NCBI RefSeq assembly: GCF_002968335.2
Contig: NZ_CP134398.1
Span: 4,960,001 to 5,024,000 of the forward strand
DNA from: Mycobacterium sp. ITM-2016-00316
Lineage (GTDB): Bacteria > Actinomycetota > Actinomycetes > Mycobacteriales > Mycobacteriaceae
Direction of reading: 5' to 3'
Length of the DNA stretch: 64,000 nt
Of the stretch, positions 1-64,000 are shown piece after piece. The first letter of the stretch is position 1, and each line of letters opens with the position of its first letter. Under the pieces are notes generated by a model. That model saw nothing but the letters and a program-made list of their open reading frames with translations. It was not told the DNA's origin and did no database searches. The translations under genes were made by a program, and so were the position numbers.

Positions 1-1
1 C

Positions 2-214
2 GCGGTCGACGATGACGGCTGCGGCATCCCCGAGGAGGAACGAACCAAGGTCTTCGAGCGGTTCTCCCGGGGTTCGACCGCATCGCATTCCGGCTCGGGT
101 CTCGGCCTCGCCCTGGTGGCCCAGCAGGCCGAATTACACGGTGGCACGGCATCATTGGAGGCCAGCCCGCTGGGCGGAACGCGCCTGCTGCTGAAACTAC
201 CCGGCCCGCACTAG
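2..214 (+). CDS. prrB: PrrB-type sensor histidine kinase, C-terminal end only
   Basis: This is the last 70 codons of a two-component sensor kinase; the rest lies left of the window. The reading frame shows the ATP-binding fold typical of HATPase_c: an N/G1-box stretch (DDDGCGIP), the F-box (FERFSRG) and the G2 box (GSGLGLALV), ending in LLLKLPGPH. The sequence resembles the C-terminus of mycobacterial PrrB as I remember it. In M. tuberculosis prrB also sits next to the arf genes, which supports the name. Its stop codon (212-214) interlocks with the stop codon of the small ORF on the opposite strand (211-213). Phosphorylation specificity cannot be judged because the histidine domain is missing here. 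Confidence 0.85.
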   Translation, partial: AVDDDGCGIPEEERTKVFERFSRGSTASHSGSGLGLALVAQQAELHGGTASLEASPLGGTRLLLKLPGPH

Positions 215-291
215 GGTGTCCTGCGAAGCGTGAAGGCCAGCGTCAGCACGACGCCGAGGAAGAACGACAGTGCCAGCAACGCGGCGTTCAC
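211..291 (-). CDS. Tiny membrane ORF in the arfC position
   Basis: A 26-codon ORF begins with a GTG whose bases overlap the arfB stop (GTGA). It encodes VNAALLALSFFLGVVLTLAF followed by TLRRTP, that is one membrane helix with a positively charged tail. Its place, third in the arfA-arfB operon and translationally coupled to arfB, is that of ArfC (Rv0901). The M. tuberculosis ArfC is much longer as I recall, so this could be a short form, a remnant or an unrelated coupled peptide. No ribosome-binding site other than the coupling is obvious. Confidence 0.5.
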   Translation of the reverse strand: MNAALLALSFFLGVVLTLAFTLRRTP

Positions 292-404
292 GACGACTCC
301 TGTTCATCGGCCGGCCGGACCAGCAGCACGGTCGCTCCCCACGCGACCGCAGAACCGAACACGAACGCCAGCAGGTACCAGAACCACTGCATCACGAATT
401 CCAT
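288..404 (-). CDS. arfB: ArfB-like small membrane protein
   Basis: A 38-residue protein, MEFVMQWFWYLLAFVFGSAV onward, with one hydrophobic helix and a short acidic tail (RPADEQESS). The ATG lies one base after the arfA stop codon, so the two genes are probably translationally coupled. In M. tuberculosis the ammonia-release operon has arfA, arfB and arfC in this order, and the small partners are thought to help ArfA expression or membrane assembly. A longer in-frame extension into arfA exists, but the inner ATG gives the compact operon spacing and the expected short length. Function is inferred from position and topology, as the protein is too short for secure homology. Confidence 0.7.
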   Translation of the reverse strand: MEFVMQWFWYLLAFVFGSAVAWGATVLLVRPADEQESS

Positions 405-405
405 C

Positions 406-1371
406 TCATCCCCCTGCGCTGACCATGATCTCGATACGACGGTTCTGCTCCCGGCCCGACTCGCTGTCATTGCTCGCGACGGGCTCGGATGAACCCACCC
501 CCTGCGAGGTCACCAGTCGAGGGCGCACCCCCCTCGAGATCAGGGCGTCGGCGACAGCTTTCGCCCGACTCACGCTGACCGAGAGATTGACCGCATCGGT
601 GCCGGCATCATCGGAGTGACCGATGACCGACACCCTCGCGTCCGGGCAGGCCTGCAACTCGTCGGCCAGTTGGGCGAGCAGCGGTGCCGAACTGTCCGCC
701 ACCCGGGACCCGTTGGCGTCGAACTGGATCGGGGTACGGAGCAGGCCCGAGATGGCTTGCTGCAGATCGGCGCACCCGCCGGTCAGGCCCGGACTCGTCG
801 GTGCCTGCGGCGCCACACCGGGCGTGATCACCGCGATATCGTCGACCACCGCGAGATCGGGCCACGCGGACTGCACCGCGTCCTCCACACCGGTGGCGAT
901 CGCCTCGGACGTGGCGGTACCGGTGAGGACGATATCGCCGCCGTCGATGCTGAACCCGAAGTCCGGCAGCGCCGCCGCGGCGGTCAGCACCGGGTCCAGA
1001 CCGGCCAGGTCGACCGCGGTGATTCCGTCGATGACGGTCAGCAGGTCGATGACATCGGAGCCCGGCAGCATCGTCCGGGCCCGGTCCAGAGCAAACGTGC
1101 GCGACAGCTCATCGGGCACCTGACCACTGAACACAACGTCATTACCGCTGTGCTGCAACGACAGTGGCGCCATCAACACGGTGGCACGCGCACCGGTGCT
1201 GGGGGTCGGGGTGGCCTGCGTGTTGATCTCGGCGAGCGGCAGCGAGTCCTCGGTCTGATTCCACCCGCCCGACCCGATCAGCGCGAGGACCAGCGGCACC
1301 GCGATGAGGGCGGCCAGCCAGCCAGCGCCCGGCGGCCGCCGGGAGAAGCGGGTCGCGCCGGGCTCGGACAT
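406..1371 (-). CDS. arfA: ArfA/OmpATb, OmpA-like cell-envelope protein
   Basis: The product has 321 residues when started at the ATG at 1371 (MSEPGATRF). It has a cytoplasmic N-terminus, one membrane helix at about residues 18-36 (WLAALIAVPLVLALIGSGG), a central region like the BON domain, and a C-terminal OmpA-like peptidoglycan-binding domain at about 210-321 with the motif IGHSDDAGTDAVN and the closing ESGREQNRRIEI signature. This is the architecture and length of OmpATb (Rv0899, about 326 residues), which is linked to adaptation to acid through ammonia release. It is the first gene of the arfA-arfB-(arfC) operon. A longer upstream extension would overlap the FKBP gene and is not convincing. 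Confidence 0.9.
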   Translation of the reverse strand: MSEPGATRFSRRPPGAGWLAALIAVPLVLALIGSGGWNQTEDSLPLAEINTQATPTPSTGARATVLMAPLSLQHSGNDVVFSGQVPDELSRTFALDRARTMLPGSDVIDLLTVIDGITAVDLAGLDPVLTAAAALPDFGFSIDGGDIVLTGTATSEAIATGVEDAVQSAWPDLAVVDDIAVITPGVAPQAPTSPGLTGGCADLQQAISGLLRTPIQFDANGSRVADSSAPLLAQLADELQACPDARVSVIGHSDDAGTDAVNLSVSVSRAKAVADALISRGVRPRLVTSQGVGSSEPVASNDSESGREQNRRIEIMVSAGG

Positions 1372-1388
1372 GCTGCTGGTCGGCCGGC

Positions 1389-1751
1389 TCAGCGAGCTGC
1401 GAGCAGATCGATCACGAATATGAGCGTCTTGCCCGACAACTGGTGTCCGCCACCGGCCGGACCGTAGGCCAGCTCCGGCGGGATGGTGAGCTTGCGACGG
1501 CCACCGACCTTCATGCCGGGGATACCGTCCTGCCAGCCCTGGATGAGACCCCGCAGCGGGAACGAGATGGCCTCGCCGCGGTTCCACGAGCTGTCGAATT
1601 CTTCACCGGTGTCGTACTCGACGCCCAGGTAATGCACCTGCACGGTGCCACCCGGCACCGCCTCGGCGCCGTCGCCGACCGTCACGTCTTCGATGACCAG
1701 CTCGGCGGGCGCGGGGCCATCGGGAAATTCAATCTCGGGTTTCGTTGCCAC
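1389..1751 (-). CDS. FKBP-type peptidyl-prolyl cis-trans isomerase
   Basis: The 120-residue protein is a single FKBP domain without signal peptide. It shows VQVHYLGVEYDTGEEFDSSW, then FPLRGLIQGWQDGIPGM, and ends with LIFVIDLLAAR; these match the FKBP core including the Trp and the Tyr/Asp pocket residues. It probably acts in the cytosol on prolyl bonds of client proteins. The start is a GTG at 1751. The gene lies 17 bases upstream of arfA on the same strand, so the two may be cotranscribed. Its start region is divergent from the oxidoreductase at 1784, with only 32 bases between them. Confidence 0.92.
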   Translation of the reverse strand: MATKPEIEFPDGPAPAELVIEDVTVGDGAEAVPGGTVQVHYLGVEYDTGEEFDSSWNRGEAISFPLRGLIQGWQDGIPGMKVGGRRKLTIPPELAYGPAGGGHQLSGKTLIFVIDLLAAR

Positions 1752-1783
1752 GGTTTCCCACCGTAGTCGGGCAAACTGGTTTT

Positions 1784-3340
1784 GTGGCCCCAGACCAAGA
1801 CATCGTGATCGTCGGAGGTGGGCACAACGGTCTCGTCGCGGCGGCGTACCTGGCCCGCGCGGGACGTCGGGTCACGCTGCTGGAACGGCTGGACCATGTC
1901 GGGGGCGCCGCGGTGTCCGCGCACGCCTTCGACGGTGTGGATGCACGGTTGTCCCGCTACTCCTATCTGGTGAGCTTGTTACCGCGTCGCATCATCGAGG
2001 ATCTCGGCGCCCGGTTCCGGCTGGCACGTCGCCGTTACTCGTCCTACACGCCGGATCCGGCGACCCGGGGCGCCACCGGTTTGTTGATCGGCCCGCGAAA
2101 CACCTTCGCCGCCATCGGCGCAGGGCCCGACGAGGCGCGGTTCAACGAGTTCTACCGGCGCACACGGCTGGTGACCGGCGCCGTGTGGCCGACGCTGATG
2201 TCACCGCTGACCACCCGCAACACCATCCACAACCGCGTGCTGGCCGCCGGTGACCCGGCCGCCGGCGCCGCCTGGCAGTCGCTGATCGAGACACCCATCG
2301 GGCGCACCGTCACCGAGGCGGTGCGCCACGACCTGGTGCGCGGGGTGATCGCCACCGACGCACTGATCGGCACCTTCGCCGCCACCGACGACCCGTCGCT
2401 GGTGCAGAACATCTGTTTCCTCTACCACCTGCTCGGCGGCGGAACCGGCGACTGGGACGTCCCGGTCGGCGGAATGGGCGCGGTCACCGGTGCGTTGAGT
2501 GCGGCCGCCTGCGGTTTCGGCGCCGAGATCCGCACCGGCGCCGAGGTGTACGCGATCAGCCCGGACGGTGACGTCAGCTACCGCACCCGCGATGGTGAGC
2601 ACACCATCCACGGTCGGCACGTGCTTGCCGGGGTGACCCCCGCGGTGCTGGCCCGGCTGCTCGGCGAGCAGGAGCCGAAAGTCGCTCCGGGCGCTCAGAT
2701 CAAGGTCAATCTGATGCTGAAGAGGTTGCCCCGGCTGCGCGACCAGTGGGTCGGCCCGGAGCAGGCGTTCGCCGGCACGTTCCACATCAACGAGACACTG
2801 CGTCAGCTGGACGGTGCCTATGCGGCAGCGTCGTCGGGCGCGATACCCGATCCGCTGCCGTGCGAGGTGTACTGCCACTCGTTGACCGATCCCAGCATCC
2901 TGTCGGAACCGTTGCGCAGCAGCGGCGCCCACACCCTGACCGTGTTCGGACTGCACACCCCGCACGGCCTGCTCGCGGAAATGGATCCGGACACCGCCCG
3001 CATCAAACTGGCTGCGGCGGCTCTGCATTCGCTGAACTCGGTGCTGGCCGAGCCGATCCAGGACGTCGTGATGCATGATGCGGACGGACGGCCGTGCGTG
3101 GAGGCCAAGACCACCACCGACCTGGAGAACGCACTGGGCATGACCGCGGGCAACATCTTTCACGGCGCGCTGGGCTGGCCGTTCGCCGAAGATGACGAGG
3201 AGCTCGACACCCCGGCACGGCGCTGGGGTGTGGCCACCGACCACGACGCCATCCTGCTGTGCGGTTCGGGTACCCGCCGCGGCGGCGCGGTGTCCGGTAT
3301 CGGCGGGCACAATGCGGCGATGGCCGTACTGGAGAGCTAG
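1784..3340 (+). CDS. FAD-dependent oxidoreductase of the carotenoid-dehydrogenase type (Rv0897c-like)
   Basis: The 518-residue product starts at a GTG (VAPDQDIVIV). A dinucleotide-binding fold begins at once with VGGGHNG at residues 10-16, followed by LLERLDHVGGAA, the usual FAD ribose contact region of phytoene-desaturase-like proteins. The C-terminus carries GSGTRRGGAVSGIGGHNAA, the conserved closing motif of this NAD(P)/FAD family. The substrate is not known; the M. tuberculosis neighbour-equivalent Rv0897c is also uncharacterised. I chose 1784 over the TTG at 1745 because the latter overlaps the divergent FKBP start and adds residues outside the fold. Confidence 0.85.
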   Translation: MAPDQDIVIVGGGHNGLVAAAYLARAGRRVTLLERLDHVGGAAVSAHAFDGVDARLSRYSYLVSLLPRRIIEDLGARFRLARRRYSSYTPDPATRGATGLLIGPRNTFAAIGAGPDEARFNEFYRRTRLVTGAVWPTLMSPLTTRNTIHNRVLAAGDPAAGAAWQSLIETPIGRTVTEAVRHDLVRGVIATDALIGTFAATDDPSLVQNICFLYHLLGGGTGDWDVPVGGMGAVTGALSAAACGFGAEIRTGAEVYAISPDGDVSYRTRDGEHTIHGRHVLAGVTPAVLARLLGEQEPKVAPGAQIKVNLMLKRLPRLRDQWVGPEQAFAGTFHINETLRQLDGAYAAASSGAIPDPLPCEVYCHSLTDPSILSEPLRSSGAHTLTVFGLHTPHGLLAEMDPDTARIKLAAAALHSLNSVLAEPIQDVVMHDADGRPCVEAKTTTDLENALGMTAGNIFHGALGWPFAEDDEELDTPARRWGVATDHDAILLCGSGTRRGGAVSGIGGHNAAMAVLES

Positions 3341-3373
3341 GCAGCGGCGGGCAGGAGCGCAGCGACCCGGGGA

Positions 3374-3784
3374 TCAACCCAGCTTTTCCAGAAGCGCCTG
3401 CAGCGCAGCAAGATCCGTAGCACCGAGGCGACGCAACGGTGCGGGTGCCGGGTTCTCGACGGTATCGATGACAGCGAGCAGCTCACGCCCGGCGGGGGTG
3501 AGCGACACCGTCTTGGAGCGGCGGTTGCCCGGGTCGACCTGCCGGACCACCAGACCGCGCTCCTCCAGATCGTTGACGGCCACGGTCGCGGCGGGGGCAT
3601 CGATCGTGGCAGCGGCCGCGATCTGCTTGACCGACAGCGGCTCGCGGGCCAACCGGGTGAGGATGCGAATCCTGCTGAACGGCAGACCGGTCCGGTCCAC
3701 CACGGCGCGTTTCCAGGTGTCCTGGTTGTTGATCACCGTCGACGACATCAGGCGCCAGACCTCGTCGGCCAGCTGATCAGGCAT
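3374..3784 (-). CDS. MarR-family transcriptional regulator
   Basis: The product has 136 residues. A winged helix-turn-helix occupies the middle: PLSVKQIAAAATIDAPAATV is the recognition helix region and the wing follows at RQVDPGNRRSKTVSLTPAG, a classic MarR signature. The ATG overlaps the end of the upstream efflux gene by 8 bases, so the regulator is translated from the transporter mRNA. That layout suggests autoregulation of a transporter-regulator operon, with the candidate operator just upstream of the transporter (5220-5240). The ligand is unknown. Confidence 0.88.
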   Translation of the reverse strand: MPDQLADEVWRLMSSTVINNQDTWKRAVVDRTGLPFSRIRILTRLAREPLSVKQIAAAATIDAPAATVAVNDLEERGLVVRQVDPGNRRSKTVSLTPAGRELLAVIDTVENPAPAPLRRLGATDLAALQALLEKLG

Positions 3785-5219
3785 CGGCCGCCGCCTTCGG
3801 GGCGTCGATGAGCGGGGCGAGTCTGCGGGCCGAGTCCATGGCTCGCGGCGATGTCGACACGAAGCCCAGCACGGTGATGACCACGCCCAGCGCCACACAC
3901 ACCAGCCAGAGCGGACGGGCCGCGGCGGTGAAGTCCCCGGTGCCGGCCAGCGCCGCACCGGCCACCGAACCACACAGGGCCACACCGATACTCACGCCGA
4001 TCTGGCGGCTGGTGCTGGTCACCGCGGAGGCGGCACCGGCCCGGTCCAGCGGCATCCCGCTGACCGCCGCGTTGGTGATGGGCGCGTTGACCATCGAGAA
4101 GCCGATACCGAACACCGCGAACACCGTCATCAGCGCCCACACCGGGGCGGACTCCGGCAGCAGCGCCAGCACGGTGGAGGCCACCGCGATCATCACCCCG
4201 GATACCAGCAGGGAGGGCCGGGCCCCGTAGCGGCCCACGAGCCGACCCGACAACGGCGAGAACACCAGCGCCCCGACCGCGATCGGCAGGTAGATCAATC
4301 CGGTCTGGACGGCCGAATAGCCGCGCGCACCCTGCAGATACAGCGACATCATGAACAGCAGCGCGCCCCAGGAGGCGAACGCGCAGATGGCGATCACCGT
4401 CGCGGAGGCGAACGGCACGCTGCGGAAGAAGCGCAGATCGATGAACGGGTCGGTGCGCCGCGACTCATAACGCAGGAAGGCCGCGAAGGTCAGCACCGAC
4501 GCCGCGCCCGCGGCGATGACCCGCACGTTGTCCCAGCCCAGCGCGGGACCCTCGATGAGGGTGAAGACGGCGCCGAACAGGAACGCCACCGCCAGCAGTT
4601 GGCCGACCGGGTCGATGTTGCGCATCGTCGCCGAACGGGTCTCCGGCACGAAGATCGCCGTCAGCACGATGGCCGCCAGGCAGATCGGCAGGTTGATCCA
4701 GAACACCGCCCGCCAGCTGATCAGGTGGATGAGCAGGCCGCCGACGGTGGGGCCCAGCGCCATGGAGATACCCACCACCGCGCCCCAGATACCGATCGCC
4801 CGGGCACGTTCGACTGGGCCGGTGAACACCTGCGAGATGATGGACAACGCCACCGGATTGAGCATCGAGCCGCCGATGGCCTGCAGGAACCGCGCGGCGA
4901 TCAGGGCGTCGATGCCCGGAGCCAGGCTGCACAGCAGCGAGCCGATCGCGAAGATCAACAGTCCGGCCTGGAATACCCGGCGCCGGCCGAAGCGGTCACC
5001 CATGGCGCCGGAGAGCATCAGCAGCGAGGCGAGCACCAGGGTGTAGACGTCGATGACCCACTGCAGCTGGGATGCCGTCGCACCCAGATCGGCGCGGATC
5101 GACGGGATCGCGACGTTGACGATGGTGGCGTCCATCGACACGATCAGCAAACTCAGACAACAGGACGCGAGGACGATCGCCTTGCGTCGTGGCGTCAGCG
5201 TGCCGATGGTGTCGTTCAC
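3777..5219 (-). CDS. MFS drug/proton antiporter, DHA2 (EmrB/QacA-like)
   Basis: A 480-residue integral membrane protein starting at GTG 5219. The first helix carries the DHA2-type signature DATIVNVAIPSIRADLGA, motif A is present as GDRFGRRRVFQ (about residues 73-83) and the antiporter motif as GISMALGPTVGG (about 150-161). Further hydrophobic segments are consistent with a 14-helix exporter. Such proteins export lipophilic or cationic compounds using the proton gradient. The gene is followed with 8 bases overlap by a MarR regulator. A pair of TTGT/ACAA inverted repeats lies against the start codon, the usual arrangement for drug-responsive control. The substrate cannot be predicted. Confidence 0.9.
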   Translation of the reverse strand: MNDTIGTLTPRRKAIVLASCCLSLLIVSMDATIVNVAIPSIRADLGATASQLQWVIDVYTLVLASLLMLSGAMGDRFGRRRVFQAGLLIFAIGSLLCSLAPGIDALIAARFLQAIGGSMLNPVALSIISQVFTGPVERARAIGIWGAVVGISMALGPTVGGLLIHLISWRAVFWINLPICLAAIVLTAIFVPETRSATMRNIDPVGQLLAVAFLFGAVFTLIEGPALGWDNVRVIAAGAASVLTFAAFLRYESRRTDPFIDLRFFRSVPFASATVIAICAFASWGALLFMMSLYLQGARGYSAVQTGLIYLPIAVGALVFSPLSGRLVGRYGARPSLLVSGVMIAVASTVLALLPESAPVWALMTVFAVFGIGFSMVNAPITNAAVSGMPLDRAGAASAVTSTSRQIGVSIGVALCGSVAGAALAGTGDFTAAARPLWLVCVALGVVITVLGFVSTSPRAMDSARRLAPLIDAPKAAADA

Positions 5220-5240
5220 ACAACTATTGTGAAACTACAA
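5220..5240. promoter_or_regulatory. Candidate MarR operator in front of the MFS gene
   Basis: Two overlapping inverted repeats are visible: ACAA-CTA-TTGT (5220-5230) and TTGT-GAAACT-ACAA (5227-5240). They end directly at the MFS start codon. AT-rich TTG/CAA half-sites are typical for MarR-family operators, and the MarR gene is the second gene of this operon. Binding is inferred. Confidence 0.45.
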
Positions 5241-5293
5241 CTGTTTATCCGGCAAGCGGCACCGGGGTGAGAAATCTCTCGTGAAAAGAGAAG

Positions 5294-6595
<1,302 letters not shown>

Positions 6596-6667
6596 TGGAA
6601 CCCCTTCTCTGGGCGTCGGCATGGGTGAGGCGACCGGAAGCCGTCTCTTGATACTGGACGGTAGTCG

Positions 6668-7363
6668 CTAACAATCCAGCGCGCTTGCGGGGGGTTCCCC
6701 GGTGCGCGGATCTGTCGACTCCGGGGCCGAGGTCCACGGCCGCCACGTCCGGGTCAAGGTCTCGTAGGCCGCCGAGATGCGGGCAGCAACGATCTCCGGC
6801 TCGATGGGCGGGTGACCGGGCGTGCCCAGGCCCCGGGTCGCGGAGTTCATCAACGCGGTCCAGGTCTCCAGCACCATGTGCACCGCGTCATGGTCTTTGG
6901 GTAGACCCATCCGCTTGGCGACGGCGACGACCGTGGGGAACTGGTCCTGCTGCGCGCGGTACGGGATGTTGGTCACCGCGAGGCTCGCCGAGGAGTTCAC
7001 GATCCGGATCAGCGCCGCCATTCGATGGAAGATCGGCGTCGGCCGGCCGTCCCGGCCGGGCTGCACGGCCTTGAGGTGGGCCCGCAACATCGCCTCGAAC
7101 TCGTTGATATCGGTGGGCAGCCGTACCAGCTCGTCGGCGACGAACGCAGCGGTGTCCTCGATGATGGCGAAGATCACTGCTTCCTTGGTCGGGAAATACC
7201 GGCTGAAGGTGCGCGGCGAGACATCTGCGGCGGCGGCGATCTGCTCGACGGTGGTGTTGTCGAAACCCTGCCGCTCACACAGTTCTGCCGCGGTCTCGAT
7301 CAACGTGACCCGGGTCCGGAGCTTCTTTCGCTCCCGCAGCCCGCTCGGCTGCCGCTCAGGCAT
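6668..7363 (-). CDS. TetR-family regulator, second of a tandem pair
   Basis: The 231-residue product starts at MPERQPSGLRERKKLRTR. The N-terminal helix-turn-helix reads TTVEQIAAAADVSPRTFSRYFPTKEAV, the standard TetR DNA-binding pattern. The rest is a divergent ligand domain. The ATG overlaps the stop codon of the preceding TetR gene by 8 bases (ATGCCTGA). Both proteins share the LRERKKLRTR lead-in and similar HTH sequences, so the pair arose by tandem duplication. The downstream neighbour is gltA2 (72 bases away, same strand); whether these regulators control central metabolism is unknown. No effector can be named. Confidence 0.85.
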   Translation of the reverse strand: MPERQPSGLRERKKLRTRVTLIETAAELCERQGFDNTTVEQIAAAADVSPRTFSRYFPTKEAVIFAIIEDTAAFVADELVRLPTDINEFEAMLRAHLKAVQPGRDGRPTPIFHRMAALIRIVNSSASLAVTNIPYRAQQDQFPTVVAVAKRMGLPKDHDAVHMVLETWTALMNSATRGLGTPGHPPIEPEIVAARISAAYETLTRTWRPWTSAPESTDPRTGEPPASALDC

Positions 7364-8045
7364 TCGCCGGGATATCGTCGACGGCTGCATGTTGGCCCGG
7401 GCTGGAGGCGAAGATCTGGCCGGCGAACCCGGCGACCTGTTCACAGGCCTGGTTGAGCCGCTCGATCATCAACAGCGGGCCCAGCGGTATGCCGTCGACA
7501 TCCTCGACCAGGTCGCCGCACGCGGCGATGATGATCGCGGAGAAGACCGAAAGCCCGAGCAACAACTGGCGGTCATCCTTCTCGACGCCCATCAGCTCGG
7601 CCAGCGCGGCCAGCACCTCAGCAGACTTGAATTGGAATGCACTCTGCTGCAGGGCATCTGCGCTGTTGATCACCCGCAGGGTGAGCACGACGCGGTCACT
7701 GGTGAACCCACCGACCTGACCGGCGGCGGACTTGGTGAGCACCGCGATGTGGGCGGCCCGCAGCGCCTCGATCGGGCCGATACCGCGCGGCAGCAGAGCC
7801 ACTTCGGCAGCGATCTCGTGGGACAGATCCTCCAGCAGGGTGAGGAAGACGGCTTCCTTGCTGGCGAAGTACCGGCTGTACGTCCGCGGCGCCACCTCGG
7901 CCACCGCAGCGATCTGGTCGACGGTCGTCTGCTCGTAGCCGTGACGCAGGCAGAGCTCCAACGCCGCGTCGATCAGGATGGCCCGGGTACGCAGCTTTTT
8001 TCGTTCGCGCAAACCGAGATCGGTTTCCCTGTCCGCAGCGGCCAC
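7356..8045 (-). CDS. TetR-family regulator, first of a tandem pair
   Basis: A 229-residue TetR protein starting at GTG 8045. The N-terminus has GLRERKKLRTRAILIDAALE and the helix-turn-helix TTVDQIAAVAEVAPRTYSRYF, closely parallel to the neighbouring regulator at 6668. The C-terminal domain is longer and of similar helical character. It is 40 bases downstream of pdxH on the same strand, so pdxH and the two regulators may be one transcript. Two coupled TetR proteins could work as a heterodimer or recognise related operators, but that is inference only. Confidence 0.85.
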   Translation of the reverse strand: MAAADRETDLGLRERKKLRTRAILIDAALELCLRHGYEQTTVDQIAAVAEVAPRTYSRYFASKEAVFLTLLEDLSHEIAAEVALLPRGIGPIEALRAAHIAVLTKSAAGQVGGFTSDRVVLTLRVINSADALQQSAFQFKSAEVLAALAELMGVEKDDRQLLLGLSVFSAIIIAACGDLVEDVDGIPLGPLLMIERLNQACEQVAGFAGQIFASSPGQHAAVDDIPANA

Positions 8046-8085
8046 CGAGGAATCCTAACCCGACCACCTGTGAGAGCGCCGGAGG

Positions 8086-8745
8086 TTACGGCTGAAGGCG
8101 CTCCACCCGTCCGTCTGCCGGGGTGATCCGAATCCTGTTATGCACCCGGTTTTCCCGGCCCTGCCAGAATTCGACGACTTCGGGCGCGATCAGGTATCCA
8201 CCCCAATTGGGCGGCACAGGAACGGCTTCGAGGTCGGCGAACCGGGCCGTGACATCGGCGAGCTGGCCGAGCAGCGCCGCACGGGAGGCGATCGGCGCGG
8301 ACTGCTGCGAAGCCCACGCACCCAGCTGCGAGCCGCGCGGCCGCTTGGACCAGTAGTCGGCGGTCGCCTCGGCCGGCACCCGGATCACCGGGCCGCGCAG
8401 ATGAATCTGGCGTCCCAGTCCGTACCACGGGAAGGTCGCGGAGGCATACGGCTGTATTGCCAATTGCTCGCCCTTGGCGGAGTCGTAATTGGTGTAGAAG
8501 GAGATCCCGTGTTCGTCGGCGCTCTTGCACAACACCGTGCGCGTCACCGGCCGGCCCCGGGCATCGACGGTGCCGACCACCATCGCGTTGGGTTCGGACA
8601 GCCCGGCGTCGTGGGCCTCGGCCATCCAGCGGTCGAACAACACCAGCCACCCGTCGGCCACCCAGTCCGCGTCGAGATCGGCGCTGCCGTCTTTCTCGAC
8701 CGACCCGTATTCGGCCCGCATCCGCGCGAGCTGTTCCGGTTCCAT
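8086..8745 (-). CDS. pdxH: Pyridoxamine/pyridoxine 5'-phosphate oxidase
   Basis: A 219-residue FMN enzyme that oxidises pyridoxamine or pyridoxine phosphate to pyridoxal phosphate, the last step of vitamin B6 salvage. The family pattern is complete: FMN-binding [19 protein letters not shown] with YTNYDSAKG, the substrate region [20 protein letters not shown] followed by [10 protein letters not shown], and the C-terminal dimerisation domain with [13 protein letters not shown] and final RLQP. Length and motif order match the PdxH family. It is divergent from citA with a 54-base shared promoter region. A second, distant relative of this fold is encoded at 48205. Confidence 0.95.
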
Positions 8746-8799
8746 CTGCAGAACGGTACGCGCGCGGCGGCGGTTGCGGACGAGTGCGAGAATCGGCGC

Positions 8800-9927
8800 A
8801 TGACGGAGCTGTCGTCGGTGCCGAAGGATTTCGTTCCCGGACTCGCGGGGGTGGTGGCGTTCACCACCGAGATCGCCGAGCCGGACAAGGACGGCGGCGC
8901 GCTGCGCTACCGCGGGGTCGACATCGAGGACCTGGTGGACCGCCGGGTCACCTTCGGCGAGGTCTGGGGCCTACTGGTCGATGGCGACTTCGAGCACGGG
9001 CTGCCACCGGCCGAACCGTTCCCGCTGCCGATCCACTCCGGCGATGTCCGGGTGGATGTCCAGGCCGGGCTGGCCATGCTGGCGCCGATCTGGGGATACG
9101 CGCCGATCCTCGACATCGATGACGCCACCGCCCGCGATCAGCTCGCCCGCGCGTCCGCGATGGCGCTGTCCTACGTGGCCCAGTCCGCCCGCGGGATCTA
9201 CCAGCCCGCCGTCCCGCAGCGCTCCATCGATGAATGCGCCACCGTCACGGCACGTTTCATGACCCGCTGGCAGGGTGACCCGGATCCCCGGCACGTCGAG
9301 GCCATCGACGCCTACTGGGTGACAGCCGCCGAGCACGGGATGAATGCCTCCACCTTCACCGCCCGCGTGATCGCCTCCACCGGTGCGGATGTGGCGGCGG
9401 CGCTGTCCGGCGCGGTCGGCGCGATGAGCGGGCCGCTGCACGGCGGCGCGCCCGCCCGGGTGCTGCCGATGCTCGACGAAGCCGAACGCAGCGGTGACGC
9501 CCGGGCGGTGGTGAAGGGCATCCTGGATCGCCACGACAAGCTGATGGGCTTCGGCCACCGCGTGTACCGGTCCGAGGACCCCCGGGCCCGGGTGTTGCGC
9601 GCTACGGCGAAACGTCTCGGCGTGCCCCGGTATGAGGTGGCGGCGGCCTTCGAGCAGGCCGCGCTCGCCGAACTGCGCGAGCGGCGGCCCGACCGCGCCA
9701 TCGAGACCAACGTGGAATTCTGGGCCGCGGTCATCCTGGATTTCGCCCAGGTACCGCCGAAGATGATGCCCGCGATGTTCACCTGCGGGCGGACCGCAGG
9801 CTGGTGTGCGCACATCCTGGAGCAGAAGCGGCTGGGCAAGCTGGTGCGCCCGTCGGCGGTGTACGTCGGGCCCGACCCCCGCTCGCCGGAGTCGGTCACC
9901 GGGTGGGACCGCATCGCCGCGTCATGA
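8800..9927 (+). CDS. citA: Citrate synthase paralogue (CitA type)
   Basis: A 375-residue citrate synthase started at ATG 8800 ([15 protein letters not shown]). It lacks the N-terminal beta domain of the GltA form but keeps the catalytic regions: [16 protein letters not shown] at about residue 210 and [18 protein letters not shown] at about 248, plus a late [14 protein letters not shown] segment. Rv0889c CitA occupies the equivalent position in M. tuberculosis. Some enzymes of this clade prefer other acyl-CoAs and act as methylcitrate synthases, so the physiological role is less certain than for gltA2. The stop codon overlaps the next gene's ATG (ATGA), indicating coupling to the mycothiol-type protein downstream. 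Confidence 0.92.
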
Positions 9928-10532
9928 CCTATTCGGTATTCGCCTCGGCCGCTGCGGCTTTCGCGCGGCTGGTGCGGGCGATACCCGAAACGTCCTGGGA
10001 CGGTCCGGGCTTGGGCGACTGGGACATGCGCGCGTTGGTCGGACACACCTCACGCTCGCTCATCACCGTCAGCGAGTACCTGCGCGCGCCGGCCGATCAT
10101 GAGGATGTCGACGACGCCGTCGCCTACTACGTGTGGGTCCGGGAGTTCATGGGTTCCGCCGGCGCCGAGGCCGTCAACGAACGCGGCCGCCAGGCCGGGC
10201 GTGATCTCGGGGCCGACCCGGCCGCCGCCGTGGACCGCCTCGTCGCCCGGGCACTGGCCGACGTCGAGAACGCCGGCGATCCGGTCATCAGCGTCATCGG
10301 CGGGCTGGGCATCCGGTTGTCGCACTACCTGCAGACCCGGGTGTTCGAGCTGACGGTGCACGGGGCGGACATCGCACGGGCGGCAGGCCTGGATGTCGAG
10401 CTACCCGCCGATGCCGTGGAACAGTCCGCGGTGCTGGCCACCCGGGTGGCCGCCCGGTTGGGACAGGGCGAGACGGTGCTGACGGCGCTGACCGGTAGAT
10501 CCGCCCTACCAGCCGGCTACTCGGTGGTCTGA
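9924..10532 (+). CDS. Maleylpyruvate isomerase-like, DinB-fold protein (possibly mycothiol-dependent)
   Basis: The 202-residue protein begins at an ATG that overlaps the citA stop by four bases. Its N-terminal half is the four-helix DinB/MDMPI type: WDGPGLGDWDMRALVGHTSR is the characteristic metal-site entry, with a second histidine at SHYLQTRVFELTVHGADIAR. The C-terminal part is short. Proteins of this family include mycothiol-dependent maleylpyruvate isomerases and many uncharacterised members in actinobacteria. Coupling to citA is suggestive of cotranscription but not of a shared pathway. Confidence 0.8.
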   Translation: MTYSVFASAAAAFARLVRAIPETSWDGPGLGDWDMRALVGHTSRSLITVSEYLRAPADHEDVDDAVAYYVWVREFMGSAGAEAVNERGRQAGRDLGADPAAAVDRLVARALADVENAGDPVISVIGGLGIRLSHYLQTRVFELTVHGADIARAAGLDVELPADAVEQSAVLATRVAARLGQGETVLTALTGRSALPAGYSVV

Positions 10533-10624
10533 CGACGTGTCACACCCTCGTGATTGTCTGCGATGAGATCCGGGGACCGTCCGGGTCTATAGATCGTCAG
10601 TCGCCCGAGATCAGGAGAAGCACC

Positions 10625-11077
10625 ATGGCCATCGAAGTCACCCCCGCCGTCATCCCACACCTGTGCGTCGACGACGCCCCCGCCGCCATCGACTTCTATG
10701 TCAAGGCATTCGGTGCCACCGAGATGGGCCGGGTGCCGCAGGCCGACGGCCGGCTCATCCATGCGGCAGTGCAGATCAACGGTTCCACCATCATGCTGAA
10801 CGACGATTTCCCCGAGTTCGACAACGGCAAGTCCCAGACCCCGAAGTCGTTCGGCGGCACCCCGGTCACCATCCACCTCACCGTCACCGATGTGGATGCC
10901 AAGTTCGCCCGGGCCGTCGAGGCGGGCGCAGAGGTGATCATGCCGCTGGACGACCAGTTCTGGGGCGACCGCTACGGCATGGTGCGCGACCCGTTCGGCC
11001 ACCAGTGGTCGCTGGGCCAGCCGGTCCGGGAGGTCAGCATGGACGAGATCGCCGCGGCTATGCAGGCACAGTCGTAG
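10625..11077 (+). CDS. VOC/glyoxalase-fold protein (PhnB-like, Rv0887c-type)
   Basis: A 150-residue protein of the vicinal oxygen chelate superfamily, started at ATG 10625 with an AGGAGAAG ribosome-binding site at about 10614. Paired beta-alpha-beta-beta-beta modules are visible: TPAVIPHLCVDDAPAAIDFY and later TPVTIHLTVTDVDAKFARAV, and the C-terminal half ends with DQFWGDRYGMVRDPFGHQW, a typical PhnB-like metal/substrate region. The enzymatic role is unknown. Rv0887c holds the same place in M. tuberculosis. Its 3' end is overlapped on the other strand by the tail of the GH1 gene. Confidence 0.85.
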   Translation: MAIEVTPAVIPHLCVDDAPAAIDFYVKAFGATEMGRVPQADGRLIHAAVQINGSTIMLNDDFPEFDNGKSQTPKSFGGTPVTIHLTVTDVDAKFARAVEAGAEVIMPLDDQFWGDRYGMVRDPFGHQWSLGQPVREVSMDEIAAAMQAQS

Positions 11078-13558
11078 CTCCGGGCAGGTAGAGCGCCAAC
11101 AGGTCCGTCGGCAGCGCGTTCGCGCCGGTGATCTGACTGATCGCCGAGATGCTGGCGGGCTTGGGGGTGCGCTGAGCTCAGGTGTGGCCGGGTCGGAGCC
11201 GTACAGACCGAACTGCAGGTGGTATCCCTCCGACCATTCCAGGTTGTCGACGAAGGACCAGTAGGTGTAGCCGCGGATATCGGTGCCGTGCGCCACCAGG
11301 TCCTGCACGACGGCGATGTGGTTGACGAGGTAGGACGGCCGCTTGGTGTCGTCATCGTCGGCGACGCCGTTCTCGGTGATCCACAGCGGCTTACCGTAGG
11401 ACGCAGCGACTTCCAGTACCTCACGGAAGCCCCCCGGGTCGATGGGCTGGTTGAAATCGCTGCAGCTCTGCGACGTCGGCTCACACCGGAACGGGATGCC
11501 CTGCAGGAAATTGAAGCCCGGCAGCGGAGCGAACCCGAAGCCGCCCATGGGTTGTGAGCCGTAGTACTGCACGCCCAGGAAGTCGACCTTGTCGGCGAAC
11601 TCGGGATGGATCTCGTCGGCCGTCTTCTTACCGTCGAAGTTCGCGTCGATCCAGCCGTCGATGACCGCGTTGGGGAACCACTGGTTGAACACCTTGTTCC
11701 AGGCGTCGGCGGCGGCCACGTCGTTCGTGTTGAGCGGGTTGGCCGGCCGTGCCGGCACCATGTTGTTGGCGAAGCCGACGAACGCGGTGTCATCCCACGT
11801 GTGGATCGCGTCATAGGCGGCGACGTGTCCCTTGGCCTCGTTGGTCACGAAGCGGGCGGCCAGATCCGGGCGCAGCACCCCCGGCGGCCAGCTCGGCACC
11901 AGCCCGGGGATGGCCAGGAATTCGGTCATCACCGGCGGGAACGGTTCGTTGAGCGTCACCCAGTTGTCCACCTGGTCGCCGAAGGTATAGGCCAGGAAGG
12001 CGGCGTACTTCTCGAACTCGACGGGCGTTTGATCCGACAGCCAGCCCGCGGCGGGCGCGGGCAGCCCCAGCTGGATGAGCGGGCGCGCGGTGATCGGGTC
12101 GTGCACCCACAGCGGCAGCGTGAAGTGGTTGACGGTCACCAGCGGCTCCAGCCCGTGGGCGCGCAGCGCGTCGAACACGGCCCGGTAGTGCGCCACCTCG
12201 ACCGGGTTGGCCAACGCCTGCAGGGCCTGCAGATCGGCCAGGCTCACCCCGCCGCCCTCATCCGTGATGTCGATGCCCGCAGTCGAATTCGGGAAGATCC
12301 GGCTCCACTCGATCGACATCCGGAAGGTGTTCATGCCGAGTTCTTCCTTGGCCAGCGCGGCATCGGAGTCATAGGACACGTAGGTGCCGGGCCCGTTTTC
12401 CGGGACCCCGTTGGTCAGGCCGAGCAGCTGGTTGAGCGGGTGGTGCACCCACTTGTACCAATCGGAGTTCGGGTCTATCGGCGATCCGGGACCGCCTTCG
12501 GCCTGGAATCCGGCATGCGCCACGCCCCAATGGAAATCGTCGGGGAAGGACAGGTCGACACCCTCTACCGGGTCGATGTTCACCGTGATGGTGCGGGCCA
12601 CCCCGTGCCCGCCGCCGGGGCGGATCAGGTTGCCCAGGATGGGGACGTGCTGCAGGAAACCGAGCGGGCCGTGCCAGTGCACGCCGGCGCGTTCATCGTC
12701 GACCACGACGGTGAACGAGTCGGTGCCGCCGGTGGTGGCCATGGCGTTCGTCGGTCGATAGATGAAATCGCCTGTGCTCTGGTCGATCTGGACCACGCCA
12801 CCATTGATCGGGCGGCCGATCACGGTGTAGGTGAGTGGGTCGCCGTCGGGATCGGAAGCGCCGACGTTGCCGAGTACCTGACCGGTGCTGGTCTGCGTCG
12901 TCTCGCCGGAGTGGTCGATCTTCGGTGAGCCGTTGAACAGTTCACGGCGGACCCAGGCCAACACCGCCCACACCGAGGGCGGGCCGACGGGTCCCGCGGG
13001 CAGTCCCGCGGCGAACGGGCTGAGCACCGCGCCGACCAGACTCTTGACGACATTGGCCACATAGCGGATCGCGGTGACCGGGTTGGGCAGCGTCGACGTC
13101 CATTTCACCGGGGCTGCTGCGGTGGCCGCCACCGGGGCGGCGGCCGCGACCACCGGTGCTGCGGTCTGCACCTGAGCCCGCTCAGACGCACTCGGCGGTG
13201 CGGGCGTCGCGGTGTCCTCGGCTTCGGCGACCTCGGGCTCGGTGCCGTCGCCCTCGTCGACCGCCGGGGTGCCCGATGTCGGGCCGCTCAGGCGCGGCGT
13301 GGACAACCCCCCGCGCGGGCTGGTCTGCGCCTGCCGGACGGTCCGCGGCGCCACCCGGCGTTCGGGCTTCTTGACCTCGGGTTTCGCCTCGGACTCGGCC
13401 TCGGGTGTCGAGGCGTGCGCCGTGCCCTGGTCGGCGCCCTGCTCCGTGCCCTGCTGGGCACCTGGGGTCTCGGCCGCGGCCAGACCCGGATACCCCAACC
13501 CGGTCGCCGACCAGATGCCGACCACCACTGCCACACCCGCGACCCGACCACTACGCAT
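11058..13558 (-). pseudogene. Secreted GH1 beta-glucosidase-like protein with a C-terminal frameshift
   Basis: From ATG 13558 the product has a signal peptide (about 1-29), an Ala/Pro/Glu-rich linker, a VCBS/cadherin-like repeat at about residues 220-320 (ASDPDGDPLTYTVIGRP), and a glycoside hydrolase family 1 barrel. GH1 catalysis residues are present: acid/base Glu in WVTLNEP (about residue 534) and nucleophile Glu in LWITENG (about 727), with the late YTYWSFVDNLEWSEGY motif. After TPEL the frame is lost at about 11173; restoring one base gives RTPKPASISAISQITGAN and a stop at 11058-11060, a product of 833 residues. As sequenced, translation instead runs on through the opposite-strand VOC gene to 10517. 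The barrel is almost complete, so some activity could remain; a sequencing error is equally possible. Confidence 0.75.
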
Positions 13559-13640
13559 TTACTTCGTATACACGCTGCACAGCGGCGATATCGGCGAAAC
13601 TCACATCTCACGTTTCGCCCACGCTTGCCGTCTACAGGGT

Positions 13641-14066
13641 GTGAACGCAACGATCGACACCGAGCACCTGCTACGCGGCATGTATGCCGCCGAGCGCGAC
13701 TATCTGGCCGCGGGCGGACCTGGTCAGGCGAACTTCGACATCCTTGCCCCGTTCTTCTCCCCCGACGTCGTCCTTTATCAGGCGCGGGCCCTGCCCTACG
13801 GCGGGGTGTGGCGCGGACATCGCGGCATGGATCGGTTCTTCCTCGCGATGAGCCGCACCTGGTCCGAATTCGAGATGACCGGCCAGGAGTTTCTCTGCAC
13901 GGCCGAAACCTCGGTGGTGCTCACCCGGGTCAATGCTCGCGCCCGGTCGACCGGGCGCGAGCTGAGCTTCCCGATCCTGCAGACGTTGCACGTGGTCGAC
14001 GGACGCATCGCCGAGGTGCGGCCCTTTTACTGGGACACCGCGGCGATCGTCGCCGCCCTGAACTAA
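13641..14066 (+). CDS. SnoaL/NTF2-like protein
   Basis: A 141-residue alpha+beta protein from the GTG at 13641. Helix-rich N-terminus (LLRGMYAAERDYLAAGG) followed by strands with ILAPFFSPDVVLYQARALPY, GGVWRGHRGMDRFFLAMSR and the terminal IAEVRPFYWDTAAI is the pattern of SnoaL-like polyketide cyclase or limonene-epoxide-hydrolase folds. No catalytic assignment is possible. A later ATG at 13680 would remove part of the first helix. The gene is divergent from the secreted GH1 gene (82 bases between starts) and its stop overlaps the fprB stop by four bases on the opposite strand. Confidence 0.7.
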   Translation: MNATIDTEHLLRGMYAAERDYLAAGGPGQANFDILAPFFSPDVVLYQARALPYGGVWRGHRGMDRFFLAMSRTWSEFEMTGQEFLCTAETSVVLTRVNARARSTGRELSFPILQTLHVVDGRIAEVRPFYWDTAAIVAALN

Positions 14067-15709
14067 CGGCGCAGGCCGGCCAACAGCCGTTTGTACGCGG
14101 GCGGACTCGGCGCCGTCGCCGCGGCCGCGAGCATGTCGTCGATATCGACGAACTTGTCCCGCGGGCGCTGCCCGCCACCCCGCGCGATCTCGGCGGCGTC
14201 GATGGCTCGCCAGCCCTCGGCGTCAACGACCGCGGGCTGGCGGCCGCGGACCAGTTTGTCCAGCGCCGCCGGCTTGTGGACCGGGTCACCGAGCTGCCCT
14301 CGGTTGTAGTCCTCGACCAGGTTGCGCACCGTCTCGGCCGCGCACGACTTGTTGGTGCCGATGAAACCGGTCGGGCCGCGCTTGATCCAGCCCGCGACGT
14401 ACGCACCGGCGGTATCGAGCACCCGGCCGCCGTCATTGGGCACCACCGCGGCCACGTCGTCGAACGGTAGATCGGCGATTGCCCTGCCGCGGTAGCCGAT
14501 CGACGTCAGCACCATGCCGGCATCGAGCGTCCCGGCGTCCGCGAACTCGACCCCGGTGACCCGCTCGTCGCCGAGCAGACGCTGCGGGGTGAGCTGGTAG
14601 GCCAGCCGGATTCGCGGCCGGGTGATCGGCGCCGAGGCATCCCCCAGCTTGGTCAGGATCTCCAACTTGTTGCGGGTGAGCCGGTCCCCGACGGTGGCCA
14701 GGTCGGCGATGACCCGCTGATGGTCGGTGGCGTCGAGCACCACATCGCAGGTGGAAGTCAGGCCGATGAGCTCGGGCAGCGTGAACGCCGAGAACTCGGG
14801 TCCGCGCCGCGCCGCGATCACCACCTCCTGCACCTTCGAGCCCCGCAGCGCCGCCAACGCGTGATCGGCGATATCGGTGCGCGCCAAGGCATCCGGATCC
14901 GAGGTGAGAATGCGCGCCACGTCGAGTGCGACGTTGCCGTTGCCGATGATGACGACACGATCGTGGCCGAGGTCCACCGGCAGGTCCGCGAACTCGGGGT
15001 GCCCGTTGAACCAGGCCACCACCTCGGTCGCGGTGGCGCTACCCGGCAGTCCCATCCCCGCGATGTCGAGGCGGCGGTCGTTGGGCGCGCCGACGGCGTA
15101 GAGCACCGCGTGATGATGCTCGAGCAGATCTACGTGGCTCAGGTGCTTGCCCACCTCCACATTGAGGAACGCCGTGAACCCGGCGTGCTCGGACACCCGG
15201 TCGAAAAGACGGGTGACCCGCTTGGTGCTCTGATGATCGGGGGCCACCCCGGCCCGCACCAAACCATAAGGCGTGGGCAGCTTCTCGAAGACGTTCACCC
15301 GGACCCCTCGCTGGGTGAGCAACTCGTCGGCCGCGTACATCGCCGCCGGCCCCGAGCCGACGATCGCGACCCGTAACGGTCCACCGGGGCGCGGAGACAC
15401 CATCGGCGCGGGCAGCACCGGCGCCAATTTGGACGTCGGCGGCAGCTTGCCTTGCCGCTTCGGGTAGAAGCCGGCGTTCAATTCGATGAACGGCAGCTGA
15501 TTGTCGGTGAGCTTGGTGTCCGGAGCGATCGCACCCACCGGACAGGCGCTCACGCACGCGCCGCAGTCCACGCACGCGTCCGGGTCGATGTACAACATCT
15601 CGGCGGTCGCGAAACCCGGCTCATCCGGTGAGGGATGAATGCAGTTGACCGGGCACGCATAGACACAGGACCCGTCGCTGCAACACGACTGGGTGATCAC
15701 ATGAGGCAT
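14063..15709 (-). CDS. fprB: Ferredoxin-NADP reductase with fused ferredoxin domain
   Basis: A 548-residue two-domain electron-transfer flavoprotein. The N-terminal ferredoxin (about 1-70) has two cysteine clusters, CCSDGSCVYACPVNCI and CVDCGACVSACPVGAI, consistent with the 7Fe ferredoxin of FprB. An adrenodoxin-reductase-like FAD/NADPH unit follows with VAIVGSGPAAMYAADELL, the FAD loop EKLPTPYGLVRAGVAPDHQ and the NADPH site VIIGNGNVALDVARIL. It moves electrons between NADPH and ferredoxins, for example toward P450s. Rv0886 matches in content and place. Its start lies three bases after the AurF-like gene, so the diiron oxygenase and this reductase may form a functional redox pair. Confidence 0.94.
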   Translation of the reverse strand: MPHVITQSCCSDGSCVYACPVNCIHPSPDEPGFATAEMLYIDPDACVDCGACVSACPVGAIAPDTKLTDNQLPFIELNAGFYPKRQGKLPPTSKLAPVLPAPMVSPRPGGPLRVAIVGSGPAAMYAADELLTQRGVRVNVFEKLPTPYGLVRAGVAPDHQSTKRVTRLFDRVSEHAGFTAFLNVEVGKHLSHVDLLEHHHAVLYAVGAPNDRRLDIAGMGLPGSATATEVVAWFNGHPEFADLPVDLGHDRVVIIGNGNVALDVARILTSDPDALARTDIADHALAALRGSKVQEVVIAARRGPEFSAFTLPELIGLTSTCDVVLDATDHQRVIADLATVGDRLTRNKLEILTKLGDASAPITRPRIRLAYQLTPQRLLGDERVTGVEFADAGTLDAGMVLTSIGYRGRAIADLPFDDVAAVVPNDGGRVLDTAGAYVAGWIKRGPTGFIGTNKSCAAETVRNLVEDYNRGQLGDPVHKPAALDKLVRGRQPAVVDAEGWRAIDAAEIARGGGQRPRDKFVDIDDMLAAAATAPSPPAYKRLLAGLRR

Positions 15710-15712
15710 GAC

Positions 15713-16744
15713 CTAGGACGCGACCGAGACCAGGTGCTCGCGCTGGGGCTCGCTGCGGTAGCGGCTGGGTGCGCCGTCGATGCGGCACATCTTCCACACC
15801 AGCTTGGCCAGCGGGTTCATCAGTCCGGAGTCGGTGGCCAGCATCCGTACATCACCGAACATGTCACGCAGCATCTGGCGCGACTCCGGCGATCGGAAAA
15901 AGATCTCCTTGCGCACCGAACGCGGAATGTCGAATTTCTTCCAGAACGCCCGCGGCGGAACGATGATGGCCGAACACAGCACGCGCATCACGACAGGCAC
16001 ATAGAGCGACAGCCAGAACCGCTTCGCCCTGGACAGATGCGGAACACGCTTGCGCAGGTACTCGTGGGCAAACGAGATGTGCCGGGCTTCCTCGGCGACG
16101 TGGATCGCCATCACGCGCTCCATGATCGGGTGCAGCGCCTTTCCCTCGCGGAGCACGTTCTTCTGCGTGTGGTCGATGGGCTCTTCGCCCGCGAGGATGC
16201 CGAACCAGAACGGAATCGGCGCCGGTCCGGCGACCAGCGGGATCGTCGGCTGAATCCACTTGAGCAGCTTTGGCATCCCCGGCACGTCGGCGCCGATGTG
16301 GTTCACCATCTCCTGGAACATCAGGGTGTGGTTGCACTCCTCGACTGCCTCGTGCAGGCAGTACCGGTACTCCGGTGAGCCGTTGGGCACCCAGAACGAG
16401 TACTCCATGAGCCCGCGGATCAGGATGTTCTCGAAGTGCAGGCCGACCTTGGCGACGTTGGCCTGGCGCCACATACCGATCTCGATCTGGCGCTCCACCG
16501 GCTGACTCTGGTACCAGGCGTGCTTACCGATCGGATCGGTCGCGGGCAGAATCCAGCGCTCGTCGTCGGGGATCACGGCGAACTCCGGCGAATCCCAGTC
16601 GATATCCGTATACGGATTGAAGTTCCGGCGCACCGACCCCTCCGAGAGGGTGGTCAGCATGTCGACGTACTCAGTGTCGTCGCTGACGTCCATGTTCTTG
16701 CGCCACCGACGGATCGTGCGTGTCCTGGCTTCTTTGACAGCCAT
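15713..16744 (-). CDS. AurF-like diiron oxygenase (Rv0885-type)
   Basis: A 343-residue ferritin-like protein. Paired metal-ligand helices are seen: LHEAVEECNHTLMFQEMVNH supplies the E...E..H pattern and MAIHVAEEARHISFAHEYL the second E..xH set, as in the p-aminobenzoate N-oxygenase AurF family. An N-terminal extension has NFNPYTDIDWDSPEF, conserved in this clade. The substrate is unknown in mycobacteria. It is immediately upstream of fprB (three-base gap, same strand), which suggests FprB supplies electrons. A large palindrome and possible Crp-type site lie in the 243-base divergent intergenic region upstream. Confidence 0.85.
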   Translation of the reverse strand: MAVKEARTRTIRRWRKNMDVSDDTEYVDMLTTLSEGSVRRNFNPYTDIDWDSPEFAVIPDDERWILPATDPIGKHAWYQSQPVERQIEIGMWRQANVAKVGLHFENILIRGLMEYSFWVPNGSPEYRYCLHEAVEECNHTLMFQEMVNHIGADVPGMPKLLKWIQPTIPLVAGPAPIPFWFGILAGEEPIDHTQKNVLREGKALHPIMERVMAIHVAEEARHISFAHEYLRKRVPHLSRAKRFWLSLYVPVVMRVLCSAIIVPPRAFWKKFDIPRSVRKEIFFRSPESRQMLRDMFGDVRMLATDSGLMNPLAKLVWKMCRIDGAPSRYRSEPQREHLVSVAS

Positions 16745-16853
16745 TCGGGGGCCTCCATGCCTAACGTGAAATTTACATTCGGTTGCTTGCTGTCTAGGAA
16801 CAGTACCCGCGGTACCAGATTCTAACCAGGGCGTTTTCTCAGGTGTGGGCCAC

Positions 16854-16899
16854 CGGCGTTATCCAGGTCACATGTGATGCAGATCATGTGATAACGCCG
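16854..16899. promoter_or_regulatory. Inverted repeat with Crp-like core between divergent genes
   Basis: Ten-base arms CGGCGTTATC (16854-16863) and GATAACGCCG (16890-16899) enclose a TCACATGTGA palindrome and the 16-mer TGTGATGCAGATCATG (16873-16888), which is near the Crp/FNR form TGTGAN6TCACA. It sits between the AurF-like gene and the SPFH gene and could regulate either. No binding is shown. Confidence 0.4.
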
Positions 16900-16987
16900 C
16901 TCGGGCGGCAAAAGTGGCATCTATCTGGCTAAGATCTGGCCGTCACTGTCGGCGACGTCACAGCTGACAGCTGGGAGGCGGGAAGCC

Positions 16988-19115
<2,128 letters not shown>

Positions 19116-19193
19116 GCACGGTGCCTCCAGCAATCTGCGTGTCTGCGCGGTAACGGGCGGATAACAAAGTAGGGTGCGCGATGGAGGTGCACT

Positions 19194-20138
19194 ATGCGGG
19201 AACTCAAGGTCGTCGGGCTCGACGTGGACGGCAAGCGGCTCATCTGCGAGGCCCCCGACTCCGGTGACAATTTCGCCATTCGTGTCGACAACCGTCTGCG
19301 GGCCGCCGTGCGCGGCGACAAGGCCACCTCCAATCAAACCGAGATCGAGGTCGAGGTGAGCCCAGGCTTGCGTCCCAAGGAAATCCAGTCCCGCATCCGC
19401 GCGGGTGCTTCCGTGGAGCAGGTCGCCGCGCTGGCCGGTGAGGACATCGACCGGATCCGACGGTTTGCCAACCCGGTACTGCTGGAGCGCTCGCGAGCGG
19501 CCGAACTGGCCACCGCGGCACACCCGGTGCTGGCCGACGGTCCGTCGGTGCTGACACTGCTCGAGACCATCACCACCGCACTGGTCTCCCGCGGCCTGGA
19601 CCCGAACGCCACGAACTGGGATGCCTGGCGCAATGAGGACGGGCGTTGGACGGTGCAGCTGGCCTGGAAGGCCGGCAAGTCCGATCTGCAGGCCCATTTC
19701 CGCTTCACGCCCGGTTCCCACGGCGGCACGGTGGTGGCGTTCGATGACAGTGCAGCGGAGCTGATCGACCCGAGCTTCGCCCGACCGTTGCGCCCGGTGG
19801 CAGCCGTCGCCCAACTCGACTTCGAAGTGGCTCCGGTTGCGGTGCACGCCCCGGTGCGCCCGTCCCCGGCCCCGGTACACCCGTCTCAGGTGGTGCTGCC
19901 CCCACAGGCCCCCGCGCCCGTGGCCGCCGCTGCCCCTGTTACTCCCCCTGCACCGCAGTCCGCTCCGCCCGCGCCGGCCCCCGCACCGCAGTCCGCTCCG
20001 GCTGCCGCCGGCACCGAAACCGAGGTGGACGACGAGCCAGCGCCGACCGCGCCGAAGCGCCGTGCCCGCAAGGCCAAGCCGTCTGTCCCCGCGTGGGAAG
20101 ACGTCCTGCTGGGCGTGCGGTCCGGCAACCAGCGCTGA
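19194..20138 (+). CDS. sepH: Septation protein SepH (Rv0883c-type, DUF3071)
   Basis: A 314-residue cytosolic protein. The N-terminal DUF3071 region (MRELKVVGLDVDGKRLICEA... LRPKEIQSRIRAGASVEQVA) contains a helix-turn-helix-like segment, after which comes a conserved core and a long Pro/Ala-rich C-terminal linker (about residues 220-300) with basic patch KRRARKAK. SepH homologues in Streptomyces and Mycobacterium bind FtsZ and promote septum assembly. The length and low-complexity tail agree with that family. An 18-base-scale linker of repeated PAPAPQSAP units is visible. The gene is monocistronic by spacing. Confidence 0.9.
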   Translation: MRELKVVGLDVDGKRLICEAPDSGDNFAIRVDNRLRAAVRGDKATSNQTEIEVEVSPGLRPKEIQSRIRAGASVEQVAALAGEDIDRIRRFANPVLLERSRAAELATAAHPVLADGPSVLTLLETITTALVSRGLDPNATNWDAWRNEDGRWTVQLAWKAGKSDLQAHFRFTPGSHGGTVVAFDDSAAELIDPSFARPLRPVAAVAQLDFEVAPVAVHAPVRPSPAPVHPSQVVLPPQAPAPVAAAAPVTPPAPQSAPPAPAPAPQSAPAAAGTETEVDDEPAPTAPKRRARKAKPSVPAWEDVLLGVRSGNQR

Positions 20139-20172
20139 CCGACAACTGTCACGAGCAGCCGGCCCATCGCCC

Positions 20173-21870
20173 TCAGAAGGGTGGTGGGTCGCTGTCGTTG
20201 TCGGCGCGTTCGAGGGCGCGTTCGAGTTGGTTGCGTGCGCGTTCGGTGTTGATGCGCTGGGCCCGGTCTTGGGCGCGGGTGCGTTGTCGGGTCGGCATCG
20301 CTTTTCGACGGGGCGCGGTGGTGTCGCGGTCGGTGTCGTCGATGAGGCTGATCGCGCGTTTTCGCGGGATGGGTGTGTCAATGTTCCAGTGCGGGAACAG
20401 AATTGCCGCTCCGGGGGCTTTCTGGTAGCTGTGCCCGGTGGGTGCGCTCCACTGGATTCGGCCGTCGGGTTTCGCTGCCGGTTCCCAACCACCGAAAGTC
20501 TTGACCAAATGATGCAGACGGCATAGCGGCGCCAAGTTGCCGGGATGCGTGGCTCCCGCCGGCCACGGGGTCAGATGATCAAGGTCGCAGCGGTGCGCGG
20601 CCCGGTTGCAACCGGGGAAGCTGCAGGTCATCGAACGCATCCGGACGAACGCGGTCAGCGCGGCCGACGGCCGGTATCGGGGTTCGGCGGGGAGATCGGC
20701 GATCTCGGCGAGGGGTTTGATGGTGGCGCCGCCGGCGACCAGCTCGGCCAGCATGGCGGCGGGGATGATGGCGCCATCGAGCATCACCCCGGGGCTGGGA
20801 TTGCACGCCGCAGGCTTGGCAGGCTGGGCGGTGGCCGCGGACTCGGAAGACTCGGTGCTGGCAGCCGGCGCGGCGGGCTCGGATGGTCCAGCGGGTTTGG
20901 ACTCCGCGGCCGGTGTCTGCGGCTCGTGTTCCGGTGCGGCCGGCTCAGTCCCCGCAGTCTCAGGGGGTTGCGGTGCGGCGGGCTCGGAGTCCGGGGTGCC
21001 CGCAGCGCCGGGCGTGCTCTGCGGCGGGCTGTCCTCACCCGCGGCCGGCACCTGGTCGGTGAGCGCATAGATGGTGATCGCGCCGGCGCGCGGATCCTTC
21101 CCGCTGCCCGCACAGCCGGCATCCCCGCACTCACAGGCCAAGCGCTCCAGCGCCGGACCGACCACCCCCAGTGCAGCCAGGGCCGCGGCACGCAGCTCCC
21201 CGCGGCGACGCGGATCACCTGGGCAGACGGTGTCGGCCAGGTCGTTGAGGCGCTGTTCGAGGATCTTCTTGTCGGTAATACGCAGCCGCCCCCAGAACGA
21301 GGCCACCCCGTTCGGGTCATCCTTGTCATCGAACTCCACATAGAGATCCTTGGCGGCCCGCCGGGAGCGCACCACGGCTTCGGGGTCAAATTTCTCCACC
21401 CACAGATCCACCGCCCCGATCAGTTGCTTCTCCGAATGCGCCCCATACTCGCCCGCCTCACCGGAAATGGCGGTGTCGATCAACACCAGCGCATCCTCGT
21501 CGACGACCAAATGCGTGCGCCAAGTGATCGCATCGATCACCGTCGCCGAGATGACTCCGGTGGCGAACAGGGCGGCGGTGCGGGGTAGCCGGTCGCGCAG
21601 GGCTTGGGCGATACGCATCTGCTTGGAGGCGGCATAGGGGTTGAGGTTGCAGGCCGCGGCGACCGCGGCTTGGGTCCACGCCCAGCCATCGATGACCTGG
21701 TGGGCAACCGTGTCATCCTCGTCATCACACTGGCGGGCCACCACTTCGCCGATCAACGCCAACCGAGCCGCAGCCGCCCTGGCCTCAGCCTGGGTCATGG
21801 TGGTGACCGCGCAGATGAGCGCCTCATCGCTCAGCTCCGCGAGTGCGCCACGATCCAAGACTTCGAACAT
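20173..21870 (-). CDS. 13E12-repeat family HNH endonuclease (DUF222)
   Basis: The 565-residue protein starts at MFEVLDRGALAELSDEAL. It has the N-terminal DUF222 helical domain, an Ala/Pro/Glu-rich insert at about residues 270-350 and an HNH nuclease domain near 440-490: CSFPGCNRAAHRCDLDHLTP followed by GNLAPLCRLHHLVKTFGG (Cys pair, DxDH and HH motif). Such genes are numerous and variable in mycobacteria and behave as mobile or selfish elements, but no terminal repeats are visible here. The ATG is inside a LexA-type box (21863-21878), and a TAGTAT -10 element seven bases upstream makes a leaderless transcript likely, so expression should follow DNA damage. Confidence 0.9.
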   Translation of the reverse strand: MFEVLDRGALAELSDEALICAVTTMTQAEARAAAARLALIGEVVARQCDDEDDTVAHQVIDGWAWTQAAVAAACNLNPYAASKQMRIAQALRDRLPRTAALFATGVISATVIDAITWRTHLVVDEDALVLIDTAISGEAGEYGAHSEKQLIGAVDLWVEKFDPEAVVRSRRAAKDLYVEFDDKDDPNGVASFWGRLRITDKKILEQRLNDLADTVCPGDPRRRGELRAAALAALGVVGPALERLACECGDAGCAGSGKDPRAGAITIYALTDQVPAAGEDSPPQSTPGAAGTPDSEPAAPQPPETAGTEPAAPEHEPQTPAAESKPAGPSEPAAPAASTESSESAATAQPAKPAACNPSPGVMLDGAIIPAAMLAELVAGGATIKPLAEIADLPAEPRYRPSAALTAFVRMRSMTCSFPGCNRAAHRCDLDHLTPWPAGATHPGNLAPLCRLHHLVKTFGGWEPAAKPDGRIQWSAPTGHSYQKAPGAAILFPHWNIDTPIPRKRAISLIDDTDRDTTAPRRKAMPTRQRTRAQDRAQRINTERARNQLERALERADNDSDPPPF

Positions 21871-21878
21871 GTGTTCTA
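21863..21878. promoter_or_regulatory. LexA SOS box over the HNH start codon
   Basis: TCGAACATGTGTTCTA matches the mycobacterial SOS consensus TCGAAC-N4-GTTCGA in 11 of 12 fixed positions. It includes the ATG of the minus-strand HNH gene and abuts the -10 hexamer TAGTAT (21878-21883, minus strand). LexA control of 13E12-family genes is known in M. tuberculosis. Confidence 0.75.
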
Positions 21879-21987
21879 TACTACTCGCGCCCCCGACGCA
21901 AGTCGAAGGTAGTTTTCGCGACCTGTGGATAACTGTGCCGCCCTCGCGGACCGCAGCGACACGAGGCGGGAACCAACAACCGGGCAC

Positions 21988-22013
21988 AAAAAAGGGAAGG
22001 CCCTCGCCTTCCC
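21988..22013 (-). terminator. Intrinsic terminator hairpin reading leftward
   Basis: The minus strand reads GGGAAGGC-GAGG-GCCTTCCC, an 8-bp stem with a 4-base loop, followed by six T residues. It is a standard Rho-independent terminator for leftward transcription. No leftward gene lies upstream, so it may end an antisense or short transcript starting near the 22037-22055 palindrome, or insulate the HNH promoter. Confidence 0.6.
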
Positions 22014-22036
22014 ACTCTCAATTTATAGCGCACCCC

Positions 22037-22055
22037 CGGGCTTGCGGCAAGACCC
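22037..22055. promoter_or_regulatory. Rifamycin-associated element-like palindrome
   Basis: CGGGCTTGCGGCAAGACCC matches in 17 of 19 positions the rifamycin-associated element consensus as I recall it (GGGGCTTGCGGCAAGCCCC). The symmetry extends outward to CACCC (22031) and GGGTG (22060). It lies 60 bases before the glycosyltransferase start. RAEs precede rifamycin-induced resistance genes such as rgt, rph, rox and helR in actinobacteria. Confidence 0.7.
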
Positions 22056-22115
22056 GGGTGATGCCGGAAAATCGCTCGCCTGAAAGGCAATTCACCACAT
22101 CAGGGGGGCTACACC

Positions 22116-23297
22116 ATGCGATTTCTGCTCTACACATTCGGTTCACGCGGGGACATCGAGCCGCTGCTGGCGCTGGCGCTCGAACTACAGAACCAGGGTG
22201 CGGAAGCCCTGGTCTGCGCACCGCCGGACTTCACCGAACTGCTCACGGCAGCGGGCGTCCCGATGGTGCCGACCGGCCCGTCGGTGCGCGAGCTGGTGCA
22301 CGTCCAGAAGGCCACACACAAGGACGCTCCGGCGCTCGCCGCCGCTTTGGTGGCCACCCAGTTCGGGACGCTCGAACCAGCACGAACGTGTGACACCATC
22401 GTCGCGACCGGTTTGATGCCCGCCGGGATGCGCTCGGTCGCCGAACTGCTCGACCTGCCCTACCGGTGCGTGATGTTCACCCCACAGGTGCTGCCGTCTC
22501 CGGACTACCGCCCGCTGCCGCGACCGGGTACACCGTTGCCCGGGGACGAGACCGACAACCAGGTGCTGTGGGATCTGGACGCCGAGAAGGTCAACGCGCT
22601 CTACGGGCCGGCGCTGAACGAACACCGAGAAGCGAGGGGCCTGGCACCGGTTGACAACGTCCGCGACCACACGTTCACCCACACCCCGTGGCTGGCGTCC
22701 GATCCGGTGCTGAGCCCGCTGCACGAGCATCCCGGTTACGACGTCGTACAGACCGGCGCCTGGATCGTGCCCGATGAGCGCCCGCTGGCACCCGATCTGG
22801 AGGCCTTCCTCGATGCCGGTCCGCCGCCCGTCTACGTCGGCTTCGGCAGTGTGACGGCCCCCGAGCGGGCCGCCGAGGTGGCCATCGAGGCGATCCGGAC
22901 GCACGGCCGGCGGGTGCTGATCGGCAGCGGCTGGGCCGGCCTGACCGCGTCCGCCCCGGACTGTCTCGTCATCGGCGAGGTCAACCAGCAGGCGCTGTTC
23001 CCGCGGGTGACCGCGGTGGTGCATCACGGCGGTGCGGGCACCACGACGGTGGCGGCGCGGGCCGGCGCCCCCCAGGTGGTGATTCCGCAGATCGTCGATC
23101 AGCCCTACTGGGCAGGCCGGGTCGCCGACCTCGGCATCGGGGTGGCGCATCCCGACCCGACGCCGACCGTCAACTCACTCACGGAGGCGCTTAGGCTGGT
23201 ACTGACCCCCGAGACCCGAAACAGAGCGATCGCCGTGGCCGGCGTCATTCGCACCGACGGGGCGGCAATGGCCGCAGGGACGCTGCTGGGAGCATGA
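22116..23297 (+). CDS. GT1-family glycosyltransferase (macrolide/UGT type; possible rifamycin glycosyltransferase)
   Basis: The 393-residue protein is a GT-B fold family 1 enzyme. The N-terminal domain starts MRFLLYTFGSRGDIEPLLAL with the usual acceptor-side GSRGD loop; the C-terminal donor-binding domain carries the signature VVHHGGAGTTTVAARAGAPQ followed by VVIPQIVDQPYWAGRV at about residues 300-335. It transfers a sugar from a nucleotide donor to a small lipophilic acceptor. It is the first gene behind the RAE-like palindrome and its stop overlaps an upstream alternative helD start (ATGA). Related proteins modify GPLs, macrolides or rifamycins; the context with HelD favours rifamycin, but the acceptor is not proven. 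Confidence 0.85.
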   Translation: MRFLLYTFGSRGDIEPLLALALELQNQGAEALVCAPPDFTELLTAAGVPMVPTGPSVRELVHVQKATHKDAPALAAALVATQFGTLEPARTCDTIVATGLMPAGMRSVAELLDLPYRCVMFTPQVLPSPDYRPLPRPGTPLPGDETDNQVLWDLDAEKVNALYGPALNEHREARGLAPVDNVRDHTFTHTPWLASDPVLSPLHEHPGYDVVQTGAWIVPDERPLAPDLEAFLDAGPPPVYVGFGSVTAPERAAEVAIEAIRTHGRRVLIGSGWAGLTASAPDCLVIGEVNQQALFPRVTAVVHHGGAGTTTVAARAGAPQVVIPQIVDQPYWAGRVADLGIGVAHPDPTPTVNSLTEALRLVLTPETRNRAIAVAGVIRTDGAAMAAGTLLGA

Positions 23298-23326
23298 TAC
23301 ATACCGTACGAAATAACAAGGGGCAC

Positions 23327-25519
23327 ATGACAACTCAGGACTATCAGGCGGAACTAGAGGCCGAGCGCGAATACGTGGCCGCGCTGTATGACCGGCTGGA
23401 CGCCGAACGGGCGCGCGCCAAGGACCGCTACTCCGCGGCACTCAAGGGCGATATCGACAAGCAGGACGGTTCCACCCTGGTGAGCCGCGACGCCGACGTG
23501 CGCGCGCTGGGCAAAGAGGTCAGCAGGCTCGACGTGGCCGACAGCGGATTGTGCTTCGGCCAACTTGAGAGCATCGAGGGTGAGCGGTCCTACATCGGGC
23601 GGATCGGGCTGTTCGACAACGAGAACGACTACGAGCCACTGCTGCTGGACTGGCGGGCACCCGCGGCTCGGGCGTTCTACGTGGCCACCGCCGCCAGCCC
23701 GGAGAACATGCGGCGCCGGCGCCAGTTCCACACCCGCGGGCGCAAAGTCCTCGATTTCACCGACGAGGTACTGGGCCGCCCAGGACCCGATGAACCGGAC
23801 GGGTCCAGTGACGCGGCCCTGCTGGCGGCAGTCAACGCGCCGCGCACCGAGGGCATGAGCGATATCGTCGCGACGATTCAGGCCGAGCAGGACGAGATCA
23901 TCCGGCTCGATCAATCCGGGGTGCTCGTCATCGAGGGCGGTCCGGGCACCGGAAAGACGGTGGTCGCGCTGCACCGCGTCGCCTACCTGCTGTACACCCA
24001 GCGCGAACGAATGGAGCGGCACGGGGTGCTGGTCATCGGGCCCAGCCCGGCGTTCCTCAACCATGTCGGCCGGGTGCTGCCCTCGCTCGGCGAGACCAAT
24101 GTGGTCTTCATGACCACCGGCGATCTGGTCCCCGGGCTGCACACCACTGCCGAGGACACCCCGGATGCCGCGCGGGCCAAAGGTTCGTTGAAAATGCTCG
24201 AGGTCCTCAAAGCCGCCGTCGCCGACCGTCAGCGCACCCCCGAGGAGCCGCTGCCCATCAAGCTGGCCGACGTCACGGTCGAGATCAACGCCGAGGCCGC
24301 GGCCTGGGCCATCCAGGAGGCGCGCGAGGCGGGTCTGCCGCACAACGACGCCCGGGCGGTGTTCACCGACGTGATCACCTGGGTGCTCACCGAACGCGCG
24401 ATCGCACGAATCGGCAAGGGCTGGTTGACCCGTGACGACAAGCAGGCCTGGGAGCACCTACGCGCCGAACTGCTCGACGAGCTCGAAGATCACGACGCGT
24501 TCAAGGCCGCGCTGGACGAGCTGTGGCCGGAGCTGACACCGGAATCGCTGCTGGGGGCGCTCTACGAGTCCCCCGGACGGCTCGCGGCCGCTGGTGCCGA
24601 TGAGTCGTTGTGGCGACAGGACGGGCGGGCCTGGACGGTGTCGGATGTCCCACTGCTCGACGAGCTGGTGGATCTGCTGGGCGGAATCAAACCCGATGCG
24701 GCCGCGGAGAAGGAACGCCAGGAGGAGGCGGCGTACGCCGCCGGCGTGCTGGACCTGATGGTGGCCCGCGAGGACCTGATGGACGACGAGGACCATCTGA
24801 TCGCCGCCGACCTGATCGGCGCCGAGGAACTGGCCGACAGGTTTATCGAACAGGACAACCGCGAACTGGCCGAACGTGCTGCCGCGGACCGGGATTGGAC
24901 CTACCGCCACGTGGTGGTCGACGAAGCCCAGGAGCTCTCCGAGATGGACTGGCGGGTGCTGATGCGGCGCTGCCCGGCCCGGTCCTTCACCATCGTCGGC
25001 GACCTGGCGCAACGTCGTTCCGAAGCGGGTGCGCGGTCCTGGGACGCCATGCTTGCCCCGCATGTGAAAAAGCGCTGGGCCTATCGGCCGCTGACGGTGA
25101 ACTACCGCACCCCGGCGGAGATCATGGCCGTCGCCGCCGCGGTGCTGTCCGAGTTCGCGCCGGGCATTCAGCCACCGGAATCGGTGCGCTCATGCGGTGT
25201 GCAGCCGTGGTCGAAGAAGGTGAGCGAAGACGAACTTGAGATGGCCATCAAGGAATTCGTCGAAGACGAGGCTGCCCGCGAGGGCACCAGCGTGGTGATC
25301 GGGCCGCCCGGGGTGCCCGGCACGGTGCCGGCCGCGCTGACCAAGGGCCTGGAGTTCGACGCCGTCCTGGTGGTGGCACCGGAGCGGATCATCGCCGACG
25401 GTCCACGCGGAGCGGCCGAACTCTACGTGGCCCTGACCCGCGCCACGCAGCGCCTCGGCGTGCTGCACCACGGCGACCTCCCGCCAGCACTGAAAGGGCT
25501 TGACCTGAAGAACGCTTGA
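23327..25519 (+). CDS. helD: HelD/HelR-type RNA polymerase-associated ATPase
   Basis: The 730-residue protein begins MTTQDYQAELEAEREYVAAL, a coiled N-terminal arm as in mycobacterial HelD, which inserts into RNA polymerase. A UvrD/Rep-like superfamily 1 core follows with Walker A GGPGTGKTVVALHR at about residue 204 and Walker B VVVDEAQELSEMDW at about 530, then VNYRTPAEIM and the late ELYVALTRATQRLGV motif VI. HelD recycles stalled RNA polymerase; HelR members displace rifamycins. An ATG at 23294 overlaps the previous stop, but the ATG at 23327 follows an AAGGGG site and agrees with the family N-terminus. Genes on both sides are tightly packed. Confidence 0.88.
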   Translation: MTTQDYQAELEAEREYVAALYDRLDAERARAKDRYSAALKGDIDKQDGSTLVSRDADVRALGKEVSRLDVADSGLCFGQLESIEGERSYIGRIGLFDNENDYEPLLLDWRAPAARAFYVATAASPENMRRRRQFHTRGRKVLDFTDEVLGRPGPDEPDGSSDAALLAAVNAPRTEGMSDIVATIQAEQDEIIRLDQSGVLVIEGGPGTGKTVVALHRVAYLLYTQRERMERHGVLVIGPSPAFLNHVGRVLPSLGETNVVFMTTGDLVPGLHTTAEDTPDAARAKGSLKMLEVLKAAVADRQRTPEEPLPIKLADVTVEINAEAAAWAIQEAREAGLPHNDARAVFTDVITWVLTERAIARIGKGWLTRDDKQAWEHLRAELLDELEDHDAFKAALDELWPELTPESLLGALYESPGRLAAAGADESLWRQDGRAWTVSDVPLLDELVDLLGGIKPDAAAEKERQEEAAYAAGVLDLMVAREDLMDDEDHLIAADLIGAEELADRFIEQDNRELAERAAADRDWTYRHVVVDEAQELSEMDWRVLMRRCPARSFTIVGDLAQRRSEAGARSWDAMLAPHVKKRWAYRPLTVNYRTPAEIMAVAAAVLSEFAPGIQPPESVRSCGVQPWSKKVSEDELEMAIKEFVEDEAAREGTSVVIGPPGVPGTVPAALTKGLEFDAVLVVAPERIIADGPRGAAELYVALTRATQRLGVLHHGDLPPALKGLDLKNA

Positions 25520-25537
25520 GGTTTTACGGTCTGATCC

Positions 25538-26323
25538 ATGAGTGCGATCGGGCTGGCCAGCAGCAATCCCTACACCGACGATGCAGACGTCGTCACCGAG
25601 GAAGCACGCCACGCCCAAGACCTCGGATACGCCACCCTGTGGCGTTCCGGCGATCTGCCGATGGTCGCGGCGGCGGTGCGGGCCACCACCACCATCCCGG
25701 TGGCCACAGGGATCATCTCGGTGTCGCGGGTGCCGGCCGCCGACGTCATCGCGCTGCACGCCGACCTGGGACCCGGCCGGTTCGTGGCGGGAATTGGTGG
25801 CGCGCATGGCCCGCGGCCACTGCAGACCATCACCGGGTACCTCGACGAACTGGACGCGGCCGGCATCCGCGCCGGGGTGCTGGCCGCGCTCGGGCCGAAC
25901 ATGCTGGCGCTGGCGCGCGAACGTGCCGGAGGCGCGTACCCCTATTTGGTGACACCCGAGTATGTGGCGCAGGCCAGAAACCAACTCGGTGCGGACCGCA
26001 CCCTGGCGGTGCTGCAGATGGTGATTCCGCTGAGCGACCGCGACGATGCGCGCCGCGCGGCAGCCGGCCCGCTGGAGTTCCTGGCGTGGAAGCCCGGCGG
26101 CTACCGCCGAAACCTGTTGCGCCAGGGGTTCACCGAAACCGATATCGATCAGGTGAGCGACCGGCTGCTCGATGGCATCACCGCCTGGGGTGAACCGCAG
26201 CGCATCGCCGAACGCGTTGCCGAGTACCACGCGGCCGGCGCCGATCAGGTGGTGCTGCGCATCGTCGGCGCGGATGACATCGTCGCGTGGCGCTCGAAAC
26301 TTGCTGCGGCGCTGATCGATTAA
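25538..26323 (+). CDS. LLM-class flavin (F420- or FMN-dependent) oxidoreductase
   Basis: A 261-residue TIM-barrel protein of the luciferase-like monooxygenase class. The pattern begins MSAIGLASSNPYTDDADVVT with EEARHAQDLGYATLWRSGDL, then VATGIISVSRVPAADVIALH and the glycine-rich RFVAGIGGAHGPRP. It is shorter than many members (usually 280-350) because parts of the insertion are absent. The gene starts 18 bases after helD on the same strand, so it is the third gene of the probable RAE-controlled operon. It might oxidise or reduce an aromatic antibiotic, but this is a guess from context. Cofactor choice is also unknown. Confidence 0.8.
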   Translation: MSAIGLASSNPYTDDADVVTEEARHAQDLGYATLWRSGDLPMVAAAVRATTTIPVATGIISVSRVPAADVIALHADLGPGRFVAGIGGAHGPRPLQTITGYLDELDAAGIRAGVLAALGPNMLALARERAGGAYPYLVTPEYVAQARNQLGADRTLAVLQMVIPLSDRDDARRAAAGPLEFLAWKPGGYRRNLLRQGFTETDIDQVSDRLLDGITAWGEPQRIAERVAEYHAAGADQVVLRIVGADDIVAWRSKLAAALID

Positions 26324-26589
26324 GAGAAAGCGAGGGCCAGCGCGACAATCCAGCCGACCGCCACCCCGACCGCGGATCCCAACACGAACCACCGCAAGAC
26401 CGGCTTGCGGCGCCAGCCCCACACCGTGGGCGCCAAACCTCCGACGGCGACCAGATTGAGGCCCACCGCCAGCAGCGGATGGATGCTGATCAACCCGCGG
26501 CTCAGGACCACGATCGCCACGCCCACCACCGCGGCCACGAAGGCCGCCACCGTCAGGCCGGTGCCCCAGGGAGTCTCGGCTTCGGTCAC
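26320..26589 (-). CDS. Small membrane protein DUF2537 (Rv0882-type)
   Basis: An 89-residue protein with a short polar N-terminus ([11 protein letters not shown]) and three hydrophobic stretches: VAAFVAAVVGVAIVVL, LAVGLNLVAVGGLAPTVW and FVLGSAVGVAVGWIVALAL. The layout and position match the DUF2537 proteins next to the RNA methyltransferase gene in mycobacteria. The ATG overlaps the stop of the methyltransferase gene by four bases, indicating translational coupling. The stop is four bases inside the end of the facing LLM gene. No function is known. Confidence 0.85.
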   Translation of the reverse strand: MTEAETPWGTGLTVAAFVAAVVGVAIVVLSRGLISIHPLLAVGLNLVAVGGLAPTVWGWRRKPVLRWFVLGSAVGVAVGWIVALALAFS

Positions 26590-27416
26590 GGGTCCAACCT
26601 AGCGCGCTCATAGAAGGCCAGCGCGGCGGCGGTGGCGACGTTCAGTGAATCGGTGCCCCGCGCCATCGGGATGCGCACCCGCACATCGGCGGAGCGCATG
26701 GTGTGCTCCTTGAGGCCCGGCCCCTCGGCGCCGACCATCATCGCCACCTTGTCCCCCGCCAGGTCGGTCATCGCCGATGCCAGCGTCGGCGCGGCGGGAT
26801 TCGGTGTCATCGCCAGTACCCGGAAGCCTTTGGTGCGCAACACCTCCAGATCTTCCGGCCAGGACGCTGCCCACGCGTAGGGCACCAGCAGGGCATGCCC
26901 CATCGAGACCCGCACCGCCCGGCGGTACAGCGGGTCCGCACATCCGGCACCGAAGAGCACACCGTCGACGCCCAGTCCGGCGGCGTTGCGGAAGATCGAG
27001 CCCAGGTTCTCGTGGTCGTTGACGCCCTCGAGCACCGCCACGGTGCGCGCATCCCCGATCACCTCGTCGACGGTCAGCTCGCCCGGCCGTGGCGCGGCGG
27101 CCAGCACACCGCGGTTGAGGTGAAACCCCACCGCGGCGGCCATCACCTCCGCGGTTGCCCGGTAGAACGGGACGTCGACACCGGTCAGGTCCTCGGTCAG
27201 CTCCCCCAGCCTGCGATCGGTGCCCAGCAGTGCGCGCGGGCGGAATCGGGAGGCCAGCATGCGCTGCACCACCAGCACACCCTCGGCGATCACCAGTCCC
27301 TTGCCGCTCGGCAGGTCGGGGCGGCGGTCGACGCTGTTGAGGTCGCGGAAATCATCGAGGCGCGGATCGGCGGGATCCTCGATATCGACTATGTGCGCCA
27401 GTTCAGGCGCCTTCAT
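26586..27416 (-). CDS. SpoU/TrmH-family RNA 2'-O-methyltransferase
   Basis: A 276-residue SPOUT methyltransferase. It has an N-terminal substrate-binding domain ([20 protein letters not shown]) and the three trefoil-knot motifs: [28 protein letters not shown], and [20 protein letters not shown]. It likely methylates a ribose in rRNA or tRNA with SAM. The equivalent gene is Rv0881. Its first 14 bases overlap the end of the upstream MarR gene and its stop overlaps the DUF2537 gene, so marR, methyltransferase and DUF2537 form one operon. The exact nucleotide target is unknown. Confidence 0.9.
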
Positions 27417-27837
27417 CCACGATGGCCAGCATCAGGTCCGCGGCGGCCAGCAGCGTGGCCCGCTCCGCAGCGGTCAACGCGGCCAGTCGCTGGGTCAGCC
27501 ATTCCCGGCTGGCCCGGCGCTCGGCCTCGATGAGATCGACGCCGGCCGCGGACACCGAGACCAGCACCTGCCGGCCGTCGTCGGGGTGCGCGGACCGGTC
27601 GACGAACCCGAGATCCACCAGCGAGGCGATCACCCGGGTCATCGACGGGGGGCGGACCCGCTCGCGGGCGGCCAGCGCGCCGGGGGTCATCGGGCCCTCC
27701 TTGAACACCGTGGCCAGCGCCGACAACTGCGTGAGCGACACCGGCGAATCGGGCCGACGGAATCGGAGCTGACGTGCCAGCCGCACCACGGCCAACGACA
27801 GATCGCTCGGTAACCGGGCATCTACGTCGTCAGTCAC
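27403..27837 (-). CDS. MarR-family regulator (Rv0880-type)
   Basis: The product is 144 residues from the GTG at 27837 ([20 protein letters not shown]), close to the 143 residues of Rv0880. The winged helix is clear: [20 protein letters not shown] followed by [20 protein letters not shown] and [10 protein letters not shown]. It heads an operon with the RNA methyltransferase and DUF2537 gene. It is divergent from the DUF2530 gene with 44 bases between starts, where an operator could sit. The ligand is unknown. Upstream in-frame codons extend into the opposing gene and are not used. Confidence 0.9.
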
Positions 27838-27881
27838 AGGTCCGAACAATACCCAGCGGGCATCGGCTAGGTTGACATGCG

Positions 27882-28133
27882 ATGACCGCGAATCCGCCGC
27901 CCGAGCCGCCTGCGCTGCCCGCGCGGTTGCTCGAACCGGCACCGGTGATCATCGTGCTCGCCCTCGGCTGGCTGATCGCCGTGGCGCTGGCCTTCACCGT
28001 TCCCGGCCTGCACGAGTGGCGGCCGATCACGATTGCCGGGCTGGGCGTCGGCCTGCTCGGCACCTCCATCTTCCTGCTGCAGCGTCGCTCCGCCCGTCGC
28101 GGTGACCGTGGTGCCCAGCAGGGTCTGACCTGA
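27882..28133 (+). CDS. Small membrane protein DUF2530 (Rv0879c-type)
   Basis: An 83-residue protein with a Pro-rich cytosolic N-terminus ([20 protein letters not shown]) and two hydrophobic helices, [19 protein letters not shown] and [19 protein letters not shown], followed by a basic tail (RRSARRGDR). It is the DUF2530 family by length and helix pattern. It is 16 bases ahead of a SRPBCC gene with which it may be cotranscribed. No function is known. Confidence 0.82.
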
Positions 28134-28149
28134 CAACTCGAGGAGAACA

Positions 28150-28605
28150 ATGGGAGCCCCGCTACTGCAGGCGCAGATCGACATCGCCGCTCCGCCGGCC
28201 ACGGTGTGGGCGCTGATCTCGGACCTGAAGAAGATGCCGCAGTGGAGCCCGCAGACCCGGGCGATGAAGATGTTCGGCCCACTGCGCGTCGGCGCCAAGA
28301 CGGTGAACTTCAACCGGCGCCGCCTGCTGGTCTGGCCGACCAGCAGCACCATCACCGTGGTCGAGCCGGAGCGCAAGCTGGCCTTCCGCGTCGATGCGAA
28401 CGGCACCGAATGGAGCTACGAGCTCGAGCCGATCGACGGCGGCACCCGGGTCGTGGAAAGCCGCCGCGCACCCAACGGCATCAAGAAGTTCTCCACGGTC
28501 ACGGTGAACGCCGTGATGGGCGGGGTGCCCAGCTTCGAGAACGAACTCGTCGAGGGGATGAACGAGACGCTGAGTCGGCTCAAGGCCGCTGCCGAAGGCG
28601 CCTAG
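28150..28605 (+). CDS. SRPBCC-fold (polyketide cyclase/START-like) protein
   Basis: A 151-residue protein of the Bet v1/START-like fold. It begins with LQAQIDIAAPPATVWALISD, the hallmark first strand and helix, followed by DLKKMPQWSPQTRAMKM and a series of strands ending in a long C-terminal helix (NELVEGMNETLSRLKAAAEG) that closes the hydrophobic cavity. Such proteins bind lipids or polyketides. A good GAGGAGAA ribosome-binding site precedes the ATG. Similar toxin-like SRPBCC proteins (Rv0910) exist in mycobacteria, but here no antitoxin is adjacent. Confidence 0.82.
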   Translation: MGAPLLQAQIDIAAPPATVWALISDLKKMPQWSPQTRAMKMFGPLRVGAKTVNFNRRRLLVWPTSSTITVVEPERKLAFRVDANGTEWSYELEPIDGGTRVVESRRAPNGIKKFSTVTVNAVMGGVPSFENELVEGMNETLSRLKAAAEGA

Positions 28606-28639
28606 GCCCATCGATCAGGCCGCCGCCGAACGCGCCTGG

Positions 28640-29425
28640 CTAGGTGTTCAGGTCGAGCACGCCGTCGTCATACGGCACGTAGAGCGGCGAACCGGTGCCC
28701 GCGGGCACCGGGGTGTCCGAATGGGCGCCGCAGCCGTATTCGCACTCCACGACGCGCCCGTCGGCGGACAACTCGTTGCAGCAGACCCCGAACAGCGTGC
28801 CCAGAGATCCGGACAGCGGGACGTAGAAACCACATTCGCGGCACGTCCGGCGGGTGGCGCGAGCCATCGCCGACGCCGGTCCGAACTCACCGTCATGCCA
28901 GCGCTCGGCGGCGTCGAGGCGGCCTTCCAGGCTGAGCACCCGGCGGCGGCCGAGTCCGACCTCACCGGCCAACTCGTCGAGTTCGGGATCGCCACTGGAC
29001 ATGTAGCCCGGCACCAGGCGCGGGTCGTCGGGCGGGGTGGCGAGCAGGTCGCCGGGGCCGAGGTCACCCGGCTGGACACGCTGATCCCAGGGCACCCACT
29101 GCGGCGCCAGCAGCGCCGTGGGGCCGGGGACCAGCACTGCTTCACTGATGGTCACATGGTCGGTGCCCGGATAGCCGGCCACCACGACGGCCCACTGCCA
29201 GCCCTGGTAACCGGGTAGCACGGCCAGGAAGCGGTGCGTGGCCGCCGTCTGATCGTCGAACACCGCGCCGAGGTACTCGCCCACGCTGTCGGGGCCACTG
29301 AGTTCCTCGACGGCGCTACGGGCGGTATCGACGGCGCCCATCAGCAGGGCCTCCAGTGCCGGCGGCCGTTCTTGCGGCAGCTCGATATCCGGGGCCTGCT
29401 CGGTCACTTCCGTCATGCTGTCCAT
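28640..29425 (-). CDS. DUF3027 protein (Rv0877-type) with zinc-binding cysteines
   Basis: A 261-residue protein. The C-terminal part holds a probable zinc ribbon: RRTCRECGFYVPLSG, GVCCNELS and VECEYGCGAHSD. The middle segment (LGEVGLGRRRVLSLEGRLDA-type region with RWHDGEFGP) is conserved in DUF3027 proteins. No enzymatic motif is apparent; a nucleic-acid or protein-binding role is possible. The start at 29425 gives about the length I recall for Rv0877, though the ATG at 29416 (MTEVTEQAPD) is an alternative. It is divergent from the MFS gene at 29513. Confidence 0.8.
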   Translation of the reverse strand: MDSMTEVTEQAPDIELPQERPPALEALLMGAVDTARSAVEELSGPDSVGEYLGAVFDDQTAATHRFLAVLPGYQGWQWAVVVAGYPGTDHVTISEAVLVPGPTALLAPQWVPWDQRVQPGDLGPGDLLATPPDDPRLVPGYMSSGDPELDELAGEVGLGRRRVLSLEGRLDAAERWHDGEFGPASAMARATRRTCRECGFYVPLSGSLGTLFGVCCNELSADGRVVECEYGCGAHSDTPVPAGTGSPLYVPYDDGVLDLNT

Positions 29426-29512
29426 CGGTGTCCATATTGCCTGACCATGCGCGCCAGAGCCACACCGGTGGCCTGCACGCCGTGGCCGCCGGTTTAAGGG
29501 ACAATCGACAAC

Positions 29513-31180
29513 GTGTCTTCCCGGGATCCCCGCTACTACCCGCCGCGGCCTCCGTCCGGCGACGAGCACCCCGGCATGGCGAACTATCCGAGCGACGGCG
29601 AAATGCCCCGCCGAGGGCAGATGCCCCGGGGTGGGCAGGGCAGCTCGCAGACACCGAGCGCCAACCGTTGGTTGCCGCCCCTTGACGACCACGACGCCGC
29701 GCGGCGCCGCACCGATCCCCCACCGAGGGCCGGCGCCGCCGCCGGCGAGCGCGTCACCGTCACCCGCGCGGCCGCCCAGCGCAGCCGGGAGATGGGTTCC
29801 AAGATGTACGGGCTGGTGCACCGGGCCGCCACCGCCGATGGCGCAGACAAGTCCGGGCTGACGGCGCTGACGTGGCCGGTGGTCGCGAACTTCGCCGTCG
29901 ACGCCGCCATGGCCGTCGCACTGGCCAACACGCTGTTCTTCGCCGCGGCCTCCGGGGAGAGCAAGAGCAAGGTCGCGCTGTACCTGCTCATCACCATCGC
30001 TCCCTTCGCGGTGATCGCGCCGCTGATCGGTCCGGCGCTGGACCGTCTGCAGCACGGCCGCCGGATCGCACTGGCGATGTCGTTTGCGGCCCGCACCGTG
30101 CTCGCGGTGGTGCTGATCGCCAACTATGACGGTGCCACCGGCAGCTTCCCGTCCTGGGTGCTCTACCCGTGTGCGCTCGGAATGATGGTGCTTTCCAAGT
30201 CATTCAGCGTGTTACGCAGCGCGGTGACGCCACGGGTGCTGCCGCCGACCATCGATCTGGTCCGGGTGAACTCCCGGCTGACGACGTTCGGCCTGCTCGG
30301 CGGGACGGTGATCGGCGGCGGCCTGGCGGCCGGCGCGGAGTACCTGTTCAACATGTTCGAGCTGCCCGGGGCGCTGTACGTACTGGTGGCCGCGACCGTC
30401 GGCGGCGCCTTCCTGGCGATGCGGATCCCGAAGTGGGTCGAGGTCACCGCCGGTGAGGTGCCGACCACCCTGAGCTACCACGGCGGTACCGATCAGCTGC
30501 GTCGTCATCCGGAGCGTTCGGCGGCACGGCAGCCGCTGGGCCGCAACATCATCACCTCGCTGTGGGGTAACTGCACCATCAAGGTGATGGTCGGATTCCT
30601 GTTCCTCTATCCGGCGTTCGTCGCGAAGGCCCACGGCGACGGCGGCTGGGAACAGCTGCGCATCCTCGGCCTGATCGGTGCGGCCGCGGCGATCGGCAAC
30701 TTCACCGGAAACTTCACCGCGGCCCGCCTCAAACTGGGCCGCCCGGCGCTGCTGGTGGTCCGCGCGGCGATCGCGGTGACGCTGTCGGCCCTGGCCGCCG
30801 CGCTCACCGGCAACCTGATCGTCGTCGCGGTGGCCACCCTCATCACCTCGGGCGCCAGCGCCATCGCGAAGGCCTCCCTGGACGCCTCGCTGCAGGACGA
30901 TCTTCCCGAGGAGTCGCGGGCGTCGGCGTTCGGCCGTTCCGAGTCGGTACTCCAGCTGGCCTGGGTGATCGGCGGGGCGACCGGAGTGCTGATCTACACC
31001 GAACTGTGGGCGGGGTTCACCGCCATCACCGCAATTCTCATTGTCGGGCTGGCGCAGACACTGGTCAGCTACAACGGCGCATCACTCATCCCGGGCTTCG
31101 GCGGCAACCGCCCGATCCTGGCCGAAACCGAAGGCGGACCCCTGAATTACTCCGGAAGCACCGCGGCGGGCCGACGATGA
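29513..31180 (+). CDS. MFS-type membrane transporter (Rv0876c-like)
   Basis: A 555-residue protein with a long Pro/Arg-rich cytosolic N-terminus (about 1-115) and about 10-12 membrane helices afterwards. Recognisable MFS stretches include APLIGPALDRLQHGRRIALA (motif-A-like) and repeated glycine-rich helices such as FGLLGGTVIGGGLAAGAEY. It matches Rv0876c in order and in the extended N-terminus. Substrate is unknown. The start is GTG 29513. The following lipoprotein-like gene overlaps its stop by four bases, so both belong to one operon. Confidence 0.85.
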   Translation: MSSRDPRYYPPRPPSGDEHPGMANYPSDGEMPRRGQMPRGGQGSSQTPSANRWLPPLDDHDAARRRTDPPPRAGAAAGERVTVTRAAAQRSREMGSKMYGLVHRAATADGADKSGLTALTWPVVANFAVDAAMAVALANTLFFAAASGESKSKVALYLLITIAPFAVIAPLIGPALDRLQHGRRIALAMSFAARTVLAVVLIANYDGATGSFPSWVLYPCALGMMVLSKSFSVLRSAVTPRVLPPTIDLVRVNSRLTTFGLLGGTVIGGGLAAGAEYLFNMFELPGALYVLVAATVGGAFLAMRIPKWVEVTAGEVPTTLSYHGGTDQLRRHPERSAARQPLGRNIITSLWGNCTIKVMVGFLFLYPAFVAKAHGDGGWEQLRILGLIGAAAAIGNFTGNFTAARLKLGRPALLVVRAAIAVTLSALAAALTGNLIVVAVATLITSGASAIAKASLDASLQDDLPEESRASAFGRSESVLQLAWVIGGATGVLIYTELWAGFTAITAILIVGLAQTLVSYNGASLIPGFGGNRPILAETEGGPLNYSGSTAAGRR

Positions 31181-31713
31181 AGCGGGCGGTGGCGCTGCTC
31201 GCGGTGGTGGCGTTGCTCTCCACCGCGGGCACCGGCGTGCTGGTGTGGCAGCTGAGCAAGGACCACGGCCCGCGCTATCCCGAGATCAGCGCGTACTCGC
31301 ACGGCAAAACGGTGCGGGTGGGGCCGTATTTCTACTGCGATGTGGTGAACCTCGACGCCTGCGAGAACCCGGAAACCACCGGCGAACTCACGGTGACATC
31401 GCGGGGTCCGGTGCAGCTTGCCGTGGATCCGCCCATCGCCGACGCGCCCTGGCTGCTGTTGCGCACCTATGAGGACGCCGAGGCTCCCGTCGCCCAGGAG
31501 TTCCGGCCGGGCGTCGCGCAGGCAATCACCGTGCCCAGCGTCGACGCGCTGTACGGCAAGCTGACCGGCATCGTGGTGCAGTTGCCGACGCTGGTGCGCG
31601 ACGAAGCCGGCAACGAGTTCCCACTGCCGCACGCCGAGTGGTCGGTGCGGACGATCTGGGACCCGGCCGCTGAGTACTCGGAATCTGTGACGGACTTTCA
31701 CCCGGCGGAGTGA
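31177..31713 (+). CDS. Exported DUF2771 protein (Rv0875c-type)
   Basis: A 178-residue exported protein. The N-terminus MKRAVALLAVVALLSTAGTG is a signal peptide or anchor; the rest is a beta-rich domain with two cysteines (PYFYCDVVNLDACENP) that could form a disulfide. The ATG overlaps the stop of the MFS gene (ATGA). The same pair is conserved in M. tuberculosis, which suggests a joint envelope role. Its last 16 bases overlap the end of the opposing glutathionyl-hydroquinone-reductase-like gene. No function is known. Confidence 0.82.
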   Translation: MKRAVALLAVVALLSTAGTGVLVWQLSKDHGPRYPEISAYSHGKTVRVGPYFYCDVVNLDACENPETTGELTVTSRGPVQLAVDPPIADAPWLLLRTYEDAEAPVAQEFRPGVAQAITVPSVDALYGKLTGIVVQLPTLVRDEAGNEFPLPHAEWSVRTIWDPAAEYSESVTDFHPAE

Positions 31714-32702
31714 GCGGCCGGGACCTCCTCACCGGATTTTGTCGGACCGGGCGGGGTTCCGTCACCGAAAGGCCTGCCGCCCATGGCTTCCCGACCGTGC
31801 GCGGCCAGCCAGTTCGCCAGGTCGGGCCCCTTCGGGACGACTTGGGTGGGATTGATGTCGGTGTGCACGATGTAGTAGTGCTGCTTGATCTGCACGAAGT
31901 CGGTGGTGTCCCCGAACCCGGGTGTCTGGAAGAGGTCGCGGGCATAGGCCCACAGCACGGGCATCTCGGCGAGCTTGGACCGGTTGCACTTGAAGTGCCC
32001 GTGATACACGGGATCGAACCGGGCCAGCGTGGTGAACAGCCGGACATCGGCCTCGGTGATGGTGTCGCCGACGAGATACCGCTGGGTGGACAGCCTTTCG
32101 GTCAGCCAGTCCAGGGTGGCGAAAAGCCGGTCATAGGCCTTGTCGTAGGCCTCCTGCGAGCCGGCGAACCCGCATCGGTACACACCGTTGTTCACCTCGG
32201 TGTAGACGCGCTTGGCGACCTCGTCGATCTCGTCGCGCAGATGCTCTGGGTAGAGCTGGGGCGCACCCTCGCGGTGATACTCGGTCCACTCGGTGGAGAA
32301 ATCCAGGGTGATCTGCGCGAAATCGTTGGTGGCCACCGCGCCGGTGGGCACATCCACGATGGCCGGCACGGTGATGCCCTTCGGGTAGTCCGGATCGCGC
32401 TTGAAGTAGGCATCCTGGATCCGCGGGATCTTGAGGACCGGGTCGACGCCGCCGGGGTCGAGGTCGAAGGTCCAGCTGTTCTCGTCATGGGTGGGCCCGC
32501 AAAACCCGATGGACATGACGTCTTCCAGGCCGAGCAGACGCCGCACGATGATGGTGCGGTTGGCCCACGGGCAGGCCCGCGCAACGACGAGCCGGTACCG
32601 GCCGGGCTCGACGGGGTAGCCGTCCCGGCCGTCGGCGGTGATGCGGGTGCTGATGTAGTTGGTGTCCCGGTTGAACTCGCCCTGCTTGTTGACGTAGGTC
32701 AT
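31698..32702 (-). CDS. Glutathione S-transferase omega / hydroquinone reductase-like protein
   Basis: The 334-residue protein has a thioredoxin-like N-terminal domain with the motif VVARACPWANRTIIVRRLLG, the Cys-Pro-Trp active site of Xi-class (Ecm4/YqjG) glutathionyl-hydroquinone reductases, and a helical C-terminal domain (NGVYRCGFAGSQEAYDKAYD, LGD-like VGDTITEADVRLFTTL). Mycobacteria use mycothiol instead of glutathione, so the physiological thiol is uncertain. The start could be ATG 32702 or GTG 32708. The gene is not in the M. tuberculosis order here and may be a regional insertion. Confidence 0.85.
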   Translation of the reverse strand: MTYVNKQGEFNRDTNYISTRITADGRDGYPVEPGRYRLVVARACPWANRTIIVRRLLGLEDVMSIGFCGPTHDENSWTFDLDPGGVDPVLKIPRIQDAYFKRDPDYPKGITVPAIVDVPTGAVATNDFAQITLDFSTEWTEYHREGAPQLYPEHLRDEIDEVAKRVYTEVNNGVYRCGFAGSQEAYDKAYDRLFATLDWLTERLSTQRYLVGDTITEADVRLFTTLARFDPVYHGHFKCNRSKLAEMPVLWAYARDLFQTPGFGDTTDFVQIKQHYYIVHTDINPTQVVPKGPDLANWLAAHGREAMGGRPFGDGTPPGPTKSGEEVPAAHSAG

Positions 32703-32790
32703 GGGCACCAGTGTTCCCGCCCGACGTCGAGTTGATGTCGATCAAACTCAAAATTCATCGACGAAAAGTCGACGCCGGGCGCAGCAGAAC

Positions 32791-33201
32791 CTAGGCGTCG
32801 AGTTCGGCAGCGACAGCCTTGACGACCTCGGACACCCGGCGGGCGACCTTGCGGTCGGGGTACTTACCCTTGCGCAGGTCGGGCTGAATCGTGTTCTCCA
32901 GCAGGGTGATCAGATCGCCGACCATGCCGTGCAGCTCATCGGGGGTGTGCTTGTGTTCGACGGTCACCGCTTCGCGGCGCGTCTTGGCCAGGCTCGGCGG
33001 CGGGTCGATCAGCTTGACCTGCAGCGCCTGCGGACCACGACGCCCGGCAGCCAGTCCGAACTCCACCTTCTGCCCGGCCTTGAGTCCCTCGACACCTGCG
33101 GGCAGCGCCGACGAACGCACGTAGACGTCCTCGCCTTCCTCCTGAGAGAGGAAGCCGAAGCCCTTCTCGGAGTCGTACCACTTCACCTTGCCGGTCGGCA
33201 C
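32791..33201 (-). CDS. cspB: Cold-shock domain protein with C-terminal extension
   Basis: The 136-residue protein starts [23 protein letters not shown]1 (GKGFGFL) and RNP2 ([10 protein letters not shown]) are intact, so it should bind single-stranded RNA or DNA. A cold-shock domain occupies about residues 1-65; the remainder is a helical extension ([20 protein letters not shown]) found in Rv0871 CspB and its relatives. The start is GTG 33201; GTG 33210 is an alternative. A TGCGTCC/GGACGCA hairpin lies in its presumed leader. Divergent from the YccF gene. Confidence 0.92.
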
Positions 33202-33239
33202 TGCTGTCACCCGTTCGTCGTGATAGATCGCATAAGTAA

Positions 33240-33263
33240 TGCGTCCCGCCTGCGCAGGACGCA
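33240..33263. repeat. Hairpin in the cspB/yccF divergent region
   Basis: Arms TGCGTCC (33240-33246) and GGACGCA (33257-33263) with a 10-base loop could fold in the cspB 5' leader on the minus strand. Cold-shock mRNAs often carry structured leaders; here the role is only suggested. Confidence 0.35.
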
Positions 33264-33321
33264 ATTGCTGGCATCCTACTAGCCTCTCGGTAGGCTGACA
33301 GCGACAGCCTCGGAGGAGACC

Positions 33322-33720
33322 ATGCGCCTGATCCTGAACATCATCTGGTTGATCTTCGGCGGCCTGTGGCTGGCGCTCGGATATTTCCTCGCCGGAATCA
33401 TCTGCTTCATCCTCATCATCACGATTCCGTTCGGGTTCGCTGCCTTCCGGATCGGCATCTACGCGCTGTGGCCATTCGGCTACACCGTCGTGGACAAGCC
33501 GGGACCGCGGCCCGGTGCCGCCGTCGGCAACGTCATCTGGCTCATCGTCGCCGGTATCTGGCTGGCGATCGGGCACGTGCTGACGGCGATCGCGATGGCG
33601 ATCACGATCATCGGTATCCCGCTGGCCATCGCGAACATCAAGCTCATCCCGGTGTCGCTGCTTCCGCTGGGCAAGGAGATCGTCCCCTCGGACCAGCCGT
33701 TCGCCGGGGTATCACGGTGA
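33322..33720 (+). CDS. YccF-domain membrane protein (Rv0870c-type)
   Basis: A 132-residue membrane protein built from two similar halves: [20 protein letters not shown] with [20 protein letters not shown], and [20 protein letters not shown] with [20 protein letters not shown]. Each half is a YccF domain with two membrane segments. The function is unknown. An AGGAGGAG-type ribosome-binding site precedes the ATG. The moaA2 start GTG overlaps its TGA (GTGA), so YccF is coupled to the molybdopterin genes, as in M. tuberculosis. Confidence 0.88.
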
Positions 33721-34772
33721 CGTTGACCGATCTCGGACTGCCGATGCCGACCCGCCCGGTCGCCGCGGGCATGCCGGCCAGCGGCCCACTGCTGGATATC
33801 TACGGCCGCGCCGCGACCGACCTACGGGTGTCGCTGACCGATCGGTGCAACCTGCGCTGCACCTACTGCATGCCGGCCGAGGGCCTGGACTGGCTGCCCG
33901 ACAGTCAGCTGCTCAACGCCGACGAACTGGCCCGCCTGCTGCGGATCGCGGTCACCCGGCTCGGCATCACCAGCGTGCGGTTCACCGGCGGCGAGCCGCT
34001 GGTCTCCCCGCACCTGGAGCAGACCATCGCTGCCGCGGCCGCCCTGCGGCCCCGCCCGGAGATCGCGGTGACCACGAACGGGCTGGGTCTGGCCAAGCGC
34101 GCCGCGAGACTCAAGGCGGCCGGGCTCAACCGGGTCAACGTCTCCCTGGATACCGTGAACGCCGAGCACTTCGCCCAGATCACCCGGCGCGACCGGCTGG
34201 CCGATGTGCTGGCCGGGCTGGCGGCGGCCGCCGACGCCGGGCTGGGACCGATCAAGGTCAACGCCGTGCTGGACCCGCGCACCGGCCTCGACGATGTCGT
34301 GCCCCTGCTGCGGTTCTGCCTGGAGCACGGATACCAGCTGCGGATCATCGAGCAGATGCCGCTGGACGCCGGCCATGAGTGGACCCGGGACAAGACGATC
34401 GACGCCGATATCGTGCTGACCACGCTGCGCAGGCATTTCGATCTGCGCCCCGATCCGGGCCCGCGCGGATCGGCCCCCGCGCAGCTGTGGCGGGTGGACG
34501 GCAGCGAGGGCACCGTCGGGGTCATCGCGTCGGTCTCCGAGTCGTTCTGCGGGGCGTGTGACCGCACCCGGCTGACCGCCGACGGTCAGATCCGCAGCTG
34601 CCTGTTCTCCTCCACCGAAACCGACCTGCGCGCCCCGCTGCGCGACGGCGCCGACGATGACGCGCTGGAGGCGGCCTGGCGGACGGCGATGTGGGCGAAA
34701 CCGGCCGGGCACGGGATCAACGATCCGAGCTTCGTCCAGCCGGTCCGGCCGATGAGCGCCATCGGCGGTTGA
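33717..34772 (+). CDS. moaA2: GTP 3',8-cyclase (molybdopterin step 1)
   Basis: The 351-residue radical-SAM enzyme converts GTP to the cyclic intermediate of molybdenum cofactor synthesis. The N-terminal SAM cluster is TDRCNLRCTYCMPAEG (CxxxCxxC) at about residues 42-57, the SAM-binding GGEPL follows (VRFTGGEPLVSPHLEQTI), and the C-terminal [4Fe-4S] site is FCGACDRTRLTADGQIRSCL. It ends in SAIGG, the conserved GG tail. The GTG start overlaps the YccF stop. It is followed two bases later by moaD2. The genes flank rpfA as in Rv0869c-Rv0864. Confidence 0.95.
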   Translation: MTLTDLGLPMPTRPVAAGMPASGPLLDIYGRAATDLRVSLTDRCNLRCTYCMPAEGLDWLPDSQLLNADELARLLRIAVTRLGITSVRFTGGEPLVSPHLEQTIAAAAALRPRPEIAVTTNGLGLAKRAARLKAAGLNRVNVSLDTVNAEHFAQITRRDRLADVLAGLAAAADAGLGPIKVNAVLDPRTGLDDVVPLLRFCLEHGYQLRIIEQMPLDAGHEWTRDKTIDADIVLTTLRRHFDLRPDPGPRGSAPAQLWRVDGSEGTVGVIASVSESFCGACDRTRLTADGQIRSCLFSSTETDLRAPLRDGADDDALEAAWRTAMWAKPAGHGINDPSFVQPVRPMSAIGG

Positions 34773-34774
34773 GC

Positions 34775-35032
34775 GTGTCCGAAGTACAGGTCACCATCCG
34801 ATATTTCGCCGCTGCACGGGCCGCTGCCGGAATCGAGACCGAAACGTTGTCGGTCCCGGCGGGAACCACCGTCGACGGACTGGTCACCGATCTGTCGGGT
34901 CGCGGACCCGAACTGGCGAAAGTGCTTGCACGCTGCTCGTATCTGCGCGACGGCGTCGCGGTGCGAGATAAAAATGTCGCGCTACAAACGCGCGAAACGG
35001 TCGATGTGTTACCCCCGTTCGCCGGCGGATAG
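34775..35032 (+). CDS. moaD2: Molybdopterin synthase small subunit
   Basis: An 85-residue ubiquitin-like protein with the C-terminal PPFAGG tail that is thiocarboxylated to give sulfur to molybdopterin. The start VSEVQVTIRYFAAARAAAGI is typical of MoaD. It begins two bases after the moaA2 stop, so both are translated from one message. Its partner MoaE2 is encoded on the opposite strand beyond rpfA. The Crp-like site and the long rpfA leader begin directly after its stop codon. Confidence 0.93.
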   Translation: MSEVQVTIRYFAAARAAAGIETETLSVPAGTTVDGLVTDLSGRGPELAKVLARCSYLRDGVAVRDKNVALQTRETVDVLPPFAGG

Positions 35033-35033
35033 C

Positions 35034-35065
35034 CGTGATTTGTGTCACATAACGAAATGGTCACA
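35034..35065. promoter_or_regulatory. Candidate Crp site and GTCACA repeats (MtrA-like) upstream of rpfA
   Basis: CGTGATTTGTGTCACA (35034-35049) keeps the perfect Crp core GTGA-N6-TCAC. Two GTCACA units (35044-35049 and 35060-35065), 16 bases apart, resemble MtrA recognition repeats. Crp (Rv3676) and MtrA are both known to regulate rpfA in mycobacteria. Confidence 0.55.
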
Positions 35066-35252
35066 AAGTAGCCACCTGCGGTTTGAGTCGCGAAAACACC
35101 TGCGGAAACGCCCGGACTCCCTGCGCCTTTAATGTCCTCTCATAGTTCTTAAGCACCGGAAACGCCGGGCGCCCACCGAGATGACGCCCGGTGGGAGAAC
35201 GGTTACCGTCTTGCCAAGCCGTTCGACCCACATTGATCGGCCCGCCTTCCCC

Positions 35253-36792
<1,540 letters not shown>

Positions 36793-36802
36793 GACCGCAT
36801 AC

Positions 36803-36839
36803 ACCGAAGCCGCACTCCCGATGGGAGTGCGGCTTCGGT
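36803..36839. terminator. Perfect 17-bp hairpin between convergent rpfA and moaE2
   Basis: Arms ACCGAAGCCGCACTCCC and GGGAGTGCGGCTTCGGT pair without mismatch around a 3-base GAT loop. There is no T tract, as in many mycobacterial terminators, and the position between two facing stops suggests it serves both strands. Confidence 0.8.
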
Positions 36840-36844
36840 GCTGT

Positions 36845-37339
36845 CTAGGCCGAGTTGACCCATTCGTCGGAACCGTCGCCGAAGTGCTGGTGCTTCCACA
36901 CCGGCAGCCGGTCCTTGACGGTGTCGACGAGCAGCGCGCACGTTTCGAATGCCGCGCGCCGATGGTCGGCGGCCACCGCGACGACGAGGGCGGCATCCCC
37001 GATGCGCAGATCGCCGATCCGGTGGCTGACGGCGACGGCACGCACACCATGGCTGTCCCGGGCCACCTCGTGCACCACCTCGTTCAGGGTCTCCCACGCC
37101 GACGGATGCGCGGAGTACTCCAGCCGCGTCACCGAGCGCCCGCCGTCGTGGTCGCGGACGACCCCGGAGAAGCCGACGATTGCGCCGGCCGCTTCGTGGG
37201 CTACCAGCGCTTCGTGCTCGGGCAGCGAGATGGGATCCTCGGACAGCGCGACGTGAACGACCTCAGCGCCGGTCTCCTCTTCGCGCAAGCGCTCATCAGC
37301 GCCGGTCTCCTCTTCGCGCAAGCGCTCATCAGCGGGCAT
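36845..37339 (-). CDS. moaE2: Molybdopterin synthase large subunit
   Basis: A 164-residue MoaE that forms molybdopterin synthase with MoaD2 and converts precursor Z to molybdopterin. Core motifs are present: [40 protein letters not shown] and [17 protein letters not shown] (catalytic Lys region). The N-terminus holds a perfect duplication, [11 protein letters not shown] twice, from two 33-base units at 37265-37330, not expected in other MoaE proteins. The start (ATG 37339) overlaps the mog stop by 11 bases. The operon runs moaC2, mog, moaE2. Confidence 0.94.
37265..37330 (-). repeat. Two perfect 33-bp tandem repeats at the moaE2 N-terminus
   Basis: Unit 37265-37297 is repeated exactly at 37298-37330, in frame. 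It duplicates an acidic 11-residue peptide right before the MoaE fold. Confidence 0.9.
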
Positions 37340-37805
37340 GGTCGCCTCCGGCCAGTTGGTCCAGCGCATGCTCCAGCACGTCGGCGAGCACACCCAGTCC
37401 GTCTTTGACACCGCCGGTGGACCCCGGCAGGTTGATGATCAGCACCCCGTCGCGCACCCCGCACACGCCGCGGGACAGCACCGAGGTCGGCACCTTCGGC
37501 AGACCGGAACGGCGGATCGCGTCGGCCAGGCCCGGAATCTGGTAGTCGACCAGCTCGGCCGTGATGTCGGCGGTGCGGTCCGTCGGCGAGATGCCGGTGC
37601 CCCCGGAGGTGATGATCAGCGAGATCCGGTCCGCCAGCGCCTGCCGCAGGGCCGCCTCGACATCGCTGCCGTCGGCGACGACCACGGCAGCGGGCACGTC
37701 GAATCCGCGCTCACCGAGCCATTCGACGATGACGGGGCCGGTGCGGTCCTCGTAGATGCCCGCGGCGGCACGGGTGGAGGCGATGACGACGCGCGCCGAG
37801 CGCAT
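37329..37805 (-). CDS. mog: Molybdopterin adenylyltransferase (MogA type)
   Basis: A 158-residue protein that adenylates molybdopterin before molybdenum insertion. The core carries the family signatures [20 protein letters not shown] and [20 protein letters not shown] followed by [17 protein letters not shown]. It overlaps moaE2 by 11 bases and moaC2 by a single base (TGATG), indicating translational coupling. The equivalent is Rv0865. Confidence 0.94.
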
Positions 37806-38275
37806 CAGGCGGGTGTCCAGGTCCCGGTCTTGCCGCCCTCTTTGCGCACCACGTGCAGGTCCTCGATCCGGGCGGCCGGGTCTACGGCCTTGATCATGTC
37901 GTAGACCGTCAGCGCGGCCACGCTCACCGCGGTGAGTGCCTCCATCTCGACGCCGGTGCGGTCGGTGGTGCGCACCGTGGCAGTGATGGTGACTTCGGTT
38001 GTGCCGATGGCGAATTCGATGTCCACCCCGGTCAGCGCCAACTGATGGCAGAGCGGGATCAGATCGCTGGTGCGTTTGGCCGCCATGATCCCGGCGACCC
38101 GCGCGGTGGGTAGTGCGTCACCTTTGGGCAGCCCGCCGCCGGCGATCAGTTCGACGACATCGGCACGGGTGTGCACCGCACCCTGCGCGACGGCGGTGCG
38201 CTTGGTGGCGGTCTTGGCCGTGACGTCGACCATGTGCGCCGCGCCCGTGTCGTCGAGGTGCGAGAGCCCGCTCAC
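37805..38275 (-). CDS. moaC2: Cyclic pyranopterin monophosphate synthase
   Basis: A 156-residue MoaC which closes the cyclic pyranopterin ring after MoaA. Conserved parts are SHLDDTGAAHMVDVTAKTAT, MAAKRTSDLIPLCHQLALTG, VEMEALTAVSVAALTVYDM and a C-terminal LHVVRKEGGKTG. It starts at GTG 38275, four bases after the upstream Rv0863-like stop. It heads the moaC2-mog-moaE2 run. Confidence 0.95.
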   Translation of the reverse strand: MSGLSHLDDTGAAHMVDVTAKTATKRTAVAQGAVHTRADVVELIAGGGLPKGDALPTARVAGIMAAKRTSDLIPLCHQLALTGVDIEFAIGTTEVTITATVRTTDRTGVEMEALTAVSVAALTVYDMIKAVDPAARIEDLHVVRKEGGKTGTWTPA

Positions 38276-38278
38276 CGG

Positions 38279-38458
38279 TTACTTGTTGACGACGGTGACC
38301 GGGTGGATGTACGGCAGATCCTCGGCGGGCAACGGGAAGGTCACGTCACCGAACGGGGACAGCGAGCCGGTGCGGTCGCTGGTGAGCTCGCTCACTGCGT
38401 GATCGCCCTCGGCCGTTTCGGGCCAGCCATTGTCGACGTACTGCTTCTTGTCTGCCAC
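38279..38458 (-). CDS. Small conserved protein (Rv0863-type)
   Basis: A 59-residue protein from GTG 38458 ([20 protein letters not shown]) with an acidic first half and the conserved end [17 protein letters not shown]. It shows no membrane segment. Its place before moaC2 matches Rv0863, and the four-base gap suggests cotranscription. A GTG two codons earlier (38464) is equally possible as start. Function is unknown. Confidence 0.75.
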
Positions 38459-38523
38459 ACCCACATTGTGGCAGGTACTACGTGCGGTGGCGAGAGCGGG
38501 ACGCTGGCTTAGGCTGGTCAGCA

Positions 38524-40800
38524 ATGACCAAAGTAGGTGGGGCCGGCGTGCCGCTCGGCGTCTGGCTGGCCGACCTGCCCGACGAGAGCCTGGTCCGGCT
38601 GCTCGAATGCCGGCCGGACCTCACCCAGCCACCGCCGGGCACCATCGCCGCGCTGGCGGCCCGCGCCCAGGCCCGCCAGTCGGTCAAGGCCGCCACCGAC
38701 GCCCTGAACTTCCTGCACCTGGCGGTGCTGGACGCTCTTCTCGTGTTGCACGCCGACACCGCCCCGGTGCCGCGGGACATGCTGCTGGAGTATCTCGGTG
38801 ACCGCGCCGACAGCGCCCAGCTGAAGGAGGCGCTCGACGCGTTGGCCGACCGCGCCCTGATCTGGGGTGACGACGTGCTGCGCGTGGTGGGCGAGACCGC
38901 GGCCGGGCTGCCCTGGTACCCCGGCCAGGCCGTACCCGATGTGCCCGATCTGCCCGCCGAGGAGATCCCGGCGCTGCTCGAGGACCTCGACGACCCGTCG
39001 CGTGAACTGCTGACCCGGCTGGTCGAGGGCTCACCGGTGGGACGTACCCGCGACGCGCTGCCCGGGACGCCCGCCGACCGGCCGGTGCAGCGGCTGCTGG
39101 CCACCGGGCTGCTGCACCACATCGGCAGTGACACCGGAGACACCGTCATCCTGCCGCGGGTCGTCGCCCAGGTGATGCGCGGTGATCTACCCGGCCCGAC
39201 CGGTCTGCGCACGCCGGACCCGACGATGCACACCACGACGCAGGCCGACGTCGACTCGGTGGCCGCCGGCGCCGCCATCGACCTGCTCCGCGAGTTCGAC
39301 GTCCTGATCCAGACCCTGTCGTCCACCCCGGTGCCCGAACTGCGCAGCGGTGGGCTCGGGGTCCGCGAGGTCAAGAAGCTGACCAAGCTGACCGGTATCG
39401 ACGAGCAGCGGCTCGGCCTGATTCTGGAGGTGGCCGCGGCGGCGGGACTGATCGCGCCCGGTACCCCGGACCCCGAACCTGCCGACGGCAACGCCCCGTA
39501 CTGGGCGCCGACGGTCGCCGCGGACCGATTCATCGAGATCTCGACCGCCGCGCGCTGGCACCTGGTCGCCTGGACCTGGCTGAACCTGCCCGCGCGGCCA
39601 AGTCTGGTGGGCAGCCGCGGTCCCGACGGTAAGCCGTTCGGTGTGCTCTCGGATGCGCTGTACTCAACCGCGGCCCCGCTGGACCGTCGCCTGCTGTTGA
39701 CGGTGCTGAACGACTTGCCCGCCGGCGCGGGCGTGGAACCTGAATCGGCGGCGCTGGCGATGGTGTGGCAGCGGCCGCGCTGGGCCGCCCGGCTGCAGCT
39801 CGACCCGGTGACCAACCTGCTGCGCGAAGCCCACGCGGTCGGGCTGGTCGGGCGCGGCGCGATCGCCGGCCCGACCCGGTTGTTGCTGGCCCAGCGCAGC
39901 GAGGACGACGCCGAGGCCGTGATCAACGCGATGGCCAAGGTGCTACCGGCACCGCTGGACCATTTTCTGCTGCAGGCCGATCTGACGGTCGTGGTGCCCG
40001 GCCCGCTGCTGCGCGAGCTCGCCGAACAGCTGGACGCGGTGGCCACCGTGGAATCGGCCGGTGCCGCGATGGTCTACCGGATCAGCGAACCGTCGATTCG
40101 CCGCGCTCTCGATGCCGGGCGCACCGCCAGCGGTCTGCACGCTTTCTTCGAGAAGCACTCGAAAACACCTGTGCCACAAGGCTTGACATACCTGATCGAC
40201 GATGTCGCACGCCGGCACGGCCAGCTGCGGGTCGGGATGGCGGCATCGTTCGTGCGCTGCGAGGACCCGGCATTGCTGGCCCAGGCGGTGTCCACGCCGG
40301 CCGCCGAACCTCTGGAACTGCGCATCCTGGCACCCACCGTCGCGGTGTCGCAGGCCTCGATCGGCGATGTGCTGGCCGCTCTGCGCACCGGCGGGTTCGT
40401 GCCCGCGGCCGAGGACTCCACCGGTGCGGTTGTCGACATCCGTGCCCGCGGCGCCCGGGTGCCCGCACCGGGGCGGCGCCGGGTGTTCCGGCCGCTGACC
40501 GCTCCCGGAGCCCAGACCCTGGGCGCGATCGTCGCGGTGATGCGCAGCGTGGCGGCCTCGCCGCGCTCCGGTGAGCGCCTGGATCCGGCGGTGCTCATCG
40601 CGCTGCTGCAGCAGGCGGCGCTGGAACAGACGTCGGTGGTCATGGGGTATGTGGATCCGGCGGGGGTGGCCACCCAGCGCGTGGTGTCCCCGATCAACAT
40701 CCGCGGGGGTCAGTTGACCGCCTTCGATCCGGCCTCGGGCCGGGTGCGGGAGTTTGCCATCCACCGCGTGACGTCCGTGGTGTCGGCCGACTCTGGATAA
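38524..40800 (+). CDS. Helicase-associated protein (Rv0862c-type)
   Basis: A 758-residue protein, similar to the 756 residues of Rv0862c. It contains repeated helical winged-helix-like segments, for example [20 protein letters not shown], and a C-terminal helicase-associated domain ([20 protein letters not shown]... [20 protein letters not shown]). No Walker motifs are seen, so it is not an ATPase itself. It stands directly upstream of the XPB helicase (55 bases), as in all mycobacteria I recall, which implies a joint role in DNA repair or transcription-coupled processes. Start ATG 38524. Confidence 0.85.
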
Positions 40801-40854
40801 TGGACGGAATGACCTTCAGAGCGCGTAACGCGCCGCAGAACAGGGACGTCGCGC

Positions 40855-42503
40855 ATGACTGACGGCCCCCTGATCGTGCAGTCCGACAAAACCGTGCTGC
40901 TCGAAGTCGACCACGAACTCGCCGGTGCGGCGCGGGCGGCGATCGCACCGTTCGCCGAGCTGAGCGCGCCCCCGAACACATCCACACCTACCGCATCACG
41001 CCACTGGCCCTATGGAACGCCCGCGCCGCCGGCCACGACGCCGAGCAGGTGGTCGACGCCCTGGTGAGCTTCTCCCGGTACGCGGTGCCGCAGCCGTTGC
41101 TGGTCGACATCGTCGACACCATGGGCCGCTACGGCAGGCTGCAGCTGATCAAGAGTCCGGTGCACGGACTGGTGCTGGTGAGCCTGGACCGCGCGGTCCT
41201 CGAAGAGGTGCTGCGCAACAAGAAGATCGCCCCGATGCTGGGCGCCCGCATCGACGACGACATGGTGATCGTGCACGCCAGCGAGCGTGGGCGGGTCAAG
41301 CAGATGTTGCTGAAGATCGGCTGGCCCGCCGAGGACCTGGCCGGCTACGTCAATGGTGAGGCGCACCCGATCACCCTCGCCCAGGACGGCTGGGTCCTGC
41401 GCGACTACCAGGAGATGGCCGCCGACTCGTTCTGGGCCGGTGGGTCCGGTGTGGTGGTGCTGCCCTGTGGTGCGGGCAAGACCCTGGTCGGCGCGGCCGC
41501 GATGGCCAAGGCCGGTGCGACGACGCTGATCCTGGTCACCAACACCGTCGCGGGCAGGCAGTGGAAGCGTGAGCTGATCGCGCGGACCTCGCTGACCGAG
41601 GAGGAGATCGGCGAGTACTCCGGTGAACGCAAGGAGATCCGCCCGGTCACCATCGCGACGTATCAGGTGATCACCCGGCGCACCAAGGGCGAGTACAAGC
41701 ATCTGGAGCTGTTCGACAGCCGCGACTGGGGCCTGATCATCTACGACGAGGTGCACCTGCTGCCGGCGCCGGTGTTCCGGATGACCGCGGATCTGCAGTC
41801 GCGGCGCCGGCTCGGGCTGACCGCGACGCTGATCCGCGAGGACGGCCGCGAGGGTGACGTGTTCTCCCTCATCGGCCCGAAGCGCTACGACGCGCCGTGG
41901 AAGGACATCGAGGCCCAGGGCTGGATCGCGCCGGCCGAGTGCATCGAGGTCCGGGTGACGATGACCGACAACGAGCGGATGCTCTACGCGGTCGCCGAGC
42001 CGGAGGAACGCTACAAACTGTGCTCCACCGCGCGCTCGAAGATCGCCGTGGTGAAGTCGATCCTGGAGCGCCATCCCAAGGAGCCGACGCTGGTGATCGG
42101 CGCCTACCTCGACCAGCTCGACGAGCTCGGCCAGGAGCTGGACGCCCCGGTGATCCAGGGATCGACCAAGAACGCCGAACGCGAGCTGCTGTTCGACCAG
42201 TTCCGGCGCGGTGAGATCCGCACCCTGGTGGTCTCCAAGGTGGCGAACTTCTCCATCGACCTTCCGGAAGCCTCTGTCGCCGTTCAGGTCTCGGGCACTT
42301 TCGGGTCGCGTCAGGAAGAGGCGCAGCGGCTGGGACGGTTGCTGCGGCCCAAGGCCGACGGTGGCGGTGCGGTGTTCTATTCGGTGGTCAGCCGCGACAG
42401 CCTGGACGCGGAGTACGCCGCGCACCGGCAGCGTTTCCTGGCCGAGCAGGGTTACGGCTACATCATCAAGGACGCCGACGATCTGCTGGGCCCGGCCATA
42501 TGA
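40855..42503 (+). pseudogene. xpb: XPB/Ssl2-type DNA helicase, interrupted by a one-base frameshift
   Basis: ATG 40855 opens the expected N-terminus (MTDGPLIVQSDKTVLLEVDH), which continues to FAEL and then goes out of frame. The second part, in another frame, runs from RAPEHIHTYRITPLALWNAR through the SF2 helicase core: Walker A PCGAGKTLVGAA, DEVH in IIYDEVHLLPAP, TATLIREDG, and the C-terminal QRLGRLLRPKADGGG motif. Inserting one base between 40962 and 40963 (GAGCTG-?-AGCGC) gives a 549-residue protein, which is the usual length. XPB is a 3'-5' helicase of repair. Restart at GTG 41049 would lack about 65 residues. Sequence error or a true mutation cannot be separated here. Confidence 0.85.
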
Positions 42504-42847
42504 CCGTCGGGCGAGTGGTGCCGATCCTCACCGTCGCCGACATCGAGACCACCCGCGACGCCTACGTCGCCACGCTCGGCCTGACCGAGGTGATGAACCA
42601 CGGGTGGATCGTCACCCTCGCCGACGCCGAGCACCGGCACCAGCTCAGCTTGATGACGAAGGACCTCACCGCGCCGGTCAACCCGACGGTGTCGATCGAG
42701 GTCGACGACGTCGACGCCGCGCACACCGCCGCGCTCGCCGCCGGGCTGCGGATCGTGCACCCGCTGTCCGACGAAGACTGGGGCGTACGGCGGTTCTTCT
42801 TCGCCGACGGCTCCGGAAACGTCATCAACGTCCTATCGCACGGCTGA
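42500..42847 (+). CDS. Glyoxalase/bleomycin-resistance (VOC) fold protein
   Basis: A 115-residue single-domain VOC protein. It begins GRVVPILTVADIETTRDAYV and continues with GLTEVMNHGWIVTLAD, TVSIEVDDVDAAHTAALAAG and RRFFFADGSGNVINVLSHG. Its ATG overlaps the XPB stop (ATGA), so it depends on the same mRNA. Dimerisation would be needed to form an active metal site. Role unknown. Confidence 0.85.
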   Translation: MTVGRVVPILTVADIETTRDAYVATLGLTEVMNHGWIVTLADAEHRHQLSLMTKDLTAPVNPTVSIEVDDVDAAHTAALAAGLRIVHPLSDEDWGVRRFFFADGSGNVINVLSHG

Positions 42848-42926
42848 CATCGTCACGCAAAGATGCGGTCAAACCACTGAGGGCGGCGATTTAGACTGAA
42901 AGGACCCTTACGCAAGGAGTTCGACG

Positions 42927-43442
42927 GTGACGAGTAACGACGGGGGCTACTACCCGCCACCAGGTGGACAGCCCTGGGGTGGCCCGCAGGGACCGCCGCC
43001 CGGCTACCCGGCCCATCCCGGCTATCCGCAACAGCCCCCGCCCAAAGGCAAGAGCCGGTGGCCGTGGATCATCGGCGCCGGCGTGCTCGTTCTCGTTCTG
43101 GTGGCCGTACTCGGCCTTGTCGTGATCAATGCCGGCGGCGATGGTGACGAGCAAGCTCTGCAGCGCACCGTGATCACCTACGAGGTGACGGGTGCGGCCG
43201 GATCGGTAGAGCTCTCCTATTGGGGCACCGAGGGGCAGCAGCCCCCCACAACGGTCCCCCTTCCATGGCGCGCGACCGTGACACTTGAGGGCCAGGACGC
43301 TTACTTCGACGTCTCCGCACGAACGGCAGAAGAACCCGACGGGGAACTCGCGTGCCGAGTGATCGCCAACGGAAAGGCGATTGCCGAGGAGCGGACGGTC
43401 GGTGAGTTCGTGGGCTGCGGCGGTCGCCTGAACGAGCAGTGA
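42927..43442 (+). CDS. MmpS-like membrane protein
   Basis: A 171-residue protein starting at GTG 42927 behind an AAGGAG site. The first 45 residues are Pro/Gly/Tyr-rich (YYPPPGGQPWGGPQGPPPGY), then one membrane helix (WPWIIGAGVLVLVLVAVLGL) and an extracytoplasmic beta-rich domain beginning TYEVTGAAGSVELSYWGTEG with cysteines near the end (ACRV, VGCGG). The soluble domain resembles MmpS proteins, the partners of MmpL lipid transporters, but no mmpL gene is in the window. Function as a membrane-tethered accessory is inferred. Confidence 0.75.
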   Translation: MTSNDGGYYPPPGGQPWGGPQGPPPGYPAHPGYPQQPPPKGKSRWPWIIGAGVLVLVLVAVLGLVVINAGGDGDEQALQRTVITYEVTGAAGSVELSYWGTEGQQPPTTVPLPWRATVTLEGQDAYFDVSARTAEEPDGELACRVIANGKAIAEERTVGEFVGCGGRLNEQ

Positions 43443-43456
43443 TCCGTACCGAAGGG

Positions 43457-43942
43457 TCAGTGCGCGTCGTCGGCGTACCGGGCAGCGAAGACCTCGGCCA
43501 TATTTTCGGCAGCCTGCTCCGGCGAAGGCAGCTGGATAACGGTACTCAGGACGGAACTCCACTCCGAGCGGTCATGGCCCATCCGGGCCAACCCCTCCAG
43601 CAAGAAGGCGTGCATCACGGATCGCGCCTTGAGCTGGGCGAGCTCGGCGATCACCCGGATCTCTTCCGCCAGTTCGCGTTCGGTCATCTTCACCACACTG
43701 GGATCCAGGTCCACCCGTTGAACCGGTCCGGTGAGGTACGCCGTCACCGATACGGTGCCGGACGGGTTCGTGACGGTGAATACCGGGACCTCTGGGTCGT
43801 CGTCGACAGCCGGCCCCGGAGGCGTGGCATCGACTCGCGGTTCATCATCGGCCCATGAGAAATCCAGGCCCGCGAGTTCGCCGCCCTGCTGCTCCGAGTC
43901 GAGATCGGCCTCGGCATCGTCGTCCCATGACCCGCCGCTCAC
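43457..43942 (-). CDS. EspD/EspH-like ESX-associated protein
   Basis: A 161-residue acidic protein from GTG 43942. The N-terminal third is rich in Asp/Glu (MSGGSWDDDAEADLDSEQQG), and the conserved part reads VPVFTVTNPSGTVSVTAYLT, VKMTERELAEEIRVIAELAQ with LKARSVMHAFLL, then LPSPEQAAENMAEVFAARYA. This agrees with the order of motifs in EspH (Rv3867) and EspD (Rv3614c), which support stability and secretion of EspA/EspC-type substrates. It is the third gene of a three-gene operon with EspA-like and EspC-like genes. Confidence 0.8.
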   Translation of the reverse strand: MSGGSWDDDAEADLDSEQQGGELAGLDFSWADDEPRVDATPPGPAVDDDPEVPVFTVTNPSGTVSVTAYLTGPVQRVDLDPSVVKMTERELAEEIRVIAELAQLKARSVMHAFLLEGLARMGHDRSEWSSVLSTVIQLPSPEQAAENMAEVFAARYADDAH

Positions 43943-43960
43943 GGACGTGCCACCTGCACC

Positions 43961-44296
43961 TCAGCCACCGGGCTGCATCTGCCGATCGATGTTGCCCTTT
44001 TCTTGGGCGTCGATGGCGTCATACATGTCGGCAGCGTGTTCGAGCTTGACGGCGAGATCGTCCGACTGCGCTTGCACCATGCGACTAGCTCGTGCGCGTT
44101 CTTCCTCCGCGCGCTTGAGCGCCTTATAGGTGTCATCGCAAACGGTTCCGTGCGTCTTCTCCACCCGTTTGTTGACGTCGACCGGTTTGAACTGCGCGTC
44201 CCACACTGCCCTGGAGGCCTGGCTCTGCTGGTCGGCCAGCATGCGGAGATGCCCTGCGGTGACCTGCAACGGACTCAAGGGCGAGCTCATCGTCAT
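43961..44296 (-). CDS. EspC-family ESX substrate
   Basis: A 111-residue helical protein. It contains LSPLQVTAGHLRMLADQQSQ, then the family motif THGTVCDDTYKAL (compare THG.YC in EspC), and at residues 92-96 YDAID, which fits the YxxxD/E type VII secretion signal. It should pair with the EspA-like protein as EspA/EspC do. Its ATG overlaps the espA-like stop by four bases. One cysteine (C53) in the THG motif is conserved in the family. Confidence 0.82.
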   Translation of the reverse strand: MTMSSPLSPLQVTAGHLRMLADQQSQASRAVWDAQFKPVDVNKRVEKTHGTVCDDTYKALKRAEEERARASRMVQAQSDDLAVKLEHAADMYDAIDAQEKGNIDRQMQPGG

Positions 44297-45051
44297 CTCC
44301 CTGCCGGCGGGGGTATCCGCGGGTCGTAGTCATTGGCGGAGTCCGAAATGGTGACCGCATCCGCGATCTTCTTGTACTCGTCACCGACCTTGGCGACAGA
44401 CCGTGCGATCGCGTCGGCCTTGTCCTGCATGTCCTCGTGATCCCGAATGGCCTCGGCCAACGTGGTTGCGACCATCAGGGTCTCTATGGCGAATTGGGCG
44501 GCCTTGCCAGCTACCCCTATGCGTCCGATGTACTGGGTGAGCTCGCCGAAGTCCGCCAGATCATTGTGATGAATCCTTAGGGCCTCGCGTGCCGGCGGGA
44601 GCAGGTCCGCCTCGTTGCTGATCAGCCTCTGGATCTCGCGGTCCAGATCGGCAAGGGTCACCACCCGGTTGTGCTGTTCTCTGTTGCGCTCCGAGTAGCG
44701 GTCAGCGGCGGTCCCGCCGGACCATTGATCGCTGGGATACGCGCCGGAAAGCGGGAGCTCCGCGGCATCGAAAGCCTCGGCGGATTCAGTGAAGTCGATC
44801 GCATGGTCGGGGTCGCCCTCACCGCAAGACTTCAGCATCCGATCTATCTGCTTCTGACCCTCTTGCAAGACGAAAGTCGGGGCGATGATGAGCTTCCCGG
44901 CCGAATCAGCCGTAGTTTTGGCGACATCGCGCAGACCGGGCAGGCCGAGCTGTTCAGCAATTTCTCTGACCCACTCGGCAGTCTTTTTGGCCCTATCCGC
45001 CACTTCGGACACACCGTCGACAACGTCGTCGACAAAGCCCCAGAACCCCAC
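44293..45051 (-). CDS. EspA/EspE-like ESX substrate
   Basis: A 252-residue protein starting at GTG 45051 (VGFWGFVDDVVDGVSEVADR). The middle has the EspA-like turn YPSDQWSGGTAADRYSERNR (WSG at residues 110-112), surrounded by long helices (VVTLADLDREIQRLISNEAD; QFAIETLMVATTLAEAIRDH). A single cysteine at residue 76 recalls the disulfide-linked EspA. The C-terminus is Pro-rich. It is the first gene of the operon with EspC- and EspD-like genes; none of the ESX core components lie in the window, so the partners must be elsewhere. The exact ESX system used is not known. Confidence 0.78.
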   Translation of the reverse strand: MGFWGFVDDVVDGVSEVADRAKKTAEWVREIAEQLGLPGLRDVAKTTADSAGKLIIAPTFVLQEGQKQIDRMLKSCGEGDPDHAIDFTESAEAFDAAELPLSGAYPSDQWSGGTAADRYSERNREQHNRVVTLADLDREIQRLISNEADLLPPAREALRIHHNDLADFGELTQYIGRIGVAGKAAQFAIETLMVATTLAEAIRDHEDMQDKADAIARSVAKVGDEYKKIADAVTISDSANDYDPRIPPPAGR

Positions 45052-45130
45052 GCTGCCATCACCTCCGCCGCATTCGAGGCTAACATCGCCCCACCAGGCT
45101 CAGCTGCACCAAATTCGCTCGGTTCGGGAG

Positions 45131-45610
45131 TCAGGTGTCCAGCGCGCCGGCGGCCACCGCGGCCGCGTTGATCCGGGTCAGCACCGAGTGCAGATTCTCC
45201 AGTTCGGCCAGGTCGACGCCGAGTCGGGCCACCACCGCGGGCGGGATGTCCAGCGCCTTGCGGCGCAGCGCCGCACCACCGGCGGTCAGCGAGATGTGGG
45301 TGGTGCGCTCATCGGCCGCACTACGGGTCCGGGTGATGAAACCGAGCGTCTCCAGCCGCTTGAGCATGGGCGAGGTGGTGGCCGGGTCCAGTTGTAGCAG
45401 TGCGGCAATCTGCTTGACGGACAACGGTTCTCCATCGACATTGGCGTTGTCCCACAGCGCCAGCATCACCAGGTACTGCGGATGAGTGAGCCCAAGCGGC
45501 TCCAGCAGCGGCCGGTACACCGCCAGCACGGCGCGGTTGGTCACCGCGAGCGCGAAACACACCTGACGCTCCAACGCGAGCGGATCGACTTCATGGGACA
45601 CCGTGGTCAT
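45131..45610 (-). CDS. MarR/OhrR-family regulator
   Basis: A 159-residue regulator from ATG 45610 (MTTVSHEVDPLALERQVCFA). The cysteine at residue 18 (RQVCFALAVTNRAV) corresponds to the peroxide-sensing Cys of OhrR, and the winged helix is LSVKQIAALLQLDPATTSPM followed by LKRLETLGFITRTRSAADER. It might respond to organic peroxides, but no ohr gene is in the window. It is divergent from the DUF5313 gene, and an ATAGT-N6-ACTAT repeat lies between them. Confidence 0.85.
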   Translation of the reverse strand: MTTVSHEVDPLALERQVCFALAVTNRAVLAVYRPLLEPLGLTHPQYLVMLALWDNANVDGEPLSVKQIAALLQLDPATTSPMLKRLETLGFITRTRSAADERTTHISLTAGGAALRRKALDIPPAVVARLGVDLAELENLHSVLTRINAAAVAAGALDT

Positions 45611-45632
45611 GCTCAACAATGGTAGCCCACTA

Positions 45633-45648
45633 ATAGTTAGCGTACTAT
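45633..45648. promoter_or_regulatory. Candidate OhrR/MarR operator over the DUF5313 promoter
   Basis: ATAGT-TAGCGT-ACTAT is an inverted repeat between the divergent marR and DUF5313 genes. TACTAT (45643-45648) also looks like a -10 element seven bases before ATG 45656, so the downstream gene may be leaderless and directly repressed. Confidence 0.45.
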
Positions 45649-45655
45649 CTAAATT

Positions 45656-46069
45656 ATGGCCGACACTCCCACCTTCGTTCAGCGGGTTCTCTACGCGTAC
45701 GGGCGGCGTCTGCCCGATTCCATGCGGGACTGGGTCGCCGCCGACCTCTCCGGCCCGGGCGCGATCCGCCGGCACATGATCCGCTACGCAATCCCGCCGG
45801 CGCTGATCCTCGCACCACTCTGGCTGCTCCCGGCCTCGCTGTACGTACACCTGGAGATGACGGTGCCCATCTACACCTGGGCGCTGATCATGGGCTACGT
45901 GCTGAACAAGGTGTGGCGCCGGCACCGCCTGGCCCAGCACGGCCTGAACCCCAACCTGGTCGACGCGATCAACCGCGAGAAGAACGCCCGACTGCACGAG
46001 GATTACGCCCGGCGCTACGGCGACCGCCCGGACGACGCGCGCTGGCAGTCGAACTCGAGCCCCTTTTAA
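45656..46069 (+). CDS. DUF5313 membrane protein
   Basis: A 137-residue protein with a helical N-terminus (FVQRVLYAYGRRLPDSMRDW), two membrane segments (YAIPPALILAPLWLLPASLY and MTVPIYTWALIMGYVLNKVW) and a basic C-terminal tail (RRHRLAQHGLNPNLVDAINR). This is DUF5313 by pattern. It is divergent from the OhrR-like gene and may be its regulatory target. No function is known. Confidence 0.78.
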   Translation: MADTPTFVQRVLYAYGRRLPDSMRDWVAADLSGPGAIRRHMIRYAIPPALILAPLWLLPASLYVHLEMTVPIYTWALIMGYVLNKVWRRHRLAQHGLNPNLVDAINREKNARLHEDYARRYGDRPDDARWQSNSSPF

Positions 46070-46084
46070 CGACGAAGGCCCGTT

Positions 46085-46429
46085 CTAAACATGCGGGCCG
46101 ACCTGTTTGGCCACCGTCAGCAGCACTACCGAATCCTCGATCGCGGCCAACGCGTGCCGGGTACGCGGTAGCACCAGGTGATCACCGGCCGAACCTTCCC
46201 AGCCGGCCTCCGCGGTACTCACCCGAACCCGGCCGTGAAGCACCTGCACCGTTGCCTCCCCCGGACTCTCGTGATCGTCGAGGCCGTTGCCCGCGGTCAG
46301 CGCCATCAGCGTCTGCCGCAGGCTGTGCTCATGGCCGCCATAGACCGTATGCGCGCTGCGGCCGCTGGTGGCGGCCCGGGCGGTTTCCAGATGCTCACGC
46401 GCGAGGGCAGTGAGCGAGATCTTCTCCAT
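46085..46429 (-). CDS. Cupin-domain protein
   Basis: A 114-residue cupin. The beta-barrel motif is seen in HEHSLRQTLMALTAGNGLDD, then HESPGEATVQVLHGRVRVST and the second motif GSAGDHLVLPRTRHALAAIE. The metal ligands are partly changed, so it may be a binding protein rather than an enzyme. It is 13 bases after the LLM gene at 46443 and probably cotranscribed. A longer in-frame start would reach into that gene. Confidence 0.82.
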   Translation of the reverse strand: MEKISLTALAREHLETARAATSGRSAHTVYGGHEHSLRQTLMALTAGNGLDDHESPGEATVQVLHGRVRVSTAEAGWEGSAGDHLVLPRTRHALAAIEDSVVLLTVAKQVGPHV

Positions 46430-46442
46430 GGCACAACTATGC

Positions 46443-47432
46443 CTAACTGAGGGCTGGGATGACCTCACGCTCGAACAACTCGATGCCGGAACGGTCGTAG
46501 GCGGCCTCGGGGAAGTACAGGATGGCGTACTCACACCCGAGGTCGCGTAGCCGCGTCAGCCGTTCGACGACCTGTTCGGGGGTGCCGGTGGCCGAGTCCG
46601 GTGAGGCGACATTGGACAGCATCGCGTCGACGGCGTCCTCGCCGGCCTTGGGCACCTGCCGGTCCCGGATGGCCTTGAGCCGGTCCTTGACCTCGGATTC
46701 GGAGCCGGCGATGACGGAGTTGATGTTCGCCGACCGCACAATCGCGTCGTAATCGGTGCCGACCTCGCCGCAGTGGCCGGCCAGGATCTGTGATTTGCGC
46801 TCGAACTCCGCCGGGACGCTGCTGAAGTTGGTGTACTGCGCGTACTTGGCGGCGATGCGGAGGGTGACCTTCTCGCCGCCGCCGGCGACCCACAGCGGCA
46901 GCCCGCCCTCCTGCGGCGGCCTGGGGGCAACGATGGCACCGTCGACCTGGTAGTACTTCCCGTCGAAGGTGACCCGGCCGTCACGCCAGGCGTCCCGCAT
47001 GATCTGCACGCCCTCATCGAGGCGGCCCAGACGCTCACCCGCGGACGGGAAGCCATACCCGTACGCGCGCCATTCATGTTCGTACCAGCCGCCGCCGATG
47101 CCCATCTGGGTGCGGCCGCCGGCGATCACGTCGACGGTTGCTGCAACTTTTGCCAGGTAGGCCGGATTCCGGTAGCTCATGGCGGTACACATCTGGCCGA
47201 GTTTGACCCGTTCGGTGGTGGCCGCGAAGGCCGACATCAGGGTCCAGGCCTCGTGGGTGGCCTCATCGGTGGGGACCGGAACGGTGTGGAAGTGGTCGTA
47301 GACCCACACCGAGTCCCACGTGCTGTTATCGGCGTAGGTGGCCAGGTCACGCATCACTGACCAGTGCTTATCGGTGGGAATGTCGACGAGGTCGAGTCGC
47401 CAACCCTGCGGGATGAAGAGTCCGAAGCGCAT
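46443..47432 (-). CDS. LLM-class F420-dependent oxidoreductase
   Basis: A 329-residue TIM-barrel protein starting MRFGLFIPQGWRLDLVDIPT. Motifs include TWDSVWVYDHFHTVPVPTDE, MSAFAATTERVKLGQMCTAM, SYRNPAYLAKVAATVDVIAG and the glycine-rich TQMGIGGGWYEHEWRAYGYG. It probably uses F420, as many mycobacterial members do. The substrate is unknown. It precedes the cupin gene on the same strand. The start overlaps no other gene; the upstream divergent gene is the secreted protein at 47521. Confidence 0.87.
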   Translation of the reverse strand: MRFGLFIPQGWRLDLVDIPTDKHWSVMRDLATYADNSTWDSVWVYDHFHTVPVPTDEATHEAWTLMSAFAATTERVKLGQMCTAMSYRNPAYLAKVAATVDVIAGGRTQMGIGGGWYEHEWRAYGYGFPSAGERLGRLDEGVQIMRDAWRDGRVTFDGKYYQVDGAIVAPRPPQEGGLPLWVAGGGEKVTLRIAAKYAQYTNFSSVPAEFERKSQILAGHCGEVGTDYDAIVRSANINSVIAGSESEVKDRLKAIRDRQVPKAGEDAVDAMLSNVASPDSATGTPEQVVERLTRLRDLGCEYAILYFPEAAYDRSGIELFEREVIPALS

Positions 47433-47520
47433 ACGTTCAAACTCTAGGCGTCCCCACCCGATTCTTAAATCGTCTACACTCCAGATAAATCATTCGCTGG
47501 ATCAACGCTGAGGACTGGTC

Positions 47521-48201
47521 ATGACCGCCATCAAACGTCGCTTCGCGGCCGCTTCGCTGGCCACGCTGATGCCGCTGGCTGCCATCTCGATCGCCACCGC
47601 GGCACCGAGCGTTGCAGAGACCACCTGCGGTGCCGGCCAGTCCGAGTTCAACGGCAGCTGCGTGGACAACTGCAACAAGTCGCAGGTCCGCAACTCCGAT
47701 ACCGGCAAGTGCCAGTCGCTGTTGTCGGCCGCGCTGCAGAAGGCCGAGACCCCGGCGGTCGCCAAGCTGACCCCCGAGCAGATGGGCGGCGCCTGGCAGC
47801 TGGCCCAGCAGGCCCAGATGATCCCCGAGGGCACCCGGGTCTGGAACTCGGTCGTCGGCACGGTCGACACCGTGATCGGTTGGCCCGTGCTGGCCACCTC
47901 GGCCGCCGCCGACGTCGCCAGCACCCTCGCCTTCCTGAACTTGATCCCGGATAGCGGCTTCGGTGTGGCCCGGACAGCCAGCGCCACCGGCGCCACGTTC
48001 TCCGCCGCCAATGACATTGCCCAGGTCGCCCGGTCGCTGCCGTCCCCGCAGGTCGGCCTGCCGAAGATCGGCATGCCGCCGCACCCCAAGCTCGGCTTCC
48101 CGCCACACCCCAAGATCGGGATGCCCCGCATCGGCATGCCGAAGCTGGGCGCCTCGGGTATCTGCGGACCGAAGCTGCTGTTCTTCACCCCCTGCCTCTG
48201 A
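47521..48201 (+). CDS. Exported Cys-rich protein with PKIGMP-type C-terminal repeats
   Basis: A 226-residue secreted protein. Signal peptide about 1-32 (FAAASLATLMPLAAISIATA), mature start near ETTCGAGQSEFNGSCVDNCN (a cysteine-rich segment), a hydrophobic or helical middle (VGTVDTVIGWPVLATSAAAD), and the C-terminal array LPKIGMPPHPKLGFPPHPKI with GMPRIGMPKLG and a final CGPKLLFFTPCL. I do not recognise a family with known function. The repeats and even cysteines suggest a cell-wall or surface role, which is inference. Confidence 0.7.
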   Translation: MTAIKRRFAAASLATLMPLAAISIATAAPSVAETTCGAGQSEFNGSCVDNCNKSQVRNSDTGKCQSLLSAALQKAETPAVAKLTPEQMGGAWQLAQQAQMIPEGTRVWNSVVGTVDTVIGWPVLATSAAADVASTLAFLNLIPDSGFGVARTASATGATFSAANDIAQVARSLPSPQVGLPKIGMPPHPKLGFPPHPKIGMPRIGMPKLGASGICGPKLLFFTPCL

Positions 48202-48204
48202 CCG

Positions 48205-48630
48205 ATGGCTCTCTCTCGGGAAGAACGCGAAACGTTCCTTGCTGAGCCCCATGTCGCCGCTCTGTCGGTGAGCGCCGGGAAGAATCGCGGTCCGTTGACC
48301 GTGCCGATCTGGTACCAGTACACCCCGGGTGGTCAGCCCTGGTTCATCACCGGGACCGGGTCACGAAAGCACCGGCTGATCGAGGCCGCCGGCCACCTCT
48401 CGCTGATGGTCGAGCGCGTCGAGCCCACCGTCCGCTATGTCGCGGTGGACGGTGCGGTCGACCGGATCGAGGACGGTACCGACGAGCAACTCGTCGAGAT
48501 GACCCGGCGTTACCTGCCGCCCGAGGCGGTCGAGCCGTATCTGGAGATGGCCCGACGTGAGCACGGCCCCAGCGTGGCGGTGTATCTCAAACCCCAGCAC
48601 TGGCTGTCGGCCGATCTGGGCGGCTTCTAA
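48205..48630 (+). CDS. PNPOx-like split-barrel flavoprotein
   Basis: A 141-residue protein of the pyridoxamine-phosphate-oxidase fold. It shows LAEPHVAALSVSAGKNRGPL, TVPIWYQYTPGGQPWFITGT and SRKHRLIEAAGHLSLMVERV, the usual FMN/F420-binding arrangement; the C-terminus has EMARREHGPSVAVYLKPQHW. It follows the exported gene by three bases. Many mycobacterial relatives bind F420 or haem, so the cofactor is open. Confidence 0.83.
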   Translation: MALSREERETFLAEPHVAALSVSAGKNRGPLTVPIWYQYTPGGQPWFITGTGSRKHRLIEAAGHLSLMVERVEPTVRYVAVDGAVDRIEDGTDEQLVEMTRRYLPPEAVEPYLEMARREHGPSVAVYLKPQHWLSADLGGF

Positions 48631-49166
48631 CTCAGCCCCAGCGCGTCCAGCGCCCCCGCGACACCGGCGGCCCGCAACGCTTCGGTCGGCGTATCGGGAA
48701 ACTGAAGGCAGCAATCCTGTAACCCGCCCAGCGCGATCACCGCACGCACGTCCTGTTCCAGTGTGAGGTCCGGCCCGAAGATCACCCGCCCGAGGCGTTC
48801 CCGCCAGGCCAGCATGCTGTCGATCAGCCCGAGGTCGGCGATCGTGCTCAGCTCAGACACCACGGTCACCAGAGCTGCGCGATGCGCGTAGAAGTAGTCG
48901 AAATAGCGCTCGAGCAGCTCGGTGGTGGTCAGGCCGTCTGCCCGCTCACATTCCAGGACGAACTGTTCCCCGCCATCGATCAGTGGCGCAACGATGCTGC
49001 GCACCAGGTCTTCTCTCGACGAGAAGTGGTGATACAACGCCGGTTTGGTGATGCCCAGCCGGGCCGCGATGTCCTGCAGGCTGGTGCGCTGCACGCCCTT
49101 CTCGGCGAAGAGTTCGCGCGCCACCTCCTGGATCCGTTGGCGGGTGTCCGACCGTGGCGCGCTCAC
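48627..49166 (-). CDS. TetR-family regulator of the adjacent monooxygenase
   Basis: A 179-residue TetR protein from GTG 49166. The DNA-binding domain is EVARELFAEKGVQRTSLQDI followed by AARLGITKPALYHHFSSRED. It is divergent from the FAD monooxygenase at 49243, and the 76-base gap holds two copies of ACCGAYCGTTAAGTAAG (34 bases apart), so local repression is likely. The 3' end overlaps the neighbour gene's stop by four bases on the other strand. The inducer is unknown. Confidence 0.88.
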   Translation of the reverse strand: MSAPRSDTRQRIQEVARELFAEKGVQRTSLQDIAARLGITKPALYHHFSSREDLVRSIVAPLIDGGEQFVLECERADGLTTTELLERYFDYFYAHRAALVTVVSELSTIADLGLIDSMLAWRERLGRVIFGPDLTLEQDVRAVIALGGLQDCCLQFPDTPTEALRAAGVAGALDALGLS

Positions 49167-49182
49167 GTACCTAGCCTAACTG

Positions 49183-49233
49183 ACCGATCGTTAAGTAAGC
49201 TGATCGACAGACACTTACCGACCGTTAAGTAAG
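49183..49233. promoter_or_regulatory. Direct repeats, candidate TetR operator
   Basis: ACCGATCGTTAAGTAAG (49183-49199) and ACCGACCGTTAAGTAAG (49217-49233) differ in one base and are 34 bases apart, about three helical turns. The second also has an inverted arm ACTTA-N8-TAAGT. They lie between the tetR and monooxygenase start codons. Confidence 0.6.
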
Positions 49234-49242
49234 GAGCAGGAC

Positions 49243-50451
49243 ATGCGGGTTCTCATCTCGGGTGCGAGCATCGCCGGGCCGGTGCTCGCCTATTGGCTGA
49301 CCCGTAGCGGCTTCGAGGTCACGGTGGTCGAACGGGCGCCGCAACTGCGCAAGACCGGCGGGCACGCCATCGACCTGTTCGGGCCGGCGATGGAGATCGC
49401 CGAAAAAATGGGTGTACTCGACGCCGTGATGGCCCACGCGACCGGCACCGAGCGGATCATCTTCCACCGCCGGGGCGCCCGCCGCCCGGCGCAGATCGAC
49501 TACCGCAAGTTGTCGTCCGCGCTGTCGGACCGGCACGTCGAGATCATGCGGGACGACCTGAGCGAGATCTTCTACGATGCGGGCCGCGACGCGGTCGAGT
49601 ATCTGTTCGGAGATCACATCACCGGCATCGACGCGGACGGCACCGTGACGTTCGCACGGGGCGCGGCACGGCAGTTCGATCTGGTGATCGGCGCGGACGG
49701 GCTGCACTCCGGGGTCCGGCAGCTGGTGTTCGGCGCGGACAGTGGGCACGAGGAGTTCCTGGGCGCTTACCTCTCGGTGGTCTCGGTGCCGAAATCGCTG
49801 GCCCGAGATGGTGAAATGGCGGGCTTCATCGATGTGGACCGCACCGCGATGATCTACACCGCCGATCACCTGGACGATGCGCGGGCGGTCTTCCTCTTCC
49901 GGCCGGTGAACGACTTCCACTACGACCACCGCGACACGCCGAGCCAGCAGGGCCAGCTGACCGACCGGTTCGCCGGGATGAGCGCCGAGGTGGACCGCTG
50001 GCTGAACGAACTCGGGCGCACGCCGGCGTTCTATTTCGATGCCATCACCCAGCTACAGCTGACCAGCTGGTCGCGCGGCCGGGTGACCTTGGTCGGCGAT
50101 GCCGGCTACTGTCCGGGCCCCGCGGTCGGCGGCAGCACCAGCCTCGCGGTGATCGGCGCCTACGTGTTGGCCGGCGAACTGCAGCGGGCCGGCGGTGATC
50201 CGGCCGTCGCCTACGCCGCCTACGAGCGGGTGATGCGCGAGCCGGTGCTCGGCGCCCGGGCGCTGGCCAAGTCCATGGCGAAGAGCATTTTGCCGTCATC
50301 GCCGCTCGGCGTCCGCGCGTTGATCGTTGCCGGACAGCTGATCTCGGTGTTGCCGACCCGGGTGACCGCCGCGCTGGCCGGACTGAACAGCAAGGGCATT
50401 CGGCTCTACGACTCGATCGAGGTGCCGGAGTACGAGCTATCCGACGTCTGA
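49243..50451 (+). CDS. FAD-dependent aromatic/antibiotic monooxygenase (PHBH fold, TetX-like)
   Basis: A 402-residue group A flavin monooxygenase. The FAD fold is MRVLISGASIAGPVLAYWLT, the DG-type motif is LVIGADGLHSGVRQLVFG, and the third FAD motif is GRVTLVGDAGYCPGPAVGGS. Such enzymes hydroxylate aromatics or inactivate antibiotics including rifamycins and tetracyclines. The start follows an AAGGAG site. Control by the divergent TetR is likely. No RAE-like palindrome is in its promoter. Confidence 0.88.
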   Translation: MRVLISGASIAGPVLAYWLTRSGFEVTVVERAPQLRKTGGHAIDLFGPAMEIAEKMGVLDAVMAHATGTERIIFHRRGARRPAQIDYRKLSSALSDRHVEIMRDDLSEIFYDAGRDAVEYLFGDHITGIDADGTVTFARGAARQFDLVIGADGLHSGVRQLVFGADSGHEEFLGAYLSVVSVPKSLARDGEMAGFIDVDRTAMIYTADHLDDARAVFLFRPVNDFHYDHRDTPSQQGQLTDRFAGMSAEVDRWLNELGRTPAFYFDAITQLQLTSWSRGRVTLVGDAGYCPGPAVGGSTSLAVIGAYVLAGELQRAGGDPAVAYAAYERVMREPVLGARALAKSMAKSILPSSPLGVRALIVAGQLISVLPTRVTAALAGLNSKGIRLYDSIEVPEYELSDV

Positions 50452-51408
50452 GCCGTCGCGGCGGGCACGGTCCCGGCGGCGGTACAGCTCGGCGTCGGCC
50501 CGCGCGTACAGATCGGCAATGTCGACCGGGCCGGAGGTCCGGGTGGCGGTGCCGATGCTCACCCGCGGCGTGCTCGACCGCACGTCGTCGAGGAACCTCT
50601 CGACATCATCCCCGGCGATGCAGGCGGCGAACTCGTCGCCGCCGAGTCGTGCCAGCACCGCGCCCCGGGGAGCGGCTCGTGCCCAGTGCCGGGCGTACTC
50701 GATGATCAGACGGTCCCCGGCGGGATGTCCCTGGGTGTCGTTGAGCCCCTTCAGATCATCGATGTCGAGCGCGACGACGGTGATCGCCGACGGCGCACGG
50801 AGCGTGGCAAGCAGGTCGGTGGTGGCGATCTCCCAGCCGGCCCGGTTCAGCAGGCCGGTGAGCGGGTCGGTGCAGGCCGCGGTGAACATCGCCCGCATCA
50901 GCAACCCGAAGGACTCGGCAGCGCCGGCGATCGCCACCACGATGATCAGGAGGGTGATGACACCCACGTGCGGTGCCGGCGCGATGGCGACAGCCGCCAC
51001 GCAGGCCAGGATCAGGACGGCGATGAGCACCCACGCCTGCCGGGGCGGATGGAAGGCCCGGATGTACATCGCCAGGAACATCGGCGCGATCAGGCAGACG
51101 TACTCGGCGGCGAGGGTGACGTGAAAGGCCATCACGACCGGCGTGGCGATGACAGCGACCGCAGTGGCGAACATGGCGCGGTTCGGCCTGACGGACAGCT
51201 GCACGAGGCCGAGAACACCCAGAACGATGGCGATGATGCCGCCGACCGGGTTGCCGTAGGCCAGGTCGGTGCGGACCGGGAACAGCGTGAACACCACGCC
51301 GTAGGTGAAGAGAAATGTCGTCGCACCCAGGTAGATACGCAGCAATCTGACACGCTGCTCACCGATGAAATGACCTCTCGCCCCGGCGAGGGAGGTGATG
51401 CGGGACAT
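50437..51408 (-). CDS. Membrane diguanylate cyclase (GGDEF)
   Basis: A 323-residue protein with about six hydrophobic helices (for example IYLGATTFLFTYGVVFTLFP and LILACVAAVAIAPAPHVGVI), then a GGDEF domain starting DPLTGLLNRAGWEIATTDLL. The catalytic loop ARLGGDEFAACIAG is intact, so c-di-GMP synthesis is expected. The inhibitory I-site (RxxD five residues before GGDEF) is replaced by PRGA, so product feedback may be absent. There is no EAL domain. It partly overlaps the end of the facing monooxygenase gene. Confidence 0.87.
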   Translation of the reverse strand: MSRITSLAGARGHFIGEQRVRLLRIYLGATTFLFTYGVVFTLFPVRTDLAYGNPVGGIIAIVLGVLGLVQLSVRPNRAMFATAVAVIATPVVMAFHVTLAAEYVCLIAPMFLAMYIRAFHPPRQAWVLIAVLILACVAAVAIAPAPHVGVITLLIIVVAIAGAAESFGLLMRAMFTAACTDPLTGLLNRAGWEIATTDLLATLRAPSAITVVALDIDDLKGLNDTQGHPAGDRLIIEYARHWARAAPRGAVLARLGGDEFAACIAGDDVERFLDDVRSSTPRVSIGTATRTSGPVDIADLYARADAELYRRRDRARRDGSDVG

Positions 51409-51423
51409 GACCGACAGCCTGCT

Positions 51424-52881
51424 CTAGGTCGCGGGCCGATACAACGCCGCCACCCCGGGCACGCTCACCTTGAGCGACGGGGTGCGGGGTAGCTCGTCGA
51501 CGAAGACGACCGAGACCGGAACATGATGTGCCGGCAGCGCCGCGCGCACGGCCGAGAGCAGGTCCGCTTCGGTGACGGTCGCGCCCGGGACGGTCTCGAC
51601 GGCCGCGAAGGGCACCTCCCCGAGTCTGGTGTCGGCCACCCCGACCACTCCGGCATCGCGCACCGCGGGATGCGAGATGAGCACGCCCCGAACCGTTTCC
51701 GGGATGATCTTGAAGCCGCCCCGGTTGATCGCGCCATCCGCCCGGCCGTGCACGGTGATGAACCCGTCCTCGTCGATCGACGCAATATCGGTGGTACGCA
51801 CCCAGTCCGGGCCCAGCAGCGGAACCTTCGCGGTCAGGATGCCCGGCTCCCCGGTCGGTGCCGCGGCACCGGTGTCGCCGTCGATGATCCGGACCTCGAC
51901 ACCGGGCAGTGCACGTCCGGAACTGGCGCGTTTGCGGGCGCCGAACTCCCGGTAGAGATCCGGCGTCCAGGTGCATACCGAACCGGCGAATTCCGTTGCA
52001 CCGTAGGCGGTGAGCACCGGGATGCCGTATCGCTGCTCGAAGGCGTCGCGGGTGGGCACATCGAGTGGGCCCGACGCGCTCATCACGAACTGCAGCGAGG
52101 ACAGATCCGCAGCGGGCAGGTTGGCCTCCAGCAGCATGCGCACCACCGCCGGTTGCACGCCGACCCGTTGCAGACCATGGCTTTTCACCACATCAACCCA
52201 GGCCGCCACACTGAAGCGCTCCAGCAGCACCATGCGCTTGCCGACGTAGACACCGGTGACCAGCTGGCAGACACCGCCGATCCCGCCGAGCGGCCAGTAG
52301 ACCAGTTCCGGGGGTTCATCGGGCGCCGCCTGCCCGCCGGTGACGCTGAACACGGTGTGCTCCAGCACCGCGGCGCGGACCACGAATCGTTTGGGAGGGC
52401 CGGTGGTTCCGCTGGTGAGGATGGCCAGGGCGCCGTGCACCTGCGGACGCTGCCGGGTGGTGTCGGCCTCGGCAACCGCGGCCACCTCGGTGCCCAGCGA
52501 GACCCCGGCCGCGCCGATGCGGTGCACCGCGGCCAGGACGGGGGCGGTCCAGTCCTGCGGGTCGGCGAGTACGGCCGCGACATCGAGGCGTTCGATATCG
52601 GCGGCGATCGCCTCGGGCGACTGGAACGAATAGATCATCACTGCCGGGCGCCCGGCCGCGAGTGCCGCGATGACGGCGGCGGCATGCGGATAGCGGTTGC
52701 GCACCACCACCCCGACGGGTGCGTCCGGGGCGAGTCCGGCGGCGTCGAGCAGCGCGGTGACGGCGGCACCATAAGCAGCGACCTCATCGCCTGAGTACCA
52801 GTGCCCCTCGAATTCGATACACGGCCGGTCACGGTAGCTCCCCAGGCCTGCCGCAAACCTTTCGGTAAAGCTTTCGGTCAC
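51424..52881 (-). CDS. AMP-dependent acyl-CoA synthetase/ligase
   Basis: A 485-residue adenylate-forming enzyme. Motif A3 is LAILTSGTTGPPKRFVV, A5 is TAYGATEFAG, A7 appears as VRTTDIASIDEDGFITVHGR, A8 as GADGAINRGGFKIIPETVRG-type sequence, and the catalytic lysine region is PRTPSLKVS. Residues point to an acyl- or aryl-CoA ligase of FadD type. Substrate is unknown. The start chosen is GTG 52881; GTG 52896 is possible. It is 15 bases upstream of the GGDEF gene on the same strand, so the two may be one transcript. Confidence 0.85.
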   Translation of the reverse strand: MTESFTERFAAGLGSYRDRPCIEFEGHWYSGDEVAAYGAAVTALLDAAGLAPDAPVGVVVRNRYPHAAAVIAALAAGRPAVMIYSFQSPEAIAADIERLDVAAVLADPQDWTAPVLAAVHRIGAAGVSLGTEVAAVAEADTTRQRPQVHGALAILTSGTTGPPKRFVVRAAVLEHTVFSVTGGQAAPDEPPELVYWPLGGIGGVCQLVTGVYVGKRMVLLERFSVAAWVDVVKSHGLQRVGVQPAVVRMLLEANLPAADLSSLQFVMSASGPLDVPTRDAFEQRYGIPVLTAYGATEFAGSVCTWTPDLYREFGARKRASSGRALPGVEVRIIDGDTGAAAPTGEPGILTAKVPLLGPDWVRTTDIASIDEDGFITVHGRADGAINRGGFKIIPETVRGVLISHPAVRDAGVVGVADTRLGEVPFAAVETVPGATVTEADLLSAVRAALPAHHVPVSVVFVDELPRTPSLKVSVPGVAALYRPAT

Positions 52882-52903
52882 TGGTTCATTGTGCACCCTG
52901 ACG

Positions 52904-54121
52904 TTACGCGGCAGCGTCCCTCTCCGCGTCGCCGTTGGCTTCTTTGTCACCCGAGTCGACGCCGGCGTCCGCGCCGGGGCCAGCTTTCGGTGTGGTCAGC
53001 CCAGTTTCCGGGCCTTCCTCGTCCTCGTCATCATCCTTCGGAGGGGTCACGCCATCGGCCACGGCCGGCGCATCCACCGAGTCGTTCTCCTCTTCCCCCA
53101 CCTCGCCGTCGGCACCCCCGTCGGTCGCGGGCTCACCGATCGCTTCGGTTCCCTCCTGCTCAAGATTGTCACCTTCGCCCTCCTGGGCTTTGGGTTCTTC
53201 CGCCTCGCCCGTCGGCGACTCGACCAGCTCGTCAGGTGCAGTCGGGACTGCCTCGGCCACAATGGATTCGGCGACTTCGTCGCCGGCCTGCCCCAACGTC
53301 AGGGTCACGGTGTTCGGACCGGTGGCGGACTGGGTCCCACCCAGACCGACCGTGGATTCGACCGAAGGTGCCCGCAGGGCCGAGAACGGCGGCGGTGGCG
53401 GCGCCGTCGCCAATGCGGTGGCGATACCCAACTGGGCGGCTTCGATCCCGTCGATGATGGAGCCTGCGCCCTCGCCGATGGCGAGGAGAAAGCTCCGGGT
53501 GCCGTCGATCACGGCGTCCACAATGTTGCCGAGATTGAAACTCAGCACCGCGCCCACCAGATCCTGGACTCCCTGGATGAGCGAGACGACAACGACGTTT
53601 CCGGCCACCAGGAAACCGTTGGCCACATCGAGGAATGCCTGCGGCACCGCGGACCGCAATGCGGCCTCCACCACGTAGTACTTCTGGTTGCGCCACACCA
53701 GCGAATTCAGCAGCGGCTCACCGATGGCCACCGCCGAGTCGCGGATCGCTGTCGTGAAGGTTTCGAAGGCTCCCACGAAGTTGAGCGCGAAGACCTCCTG
53801 GATGATCTCTCTCGTCACACCGGGAATCGACAGCAGCGATTCCACAGTGCCGATGCCGGCTTTGGCAAGCCCGCCCAGGTAGACCACCCAGTTCTCGGCC
53901 CAGTTCTTGACGGCTTGCCGCACGACGGGCAACGTGAGGATGTACGGCAGGTCCAACGCGGCAAGCTCGACCTCAGGTGAGATCGTCCTGACCGATGCCC
54001 GCGCCTCCCATACCGACGCCGAGGCCACCGGCGTGATCGGACTGATCGGGGCCAGCGCTATCGCGCTCGCGCCGGCGATCGCGATACCTCTTCCGAACCA
54101 CATCGGCACTGAAGCGTCCAT
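52904..54121 (-). CDS. Exported protein with acidic repetitive C-terminal tail
   Basis: A 405-residue protein. The N-terminus has a probable signal (about 1-36: WFGRGIAIAGASAIALAPIS), then an alpha-rich region of about 230 residues (LPYILTLPVVRQAVKNWAEN...) and from about residue 285 an acidic, Pro/Gly/Ser-containing tail (DEDEEGPETGLTTPKAGPGA, DSGDKEANGDAERDAAA). The family occurs as exported hypotheticals in mycobacteria; no function is known. The tail suggests an extended surface segment. The gene is 22 bases upstream of the ligase gene. Confidence 0.72.
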   Translation of the reverse strand: MDASVPMWFGRGIAIAGASAIALAPISPITPVASASVWEARASVRTISPEVELAALDLPYILTLPVVRQAVKNWAENWVVYLGGLAKAGIGTVESLLSIPGVTREIIQEVFALNFVGAFETFTTAIRDSAVAIGEPLLNSLVWRNQKYYVVEAALRSAVPQAFLDVANGFLVAGNVVVVSLIQGVQDLVGAVLSFNLGNIVDAVIDGTRSFLLAIGEGAGSIIDGIEAAQLGIATALATAPPPPPFSALRAPSVESTVGLGGTQSATGPNTVTLTLGQAGDEVAESIVAEAVPTAPDELVESPTGEAEEPKAQEGEGDNLEQEGTEAIGEPATDGGADGEVGEEENDSVDAPAVADGVTPPKDDDEDEEGPETGLTTPKAGPGADAGVDSGDKEANGDAERDAAA

Positions 54122-54233
54122 CGGTCTCCCCTGCTCGGCACGCGCTCATCACACCCGAAGCACAAACGTATCCGTTGAAAAGCCTGCTGATGCGGGTTCT
54201 CGTATTATTAACCGGAGCGTCAAAATGACTGTG

Positions 54234-54259
54234 GGTTCCCGAGCCGGCACGCGGGAGCC
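54234..54259 (-). terminator. Possible terminator after the GlxA-like gene
   Basis: GGTTCCCG and CGGGAGCC pair over 8 bases with one G-U. It lies just downstream of the minus-strand regulator stop at 54274. No T run follows, so confidence is low. Confidence 0.35.
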
Positions 54260-54273
54260 TCAGACACCCCGGA

Positions 54274-55236
54274 CTACCCAGTGAAGCAACTTCGGTAGTC
54301 GCTGGGCGTGGTGTGCATCTGCTTGCCGAAGTGGTGGCGGAAGGTCACCGGGGACTCGAATCCGACGCGCGCCGAGATCTGTTCGATCGACAGATCGGAG
54401 GACTCCAGCAGCGCGAGGCTGGCCTGGATGCGCTGTTCGGTAAGCCATTTGATGGGCGTGGTGCCGGTGGCCCTGGCGAACTGACGCAAGTAGCTGCGCC
54501 GCGACATCGTCGAGTGCGCGGCCAGCTCATCGAGGGTGATCGGACCGTCGAGATGCTCGATGGCCCAAGCCATTCCGGCGGCGATCCGCCCGTCGGCCGT
54601 CGGCTCGGGGATCGGGGTGTCGATGTACTGGGCCTGCCCACCGGCGCGGTGCGGGGAGACCACCAGTCGCCGCGCGACGTCGTTGGCGACCCGCATCCCG
54701 TGGTCGGACCGCACGATGTGCAGGCAGAGATCCAACCCCGCCGCGCAACCCGCACTCGTGAGCACCCGCCCGTTGTCGACGTAGAGCGGCGCGGGGTCGA
54801 CGTCGATCTCGGGATACTGCCGGGCGAGCATGTCGGCGTAGACCCAGTGGGTGGTGGCCGAACGACCGTCGAGCACCCCGGCGGCAGCCAGCGCGAAGGC
54901 ACCCGAGCAGATCGACACCAGCCGCGCCCCGCGGCCGTCGGCCGCCCTGATGGCGTCGACGAGGCCGTCCGACGGGCGTTGCCGCACATCGCGCACGCTG
55001 GGGATCAGCACGGTATCCGCGGCCGCCAGGTCATCGATGCCATAGGACGTCCGCACCGTCGCCCCGCCCAGCATCCGGACCTCGGGTTGCTCCGAGCACA
55101 GGCGCACCGCGTATCCGGGTGGCGCGACGCCGGCCGAGAACAATGCTGGCAGCTCGGCCATCCCGAAAATCTCCGCGGCCAGTCCCGATTCGAAGCCTGA
55201 CATGCCGTCATAGGCGAGAATCGCGACCGTATGCAT
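54274..55236 (-). CDS. GlxA-type AraC regulator (DJ-1/PfpI domain)
   Basis: A 320-residue regulator with an N-terminal class I glutamine-amidotransferase-like domain (MHTVAILAYDGMSGFESGLA; nucleophile-elbow Cys in RLVSICSGAFALAAAGVLDG) and a C-terminal AraC DNA-binding domain with two helix-turn-helix units (LDELAAHSTMSRRSYLRQFA and SIEQISARVGFESPVTFRHH). Such proteins control amine, choline or arginine catabolism in other bacteria, but the target here is unknown. No clear target gene is adjacent. Confidence 0.88.
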   Translation of the reverse strand: MHTVAILAYDGMSGFESGLAAEIFGMAELPALFSAGVAPPGYAVRLCSEQPEVRMLGGATVRTSYGIDDLAAADTVLIPSVRDVRQRPSDGLVDAIRAADGRGARLVSICSGAFALAAAGVLDGRSATTHWVYADMLARQYPEIDVDPAPLYVDNGRVLTSAGCAAGLDLCLHIVRSDHGMRVANDVARRLVVSPHRAGGQAQYIDTPIPEPTADGRIAAGMAWAIEHLDGPITLDELAAHSTMSRRSYLRQFARATGTTPIKWLTEQRIQASLALLESSDLSIEQISARVGFESPVTFRHHFGKQMHTTPSDYRSCFTG

Positions 55237-55426
55237 GTCACTATGTTAACGAATAGCGGCACCAGTGCCACTGTTCGCGCCCGCCAGGCTGCGGCATCGT
55301 CGACATCATGACGAAAAAGCACACGCCTTTCCGCACCCTCGCAGCCTTCGCCGCCGGCCTGCACGCCGCCAACGGCCTGGCCCACGGGGTGCAGCCGTCC
55401 GCGCACTCGGCGGCACGCACGAAGAA

Positions 55427-55466
55427 ACCCCCGGGCTCGTCGCTTCGAGGACGACTGCCCGGGGGT
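55427..55466. terminator. Hairpin terminator downstream of fadB
   Basis: ACCCCCGGGC and GCCCGGGGGT form the outer stem (inner TCGTC/GACGA). On the minus strand the right arm leads into TTTCTT, so it should end fadB transcription. Confidence 0.75.
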
Positions 55467-55485
55467 CTCTGGTCTTACCGCGTGA

Positions 55486-57633
55486 CTACGCCTCCAGCGA
55501 GGCGGGCGGGTTGAAGCGGTCGCCGTAGCGGGCGGCCAGTTCCTTGGCGCGGGCCACGAACGCGGCCTTGCCGACACCGAGGGGTCCTTCGTAGCCGACG
55601 ATGAACTGCGCGGAGCCACCGGTGTACGGCGGGAAGCCGATACCCATGATGGAGCCGATGTTGGCGTCGGCGGTCGAGGTGAGCACACCCTCGTCAAGGC
55701 ACTTCTGGGTCTCCAGCGCCTCGGCGAACAGCATGCGGTCGATCGCGTCCTGCAGCGGGATCTCGGTGGTTCCCGAGTTGAAGGTCTCCTTCAGTCCCGG
55801 CCACAGCCCGACCCGCTTGCCGTCGACGTACTCGTAGAAACCGGCGCCCTTCAGTCGCGAGGGGCGGCCGATCTCGATCATCTTCTCCACGACGGCCTCG
55901 GCCGGGTGCGGCACGTGGGTGCCACCGGCCTCTTCGACGCCCTGGCGGGTCGCGACCGCGATCTTGTGCATGAGCTCCAGGTTGAGCTCATCGGAGAGCT
56001 GCAGCGGTGCCGCCGGGTAACCGGCCTGCGCGCCCGCCTGCTCGATGGTGGCGGGCTCGACACCCTCACCCAGCATGGCCAGCGCCTCGTTGACGAAGGT
56101 GCCGATGACGCGGCTGGTGAAAAAGCCACGGCTGTCGTTGACCACGATCGGGGTCTTCTTGATCGCCAGGGTGTAGTCGAACACCCGGGCCAGCGCCTCG
56201 TCAGAGGTCTTCTCGCCCTTGATGATCTCCACCAGCGGCATCTTGTCCACGGGGCTGAAGAAGTGGATACCGATGAAGTCCTCCTGGCGCTTCACACCAC
56301 TGGCCAGGCCGGTGATGGGCAGCGTGGAGGTGTTCGAGCCGAGGACCGCATTGGGCTCGACGATGTCCTCGATCTCCTGGAACACCTTGTGCTTGAGTTC
56401 CTGGCTCTCGAAGACGGCCTCGATCACGAAGTCGACACCGGCCAGATCGGCGGGGTCGGCCGTCGGGGTGATCTTGGCCAGCAGCGCGTCGGACTTCTCC
56501 TGAGTGGTCTTGCCACGCTTGAGCGCCTTGGCCTCGATCGCCTCGGAGTACGCCTTGCCCTTCTGGGCTGCCTCGATCGAGACATCCTTGAGCACCACGT
56601 CATAACCGGCCTTGGCCGAGACGTAGGCGATTCCGGCGCCCATCATGCCCGCACCCAACACGCCGATCTTGGTGATCGGCACCGGCGCGATGCCCTCGGG
56701 CCGCGAGGCACCGCCGTTGATGGCCTGCAGATCCAGGAAGAACGCCTGAATCATGTTCTTGGCGACCTGGCCGGTGACCAGCTGGGTGAAGTAGCGGCTC
56801 TCGATGCGGGTGGCGGTGTCGAAGTCGACCTGCGCGCCCTCGACGGCCGCGTTCAGGATCGCCCGCGGCGCCGGCATCGGCGCACCCTTGAGCTGCTTCT
56901 TCAGCAGCGCCGGGAAGGACGGCAGGATGGCGGCCAGGCCCGGGCTGGACGGGGTGCCACCGGGCATCTTGTAGCCCTTGACATCCCAGGGCTGCACGCC
57001 ACCCTCGGGGTTGTCCTTGATCCACTTCTTGGCGGCCGGAACCAGCTCGTCGACACTCTTGACCAGCTCGTCGACCAGGCCGATCTCCTTGGCCTTGGCC
57101 GGGCTGAAGCGGGTGCCCTGGCTCAGGACCTCCATGAACGCCTTCTGGATGCCGAACAGCCGCACGGTGCGGGCGACGCCGCCACCGCCGGGCAGCAGGC
57201 CCAGGGTCACTTCGGGCAGGCCGATGACGACACCCTTGACGTCGGCGGCGATGCGGTGGTGAGTGGCCAGCGCGATCTCCAGGCCGCCACCGAGGGCGGC
57301 GCCGTTGATGGCGGTGACAACGGGCTTGCCGAGGGTCTCCAGCTTGCGCAGGTCGGCCTTGATGAATTCGACCTCGTCGAACGCCTGCTGGGCGTCATCG
57401 GGGCCGATGTTGATCATGCCCTTGAGGTCACCGCCGGCGAAGAAGGTCTTCTTCGCGCTCGCGATGACCACACCGGTAATCGAATCCTTCTCGGCCACAA
57501 GGCGTGCCACCGCATTGTGCATGGATTCCTTGTAGTGCTCGTTCATCACGTTGGCCGAGCCGGTCGGGTCGTCCAGCGTCAGCGTGACGATGCCGTCGGC
57601 ATCCTGGTCCCACTGAATGGTGTTCTCTGCCAT
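55486..57633 (-). CDS. fadB: Trifunctional beta-oxidation enzyme, enoyl-CoA hydratase/3-hydroxyacyl-CoA dehydrogenase
   Basis: A 715-residue protein carrying two fused activities. The crotonase half has the oxyanion-hole region GVVIASAKKTFFAGGDLKGM and INGAALGGGLEIALATHHRI with catalytic Glu in VTLGLLPGGGG-type sequence; the dehydrogenase half has the NAD+ fold IGVLGAGMMGAGIAYVSAKA and the catalytic HFFSPVDKMPLVEII. It oxidises long-chain acyl-CoA with FadA. The start ATG 57633 is nine bases after the fadA stop. Rv0860 is the counterpart. Confidence 0.95.
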   Translation of the reverse strand: MAENTIQWDQDADGIVTLTLDDPTGSANVMNEHYKESMHNAVARLVAEKDSITGVVIASAKKTFFAGGDLKGMINIGPDDAQQAFDEVEFIKADLRKLETLGKPVVTAINGAALGGGLEIALATHHRIAADVKGVVIGLPEVTLGLLPGGGGVARTVRLFGIQKAFMEVLSQGTRFSPAKAKEIGLVDELVKSVDELVPAAKKWIKDNPEGGVQPWDVKGYKMPGGTPSSPGLAAILPSFPALLKKQLKGAPMPAPRAILNAAVEGAQVDFDTATRIESRYFTQLVTGQVAKNMIQAFFLDLQAINGGASRPEGIAPVPITKIGVLGAGMMGAGIAYVSAKAGYDVVLKDVSIEAAQKGKAYSEAIEAKALKRGKTTQEKSDALLAKITPTADPADLAGVDFVIEAVFESQELKHKVFQEIEDIVEPNAVLGSNTSTLPITGLASGVKRQEDFIGIHFFSPVDKMPLVEIIKGEKTSDEALARVFDYTLAIKKTPIVVNDSRGFFTSRVIGTFVNEALAMLGEGVEPATIEQAGAQAGYPAAPLQLSDELNLELMHKIAVATRQGVEEAGGTHVPHPAEAVVEKMIEIGRPSRLKGAGFYEYVDGKRVGLWPGLKETFNSGTTEIPLQDAIDRMLFAEALETQKCLDEGVLTSTADANIGSIMGIGFPPYTGGSAQFIVGYEGPLGVGKAAFVARAKELAARYGDRFNPPASLEA

Positions 57634-57642
57634 GACTTTTCC

Positions 57643-58851
57643 TTAGACCCTCTCGATGATGGTGGCCACGCCCATGCCGCCGCCGACACACAGCGTGATC
57701 AGGGCACGCTTGGCGCCGCGGCGCTCCAGCTCGTCGACCATGGTTCCGGTGATCATGGCGCCGGTGGCGCCCAGCGGGTGGCCCATCGCGATGGCGCCAC
57801 CGTTGACGTTGAGCTTCTCGTCCGGGATGCCCAGATCCTTCTGGAACTTCAGCACCACCGAGGCGAAGGCCTCGTTCAGCTCGAAGAGGTCGATGTCATC
57901 GACGGTCAGCCCGGCGCGGTCGAGCACCTTCTTGGTGGCCGGGGTGGGGCCGGTCAGCATGATGACCGGATCGGCACCGCTGGTGGCGGTCGCCACGACG
58001 CGGGCGCGCGGGGTCAGACCCTGCGACTTTCCTGCGGCCTCGCTGCCGATGAGCACCAGGGCGGCGCCGTCGACGATGCCCGAGCTGTTGCCGCCGGTGT
58101 GGATGTGGTTGATCTTCTCGACCGAGTGGTACTTCTGCAGTGCCACATCGTCGAACCCGCCCATGGCGCCGATACCGTCGAACGCGGTCTTCAGCTTGCC
58201 GAGGCTCTCCACGGTCGAACCCGGACGCATGTGCTCGTCATGGTCCAGCACGACGAGGCCGTTCTGGTCCTTGACCGGGACGACGGACTTGGCGAAGTAG
58301 CCGCCCGACCACGCTGCGGCGGCGCGCTCCTGCGAGCGTGCGGCGTAGGCGTCGACATCCTCGCGGGAGAAGCCCTCGATGGTGGCGATCAGGTCGGCGC
58401 CGATGCCCTGCGGGACGAAGCCGACGCGGTAGTTGGTGTCGGGGTCAGAGGCCCAGGCGCCACCGTCGGCACCCATCGGGACGCGGCTCATCGACTCGAC
58501 GCCACCGGCGAGCACCAGGTCGTCCCAGCCGGAGGCGACCTTCTGGGCGGCCAGGTTGACGGCCTCCAGGCCGGAGGCGCAGAAGCGGTTGAGCTGGAAG
58601 CCACCGGTGGTCTCCGGCAGTCCGGCCACCAGCGCGGCGGTGCGGGCGATATCGCCGCCTTGATCCCCGACCGGGGAGACGACGCCCAGGATCAGGTCGC
58701 TGATCAGGTTCTCGTCCAGGTCGGGGAAGCGGGAGCGGAGCTCGTCGACCAGGCCGACGACCAGGCGCACAGGCTTGATCTCGTTGAGGGCGCCGCCGCG
58801 CTGCTTGCCGCGCGGCGTGCGGATCGCCTCGTAGATGAAGGCATCGGACAT
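57643..58851 (-). CDS. fadA: Acetyl-CoA acyltransferase (thiolase)
   Basis: A 402-residue thiolase (Rv0859 is 403). The catalytic Cys is in [17 protein letters not shown] at about residue 90, and the later His/Cys sites are [18 protein letters not shown] and [16 protein letters not shown]. It forms the fadA-fadB operon encoding the beta-oxidation trifunctional complex. The start ATG 58851 is selected; longer upstream codons cross a palindrome (58933-58948) that may be an operator. Confidence 0.95.
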
Positions 58852-58932
58852 GTGTTGTTCCCTTTCGGGTGGGTGACAGGGGACGTCCATCGGGACGGTA
58901 GTCCACTGGACGCGCAGCCTAGCAAAACCGCA

Positions 58933-58948
58933 AACCAACCTGTTGGTT
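58933..58948. promoter_or_regulatory. 16-bp palindrome upstream of fadA
   Basis: AACCAACCTGTTGGTT, arms AACCAAC/GTTGGTT with a 2-base centre, lies 82 bases before the fadA start. Its form resembles TetR-type operators for fatty-acid genes. The protein that binds it is not known. Confidence 0.5.
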
Positions 58949-58972
58949 GGGCGTCTGTTCCTCGATACGCGA

Positions 58973-59023
58973 ATGGCCACTTATCGCACGCCTCCGGGGA
59001 GAAAACGTGCAATAAGTGGCCAT
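58973..59023. repeat. 18-bp inverted repeat after the Old Yellow Enzyme gene
   Basis: ATGGCCACTTATCGCACG (58973-58990) faces CGTGCAATAAGTGGCCAT (59006-59023), one mismatch, 15-base loop. It could be a terminator for the upstream minus-strand gene or a dispersed palindromic element. Confidence 0.6.
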
Positions 59024-59036
59024 CGAGCGCCGGGAT

Positions 59037-60152
59037 TCAGGCGGGGCGGGCGTCCGCCAGCTCGTCGAGCGTCGGGTAATCGATGTACCCCGCCGGCCCG
59101 GAGGCGTAGAACGTGCTCACATCGGGTTCGTTGAGCTCGGCCCCGAGCACCAGTCGGTCGATCAGGTCGGGGTTGGCCAGCCAGGTCCGGCCCACCGCGA
59201 CCGCGCTGGCGGCACCCCAGTCGGCCAGGCTCTCCAGCTGACAGAAGTCGGTGCCGGTATCGCGCCCGGTATTGAGCACCAGGGTGCCGCTCCACAGCGC
59301 CCGCAGCGCACCGAAGGTCTGAGTGGACGGGTCGATCAACACGTGCAGGTAGGCGATGCCCAGGCCCGCGATGCGGTTCAGCAGGGCCTCGTAGGCGCCG
59401 ACGGTGTCGTTCTCGTGCATATCCCCCGCGGCGTTTCCGGGTGAGATCCGCAGCCCGACCCGCTCGGCGCCGATCTCGTCGGCGACGGCCTCGACGACCT
59501 CGGCGGTGAGCCGGGCCCGGTTCTCCGGGGAGCCGCCGTAGCCGTCGGTGCGCACGTTGACGACATCGGAGAGGAATTCGTGCAGCAGGTAGCCGTTGGC
59601 GGAGTGGATCTCCACACCGTCCATACCGGCCTCGACGGCGCGCCGCGCGGCCGAGCGGAACTGGCCGACGATGGACTCGATCTCGTCGATGCGCAGCGCC
59701 CGCGGCACCGTCAGCTCTTGCTTACCCGACGGGGTGTGGGTCACCGCGTCCGCGGCGATGGCCGACGGGGCGACGACATCGAAGCCGCTGATCTCGGGAT
59801 GGGCCATCCGGCCGACGTGCCACAGCTGGACGAACATCTTGCCGCCCTTGGCGTGTACGGCGGACGCGATCTCGGCCCACACCGCCTGGTGGCGGTCGGT
59901 GTAGATGCCCGGGGTGTTCATATAGGCACCGTTGGCCTGCTCGCACACCGCGGTGGCCTCGCTGATGATGATGCCGGCGCCGGCCCGCTGCGAGTAGTAC
60001 TCGGCGGCCAGATCCGACGGGGTGCCATCGGATTGGGCGCGCGAGCGGGTCAACGGTGCCATGAAGATCCGGTTGGCGGCTTCGGTCGCGCCGACGCGCA
60101 ACGGCGTCAGCAGAGTGGCATCGGGGGCGAGGCGGAAAGCAGGATCGGTCAC
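59037..60152 (-). CDS. Old Yellow Enzyme-type alkene reductase
   Basis: A 371-residue FMN TIM barrel. Conserved sections are ANRIFMAPLTRSRAQSDGTP, MFVQLWHVGRMAHPEISGFD (flavin-contact), VEIHSANGYLLHEFLSDVVN with VRTDGYGGSPENRARLTAEV, and AVAVGRTWLANPDLIDRLVL. It reduces activated C=C bonds such as enones or nitro compounds with NAD(P)H. The start is GTG 60152. The right neighbour is a PucR-type regulator on the same strand. A strong inverted repeat stands just downstream. Confidence 0.92.
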   Translation of the reverse strand: MTDPAFRLAPDATLLTPLRVGATEAANRIFMAPLTRSRAQSDGTPSDLAAEYYSQRAGAGIIISEATAVCEQANGAYMNTPGIYTDRHQAVWAEIASAVHAKGGKMFVQLWHVGRMAHPEISGFDVVAPSAIAADAVTHTPSGKQELTVPRALRIDEIESIVGQFRSAARRAVEAGMDGVEIHSANGYLLHEFLSDVVNVRTDGYGGSPENRARLTAEVVEAVADEIGAERVGLRISPGNAAGDMHENDTVGAYEALLNRIAGLGIAYLHVLIDPSTQTFGALRALWSGTLVLNTGRDTGTDFCQLESLADWGAASAVAVGRTWLANPDLIDRLVLGAELNEPDVSTFYASGPAGYIDYPTLDELADARPA

Positions 60153-60265
60153 CCTGGGCTAAGCGCTGCGGGCGGCCGGTTCATTCCCGGTGGTCGGCAA
60201 CCTCATCCGATCACCACGCGGCCCATCACCGTGCCTGCCATCACCACTGACCCCGCCACCTGACC

Positions 60266-61714
60266 TCAGCCCAGCGACGGGCTCTTGAGGGCGCGGATGG
60301 CCAGCCAGGCGGCCGCACGGTCGTCGGGGCTGGCCATCGACAAACCGGTCAGCTCCTCGATCCGGTGGATCCGCGCCGCCAGCGTCTGCCGGTGCACACC
60401 CAGCCGGCTCGCCGAGGACCCCCACGCGCCGTGCTCGGCCAGATAGATCTCCAACGTGCGCGTCAGCGTGCCGTGGTGCCCGCCGTCGTCGCGCAGCGGA
60501 TCCAGCACCGCCGCAACGCGGGTCATCGCGCTGTGGTCGAGGTGATCCAAGACGTACGAGACGGTGGCCAGCGTGCGGTACCAGACGACCGGGCGGGAGT
60601 CGACCACCGCGGTCTCCAGAGCCTGCCGAGCTTCGGCGGCGCTGCGGCCCAACAACTGTGGCGTGGCCGCCGAGCCCAGTCCCATGCGCAGCGGCAGACT
60701 TGCGTCGGCGGTCAGCCGCTCCACCATGGCGGCGAGTTCGGGTGCACGGTCGGCTCCGATGAAACCGAGCACCTGCCCGCGCTCGGCGGACACCATGTGA
60801 ACCGCTCCGACCTCGTCGAGCCAGCGGATGGCTTGCCGTTCCGGGTCGATGGCGGTCGATCTCGACGCGACCGCGAACGCTGTCAGTTCCGGTTCGCGAA
60901 CTCCCCAGCGGCGCAGCAGCGTTGCGGCTTCGGCGCCGCCGCGCAACAGCGTCGACATCATCACCTCGCGGCCCAGCCGCTCGGTGGCCGGATGGTCTGC
61001 GGTGTGCAGCAGCAGATCCAGCAGGGCAGCCACCTGCGAGGCCAGATCACGGCTGCGGCTGGTGGAACCGCGCGCGCCGATGACCAGGTAGGCGCTGACA
61101 TCTTCGCCCTGCCCGACCGGATGCACCTGCAGCCCGGGATGACGGATCCGCACCCGGCGACCGAACGCCACCGACCCCGCGTCCCGCACGTGCAGGCTGC
61201 CCGCGCCGGCGGTGGTGATCACCTCACCGTGTGCGTCGAGAAGCACTGCCCAGCCGTCGATCCGGTGCGCCAGCTCGGCCACCACCGCGACCACCCCACC
61301 GCGCCGGGCCACCTGGGTGAGCACCTTGGTCCCGGTGGTGACCCTGCGGTCCTCGGCGGCCTGGTCGGCCGCGACCAGAGCCGTGAGCCGCGCATGCAGC
61401 ACGTCGGCGGCCAGCTCGGGCACCACGACTGCGGTGATCGCCCTGTCGACGAGGACCGTGCGGAGCGTGTCGGCGGCGGTGCCGCCGGCGATGATCGCGA
61501 CGGATCCCGCCAGCGACGTCCGCCCGTCGCCGGACGCCAGTGCTGCCGCCCAGTCCATCGGGGCAGCCACCACCAGCGTGGCGTAACCGGGCGAGCTTGC
61601 CAGCACCAGGTCGGCCAGGGCCACGCTGCCCTCCACCGGCGTCGCCCCGTCGACGGCACCGGCGATCAGCTCGGCACCGAAATGCTCGGCGATCGCCCGC
61701 ACGTCATAGGCCAC
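60266..61714 (-). CDS. PucR/CdaR-type transcriptional regulator
   Basis: A 482-residue protein from GTG 61714. The N-terminal part resembles PucR purine-catabolism domains (VAYDVRAIAEHFGAELIAGA); the middle has a GGDEF-like divergent region (AVASRSTAIDPERQAIRWLD); the C-terminus is a helix-turn-helix of the PucR class: TLEIYLAEHGAWGSSASRLG followed by VHRQTLAARIHRIEELTGLS. It is divergent from the alcohol dehydrogenase and APC permease and may control them. The ligand is unknown. Confidence 0.83.
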   Translation of the reverse strand: MAYDVRAIAEHFGAELIAGAVDGATPVEGSVALADLVLASSPGYATLVVAAPMDWAAALASGDGRTSLAGSVAIIAGGTAADTLRTVLVDRAITAVVVPELAADVLHARLTALVAADQAAEDRRVTTGTKVLTQVARRGGVVAVVAELAHRIDGWAVLLDAHGEVITTAGAGSLHVRDAGSVAFGRRVRIRHPGLQVHPVGQGEDVSAYLVIGARGSTSRSRDLASQVAALLDLLLHTADHPATERLGREVMMSTLLRGGAEAATLLRRWGVREPELTAFAVASRSTAIDPERQAIRWLDEVGAVHMVSAERGQVLGFIGADRAPELAAMVERLTADASLPLRMGLGSAATPQLLGRSAAEARQALETAVVDSRPVVWYRTLATVSYVLDHLDHSAMTRVAAVLDPLRDDGGHHGTLTRTLEIYLAEHGAWGSSASRLGVHRQTLAARIHRIEELTGLSMASPDDRAAAWLAIRALKSPSLG

Positions 61715-61808
61715 GACCGGAGTGTACAAAATGATGGATCAAGCCCTACCGATCACACTTTTTGCGGCTGTCCTCGGGGCTGTGTGCTCCCTACGATTCG
61801 GTGGATTC

Positions 61809-61821
61809 CCCTCGTCGAGGG
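61809..61821. promoter_or_regulatory. CCCTCGTCGAGGG palindrome in the adh/pucR gap
   Basis: A 13-base perfect palindrome inside the 130-base divergent region, flanked by GGATTCC on both sides. The half CCCTCGTCGA also occurs before the permease gene at 62945. A PucR binding site is possible. Confidence 0.4.
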
Positions 61822-61843
61822 ATTCCGCCTGTAGAGGAGCACC

Positions 61844-62941
61844 GTGAAAGCGATCGTCTTCCGAGATCCCGCCACGCCCATCGAGTACGTGGACGTCGAC
61901 CTGGCCGGCCCCAAACCGGGCGAGGTGCGGGTGCGGATCGCCGCCGCCGGTGTGTGCCACTCGGATCTGCACGTCAAACGCGGCGAGTGGGACGCGCCCG
62001 CGCCCCTGGTCATGGGGCACGAAGGGTCCGGCGTGGTGACCGAACTCGGCGAGGGCGTCACCACGCTCGCGGTCGGTGACCATGTGGTGCTCTCCTGGGT
62101 GCCTCCGTGCGGCGAATGCCGCTACTGCCGGTCCGGCCACGAAGCGCGCTGCCAGAAGGTCGCCACCGTGGTCGCACCGCTGGGCACCCTTTTCGACGGC
62201 ACCTCGCGCCTGTCGCGCCACGGCGAGGTCGTCCACCACTACCTCGGGGTGTCCTCTTTCGCCGAGGAGGTCGTCGTCCCGGCGTCCGGCGCGGTGAAGG
62301 TGCGCGAGGATGCCCCGCTGGACGTCATCGCGCTGGTCGGCTGCGCCGTGGCGACCGGTGTCGGCGCGGTGCTCAACACCGCCGCTGTCGAACCGGGTGC
62401 CTCCGTGGCGGTGATCGGCTGTGGCGGGGTCGGTCTCAACGTCATCCAGGGCGCGAAGCTGGCCGGCGCCAGCCGGATCATCGCCATCGACGTCCGCGAC
62501 GACAAGACCAAGATGGCCGTGCAGTTCGGCGCCACCGACCGCATCAACGCCGCCGCCGGCGATGCCGAGGAGCAGTTGCGGGAGTTGATCCCCGACGGCG
62601 TCGACTACGCGTTCGACGCATTCGGTCACACCGGCACCACCGAGCAGGCCATCCGGATGCTCGGACTGGGCGGGGCGGCCGTCGTGGTCGGTCTGCCGCC
62701 CACCGGGGCCAAGGCGTCGTTCGAACCGCTGGTGCTGGCCGAAGCCGACCAGCGCATCCTCGGCTCGAACTACGGATCGGTGCGTCCCTCCATCGACATC
62801 CCCGCGCTCGTCGATCGGTACATGGACGGCCAGCTCAAACTCGATGCGCTGGTCTGGGCCAGTCGGCCGTTGGAGGAGGCGGCCGCAGCGTTCGACGACC
62901 TGGAGTCCGGCGAAGCGCTGCGCACCCTGCTCATTCCCTGA
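61844..62941 (+). CDS. Zinc-dependent alcohol dehydrogenase (MDR family)
   Basis: A 365-residue medium-chain dehydrogenase/reductase. Catalytic zinc ligands are in AGVCHSDLHVKRGEWD and MGHEGSGVVTELGEG, the structural zinc site in PPCGECRYCRSGHEARC, and the NAD fold is VAVIGCGGVGLNVIQGAKLA. It oxidises alcohols or formaldehyde-type adducts with NAD+; the substrate is not known. GTG 61844 follows an AGAGGAG site. It is followed after 41 bases by an APC permease, so uptake and oxidation of an amino alcohol or amine may be linked. Confidence 0.9.
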   Translation: MKAIVFRDPATPIEYVDVDLAGPKPGEVRVRIAAAGVCHSDLHVKRGEWDAPAPLVMGHEGSGVVTELGEGVTTLAVGDHVVLSWVPPCGECRYCRSGHEARCQKVATVVAPLGTLFDGTSRLSRHGEVVHHYLGVSSFAEEVVVPASGAVKVREDAPLDVIALVGCAVATGVGAVLNTAAVEPGASVAVIGCGGVGLNVIQGAKLAGASRIIAIDVRDDKTKMAVQFGATDRINAAAGDAEEQLRELIPDGVDYAFDAFGHTGTTEQAIRMLGLGGAAVVVGLPPTGAKASFEPLVLAEADQRILGSNYGSVRPSIDIPALVDRYMDGQLKLDALVWASRPLEEAAAAFDDLESGEALRTLLIP

Positions 62942-62982
62942 AAACCCTCGTCGATAACGACTTTCGAATCCCAAGGAGCCGA

Positions 62983-64000
62983 ATGGCCACCGAAACCCCT
63001 CCCGTCGACGCCGGCCTGCGGCACGGTGTGATGTCCGGTCCCGAACTGGCCGCACAGGCCATCGCCAACATCGCGCCCAGCGCCGTCATCGCCTTCACCG
63101 CCGCGGCCATCTACCTGAGTGCGGGCACCGGCACCATCGTGTCGTTCGCGCTGGCGACGGTGGTCATCTTGTCGGTCGGGTACTGCGTGGTGGTGTTCGC
63201 CCGCCGCAACGCGTCGGCCGGCTCGCTGTACACCTATGTGTCCAAGGGCCTCGGGCCGTTCGGGGCCTACCTGGCGGGGGTGGCACTGCTGGTGGGCTGC
63301 TGGGGCATCGCCGCCGGCTCACTCGGCGGCGCGGTCTCCTACACCAGCGATTTCCTGATCTCCCTGGGCATTCCGGCGGGCGGTGTCATCTCGACGATCG
63401 TGCTCGCGATCGTATTGGGCGGTCTGGCAACGCTGTTCACCATCCGTGGCATCCGACTCTCGGCGCGGGTATCGCTGACCCTGGAGCTGGTCTCGGTCAC
63501 CATCATCACGGTCCTGCTGGTGCTGGCCCTGATGTGGGCGGGACCGGCGGCCTGGGACCCGTCACAATTCTCGTTCAGCAATATCCCCGGACAGGGTGTG
63601 GCCGCGGGCATGGTGCTCGGCATCCTCGGATTCGTCGGGTTCTCCTCGGCCGATGCGCTGGGCCGCGAGGCACGCAACCCGTACACCGCCATCCCCCGCG
63701 CCATCATGTGGAGCGCGCTCGTGGTGGGCGTGCTGTACGTGTTCGCCGCCTATACCCAGATCGCGGTGCTCCAGGAAGGGCTGGCCGACAGCGCCAATCC
63801 GTTGCAGGACATCGCGATTCTGATCGGCATGCCCTCCTGGTTCAACCCGATCCTGCTGTTCGGTGTCGGCGCTTCGTTCTTCGCGGTGGTGGTCGCCCCG
63901 CTGAACGTCGTCGGCCGCATCGTGTACGTCATGGGCAAGGAGGGCGTGGTCGCCGACAGGTTCGGCCGCACCCACGAAGGCCACCTGACGCCGCACCGGG
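62983..64000 (+). CDS. APC-family amino acid/amine permease (cut by the window edge)
   Basis: The visible 339 codons begin MATETPPVDAGLRHGVMSGP after an AAGGAG site. The first helix pair (ANIAPSAVIAFTAAAIYLSA) and later hydrophobic segments form about eight membrane helices; GFVGFSSADALGREARNPYT-type sequence (helix 6 of the APC fold) is conserved. It imports an amino acid or amine by secondary transport. The C-terminal end is outside the window. It probably forms an operon with the alcohol dehydrogenase. Confidence 0.88.
   Translation, partial: MATETPPVDAGLRHGVMSGPELAAQAIANIAPSAVIAFTAAAIYLSAGTGTIVSFALATVVILSVGYCVVVFARRNASAGSLYTYVSKGLGPFGAYLAGVALLVGCWGIAAGSLGGAVSYTSDFLISLGIPAGGVISTIVLAIVLGGLATLFTIRGIRLSARVSLTLELVSVTIITVLLVLALMWAGPAAWDPSQFSFSNIPGQGVAAGMVLGILGFVGFSSADALGREARNPYTAIPRAIMWSALVVGVLYVFAAYTQIAVLQEGLADSANPLQDIAILIGMPSWFNPILLFGVGASFFAVVVAPLNVVGRIVYVMGKEGVVADRFGRTHEGHLTPHR

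Follow-up and report, generated by a model that had tools for sequence, protein, structure and literature searches.

A probable rifamycin-inducible rgt-helR operon behind an extended rifamycin-associated element in Mycobacterium sp. ITM-2016-00316

Introduction

The closest described systems are the genes rgt, rox and helR, which are controlled by the rifamycin-associated element (RAE), a palindrome placed before the gene (PMC10719064), and the rifampicin alarm at helD/pps of B. subtilis (PMC12802891). As reported in the available part of PMC10719064, the RAE at M. smegmatis helD overlaps the -35 of a sense promoter, P2, a further sense start, P1, lies about 20 bp upstream of the RAE, and the tip of the primary-channel (PCh) loop is named as required for rifampicin resistance. 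According to PMC12802891 (2026), how the RAE works, and which regulator if any acts on it, has yet to be explained.

Here we describe a locus in a window of 64,000 nucleotides, the whole stretch of DNA analysed, from Mycobacterium sp. ITM-2016-00316. An initial annotation, made from the letters alone, had read it as a probable rifamycin response cassette in which an RAE-like palindrome precedes genes for a GT1 glycosyltransferase (GT), a HelD/HelR-type ATPase and an LLM oxidoreductase. In the open-licence papers searched, we found no description of an rgt-helR operon, an Rgt-HelR fusion or an antisense RAE promoter.

Results

A single tight RAE match ahead of the operon

Positions 22037-22055 of the window read CGGGCTTGCGGCAAGACCC, which matches 17/19 letters of GGGGCTTGCGGCAAGCCCC, the sequence that we take to be the RAE consensus. 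At up to three mismatches this is the single site in the window, read on both strands because it is a palindrome, compared with a mean of 0.10 sites in the shuffled window, and with the degenerate form GGGNCTTGCNGCAAGNCCC at up to one mismatch it is the sole site in the 5.99 Mb genome. Since the genome holds 21 sites at up to three mismatches versus 101 for the reversed pattern, only a tight match carries meaning; the core CTTGCNGCAAG alone is not enriched in this genome (2 versus 5 for the control). The palindrome is thus the near-match to the RAE that it had been taken for, and the tightest in the genome.

As in the RAE regulon, the 19-bp palindrome lies directly upstream of its gene, 60 bp ahead of the GT (Table 1). 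The GT stop overlaps the frame of the HelD ORF (spacing -4 nt), or precedes HelD by 29 nt if translation begins at 23327, the likely true start judging from the alignment of ORF residue 12 with the first residue of M. smegmatis HelD; the LLM gene follows after 18 nt. The three genes are therefore packed right behind the palindrome as tightly as the initial annotation had stated, and from this spacing we infer a single rgt-helR transcript from a shared promoter. Directly to the left of the operon lies a DUF222 gene (20173-21888, minus strand), presumably of the 13E12/HNH-like kind; relatives at this locus carry related genes there.

Table 1. Features of the RAE region and operon, in window coordinates.
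Feature	Position	Strand	Evidence
Predicted intrinsic terminator of antisense transcript	21988..22013	-	8-bp perfect hairpin, 4-nt loop, six U
Predicted antisense -10, TAAATT	22020..22025	-	19 bp from TTGCCG in RAE; predicted +1 near 22013; TANNNT in 104/113 loci
RAE	22037..22055	.	17/19 consensus match; genome scan; conservation before close GTs
Predicted sense -10, GAAAAT (NANNNT)	22067..22072	+	19 bp from TTGCGG (22042-22047) in RAE; 110/113 loci
Likely ribosome binding site, AGGGGGG	22102..22108	+	before GT; read from sequence
Rgt-like GT1 glycosyltransferase, 393 aa	22116..23297	+	NF000354, 467 bits; tree grouping
HelD/HelR RNA polymerase motor ATPase, 741 aa ORF	23294..25519	+	NF041465, NF041258 and 6yxu_H matches
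F420-dependent LLM oxidoreductase TIGR03620, accessory	25538..26323	+	238.7 bits, cut-off 219.8

Identity of the glycosyltransferase and of HelD/HelR

The GT matches the Rgt model NF000354 over its full length with 467.3 bits, under the equivalog cut-off of 800, and we therefore name it Rgt-like rather than Rgt. It is 90% identical to a GT of Mycolicibacterium frederiksbergense, and its nearest solved structures are vancomycin-type GTs. Given that two mycobacterial GTs without an RAE reach the same level on this model (449 and 502 bits), the sequence score leaves the substrate undecided. In a quick tree built from 95 GTs, the window's clade joins RAE-bearing Streptomyces GTs and P0159 (620 bits on the Rgt model) with an SH-aLRT of 94; this wider group also includes three RAE-less members (L152, L157 and L166), and the RAE-less mycobacterial GTs stand apart from it. 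A more careful tree joins the window's clade to four non-mycobacterial sequences, three of them RAE-bearing, with support 99/95. The Rgt-like assignment is borne out by this grouping with RAE-bearing Rgt-like GTs, in trees that do not include characterised Rgt itself.

Among the homologues, Rgt-like GTs fused to a SAM methyltransferase occur in Streptomyces (P0006, P0008, P0011-P0013, P0015; L152, L157), with no RAE found within 300 bp upstream in L152 and L157. GT homologues at 1e-80 were also met on 15 plasmid records, nine from Streptomyces and one from Microvirga.

The HelD ORF exceeds the cut-offs of both NF041465 (HelD_MYCSM; 1348 versus 1051) and NF041258 (HelR_2; 1341 versus 1100) and matches M. 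smegmatis HelD (6yxu_H) with 1175 bits. As the two models give similar scores, a purely housekeeping HelD is compatible with both. The acidic tip of the PCh loop is kept, E499/D500 corresponding to E484/D485 of M. smegmatis HelD. The family models and these two residues support the proposed HelR type and place the protein, by prediction, in HelR/HelD class II, with protection of RNA polymerase as its predicted role. It is the sole HelD found in the genome, in which a search for Arr found none.

Distribution of the RAE-rgt-helR order

Among 297 same-genus genomes, 64 carry the GT at E <=8e-82 (rows counted by hand), 164 carry HelD, and in at least 10 the two are adjacent, judged by coordinates among the HelD matches listed. 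We retrieved 30 of the 64 GT loci with flanks. All 18 closest GTs, the window's included, have an RAE of 17-18/19 located 25-80 nt upstream of the GT, and the other 12 retrieved have none; HelD lies behind the GT in nine of the 30, and a separately retrieved locus, G201, is a tenth, also with an RAE. In a class-wide search of 345 genomes, an RAE of at least 16/19 precedes the GT in 18 of 26 further loci (including four that belong to the window's genus or family), and in six a HelR like the NF041254-type one of P0016 lies behind it. For the best 80 named GT loci, the RAE is present in 60, HelD/HelR is directly downstream in 21, and both are found in 20, which span Mycobacterium, Mycolicibacterium, Nocardia, Kutzneria, Nonomuraea and many Streptomyces and comprise two HelR subfamilies (L138 and L140 of the 20 are contigs also met as G187 and G070). 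The GT starts 57-62 bp after the end of the RAE in 46/58 and 11/19 loci. An RAE (any of at least 16/19) is present at 26 of the 40 standalone mycobacterial helDs fetched and missing from 14.

The initial annotation is thus borne out in that the palindrome is conserved in relatives and the order palindrome-GT1-helD recurs, at the window's locus and beyond, in several genera. It had also supposed that drug modification and target protection in one inducible operon would be a new arrangement, which the 20 of 80 best named loci do not support, and had counted the LLM oxidoreductase as a member of the cassette. The latter gene is accessory: it is present in three of the six operons at the locus (the window, G096 and G187) and absent from G121, G034, G178 and the helD-only G199, and among the best 80 named loci it shows up in the visible flanks of L138 alone, which is the contig of G187. 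Confined to a position behind helR in the window and its closest relatives, it may act on the rifamycin naphthoquinone. The fusions and the larger promoter-like element around the RAE, both described below, had escaped the initial annotation.

Several relatives deserve separate mention. G199 (L043) retains a C-terminal GT remnant (3472-3675) and helD, and has lost the RAE. In Bosea, two Mesorhizobium and a Chloroflexi MAG (L182, L203, L211; L199), all outside Actinomycetota, Rgt-like GTs have RAEs of 16-18/19 ahead of them; the flanks of these RAEs are altered, and the RAE seems to travel there together with its gene. The contig L194 is labelled Mycobacterium sp. KBS0706, its GT groups with those of Bosea and Mesorhizobium, and the genome is possibly mislabelled.

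Probable repeated joining of rgt and helR, and Rgt-HelR fusions

The window's group consists of six operons and the relative with the GT remnant (G199). On the HelD tree, this group and a second mycobacterial operon group (G290, G070 and G295) lie among different standalone helDs, and forcing both into one clade costs 37 log-likelihood units (p-AU 0.039), a moderate rejection of the single clade. The window's group has an Rv0880-family regulator and a SpoU methylase on its flanks; neither was found in the few kb available for G290 and G295, and the contig of G070 measures 7.8 kb. The window's helD lies beside both genes, whereas six helDs of the sister group lack both in the stretches seen. 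Together, the trees and neighbourhoods suggest that rgt and helR have been brought together more than once in evolution.

In G201, an uninterrupted frame of 1202 codons between stops comprises GT and HelD, with an RAE 56 nt ahead of the GT. A search with its GT part, covering long proteins with 8000 candidates scored, gave 65 matches at 1e-20, nine of which are GT plus HelD by Pfam, one of them from Kitasatospora viridis. The ten fusions occupy four places on the GT tree and at least three on the HelD tree. Scans of seven fusions assigned three to the mycobacterial HelD type and put a fourth over the NF041254 cut-off (1295 versus 750), while the other three fall under all HelD/HelR cut-offs. 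Walker A is kept in 10/10 and the loop motif DLMDDED in 5/10; the GT motif GSRGD is absent at the start of P0007 and P0016. The presence of the RAE was looked at in G201 alone. A sequencing frameshift may account for one fusion but hardly for all ten. No relative of a fusion was found in viral contigs.

Promoter-like blocks on both sides of the RAE

We aligned upstream regions by their RAE. From 165 loci we used the 122 with enough flank and a match of at least 16/19, and 113 (87 GT, 26 HelD) were kept after those more than 85% identical were dropped. With registers picked after viewing the alignment, a sense NANNNT occupies +12..+17 in 110 of the 113 loci, its first base being C in 103, and an antisense TANNNT occupies -12..-17 in 104; TATA stands at -13..-10 in 93, compared with 1/7910 control positions. 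Both -10 hexamers lie 19 bp from TTGCGG or TTGCCG within the RAE. A second set, 26 of 30 extended-RAE loci after removal of short flanks and near-duplicates, was selected for TATA and is mostly from before helR (its L242 is L076 of the first set); here the sense NANNNT is present in 26/26 and the antisense T6, on which no selection acted, in 25/26. Two other registers were tried and set aside: the left TATA block as a sense -10, which lacks T6 and a conserved -35 at the right distance, and an antisense spacer of 16-17 bp, which gave way to the 19-bp mirror register once conservation was scored column by column.

The available part of PMC6448022 ties TANNNT promoters of M. smegmatis to more abundant transcripts than VANNNT promoters, and the predicted antisense promoter would thus be of the stronger class. 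P2 of M. smegmatis helD, as reported, agrees with the predicted sense -10. The reported P1 start is near the predicted antisense start, and it counts against the antisense reading unless its strand, or a second start, emerges on re-checking of the source. The conserved blocks indicate that the RAE may serve two divergent promoters as a joint -35, with antisense transcription halting at once.

Of 340 class genomes, 124 contain the pattern TATA-N10-RAE, the window's own genome (G000) having one site, and the reversed control had no match among the rows listed for these genomes. Of 30 sampled sites, 21 lie before HelR and four before rifampin monooxygenase (three over the cut-off); the others are one rph-like gene (795 bits, cut-off 999, in an ORF cut by the locus end), one GT, two GT-like frames recognised by eye and one site without assignment. 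The one match in viral contigs has no ORF behind it and was taken as chance.

A predicted hairpin-terminator on the antisense strand

The predicted antisense RNA in the window is GGGAAGGCGAGGGCCUUCCCUUUUUU, and positions 21984-22013 fold at -16.7 kcal/mol (z -3.22). A perfect stem of at least 7 bp ending at -28..-21 is found in 40 of the 113 loci (35/87 GT, 5/26 HelD), compared with 0.84% of shuffles; the commonest end point is -24 (26 of the 40). No stem position has a fixed pair type, and there are 20 different 7-nt arm ends, some merely shifted; the hairpin sequence varies yet pairing is kept in part of the homologues. Past the hairpin, the antisense strand has a T-rich tract (4.8 of 8, background 1.35). 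Without stem selection, the antisense RNA window has a mean z of -1.85, with 58/113 below -1.5, versus -0.25 and 17/113 for the control; the HelD loci fold more weakly (10/26 below -1.5). The second set has the perfect stem in 7/26 loci, and with 40/113 in the first we consider an antisense terminator common, not universal.

Discussion

We believe, with a probability of about 85%, that this locus is a rifamycin-inducible rgt-helR resistance operon with an RAE-centred switch of some 75-110 bp. Conservation, family models and recurrent linkage support the rifamycin-response reading of the initial annotation; the divergent-promoter switch, deduced from conservation, is the less certain part of the explanation. 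In favour of the operon stand the RAE before the 18 closest GTs, the window's among them, and the extended RAE before helR, rifampin monooxygenase and rph-like genes elsewhere. Against it stand the GT score under the Rgt cut-off, the vancomycin-type nearest structures, the loss of the RAE and most of the GT with retention of helD in G199, and the 14 of 40 standalone helDs without an RAE of at least 16/19.

In our model, the RAE region would raise transcription when a rifamycin is present, as is in print for other RAE genes. The Rgt-like enzyme would then glycosylate and so inactivate free drug, and HelR would dock on RNA polymerase and displace the drug through its primary-channel loop, as reported for relatives whose key residues are kept here. 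With both proteins made from one promoter, or fused, drug freed by HelR could be modified before it rebinds. The recurrent linkage supports this logic of co-expression; a direct hand-off of drug from HelR to the GT is speculation.

As for the switch, the -35 hexamers supplied by the RAE would overlap, one serving a sense promoter of the weak class and the other an antisense promoter of the stronger class, from which transcription ends at once on a terminator. We tentatively propose, at a little short of even odds, that two mutually exclusive promoters in mirror positions share the RAE as their -35, that the stronger antisense one, firing away from the gene and stopping within about 30 nt, could be a polymerase trap that gauges how much of the polymerase carries drug, that HelR may join the switch, and that the GT-motor fusions have arisen more than once as a dual-action protein. 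Competition between the divergent promoters alone was dropped as the means of induction, since a drug-arrested antisense polymerase would block the sense promoter rather than free it; what is missing could come from a factor that binds the palindrome, or from HelR if it clears stalled polymerase.

Of comparable standing, with a chance approaching one in two, is the view that an unknown rifamycin-responsive transcription factor binds the RAE and that the flanking blocks are sense promoters P1 and P2, with no antisense promoter. The two sense promoters reported for M. smegmatis helD (PMC10719064, available part) fit this, as does the restriction of the perfect stem to a minority of loci in both sets; the palindrome arms are conserved as for a protein-binding site (R2, R3, R17 and R18 at 0.96-1.00), a figure inflated by the choice of loci through their RAE match. 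However, the columns required for P1 hold no conserved sense -10: the left block lacks the sense T6, with C at -8 in 89%, and carries the antisense TANNNT in 104/113 loci. The hairpin and T-rich tail, where present, are moreover oriented to stop leftward transcription. Given that the flanks share just 5/19 mirrored consensus letters, two of which are the A and T that define the -10, they are not simply a longer palindrome.

Two further alternatives bear on the operon itself. GT1 enzymes are often promiscuous, and the substrate that the GT glycosylates might be a cell-envelope lipid or some other compound, in which case the RAE and the neighbouring helR would reflect no more than shared stress induction; the equal Rgt-model scores of the two RAE-less mycobacterial GTs would speak for this. 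We regard it as improbable, given that the RAE precedes such GTs across many Actinomycetota and a few other bacteria, that 26 of the 30 sampled extended-RAE sites lie before HelR, rifampin monooxygenase or rph-like genes, and that the RAE-less mycobacterial GTs are set apart on the tree. It is also unlikely that the linkage is one ancestral operon, inherited and silent on functional coupling: the p-AU for a single clade of the two mycobacterial groups is only 0.039 and the GT remnant in G199 implies that losses happen, but the visible neighbours of the two groups differ, as do the standalone helDs around them on the tree, and the NF041254-type operons and the fusion lineages use other HelR proteins.

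The antisense promoter-like block is conserved within the element and often carries a terminator, and it makes the question of how the RAE senses rifamycin directly testable. That Rgt-HelR operons and fusions occur in nature suggests that drug inactivation and protection of the target are most effective in combination, which bears on environmental rifamycin resistance.

Compared with Rgt as defined by NF000354, the window's GT shares the full-length match and, by prediction, control by an RAE and differs in its score of 467 bits against a cut-off of 800; its rifamycin activity is a prediction. Like the mycobacterial HelD/HelR proteins (M. smegmatis 6yxu_H and M. abscessus HelR), the window's HelD exceeds the HelR/HelD cut-offs and has the E/D tip of the PCh loop, but its gene is the second of an operon, behind a GT. 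The RAE-controlled rgt, rox and helR, as described in the available part of PMC10719064, have the same palindrome, position before the gene and gene families; here, in contrast, two functions stand under one RAE or are fused, and the conserved element is larger, with a predicted antisense -10 that is followed by a terminator at some of the loci. The B. subtilis helD/pps alarm, to judge from the accessible portion of PMC12802891, likewise pairs a sense promoter with a stronger antisense one, and 19-bp spacers are noted for its antisense promoters. There the promoters are convergent and 39 bp apart, whereas those predicted here are divergent with a shared -35, so that the B. subtilis model does not carry over directly to the RAE.
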